From Shewanella sp. (lineage in GTDB: Bacteria > Pseudomonadota > Gammaproteobacteria > Enterobacterales > Shewanellaceae), in NCBI GenBank assembly GCA_004195335.1, contig SDWK01000595.1, positions 1-11,016 on the forward strand: a stretch of 11,016 nt of DNA. Reading direction: 5' to 3'. This document shows, piece after piece, positions 1 to 11,016 of the stretch; the first letter of the stretch is position 1, and each line of letters starts with the position of its first letter. The translations under genes and the position numbers were made by a program. The notes under the pieces are model-generated. The model worked only from the letters and a program-made list of their open reading frames with translations, did not search any database and was not told where the DNA came from.

Positions 1-2992
1 GGGTAACAAAGGTCGCAAATGCCATGCCGAAGAAGACGACGGTACCCACGGCGATGCGGCTCTCTGAACCTGCACCGGTCGACATAATCAGCGGTACCGC
101 GCCTATCAAGGTCGTAAATGCGGTCATCAGAATAGGACGTAATCTACGGGCCGATGCATCGATAATCGCCTGCTCCAGCTCTACCCCTCTGTCCCTCAGC
201 TGATTAGCAAATTCGACAATCAAGATACCATTCTTGGTGACCATACCGATCAACATGATCATGCCTATCTGACTGTAGATATTGAGGCCCTGGCCGGTTA
301 AGAATAACCCCAGGAATCCACCGAAGACTCCCATAGGCACGGTAAACATCACCACCATAGGGTTAATAAAGCTCTCGAACTGCGCCGCTAACACTAAGTA
401 TGCCACCAGCAAGGCCAAGCCAAACACCATCAGTACGCTACTCTGATTCTCTTTAAAATCTTTCGATTCACCGGTATAGCTGACCGAAATATCGCTGGGT
501 AAGATGTCTATTGCCGTTTCATCGAGAAAATCGAGCGCCTCCCCTAAGGTATAACCTTCACCTAAGTTAGCCTTCAGAGTGATCGATTTCTGCTTATTGG
601 TGTGACTGAGCTTATGGGCTGAAGCCACCTCTTCGATATGCGTTATCGAGTCTAAGGTGATTAACTCCCCCTTAGCCGAACGCATATAGATCTGACTGAG
701 ATCCGCCATGCTATTGAAACTGTTCTCATCGCCTCTGAGGTAGACATCGTATTCTTCGCCACGCTCGACAAAGGTAGTTTCACTGCGACCGCCTAACATC
801 ACCTCTAAGGTTTCGGACACCTCTGATACACTGATCCCAAGCTCAGCCGCACGCTCCCTATCGACACTCACCACCAGCTCTGGCGTGGTTTCGGCATAGT
901 CCAAATCGGCTCCTTCTAGCATAGGGCTGTTTATCGCCTCCTCTTGCAAAACTTCGGCCCATTTGAACAACTCTTTATAATCGGAGCCACCAATCACAAA
1001 CTGCACCGGCTCGCTGGATTGTCCTCTAAAACCAGGCAACATAGGTCGCACCATCACATCGGGGATCCCCTGCAGTGCTTTAGACACGATCCCCAACGCC
1101 TGCTGAGCATTAACGTCTCTATCTTCCCAATCTTCGAGCTGCATGATCACAAAGCCTGTCTGATCGCCGGCTCGTCCACCGAAGGCGGGGGCTTGCACGC
1201 TGAAAGACTTAATAACACCTTTACCTAACAAGGGCATAAGCCTCTGCTCTACGATATCCATATTGGCGGTCATACGGTTATAACTGGTTCCCTCCGCCCC
1301 CTTAACGAAGGCGAAGATAACGCCCCTGTCTTCCTGAGGCGCCAACTGAGAAGGAACGCTCTGCATCAACACACCACTGCCTATAATACAAAGCAGAATA
1401 ACCACCGGGGCGATAAAACGAAAACGTACGGCTTTGGCCACTAACACCCGATAAACACGTTCAAGTTGGCTAAATTTCCCTTCGATCCATAAGTTGAATC
1501 GATTAGGCTTGACGTTGGCCTTAAGCATCTTGCTCCCCAATACCGGCGTCAATGTCAGTGCGACTATCGATGAGAAGATCACCGACATAGCCAACATGAC
1601 GGAAAACTCGGTAAACAGGCGCCCCACCATTCCCTCCATAAACGAGATTGGCAGAAACACCATCACCAATACCGCTGTGGTTGCCACAACTGCGAAGCCC
1701 ACTTCACGGGTTCCCTTATATGCTGCCAGCAATGGTTCTTCGCCTTTCTCAATGTGATGAAAAATATTCTCCACCACCACTATCGCATCATCGACCACCA
1801 AGCCAATAGAGAGGATCAAGGCCATCAGGGTCAGAAGGTTAATGGAGAAGCCGAAGAAGTTGGCTGCGATAAAAGCTGAGATCAATGAAACCGGTACCGT
1901 TACCGCCGGAATAAGCGTCGCACGTGCCTGACCGATAAAGATATACAGGACTAATACCACGAGCCCACCCGTGATAAACAGCGTGTTATAGACCTCAGTG
2001 ATTGAACGGTCGATAAATACCGTTGAGTCATAATCGACCGCCAGCTGAGTTCCCTTTGGCAGGAATTGCTGGATCCGTTCAACCTCTTTATGAGCGGCTT
2101 TCGCCACCTCAAGCGGATTGGCATCGGACTGGGCGATAATCCCCAGACTTAAGTTAGGTACGCCGTCACTCTTAAAGGTCGAATTTTCATTTTCTGCACC
2201 GATAAATACCGAGGCCACCTCTTTAAGGTAAATGGGCGTGCCATCGCTGGCCGTTCGTACGACCAAATAGTCAAAGTCTTCAGGATGATAATAGAGACGT
2301 GCGGTTCTCACCGTCATCACAGTGGTGTCATTACGGACCTCACCACCCGGCGTTTCCACATTCTCAGTTTTCAAGCTAGCGATGATATCGGCAGTGGTCA
2401 CATTTCGCCCCGCCATCAACTCAGGCTTTAACTGAACATACATCACCTTATACAAACCACCGGAGATGCTCACCGAACTGACCCCGGTGATCAGATTAAA
2501 CCTGTCTTCCAATACCCGCTGGGCGTAATCGGTTAGCTGGGTTCGGTCCATCACAGAGGAGCTTAGATTGATATAAACCGAAGGCTCTCCAGAGCCATTA
2601 TCTTTCGAAACGATAGGGTCGTTCGCCTCATCGGGCAAACGGCGTTGGGCGCGGGCTACCGCATCACGAACGTCACTCACACCTTCGGTAAGATCCCAAT
2701 CCAGATCGAAGGTGATGGTAATACGTGACATACCATTTCGGGTCACAGAGGTGATCTCATCGATACCACTGATACCGGTAAGTTCATCTTCCAGTGACGT
2801 GGTGATCTGACTCTCCATGATGGTCGCCGAAGCACCTTCATAGGTCGTCATGACCGTGACTACCGGATTTTCAACGTCGGGCATTTCACGTACGGCTAAT
2901 TTTGAAAACGACACAGCGCCAAACACACAAAGAAGTAAACTTAAAACAATCGCGACAACGGGGCGCTTAACCGAGATATCTGAAATCAACAT
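1..2992 (-). CDS. RND (HAE1-type) efflux pump, inner-membrane permease subunit (3' end outside window)
   Basis: This is a proton-driven resistance-nodulation-division transporter of the inner membrane, which would export drugs or other amphiphiles through a tripartite complex. About 997 codons are present. Family members are usually 1010-1050 residues, so only the tail after the last membrane helix is missing at the left edge. Translation of the reverse strand starts MLISDISVKRPVVAIVL, the usual TM1 entry. A TM4 segment reads GLVVDDAIVVVEN, with the proton-relay aspartates at about residues 401 and 402. A TM10 segment reads MVTKNGILIVEF, with the conserved lysine near residue 920. RLRPILMTAF follows as expected. 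The ATG at 2992 shares one base with the TAA of the adaptor gene (TAATG), which implies translational coupling. No outer-membrane channel gene is visible, so a TolC-like protein encoded elsewhere is inferred. Substrate range cannot be read from sequence. Family assignment is very secure. Confidence 0.96.
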   Translation of the reverse strand, partial: MLISDISVKRPVVAIVLSLLLCVFGAVSFSKLAVREMPDVENPVVTVMTTYEGASATIMESQITTSLEDELTGISGIDEITSVTRNGMSRITITFDLDWDLTEGVSDVRDAVARAQRRLPDEANDPIVSKDNGSGEPSVYINLSSSVMDRTQLTDYAQRVLEDRFNLITGVSSVSISGGLYKVMYVQLKPELMAGRNVTTADIIASLKTENVETPGGEVRNDTTVMTVRTARLYYHPEDFDYLVVRTASDGTPIYLKEVASVFIGAENENSTFKSDGVPNLSLGIIAQSDANPLEVAKAAHKEVERIQQFLPKGTQLAVDYDSTVFIDRSITEVYNTLFITGGLVVLVLYIFIGQARATLIPAVTVPVSLISAFIAANFFGFSINLLTLMALILSIGLVVDDAIVVVENIFHHIEKGEEPLLAAYKGTREVGFAVVATTAVLVMVFLPISFMEGMVGRLFTEFSVMLAMSVIFSSIVALTLTPVLGSKMLKANVKPNRFNLWIEGKFSQLERVYRVLVAKAVRFRFIAPVVILLCIIGSGVLMQSVPSQLAPQEDRGVIFAFVKGAEGTSYNRMTANMDIVEQRLMPLLGKGVIKSFSVQAPAFGGRAGDQTGFVIMQLEDWEDRDVNAQQALGIVSKALQGIPDVMVRPMLPGFRGQSSEPVQFVIGGSDYKELFKWAEVLQEEAINSPMLEGADLDYAETTPELVVSVDRERAAELGISVSEVSETLEVMLGGRSETTFVERGEEYDVYLRGDENSFNSMADLSQIYMRSAKGELITLDSITHIEEVASAHKLSHTNKQKSITLKANLGEGYTLGEALDFLDETAIDILPSDISVSYTGESKDFKENQSSVLMVFGLALLVAYLVLAAQFESFINPMVVMFTVPMGVFGGFLGLFLTGQGLNIYSQIGMIMLIGMVTKNGILIVEFANQLRDRGVELEQAIIDASARRLRPILMTAFTTLIGAVPLIMSTGAGSESRIAVGTVVFFGMAFATFVT

Positions 2993-4107
2993 TAACTTCT
3001 GTCTCCCGCGCTCACGTTTAATTTTTCATCTGCTGATGCCAATTGTTCAGAAAGGTCGTTGACCTTAAGACCATCGCGCATATTGACCAGCCCCTGAATA
3101 ACAATGCGCTCTCCCACCGCGACCCCCTCAGAGATCATAACTTCATCCTGAATTCTTGCGCCAAGTGTTACTTGAGTTCGTTTGGCAAGATTGTCCGCGC
3201 CGATAACGTACACGAAGCGCTTGGTGCCAGAATACTCGATGGCTTGAACTGGGATAACGGGTTCCGATACTGCCGGGAAGCCTAGGCTAGCCGACATCAA
3301 CATGCCAGGCTTGAGCTTATGGCCTTGATTATGAGATTGATTTTCAAAGTTAACTCTAACCTTCAAGTTCAATGTTTCCTGATTGATACGCGTATCGATA
3401 GCCACTAACTCACCGGTAAAGAGATCACCAGGCCAGGCGCGATTCGTCGCCGTTACTGTCATTCCTACACTTAACATAGACAGGTAATTTTCCGGAACCT
3501 GAAGATCGAGTCTCATCAAAGACAGGTCATCGAGCGACAATAACTCACTTCCGGCGGTAACCATCTTACCTAAGCTGAAATCGAGTAAACCCGCGGTTCC
3601 AGAAAACGGGGCTTTGATATAATGAAAATCGAGTTCAGCTTGTGCAGCGGCGAGTCTGGCCGTTGCAATATCGACACTGGCCTTCTGTGCATCAATTTCG
3701 GTTTGGGTGATCGCACTTTGACTGATCAGTTTTTGAAACTCTTTAAGCTTACGTTTTTCATCGAAGAGATAGGCTTTCGCCTCGGCAACATTCGCCTGAG
3801 GCTTAGCATCTTCGAGTTGGATCAGCAGTTGTCCCGCTTTGATCTCTTGATTGGCCGTGACGTTAATGACTTTAATTTTTCCTGCCATTTCCGGGGCGAT
3901 AAATACCGATTTGTCCGCTGCCAACTTTCCTATTAAGGCAATTTTTTGAGAAAGCATATGTTGCTCGACTACGCCAGTGACCACTGGTACCACTCTTGGG
4001 GCGCGAGTAGATTTATCCCCAGGCTTCTTCGCCTGCGTGAAACTGCTAAATGAAGCAATAGCGGCGAATAACAAAATAATAGGGAGTAAGATCAGACGTT
4101 TTTTCAT
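2992..4107 (-). CDS. RND efflux periplasmic adaptor (membrane fusion protein)
   Basis: This adaptor would link the inner-membrane RND pump to an outer-membrane channel. The 371-residue protein opens with a basic MKKR and a hydrophobic stretch (residues 5-25) ending FTQA, a signal peptide or single N-terminal anchor. No lipobox cysteine is present. The two halves of the barrel-sandwich (lipoyl-like) domain lie at about 66-102 (IAPEMAGKI...) and 158-192 (IKAPFSGTAG...). They flank an alpha-helical hairpin at about 103-157 rich in Ala, Glu, Lys and Gln. A beta-barrel domain (195-280) and a membrane-proximal domain (281-345) follow. Length and order are normal for the HlyD/AcrA-type family. It is the first gene of the operon, and its stop codon overlaps the pump start. 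The ribosome binding site is weak (an AAAGAA stretch), but ATG 4107 precedes the expected signal peptide. Regulation may involve the CpxR-like box upstream. Confidence 0.95.
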   Translation of the reverse strand: MKKRLILLPIILLFAAIASFSSFTQAKKPGDKSTRAPRVVPVVTGVVEQHMLSQKIALIGKLAADKSVFIAPEMAGKIKVINVTANQEIKAGQLLIQLEDAKPQANVAEAKAYLFDEKRKLKEFQKLISQSAITQTEIDAQKASVDIATARLAAAQAELDFHYIKAPFSGTAGLLDFSLGKMVTAGSELLSLDDLSLMRLDLQVPENYLSMLSVGMTVTATNRAWPGDLFTGELVAIDTRINQETLNLKVRVNFENQSHNQGHKLKPGMLMSASLGFPAVSEPVIPVQAIEYSGTKRFVYVIGADNLAKRTQVTLGARIQDEVMISEGVAVGERIVIQGLVNMRDGLKVNDLSEQLASADEKLNVSAGDRS

Positions 4108-4146
4108 CGAGTAATTCTTTTATTGCTGATTAAATTAGTTGCCACT

Positions 4147-4189
4147 ATTTTAAAGAAAAATCAGGCTTTGTAGGGTAAAGCTGTGTAAA
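4147..4189 (-). promoter_or_regulatory. Candidate efflux-operon promoter with a CpxR-type box
   Basis: The plus strand reads GTAAA (4175-4179), five bases, GTAAA (4185-4189), which matches the known CpxR consensus GTAAA-N5-GTAAA exactly. On the minus strand a TAAAAT -10 at 4152-4147 would place the transcription start near 4140. The box is then centred about 42 bp upstream, a usual place for an activator of this class. No good -35 is visible, which fits an activator-dependent promoter. CpxR control of RND pumps is established in E. coli and Vibrio cholerae; its operation here is inference. The box lies in reverse orientation relative to the gene. Confidence 0.5.
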
Positions 4190-4223
4190 GCTGCGCAAAT
4201 GATAAGATGATTTTGGCGGGAAT

Positions 4224-4244
4224 CTTGTAACAACTCATTACAAG
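4224..4244. promoter_or_regulatory. Perfect 7-bp inverted repeat, candidate operator
   Basis: CTTGTAA and TTACAAG are separated by seven bases. This dyad of 21 bp has half-site centres about 14 bp apart, a spacing used by some dimeric regulators. It lies about 85-105 bp upstream of the predicted efflux start point. It resembles a TyrR box but the internal spacing is one base short, so no regulator is named. Confidence 0.35.
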
Positions 4245-4328
4245 CAACACAAGACAAACTAGGTACTTACTTCAGTTCAAACACAAGCCAAAACCTGTAA
4301 CATACGATGCTAAATGTTAGTTGGGTTG

Positions 4329-4368
4329 AATGGTGAGTTGAGCTTAAAAAATTTGGCACCATTAAGCT
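4329..4368. repeat. Two overlapping inverted repeats upstream of the acetyltransferase gene
   Basis: AATGGTG (4329-4335) pairs with CACCATT (4357-4363), and AGCTTAA (4341-4347) pairs with TTAAGCT (4362-4368). The right arms share two bases and the arms interleave, so the two stems could not form fully together. The second stem is followed by TTTT, like a weak terminator or attenuator. The stems are AT-rich and their function is unknown. Confidence 0.3.
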
Positions 4369-4423
4369 TTTAGCCGATATCTGGTAATCTTCATGGTGAG
4401 GAAGTTAGCCTTAAGGACCCACA

Positions 4424-4861
4424 TTGAAACTTTGCTGGTTAAACACAGACAACAGATCCGAAGCCTATATTTTCTATAAGCGTTTTCTCCCCTATGCCCG
4501 ACTGAGTAAAAAAGAGCAAGTCGGCGTTTTATTTACTCTCAAAAATGAAGATGAACGGCAAGAAGTTATCGCGGCCATCAGGCTAAGACCGATTGGCAGT
4601 TTCACGCTTCTCACCGGCATGCTTGTGCATCCGGATTATCGAGAGCAAGGTTTAGCTCATCAAATCATGGCATCGCTGGCAGGCATATTTGAAAACAACA
4701 AAACGTTTCTTTTCTCACTCCCCTCTCTGACCCGCTTTTATCAACAGCACCAGTTCATTCAAACAGAAGATGTGCCCAATGATATTTTGCAACTTTTTTC
4801 AAAATACCAACGACAGGGAAAGGAGTTAGTCTTGATGAAATTCAGTGATGAAATTCAATAA
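4424..4861 (+). CDS. GNAT-family N-acetyltransferase
   Basis: This is a 145-residue cytosolic acetyltransferase that would transfer an acetyl group from acetyl-CoA to an amine or amino acid. The substrate is unknown. The acetyl-CoA motif A is seen at residues 65-81 (GMLVHPDYREQGLAHQI), with the R/Q-x-x-G-x-A phosphate-binding signature in REQGLA. A C-terminal FYQQHQFI segment (105-112) matches the usual aromatic helix near the end of GNAT folds. The start is TTG at 4424, chosen because AAGGA at 4413-4417 lies six bases upstream and no in-frame ATG fits. The gene stands alone, divergent from the efflux operon and separated from the next gene by about 180 bp. Length is at the short end but complete for GNAT proteins. 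Confidence 0.85.
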   Translation: MKLCWLNTDNRSEAYIFYKRFLPYARLSKKEQVGVLFTLKNEDERQEVIAAIRLRPIGSFTLLTGMLVHPDYREQGLAHQIMASLAGIFENNKTFLFSLPSLTRFYQQHQFIQTEDVPNDILQLFSKYQRQGKELVLMKFSDEIQ

Positions 4862-4927
4862 TGTCGGTAAACTGTCGTTTGTTAACGACTGCCACTCAAA
4901 AGGTTAATGTTTAGTTGTTTTTTCCTG

Positions 4928-4936
4928 TGATACGAT
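4928..4936 (+). promoter_or_regulatory. Extended -10 promoter for the sulfotransferase/hydroxylase pair
   Basis: TGATACGAT is a TG-n-TACGAT extended -10 element. Such elements need little -35 contact, and the -35 here (TGTTTA, 17 bp upstream) is indeed poor. Transcription would begin near 4943, leaving a leader of about 100 nt before the TTG start at 5045. Confidence 0.45.
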
Positions 4937-4944
4937 TAACGTAA

Positions 4945-5038
4945 ATGCCTTCGCAGCACAGACCCAGTAGGGTTAAGCCGTTGGGTAAAGTAATCATGCC
5001 AGAGCCTGTATGGCAGGCCCATTTCATCTCGAAGGTGT
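4945..5038 (+). promoter_or_regulatory. Structured mRNA leader that could hide the sulfotransferase ribosome binding site
   Basis: Bases 4945-4953 (ATGCCTTCG) can pair with 5030-5038 (CGAAGGTGT) in nine pairs, two of them G-U. The 3' arm contains the GAAGGTG Shine-Dalgarno sequence used by the TTG start at 5045. Inside this outer stem are hairpins GACCC/GGGTT (4961-4974, loop AGTA) and GCCTG/CAGGC (5004-5018, loop TATGG). Competing pairings also exist, for example ACCCA 4962-4966 with TGGGT 4982-4986. The arrangement, a closed multibranch fold burying the ribosome site and starting at the predicted transcription start, resembles a translational switch. I do not recognise a known riboswitch class. 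The pairings are read directly; the regulatory role is inference. Confidence 0.35.
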
Positions 5039-5044
5039 TTCATC

Positions 5045-6055
5045 TTGAACAATCATTGTTTTGACCGACCAATCATCATCTTGTCAGCTCCGCGCTCAGG
5101 CAGCACCTTACTGTTCGAAATTCTCTCTAAGAGCCGTTCACTATGGACCATTGGAGGAGAGAGTCATGCCATTATAGAAGGACATAAACAGCTTAATATT
5201 ACCTCTAAAAACTTCGATTCTAATGCGCTCATCGACAACGATTGGACTGAAGAGCTGCATAGTTCCTTACGTCAGGGGTTTAAAGAGCAGTTACGTGATA
5301 GTAAGGATAACAAGTACACGGATGAGATTGGGCCTATCCGATTTTTAGAGAAAACACCTAAAAACAGCCTGCGTATCGACTTTCTCAATAAAATTTTCCC
5401 CGACGCTCTCTTTATCTATCTGATTAGAGAACCCAAGGAAAATATCAGTAGCATAATGCAAGCATGGAGATCGGGCCGCTTTCGAACCTATCCTATGCTT
5501 CCGGGATGGGGTGGGGATTGGTCGCTGTTACTGCCCCCAAACTGGCGTACGCTTAAAGGACAACCGCTTGGAAATGTTGCCGCATTCCAATGGCAACAGG
5601 CGAATGAATCAATTATGAATTCTCTGTCCAAGCTCCCCGATGAAAGATGGCATATGCTCTCTTACAGGGACCTCATCGACTCCCCTTATGAAACCGTCTC
5701 ATCCTTGACCGAGTTCTGCCAGATCCCATTCGATGATGAGTTAAAAAAAATCTGTGGCGACGCACTCCCCTATTCTAGATACACAGTTTCGCCCCCCGCG
5801 ACAAATAAGTGGCTAGAAAACTATCATGCAATAAAAAGCACATGGCCAGCTCTACAACCTTGCATAGATAAAATGAATAACCACTTAATTAAATTCAGGC
5901 TCGAACCGTTGGATAAAGAGTGGCCAGATAATCAAGCCCCTTCAGTTTCATTATCGAAGGAGGACGAGACTTCATTTGCAGGAGTATCCAGAAACTCTCC
6001 CTGTCCGTGTGGCTCACAGAAGCGATTCAAGCATTGCCATGGCCTAGCCCGTTAA
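5045..6055 (+). CDS. PAPS-dependent sulfotransferase with C-terminal SEC-C zinc-binding motif
   Basis: This 336-residue cytosolic enzyme would transfer sulfate from PAPS to a hydroxyl or amine acceptor that is not known. The 5'-phosphosulfate loop is SAPRSGSTLLFEIL (residues 14-27). A likely active-site strand reads FLEKTPKNS (100-108), and the 3'-phosphate motif lies in FIYLIREPKENISSI (123-137). This pattern fits the Sulfotransfer_3-type family. The last 20 residues form a SEC-C motif: SRNSPCPCG, then C331 and H332, giving Zn ligands C320, C322, C331 and H332 as at the end of SecA. A polar linker (about 290-314) joins the two parts. The start is TTG at 5045 because GAAGGTG at 5031-5037 lies seven bases upstream and an in-frame stop at 4991 leaves no ATG. 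The next gene carries the same tail, so the two products probably share a docking partner. SEC-C in SecA binds SecB and ribosomes; applying this here is inference. Confidence 0.9.
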   Translation: MNNHCFDRPIIILSAPRSGSTLLFEILSKSRSLWTIGGESHAIIEGHKQLNITSKNFDSNALIDNDWTEELHSSLRQGFKEQLRDSKDNKYTDEIGPIRFLEKTPKNSLRIDFLNKIFPDALFIYLIREPKENISSIMQAWRSGRFRTYPMLPGWGGDWSLLLPPNWRTLKGQPLGNVAAFQWQQANESIMNSLSKLPDERWHMLSYRDLIDSPYETVSSLTEFCQIPFDDELKKICGDALPYSRYTVSPPATNKWLENYHAIKSTWPALQPCIDKMNNHLIKFRLEPLDKEWPDNQAPSVSLSKEDETSFAGVSRNSPCPCGSQKRFKHCHGLAR

Positions 6056-6163
6056 TACTGATCTGTGAATTTTAGCCCGGTAATTTCACCCCGAAAATAC
6101 TGGCTCACGAGTATTGACCGAGAAACAGATAATAATAAGTCATCACCCATTAGGATGCCCGAA

Positions 6164-7267
6164 ATGCAGTTGGAAAATGAGTTTTACAAATTACCTTTAA
6201 CCTTCGACATTGAGCAATTAAGGAGAGAGGTTCTACGATTCGATGAAAGCGATTGGGCCCCTCACCATGAACATTTCGAAGGCAACTCTGCGATCCCATT
6301 AATTTCGGTGGGAGGCGGGTTTAATAATGAGTTCAAAGGTGAAATGAAGCAGACGCCGGCACTGGAGGCGAGTCCTTATATTCAACAGGTGATAGCTTCT
6401 TTCGGCGAAGTCGTCGGCCGCTCTAGGTTAATGCGGTTAGCGCCAGGCTGTGAAGTCCCACTGCATTGTGATATCAATTATCACTGGCATAAACGAGTCA
6501 GGATCCACATACCTATCGTCACCGAAGAAAACGTCATTTTTCATTGCGGCGACAAACAAACCCATATGGCGGCAGGAGATTGTTGGATTTTCGATTCATG
6601 GAAACATCATAAGGTTGTCAATAACAGTGACTGCCTTAGAGTACACCTGGTCATCGATATTATTGGTTCGAGTCGTTTCTGGTCTATGATCAGAGACCGT
6701 TCAATACCTTCAGGCTCGATATTGCCCCCTCCGACTCCCAGTCATTTTCTGGCATATTCTAATGACATGCTACCCGAATTAAAAACTGAAAATTTTAACT
6801 TCCCCATCATCATGACGCCGAGTGAAATTGAAAGTTTAACCAATGAGCTCGCTTCCCAAATCATGGAGTATTCATCCAATAATGGGGGATCAGCACAAGA
6901 GTTTATCCGAATCATTAAAGACTTCAGCTTAGACTGGCAAGAGTTATGGTCGCGATTTGCAGCGAATAAAGAAGGTTGGCCCTTCTATCACCAATTAAGA
7001 CAACGCACATTAGAGCGGGCTTCTGTTTTTGAAAAGACGGTTTTGGTCAATGGACAAACCTCGGCCATGAAAGTCTTAATTCATCTCATTGTCGCTCCCT
7101 CTATGAGCACTGAACTTGCCGAAGTTCGTCCTTCCACTGTGGTCGCTGGTGCTGAGAAAAGAACTGAAATAAATAGCCAAAAACCTGCAAAATCAATGAG
7201 CAGAAACAGCCCCTGCCACTGTGGTTCGGGTGAGAAGTTCAAACATTGTCATGGAAAAATGAGTTAA
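6164..7267 (+). CDS. Aspartyl/asparaginyl beta-hydroxylase-family Fe(II)/2-oxoglutarate dioxygenase with SEC-C tail
   Basis: This would hydroxylate an Asp/Asn or related residue of a protein or peptide, using Fe(II), O2 and 2-oxoglutarate. Numbered from ATG 6164 (367 residues), the double-stranded beta-helix core spans about 80-168. It has H101-x-D103, RIHIPI (113-118), FDSWKHHKVVNNS (143-155) and RVHLVID (159-165), as expected for the Asp_Arg_Hydrox family. Residues about 205-315 form an extra, mostly helical-looking region (LDWQELW, GWPFYHQLRQ) that I cannot assign. The C-terminus is a SEC-C motif (SRNSPCHCG...KHCHG) with C351, C353, C362 and H363, near-identical to that of the upstream sulfotransferase. 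ATG 6164 is preferred for its AGGA at 6152-6155, eight bases upstream. An in-frame GTG at 6065 would add 33 residues and leave nine bases after the preceding stop, but it has no ribosome site. The gene is in one operon with the sulfotransferase. Confidence 0.9.
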   Translation: MQLENEFYKLPLTFDIEQLRREVLRFDESDWAPHHEHFEGNSAIPLISVGGGFNNEFKGEMKQTPALEASPYIQQVIASFGEVVGRSRLMRLAPGCEVPLHCDINYHWHKRVRIHIPIVTEENVIFHCGDKQTHMAAGDCWIFDSWKHHKVVNNSDCLRVHLVIDIIGSSRFWSMIRDRSIPSGSILPPPTPSHFLAYSNDMLPELKTENFNFPIIMTPSEIESLTNELASQIMEYSSNNGGSAQEFIRIIKDFSLDWQELWSRFAANKEGWPFYHQLRQRTLERASVFEKTVLVNGQTSAMKVLIHLIVAPSMSTELAEVRPSTVVAGAEKRTEINSQKPAKSMSRNSPCHCGSGEKFKHCHGKMS

Positions 7268-7285
7268 TCATAGGCTCGATGCGTC

Positions 7286-7330
7286 ACTGCTGCGAAAAAT
7301 AGATTCTGACCTAAAATCGCAGCAGTTTTC
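7286..7330 (+). terminator. Intrinsic terminator of the sulfotransferase/hydroxylase operon
   Basis: ACTGCTGCGA (7286-7295) and TCGCAGCAGT (7317-7326) form a perfect 10-bp GC-rich stem with a 21-base loop, followed by TTTTC. It lies about 20 bp after the hydroxylase stop, between convergent genes. On the minus strand no T-run follows, so it would terminate mainly the plus-strand operon. Confidence 0.7.
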
Positions 7331-7341
7331 TCGGTAGTAAG

Positions 7342-8994
7342 TTAAGACAAAAATTCAGATTTTACCTTTTCAGCAATACCCGCGAGTTGTTGAAAACTCT
7401 CTCCCATAAAAGCCTGATACTTTTGACTCTGTCCGATGGCTTTAGGATTCATTGGTTGTCTGACTTGACTCGCACTAGGGGTTAACACGGTTCTTTTCGA
7501 TTGATAAAATGTCAGACACGACTCTTCAAACGATAGTCCACAATAATTGAGCAGCTTAGCTATCTCCTCATCGGGCGACTGAACTAGACGTTCAAAGCTA
7601 AGATGATAGATATCTTCTGAATATATCTTGGTCCAATGCTGCATCAAGTCAACATAGCTCTGCCAGTAAACGACGATGTTATCGAGGGAGTAAGAGTAAT
7701 CATGCCCGCGGCTAAAGTGCTGTTTAAACACCCCCATGGCATTGTCATTAGCATCCCGAATGACATTGACGATCTTGGCATCGGGAAACAGAGTTTTAAT
7801 TAGCCCGATATGCAAAAAATTATTTGGATTTTTATCGATAAAATACTCAGGAGTACTTTCAAAGTATTGCGCAACCTGACCTAGATATTGCAATCTTAAA
7901 CTGTTAGCCTTTTCGTCAGATAAGTTCGACAGCCATTTAGCATAGCCACCCGACATATCTAGCTCCAAAGCCAAGCGTTCCATGTAAGGCAGCTCATCCG
8001 TTGCCTCGACCAAAGAGTGGCTTGCTAATATTTGCTCGGTGAGCGTAGTTCCCGATCTTGGCATCCCCACGATAAAAATGGGCGTTTGTTGAGAAGCAGA
8101 CGACTGACTCTTATCTTTTTTAACAGGAGTACACTCGAGTAAAGAATCAATAATATGTCTAAAAGGACCCGATTTAAAAGGACGAAGCTCCTGCATCAGT
8201 CGGTTAGCTTCACTTATTGAATAGAAAGACTGCTCATTATCATCTTGTTGCTCGAAGACACGGCTCTGAGCAAACAAAAATAGTGAACGACTCGCATTAG
8301 AATATTGGGTTGACTCGAGATTGTTTTTTAGTGATTTGGCATCGATATCGGTAAATGAATAATTTTTAAGATCGGCAAGGCTCCAATAACCTACAGCCTG
8401 GTGGCTAGGACCCGCTTTTATGTAACTGTGATAATACTTTGCCGCTTTTTCTGTATCGCCTTTGGCTTTATAGACATGGCCCAAATTGAGCAGAGCAGCC
8501 GGCTCACTGGAATCATGGTCTATACAGAAGTGAAATGCCTTCTCCGCCTCATCCATCAAGCCTATCTTGCTCGCCGTGATCCCAAGCTTAAACCTGTTTT
8601 CGTAATTTTCTGGCATGAGTTCGACGAGAGTGACCAGATATTGATATGCAGCAAAAAAATCTTCTCGCTTTTCAGCGATGAAGAGTAGTCCCGAAATGGC
8701 CCCAAAAGAATTAGGCTTTAGCGATATGACAAGGGAGAATACTTTATATGCCTCTTTAAGATCGTTACTCTTTACCGCAAGATGACCTAAAATCATTAAT
8801 GCATCTATTTGCTCCGGGTTACGACGCAGCACCTTTCTTGCGTACATACCGGCCGATGAAAACTTCTTCTCAGAATAAAAGACCTTTGCATCATTGAGGT
8901 AACGCTCTTCTCTGTTCAATTCCATTTCCCTTTTCTTATTATTATCTTCATGGTCTATTCTAATACCAATCGGTATATAGCTATCCATGACCAT
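7342..8994 (-). CDS. TPR-repeat protein with C-terminal sulfotransferase (tyrosylprotein sulfotransferase-like) domain
   Basis: The 550-residue product combines a TPR superhelix with a sulfotransferase and would sulfate a protein or peptide bound through its TPRs. Repeats run from about residue 32 to 195, seen in segments such as EQIDALMILGHLAVKSND and PAALLNLGHVYKAKGDTEKA. The PAPS loop is IFIVGMPRSGTTLTEQIL (306-323). E334 in EATDELP, K388 in DKNP and IVNVIRDANDNAMG (408-421, 3'-phosphate site) follow in order. The C-terminal VLTPSASQVRQPMN (503-516) is a hallmark of bacterial TPR-sulfotransferases. No signal peptide is seen, so it is probably cytosolic. ATG 8994 has no clear ribosome site. 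An in-frame ATG at 8925 (527 residues) follows AAAAGGG, although only two bases lie between, and is a reasonable alternative start. The gene runs convergently to the hydroxylase/sulfotransferase pair and divergently from the NYN gene, sharing its promoter region. The specific acceptor is unknown. Confidence 0.92.
   Translation of the reverse strand: MVMDSYIPIGIRIDHEDNNKKREMELNREERYLNDAKVFYSEKKFSSAGMYARKVLRRNPEQIDALMILGHLAVKSNDLKEAYKVFSLVISLKPNSFGAISGLLFIAEKREDFFAAYQYLVTLVELMPENYENRFKLGITASKIGLMDEAEKAFHFCIDHDSSEPAALLNLGHVYKAKGDTEKAAKYYHSYIKAGPSHQAVGYWSLADLKNYSFTDIDAKSLKNNLESTQYSNASRSLFLFAQSRVFEQQDDNEQSFYSISEANRLMQELRPFKSGPFRHIIDSLLECTPVKKDKSQSSASQQTPIFIVGMPRSGTTLTEQILASHSLVEATDELPYMERLALELDMSGGYAKWLSNLSDEKANSLRLQYLGQVAQYFESTPEYFIDKNPNNFLHIGLIKTLFPDAKIVNVIRDANDNAMGVFKQHFSRGHDYSYSLDNIVVYWQSYVDLMQHWTKIYSEDIYHLSFERLVQSPDEEIAKLLNYCGLSFEESCLTFYQSKRTVLTPSASQVRQPMNPKAIGQSQKYQAFMGESFQQLAGIAEKVKSEFLS
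8963..8976. promoter_or_regulatory. ATACC-AATC-GGTAT near-palindrome at the 5' end of the TPR-sulfotransferase gene
   Basis: The 14-bp dyad has five perfect pairs on each side and an imperfect centre. It lies inside the first 10 codons if ATG 8994 is used, but in the untranslated leader if ATG 8925 is used. It could be an operator or a fragment of a dispersed repeat; a genome-wide count would decide. Confidence 0.25.
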
Positions 8995-9089
8995 ACCATT
9001 GGCACAGAACTATTCACACAATAGCGGTTATCTCTAACGATTTATCCTAAAAAAATGTTATTAGCTTGTTTAAACTCAGGCTTGCCTTG

Positions 9090-9107
9090 TCATTATAAGC
9101 ATAATGA
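9090..9107. promoter_or_regulatory. Perfect 18-bp palindrome overlapping both divergent promoters
   Basis: TCATTAT-AAGC-ATAATGA is a perfect 7-bp inverted repeat with a four-base centre. It covers the -10 of the leftward promoter and the -35 of the rightward one, so a protein bound here could repress both. The sequence is AT-rich and partly composed of promoter elements, so chance symmetry cannot be excluded. Confidence 0.4.
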
Positions 9108-9120
9108 AGTAGAAATATAA
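9092..9120 (-). promoter_or_regulatory. Promoter for the TPR-sulfotransferase gene
   Basis: Read on the minus strand, TATAAT (9097-9092) is a perfect -10, preceded at exactly 17 bp by TTATAT (9120-9115) as a weak -35. The start point would be near 9085, giving a leader of about 90 nt to ATG 8994 or 160 nt to ATG 8925. Confidence 0.45.
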
Positions 9121-9121
9121 T
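9093..9121 (+). promoter_or_regulatory. Promoter for the NYN-domain gene
   Basis: TATAAT (9116-9121) is a perfect -10 with TTATAA (9093-9098) as a weak -35 at 17 bp. Transcription would start near 9128, about 23 nt before the ATG at 9151. It is interlocked with the opposing promoter: each -10 overlaps the -35 of the other. Confidence 0.5.
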
Positions 9122-9150
9122 CCGACTTCACTTTCTGCTCCAGAGACCTT

Positions 9151-9630
9151 ATGACGCCTAAAAAGATTGCCATATTTGTCGATGTTCAAAATATCTATTA
9201 CACCTGCCGTCAAGCCTTCGGTCGACAATTCAACTATAGAAAACTATGGCAACATATCAGTCATGAGGGAGATATATCCTCAGCAACGGCCTATGCGATT
9301 CATCGCGGTGATGATGGCCAGTTAAAGTTTCAGGATGCACTCAAACATATCGGTTTCGATGTTAAATTGAAGCCCTTTATTCAGAGAAGTGATGGCAGTG
9401 CGAAAGGTGATTGGGATGTGGGTATCACCATAGATATCATGGAAGCAGCCAGCGAAGTCGATAGTATTATTTTACTCTCTGGTGACGGTGACTTCTCTCT
9501 TCTGATGCTGAAAATCTATCAAAAGTATGGAGTCGATACCCAAGTCTATGGCGTCCCAACATTGACGGCGAAATCACTCATCGACTCAGCTTGTCAATAC
9601 CATGAAATTGATGATGCTCTATTGTTGTAG
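9151..9630 (+). CDS. NYN-domain (LabA/DUF88-like) PIN-fold protein, putative RNase
   Basis: The 159-residue protein is a single NYN domain, a PIN-like fold whose acidic residues bind metal and often cleave RNA. FVDVQNIYY opens the domain with D11 and N14. KGDWDVGITIDIM carries D87, D89 and D95, and LLSGDGDFSLL carries D112 and D114. All expected acidic positions are present, so it is probably an active enzyme; the RNA target is unknown. Length is normal for the short stand-alone proteobacterial form. ATG 9151 begins directly before the first strand (MTPKKIAIFV), and its ribosome site is weak (CAGAGA). It is divergent from the TPR-sulfotransferase with a shared control region, though a functional link is only a guess. 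In cyanobacteria the related LabA acts in clock output, which does not transfer here. Confidence 0.9.
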   Translation: MTPKKIAIFVDVQNIYYTCRQAFGRQFNYRKLWQHISHEGDISSATAYAIHRGDDGQLKFQDALKHIGFDVKLKPFIQRSDGSAKGDWDVGITIDIMEAASEVDSIILLSGDGDFSLLMLKIYQKYGVDTQVYGVPTLTAKSLIDSACQYHEIDDALLL

Positions 9631-9641
9631 TGCAATAGGGC
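9616..9641 (+). repeat. Hairpin enclosing the NYN gene stop codon
   Basis: GCTCTATTG (9616-9624) pairs with CAATAGGGC (9633-9641) over nine bases with one G-U, and the eight-base loop holds the TAG stop. No T-run follows, so it is not a standard intrinsic terminator. It may stabilise the 3' end or assist termination. Confidence 0.4.
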
Positions 9642-9722
9642 TCAGCTCTAGTGCAGAAATGGATAACTCTCTCCTTCCTCCGATATAAAGAGCAATAGAG
9701 AGTAGAGTTGTGACAGAGCAGC

Positions 9723-9728
9723 TATAAT
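9723..9728 (+). promoter_or_regulatory. Candidate -10 box for the YbaK-type gene
   Basis: TATAAT lies 34 bp before the ATG at 9762. No convincing -35 is found at 16-18 bp, so this is a weak call. Readthrough from the NYN gene is the alternative. Confidence 0.3.
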
Positions 9729-9761
9729 TGAAAGGTCATATTGTCTTTTTGAGGTAACATC

Positions 9762-10241
9762 ATGACTATTTCGACACGTTTGAATGATTATCTTACCGAT
9801 AACGAGGTTAACTATAACCTCGTGGCTCATCCCCATAGTTTTAACTCTCTGAGTTCTGCAATTGCTGCTCATATATCTCCATCACACGTTGCGAAAGCCG
9901 TGATCCTGGAAGACCATGAGGGACGAAAAATTATGGCTGTCCTACCCGCCGACCATAAGATCAACTTAGGGGCACTCAGCGAAAAACTTAATCGGGATTT
10001 TCACCTGATAAAAGAACAAGCCGTCTACCAGATGTTCAATGACTGTGAACATGGCGCGATACCACCTATCGGTGATGTCTACCATATGGACACTGTCTAT
10101 GATGATCTCTTAGTGGAGTCCAATGAGCTGTATTTAGAGGCGGGTGATCACAGTAGCTTTATTCATATAGAAAGGAAGGACTTCATTCGACTGATTAAAG
10201 ATGCCAAACATCTTAGGTTCAGCCATCAAACTATTCATTAA
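9762..10241 (+). CDS. YbaK/ProX-type aminoacyl-tRNA deacylase (trans-editing) domain protein
   Basis: The 159-residue protein is a stand-alone YbaK domain. Such proteins hydrolyse mischarged aminoacyl-tRNAs in the cytosol and so protect translation accuracy. The conserved lysine expected in the substrate pocket is K45 in HVAKAVIL, and the family loop G-x-x-P appears as GAIPPIG (98-104). The N-terminal half (LNDYLTDNEVNYNLVAHPHS) has the usual helix followed by a strand and histidines. The ATG at 9762 is supported by GAGGT six bases upstream. The exact tRNA specificity (Pro, Cys or other) cannot be told, so no symbol is given. The gene lies 131 bp after the NYN gene on the same strand and may have its own promoter. 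Confidence 0.88.
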   Translation: MTISTRLNDYLTDNEVNYNLVAHPHSFNSLSSAIAAHISPSHVAKAVILEDHEGRKIMAVLPADHKINLGALSEKLNRDFHLIKEQAVYQMFNDCEHGAIPPIGDVYHMDTVYDDLLVESNELYLEAGDHSSFIHIERKDFIRLIKDAKHLRFSHQTIH

Positions 10242-10293
10242 TTTGAGCAGGCAATAAGGCAAAGGAACCTATGGAGATTCCAACATAAGTTCC

Positions 10294-10349
10294 TAAAGTC
10301 TTGAAAGTGAGTCCTTAGAAATGAGTCTTTAAAATTAGCCTCTTAAAAT
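10294..10349. repeat. Degenerate 14-bp tandem repeat, about four units
   Basis: The last three units align in register from 10308: TGAGTCCTTAGAAA, TGAGTCTTTAAAAT and TAGCCTCTTAAAAT. A poorer copy precedes them. Units one and two of these agree at 11 of 14 positions, and the third is looser. The region is AT-rich, so part of the similarity may be chance. Confidence 0.3.
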
Positions 10350-10445
10350 AGAGGGAATTTCACTCATAGGGGAGAGTGTGCTTCCATAAAAACTGACAAA
10401 TAGCGGTCAGAGGACTGATATCACACATATTAGCTTGGGTAAGTA

Positions 10446-10474
10446 ACCAGAGATAAGCACCATCTATCTCTGGT
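10446..10474 (-). terminator. Perfect 10-bp hairpin downstream of the porin gene, probable terminator
   Basis: ACCAGAGATA and TATCTCTGGT are perfect complements around a nine-base loop, about 54 bp past the porin stop. On the minus strand TTACTTA follows, a poor U-tract, so termination may be weak or the stem may protect the mRNA 3' end. It could serve both convergent genes. Confidence 0.45.
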
Positions 10475-10527
10475 ATAAAAGGAGGCTCACATAAGCGCTT
10501 CTCAGTTAATACCACTTCAAAACTGGA

Positions 10528-11016
10528 TTAATAGCGCCACTCTTTAGCAAAATCATACCTGAAGCCAACCACCCAAGATGAGAAGTCATCGAAGTAATCC
10601 ATATCACGATATAAATACTCAATGTGGAAACGTAGATTATCATCAGGCGACCACTCCAGTGTGGTGTTGTAGCCATCGAACTTTCTACTGATCAATTGCC
10701 CATAACCATCATCAAACTCGAAGTAACCTAATTTTACCTTGAACTGCTCCCCCAAAGGATAAGCCGCTGCCAAGTCAATCGTTTGGCCATCACGGTCTTG
10801 AGATATTAGATCCCTTTTATAGGTTCGCTCCTGATAGGCTCCAGCAAGATACAAGCCATTATCAAAACCATGAGCCAATGAAGCGCCCCACACTTCATCT
10901 TCACCGGTGGTTATCTCAGAATCCATACTATCCTCAATCAGATAACTGATAGCCCCATGAAACCCACCATGATCGAAACCTACCCCTAAGTTGACTAAAT
11001 CGGCATCATCACTACC
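10528..11016 (-). CDS. Gram-negative outer-membrane porin (C-terminal part, 5' end outside window)
   Basis: The last 162 residues of a beta-barrel porin are present, and the reading frame stays open to the right edge. Alternating polar and aromatic residues form successive strands, as in LYLAGAYQERTYK, VKLGYFEFDDGY, FHIEYLYRDMDYF and WVVGFRYDF. The protein ends in an aromatic residue (EWRY), as is usual for a BamA recognition signal. The pattern matches trimeric general porins (Porin_4/OmpC-like) of about 300-380 residues, so roughly half is missing. It would let small hydrophilic solutes cross the outer membrane. The internal Met at 10926 is not the start, because coding continues upstream in the same frame. 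Pore selectivity cannot be judged. Confidence 0.88.
   Translation of the reverse strand, partial: GSDDADLVNLGVGFDHGGFHGAISYLIEDSMDSEITTGEDEVWGASLAHGFDNGLYLAGAYQERTYKRDLISQDRDGQTIDLAAAYPLGEQFKVKLGYFEFDDGYGQLISRKFDGYNTTLEWSPDDNLRFHIEYLYRDMDYFDDFSSWVVGFRYDFAKEWRY

Follow-up and report, generated by a model that had tools for sequence, protein, structure and literature searches.

We found that a sulfotransferase (ST), a hydroxylase-family enzyme (HYD) and a convergent TPR-bearing sulfotransferase (TPR-ST), located by ORF and Pfam analysis on the Shewanella contig SDWK01000595.1, recur together in about ten different genomic settings as judged by their flanks. Two of the enzymes end in a tail like the one with which the protein-export motor finds its cargo, and relatives of TPR-ST often lie beside genes for outer-membrane or surface proteins; on these grounds the set probably modifies proteins destined for export while they are still inside the cell.

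Gene content of the Shewanella cassette

The cassette lies in the window, the whole stretch of 11,016 nucleotides analysed here, and has the following features.

5045..6055, + strand: ST, TTG start, 336 aa; Sulfotransfer_3 sulfotransferase with a C-terminal SEC-C at residues 316-333
5990..6043, + strand: SEC-C tail of ST, sequence SRNSPCPCGSQKRFKHCHG
6164..7267, + strand: HYD, PF05118 Asp/Asn/Arg hydroxylase-family enzyme with a SEC-C tail
7202..7258, + strand: SEC-C tail of HYD, sequence SRNSPCHCGSGEKFKHCHG
7342..8994, - strand: TPR-ST, 550 aa; N-terminal TPRs and a Sulfotransfer_3 domain; convergent to HYD

The ORFs and Pfam domains confirm the layout described in an earlier note on this DNA, with the three genes at these positions, two SEC-C tails and a convergent TPR-ST. 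The genome of the window (5.93 Mb in 1060 contigs) has two Sulfotransfer_3 matches and one PF05118 match, all inside the 4 kb of the cassette. Because these are its sole matches to the two families, their grouping exceeds chance. A terminator scan gave three candidates against a shuffle mean of 4.3, i.e. no excess. An anti-phage defence system was considered and rejected, as no PADLOC system core was present and the five proteins scanned had solely partial SEC-C, TPR and NYN matches.

ST matches Sulfotransfer_3 in Pfam with E 1.4e-27, and its phosphosulfate-binding motif, PRSGST, starts at residue 16. Its closest match in the PDB is the CurM sulfotransferase (4gbm, E 1.8e-13), which it resembles more than TPST. 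CurM is a small-molecule sulfotransferase, a domain of a polyketide synthase with a carrier-bound substrate, whereas ST is a separate protein with HYD as its partner. TPR-ST matches Sulfotransfer_3 with E 2.6e-40 together with several TPR models, and aligns with TPST1/2 at E about 1e-8, best over residues 299 to 498. It shares with them the sulfotransferase domain, a PRSGT-type phosphosulfate motif and, shortly after the motif, a Glu at 334; R313, G315, T317, L318 and E334 are invariant in 26 of 26 aligned sequences. TPST is a membrane enzyme of the Golgi lumen, whereas TPR-ST carries TPRs and has no evident signal sequence. Judged from its sequence, TPR-ST is related to the protein-tyrosine sulfotransferases; we do not claim membership, and tyrosine sulfation is its putative reaction.

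The longest ORF of HYD runs from 6065 to 7267 on the + strand (GTG start, 400 aa). Translation probably begins instead at the ATG at 6164, since all 19 homologues chosen for alignment begin there and AGGA lies just upstream. The Asp_Arg_Hydrox domain (PF05118) is matched with E 3.8e-16 and 59.8 bits against a cut-off of 22.6. Residues H134, D136, R146, H148, H182 and R192 are invariant in all 20 sequences of the alignment, and by comparison with AspH we take them to be the ligands of iron and 2-oxoglutarate. The domain and these residues place HYD in the PF05118 family, with putative Asp or Asn hydroxylation; other members of the family are thought to act on lipids or free amino acids. In a profile search, the best enzyme match in the PDB was L-proline cis-4-hydroxylase, and the catalytic part also matched entries named 'beta-hydroxylase' and 'proline oxidase'. 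HYD shares with AspH and the bacterial PF05118 hydroxylases a score above the curated cut-off and the invariant HxD, RxH and later His residues, and differs from them in an extra C-terminal region of ~150 residues and the SEC-C tail. Human AspH is an enzyme of the ER lumen with TPRs of its own.

The two tails score 33.6 bits (ST) and 31.9 bits (HYD) against the PF02810 cut-off of 20.4. The window genome has seven SEC-C matches in total. The other five bearers presumably include SecA and a YchJ-like protein; the rest are a DUF1186 protein, a protein of 117 aa whose sole Pfam domain is SEC-C, and one weak unassigned match. With so few other bearers, SEC-C is not spread across many enzymes in this genome, which removes the objection foreseen in the earlier note, that SEC-C might sit on random enzymes. 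Both tails have the spacing CXCX8CH, as read from the sequence, and a passage of PMC6620043 gives the same spacing for the SecA tail. In the PDB entry 1ozb, the SecA peptide chain is matched by the HYD tail (E 9e-7) and by the ST tail (E 6e-6); the entry is described as the MBD-SecB complex in PMC6620043. The C-terminal metal-binding domain of SecA, YecA/AscA and YchJ share with the tails the CXCX8C(H/C) motif, the RN and Lys flanks and a PF02810 score above the cut-off. In contrast to these proteins, SEC-C is here attached to modifying enzymes and not to a motor or chaperone, and binding to SecB or ribosomes is putative.

Recurrence of the module and pairing of the tails

A convergent TPR-ST within 1 kb is kept in 34 of 38 ST-HYD pairs, across genera and settings, so that the conserved neighbourhood sought in the earlier note is present. 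When 247 genomes of the order were searched, those with strong ST matches and those with strong HYD matches (E < 1e-95 in both searches) proved to be the identical four. Three of the four belong to Shewanella, the genus of the window, and they are therefore not four independent events. Weaker matches placed HYD in three further genomes (E 6e-28 to 4e-21) and ST in three others (E 1e-45 to 2e-43) with no overlap; up to eight first-look candidates were scored per search, in the genomes listed. The cassette is sporadic: of the 17 other Shewanella genomes, two have HYD. Shewanella sediminis and Shewanella colwelliana are examples of cassette bearers.

The enzymes also occur fused. HYD-ST fusions were identified by Pfam in L009, L097, L074 and L055, by tblastn within one ORF in L056 and L075, and by ORF length alone in L008, while L150 has a TPR-ST-ST fusion. 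Across 37 pairs, ST and HYD are separated by -72 to 100 bp, and the gap from HYD to TPR-ST is at most 180 bp in 31 of 34. Gaps of this size make a precursor peptide encoded within the module unlikely, although its gene could lie elsewhere, and no conserved small gene of the kind proposed in the earlier note was seen between ST and HYD in the 37 pairs.

SEC-C is carried by both enzymes in 30 of the 37 scorable pairs, by neither in six and by ST alone in one; the remaining pair of the 38 (L050) has a truncated ST. On the HYD tree each tail trait, ST or HYD, changes three times, with two to three changes concordant and none opposite, numbers too small for significance. Alphaproteobacterial versions and some gammaproteobacterial ones, including relatives in Colwellia and Pseudoalteromonas, have no SEC-C, which indicates that the tail is inessential to the system.

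Genes beside TPR-bearing sulfotransferases

In a survey with one locus per proteobacterial genus, an HMM detected a TonB-dependent receptor within 4 kb of TPR-ST in 24 of 54 loci and in 3 of 36 control regions (Fisher p 1.6e-4), the controls being drawn from 36 of the 54 genomes and their count resting on the HMM. Each locus was the best-scoring PF13469 locus of its genus among the matches listed and not a random choice; four genera with a listed match were left out (g166, g193 (match near contig end), g139 and g152), and contig ends truncate a few of the 54 stretches. For the 36 genomes that supplied both a locus and a control, the receptor count was 23 versus 3 (discordant 20:0). The training set of this more sensitive HMM consisted partly of six ST-linked receptors, and a stricter HMM trained without ST-linked receptors gave 11 of 54 versus 0 of 36 (p 0.0023). 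Of the 24 linked receptors, 22 are no more than 140 bp away from the ST frame: 13 are upstream of it and 5 downstream in the same orientation, and 4 have the opposite orientation. The Pfam Plug domain was found in 28 of 28 receptors scanned, namely 23 of the 24 linked ones and five others. ORF clustering linked a receptor to 28 of 36 alphaproteobacterial loci, or 30 after tblastn recovered two masked receptors; L055 and L091, where no core gene was called, had none by tblastn, making the total 30 of 38. The gammaproteobacterial count by ORF clustering was 9 of 41.

The HMM gave no receptor in 30 of the 54 loci, among which Pfam later gave one. Besides this further receptor, these loci include two with porins and four with Ig or Calx-beta repeat proteins, assigned from ten proteins picked by eye. 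Two of the 30 gave no ST ORF, and 8 of their 55 neighbour ORFs, likely antisense, were left out of the alignment. Many neighbours in these loci are ordinary (glucanotransferase, RNase PH, pyruvate kinase), with the Pfam families of neighbours taken from tables limited to 25 families. Receptors, autotransporters and a giant cadherin-domain protein accompany TPR-STs on named plasmids, for example a TonB-dependent receptor linked to a TPR-ST in Novosphingobium pentaromativorans and another linked pair in Pseudoalteromonas, and no surface-protein gene was seen near TPR-ST in 2 of the 9 loci. These nine came from 25 of 47 records listed, one per listed genus, excluding Asticcacaulis (already seen) and Lelliottia (which resembles the Enterobacter one); the records for Novosphingobium and Pseudoalteromonas were not the top-ranked ones.

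When the linked receptor of one genome was used as a query, the best matches in two other genomes were their own linked receptors. Linked and unlinked TIGR01782 receptors (23 versus 22 sequences) differ at 264 columns; the linked ones are one group of close relatives, so this comparison cannot point to an acceptor site. In a second receptor type, a YxRG motif was counted by eye in 13 of 18 linked plugs aligned there versus 0 of 5 unlinked ones, with two linked rows misaligned, one without anchor, and two rows labelled unlinked (U_L250, U_L251) that are ST-linked. With so few sequences, and with kinship as a confounder, the motif is a lead at most.

The search for TonB-dependent receptors around the cassettes of Shewanella, that of the window included, and of Thalassotalea found none. 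The receptor beside the Alteromonadaceae cassette has no close orthologue in the window genome (best 37%), while both other cassette-bearing Shewanella genomes have one and 4 of 15 cassette-less ones have this receptor type at 63-64%. As its occurrence does not track the cassette, we rejected it as the client in the window genome. The receptor-methyltransferase-TonB operon occurs cassette-free in Shewanella, and the cassette may simply have inserted there in Alteromonadaceae. A receptor type found beside Alteromonadales TPR-STs had no match in the window genome at E <= 1e-15. The frequent adjacency of TPR-STs to exported outer-membrane or surface proteins favours an export-bound client. The earlier proposal that the enzymes share such a client thus gains from the conserved module, the fusions, the paired tails and the neighbours of TPR-STs, but is not supported by a receptor near the Shewanella cassette.

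Proposed mechanism, alternatives and implications

We put at about even chances a mechanism in which a cytosolic three-gene module adds hydroxyl and sulfate groups to outer-membrane or surface proteins ahead of their export, and SEC-C docks its enzymes on SecB or ribosomes. Its observed basis is gene content, conservation, fusions, co-occurrence of the tails and the general neighbourhood of TPR-STs; the client class, the reaction order, the acceptor residues and the role of SEC-C are what we infer. ST, HYD and TPR-ST would form a portable cytosolic protein-modification module. HYD would place a hydroxyl on a side chain of the client, for a PF05118 enzyme most likely at the beta-carbon of Asp or Asn, and ST and TPR-ST would transfer sulfate from PAPS to hydroxyls of the same client, the acceptor of TPR-ST being by kinship most likely tyrosine. 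The clients would be outer-membrane or surface proteins, TonB-dependent receptors foremost, caught unfolded in the cytosol. The tails, given their similarity to the 1ozb peptide, may serve as address tags imitating the docking of SecA on SecB or the ribosome exit site, so that enzymes without a neighbouring client gene could act in trans on proteins bound for export. Where a lineage lacks SEC-C, the enzymes would be encoded in the receptor's own operon or fused.

It is unlikely, in our view, that the enzymes instead tailor a ribosomal peptide or small natural product, such as a metallophore or lasso-type peptide, which neighbouring TonB-dependent receptors import without being modified. The nearness of ST to CurM fits such a product. 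The available part of PMC3621798 describes some methanobactin operons with a TonB-dependent transporter and a sulfotransferase thought to act on Thr, and that of PMC10040529 has a table of near-consecutive clusters in Pontixanthobacter named lasso B2, nucleotidyltransferase, sulfotransferase, aspartyl beta-hydroxylase, sulfotransferase, PqqD and asparagine synthase. However, the module has scant space for a precursor gene, a Pfam scan of eight window proteins found no biosynthetic core gene and no MbnA or MbnB domain, TPR-STs also have porins, autotransporters and large adhesins as neighbours, and the SecA-type tails would go unexplained. The receptor neighbourhood may also be a by-product of variable, horizontally moving regions shared by TPR-STs and surface-protein genes, with no direct functional link, a reading that would agree with the sporadic cassette and its many settings. 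We consider it very unlikely because of the tight spacing of 22 of the 24 receptors in differing arrangements, the low control count and the retrieval of linked receptors by a linked receptor.

The tails may alternatively be metal or stability modules, for example iron-binding ones fit for an Fe(II) oxygenase, and uninformative on the client. The family of ST is not known to need iron, yet ST carries the tail; the tails are jointly present or absent in 36 of 37 pairs, and both match the peptide of SecA seen in complex with SecB. We therefore regard this reading as rather improbable, although tail-less homologues exist and a passage of PMC6620043 mentions iron as a possible physiological ligand of the SecA motif. 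Modification of a lipid, with sulfation giving a sulfated lipid, is highly improbable. PF05118 also includes the lipid hydroxylases LpxO and OlsC, and HYD has a sub-threshold OlsC match (E 0.095), but its score is 11.9 bits where the cut-off is 450, the catalytic part has the PDB matches given above, and TPR-ST is kin to TPST and bears TPRs.

Beyond the proposed export-directed module of Shewanella, we suggest, as less likely than not, a general unrecognised bacterial pathway of outer-membrane and surface-protein sulfation. Before export, while still cytosolic, TonB-dependent receptors, porins, autotransporters and giant adhesins would be sulfated by TPR-STs, gammaproteobacterial HYD and ST would have borrowed the SecA tail to intercept precursors held by SecB or ribosomes, and on that same client the HYD-made hydroxyl would be sulfated, perhaps with subsequent elimination. 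For Xanthomonas, the available parts of PMC4216712 and PMC6637879 describe RaxST-RaxX, in which a bacterium sulfates a peptide that it exports. RaxST differs in acting on a dedicated small peptide encoded next door, and no RaxX-like gene was noticed at the Shewanella cassette.

The new lead is the company that TPR-STs keep, i.e. genes for outer-membrane and surface proteins. This neighbourhood rule names a candidate client for many TPR-STs and makes the substrate question of the bacterial enzymes testable gene by gene. If the mechanism is true, the modifications that bacterial surface proteins receive before export would include sulfation alongside glycosylation, and SEC-C would be an address tag that can be transferred to unrelated enzymes and directs them to export-bound chains. 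The receptors affected would be those on which nutrient uptake, phage sensitivity and drug entry depend in many Gram-negatives.

The cassette and its recurrence

The cassette comprises the following features, with domains assigned by Pfam.

5045-8994: sulfotransferase (ST) and hydroxylase (HYD) genes, convergent with a TPR-sulfotransferase (TPR-ST) gene
5045-6055 (+): ST, Sulfotransfer_3 and SEC-C (SecA-type C-terminal metal-binding tail)
Ending at 7267 (+): HYD, PF05118 and SEC-C
7342-8994 (-): TPR-ST, TPRs and Sulfotransfer_3, convergent to HYD

The earlier note's description of a SEC-C-tailed ST and HYD facing a convergent TPR-ST is borne out by Pfam and the gene layout. HYD probably starts at 6164, since 19 aligned homologues begin there and AGGA lies upstream. 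Because the PRSGST motif of ST is kept (P16, R17, G19, and S20 invariant in 22/22 aligned sequences) and the expected ligand residues of HYD are present in 20/20, both look like functional enzymes. The window is part of a Shewanella genome, and its closest named proteins come from Shewanella sediminis. In the window genome, no Sulfotransfer_3 or PF05118 match was found outside the cassette at E ≤ 0.001. SEC-C has five further matches there: two proteins which we take to be SecA and a YchJ-like protein, one with DUF1186, one of 117 aa whose sole Pfam domain is SEC-C, and a weak fifth match.

We collected HYD loci by searching GTDB species genomes once with an alignment of 20 HYD sequences, and use the best 80 of 97. 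Among the gammaproteobacterial loci and the window, 38 have ST next to HYD, and a convergent TPR-ST lies within 1 kb in 34 of them. The flanks, read from neighbourhood comparison, fall into about ten settings. The window's relatives have an efflux-pump neighbourhood, and Shewanella has several others; one setting occurs in Thalassotalea, one in Alteromonadaceae, one is common to a Colwellia MAG and Litorilituus, and others are single cases. The earlier note had proposed looking for a neighbourhood conserved across genomes, and these counts reveal one. Across the order (247 genomes), strong matches to ST and to HYD (E < 1e-95) occur in the same four genomes; weaker ST matches add three genomes and weaker HYD matches another three, without overlap. 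ST, HYD, and TPR-ST are a recurrent module rather than chance neighbours. HYD-ST single-protein fusions occur in Asticcacaulis, Brevundimonas, a Caulobacterales MAG, Diaphorobacter, and one genome of the window's order, and Caulobacter vibrioides OR37 has a TPR-ST-ST fusion with a short PF05118-like gene close by. These fusions are good evidence that the enzymes act in one pathway. The Diaphorobacter fusion (L009 7380-12987) is flanked on one side by a divergent IPTL-CTERM surface protein and on the other by a DUF4915 (TIGR03032) gene.

Several other genes surround the cassette. An NYN-domain protein at 9151-9630 (+) (Pfam E 9e-41; PADLOC LabA-like NYN model E 5e-12) has homologues adjoining the cassette in six related loci. 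A Porin_4 gene at 10528-11016 (-), interrupted by the contig end, lies about 1.5 kb past TPR-ST with two genes intervening; the TPR-STs of loci L177 and L209 touch porins. Upstream at 2-4107 (-) are a large efflux-pump-like permease ORF and an HlyD-type membrane-fusion protein, a pair common to several Shewanella relatives. Elsewhere in the genome (L104 4755-7012, +), a small GKCGEG-type repeat protein with a likely signal sequence precedes two genes, presumably for a DUF692-like protein and its partner.

Outer-membrane neighbours of the TPR-sulfotransferases

The alphaproteobacterial HYD relatives (best 80 of 97 loci) typically lie in an operon that opens with a TonB-dependent receptor and continues with Sulfotransfer_2, short PF05118, TPR-ST, and HYD genes. 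The receptor of one such locus, L061, matches TIGR01782 (635 bits vs 310). ORF clustering found a receptor at 28 of the 36 alphaproteobacterial loci and tblastn at two more; in five of the six receptor-less loci the contig stops about 2.2 kb or less upstream of HYD. Two further alphaproteobacterial loci without a called core gene gave no receptor by tblastn. ORF clustering found a receptor at 9/41 gammaproteobacterial loci. Seven Alteromonadaceae loci have a receptor-methyltransferase pair on one side of the cassette (Pfam in one locus) and, on the other, genes that we take to resemble DUF3450, ExbB, ExbD, and TonB. Six of the seven have an extra TPR gene; in L036 this gene additionally encodes a 2OG-Fe(II) oxygenase domain. 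Six Shewanella genomes show the receptor-methyltransferase-TonB order without an inserted cassette, and in two of them the cassette is found at another site. In the window genome, the two linked receptor types sought were absent or distant.

We extended the comparison to eight further TPR-STs from six cassette-bearing genomes, leaving out two weaker Sulfotransfer_3 matches. A receptor touches five of them, is one gene away in one (the fusion), and is missing in two. Sulfotransfer_3 matches at E ≤ 1e-20 occur in 154/299 Pseudomonadota genomes. Among the matches listed, we surveyed one TPR-ST locus per genus in 54 genera; 36 regions of the same contigs, each at a distance of 60 kb, served as controls. 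A receptor HMM matched 24/54 loci vs 3/36 controls (p 1.6e-4). Restricted to the 36 genomes that supplied a locus and a control, the counts were 23 vs 3, with discordant pairs 20 to 0. At E ≤ 1e-40 the counts were 22 and 0, and an HMM trained solely on unlinked receptors gave 11 and 0 (p 0.0023). The receptor and sulfotransferase frames are ≤140 bp apart in 22/24 and 2,980 bp apart in another (23 measured). Same-strand receptors lie upstream in 13 of the 22 and downstream in 5; the other 4 are encoded on the opposite strand. A Plug domain is present in each of the 28 receptors scanned, namely 23 of the survey's 24 and the five touching the further TPR-STs. One linked type (L174, L182-L184, L190, L191, and others) shares the plug variant GPG, YxRG, YLDE, and GASSQAG, absent from five unlinked receptors compared.

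At the 30 loci without an HMM receptor, ten neighbours were picked by eye for Pfam. Two of them are porins and four have Ig or Calx-beta repeats; the rest are an outer-membrane efflux protein, a receptor that the HMM had missed, a DUF748 protein, and a protein without a match. Many other neighbours at HMM-negative loci, where 47 were scanned, are ordinary genes. At L178, L180, L198, L207, and L299, TPR-STs are long (about 860-900 aa) and adjoin large proteins with Ig, Calx-beta, or cadherin repeats.

From the plasmid matches listed, we compared nine named loci, each from a different genus. Receptors flank the TPR-ST on both sides in Novosphingobium, lie upstream in Pseudoalteromonas, and about 2 kb away in Komagataeibacter. 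The Comamonas TPR-ST is near a giant cadherin-domain protein and TolC; in Comamonas endophytica the order is cadherin-domain protein, TPR-ST, TolC, and ABC transporter. Autotransporters adjoin it in Pacificitalea and Thalassospira and lie one gene away in Enterobacter sp. 638, where TPR-ST, a family 8 glycosyltransferase, and the autotransporter are consecutive (L302 3000-8539), as if both enzymes served the autotransporter. No receptor, autotransporter, or similar gene was found near TPR-ST in the Hirschia and Methylovirgula plasmid loci.

SEC-C tails and proposed client modification

Among the 37 ST-HYD pairs that could be scored (best 80 of 97 loci), SEC-C is present on both proteins in 30, on neither in six, and on ST alone in one; none of the alphaproteobacterial loci in this set has it on ST or HYD. 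On a HYD tree from a tail-less alignment, each tail trait changes 3 times, and independent pairs are concordant in 2 to 3 cases and discordant in 0, below significance because there are too few events. Across 30 pairs, the ST and HYD tail motifs of one locus share an average identity of 76%. By sequence, both match the SecA peptide of 1ozb. Published work describes 1OZB as a complex of the metal-binding domain (MBD) with SecB, and reports that SecB binding in E. coli depends on the MBD, which also binds ribosomes close to uL23 (PMC6620043). Another paper describes YecA and YchJ domains as nearly identical to SecA's, a YecA-SecB interaction as possible per unreviewed work, and other SEC-C proteins as possible accessory Sec components (PMC8076867). 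Given this match and these data, the natural reading is that the tails would dock the enzymes on SecB or ribosomes.

By inspection of their sequences, ST, HYD, and TPR-ST have no evident signal sequence, and PAPS, 2-oxoglutarate, and Fe(II) are cytosolic; the client would therefore be modified before export. Classical SecB clients include outer-membrane proteins. The likely order, each step of which we infer, is that a TPR or SEC-C arm would grip the unfolded precursor, HYD would hydroxylate it, ST and TPR-ST would sulfate it, and it would then pass to SecA. Tailoring of peptide natural products is a serious rival, because PMC10040529 has an ST and an Asp hydroxylase together in an apparent lasso-peptide cluster; this case likewise points to peptidic substrates. 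The closest PDB relative of ST is a polyketide sulfotransferase.

Existing database labels name single genes (sulfotransferase, zinc chelation protein SecC, aspartyl/asparaginyl beta-hydroxylase). The titles and abstract starts among the literature matches listed, which mostly do not cover subscription papers, mention neither TPR-sulfotransferases beside TonB-dependent receptors nor SEC-C on sulfotransferases or hydroxylases. The kinds of component are known; what appears new is their combination, together with the neighbourhood rule. Genes that we mostly take to be phosphonate, phosphatase, or phospholipase-like lie near 29/39 alphaproteobacterial loci (L055-L093 and the flanks of L008; best 80 of 97), a count without a control, and may reveal the cargo imported by these receptors. 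The sulfate could possibly alter ligand binding, or shield from phage and bacteriocins.
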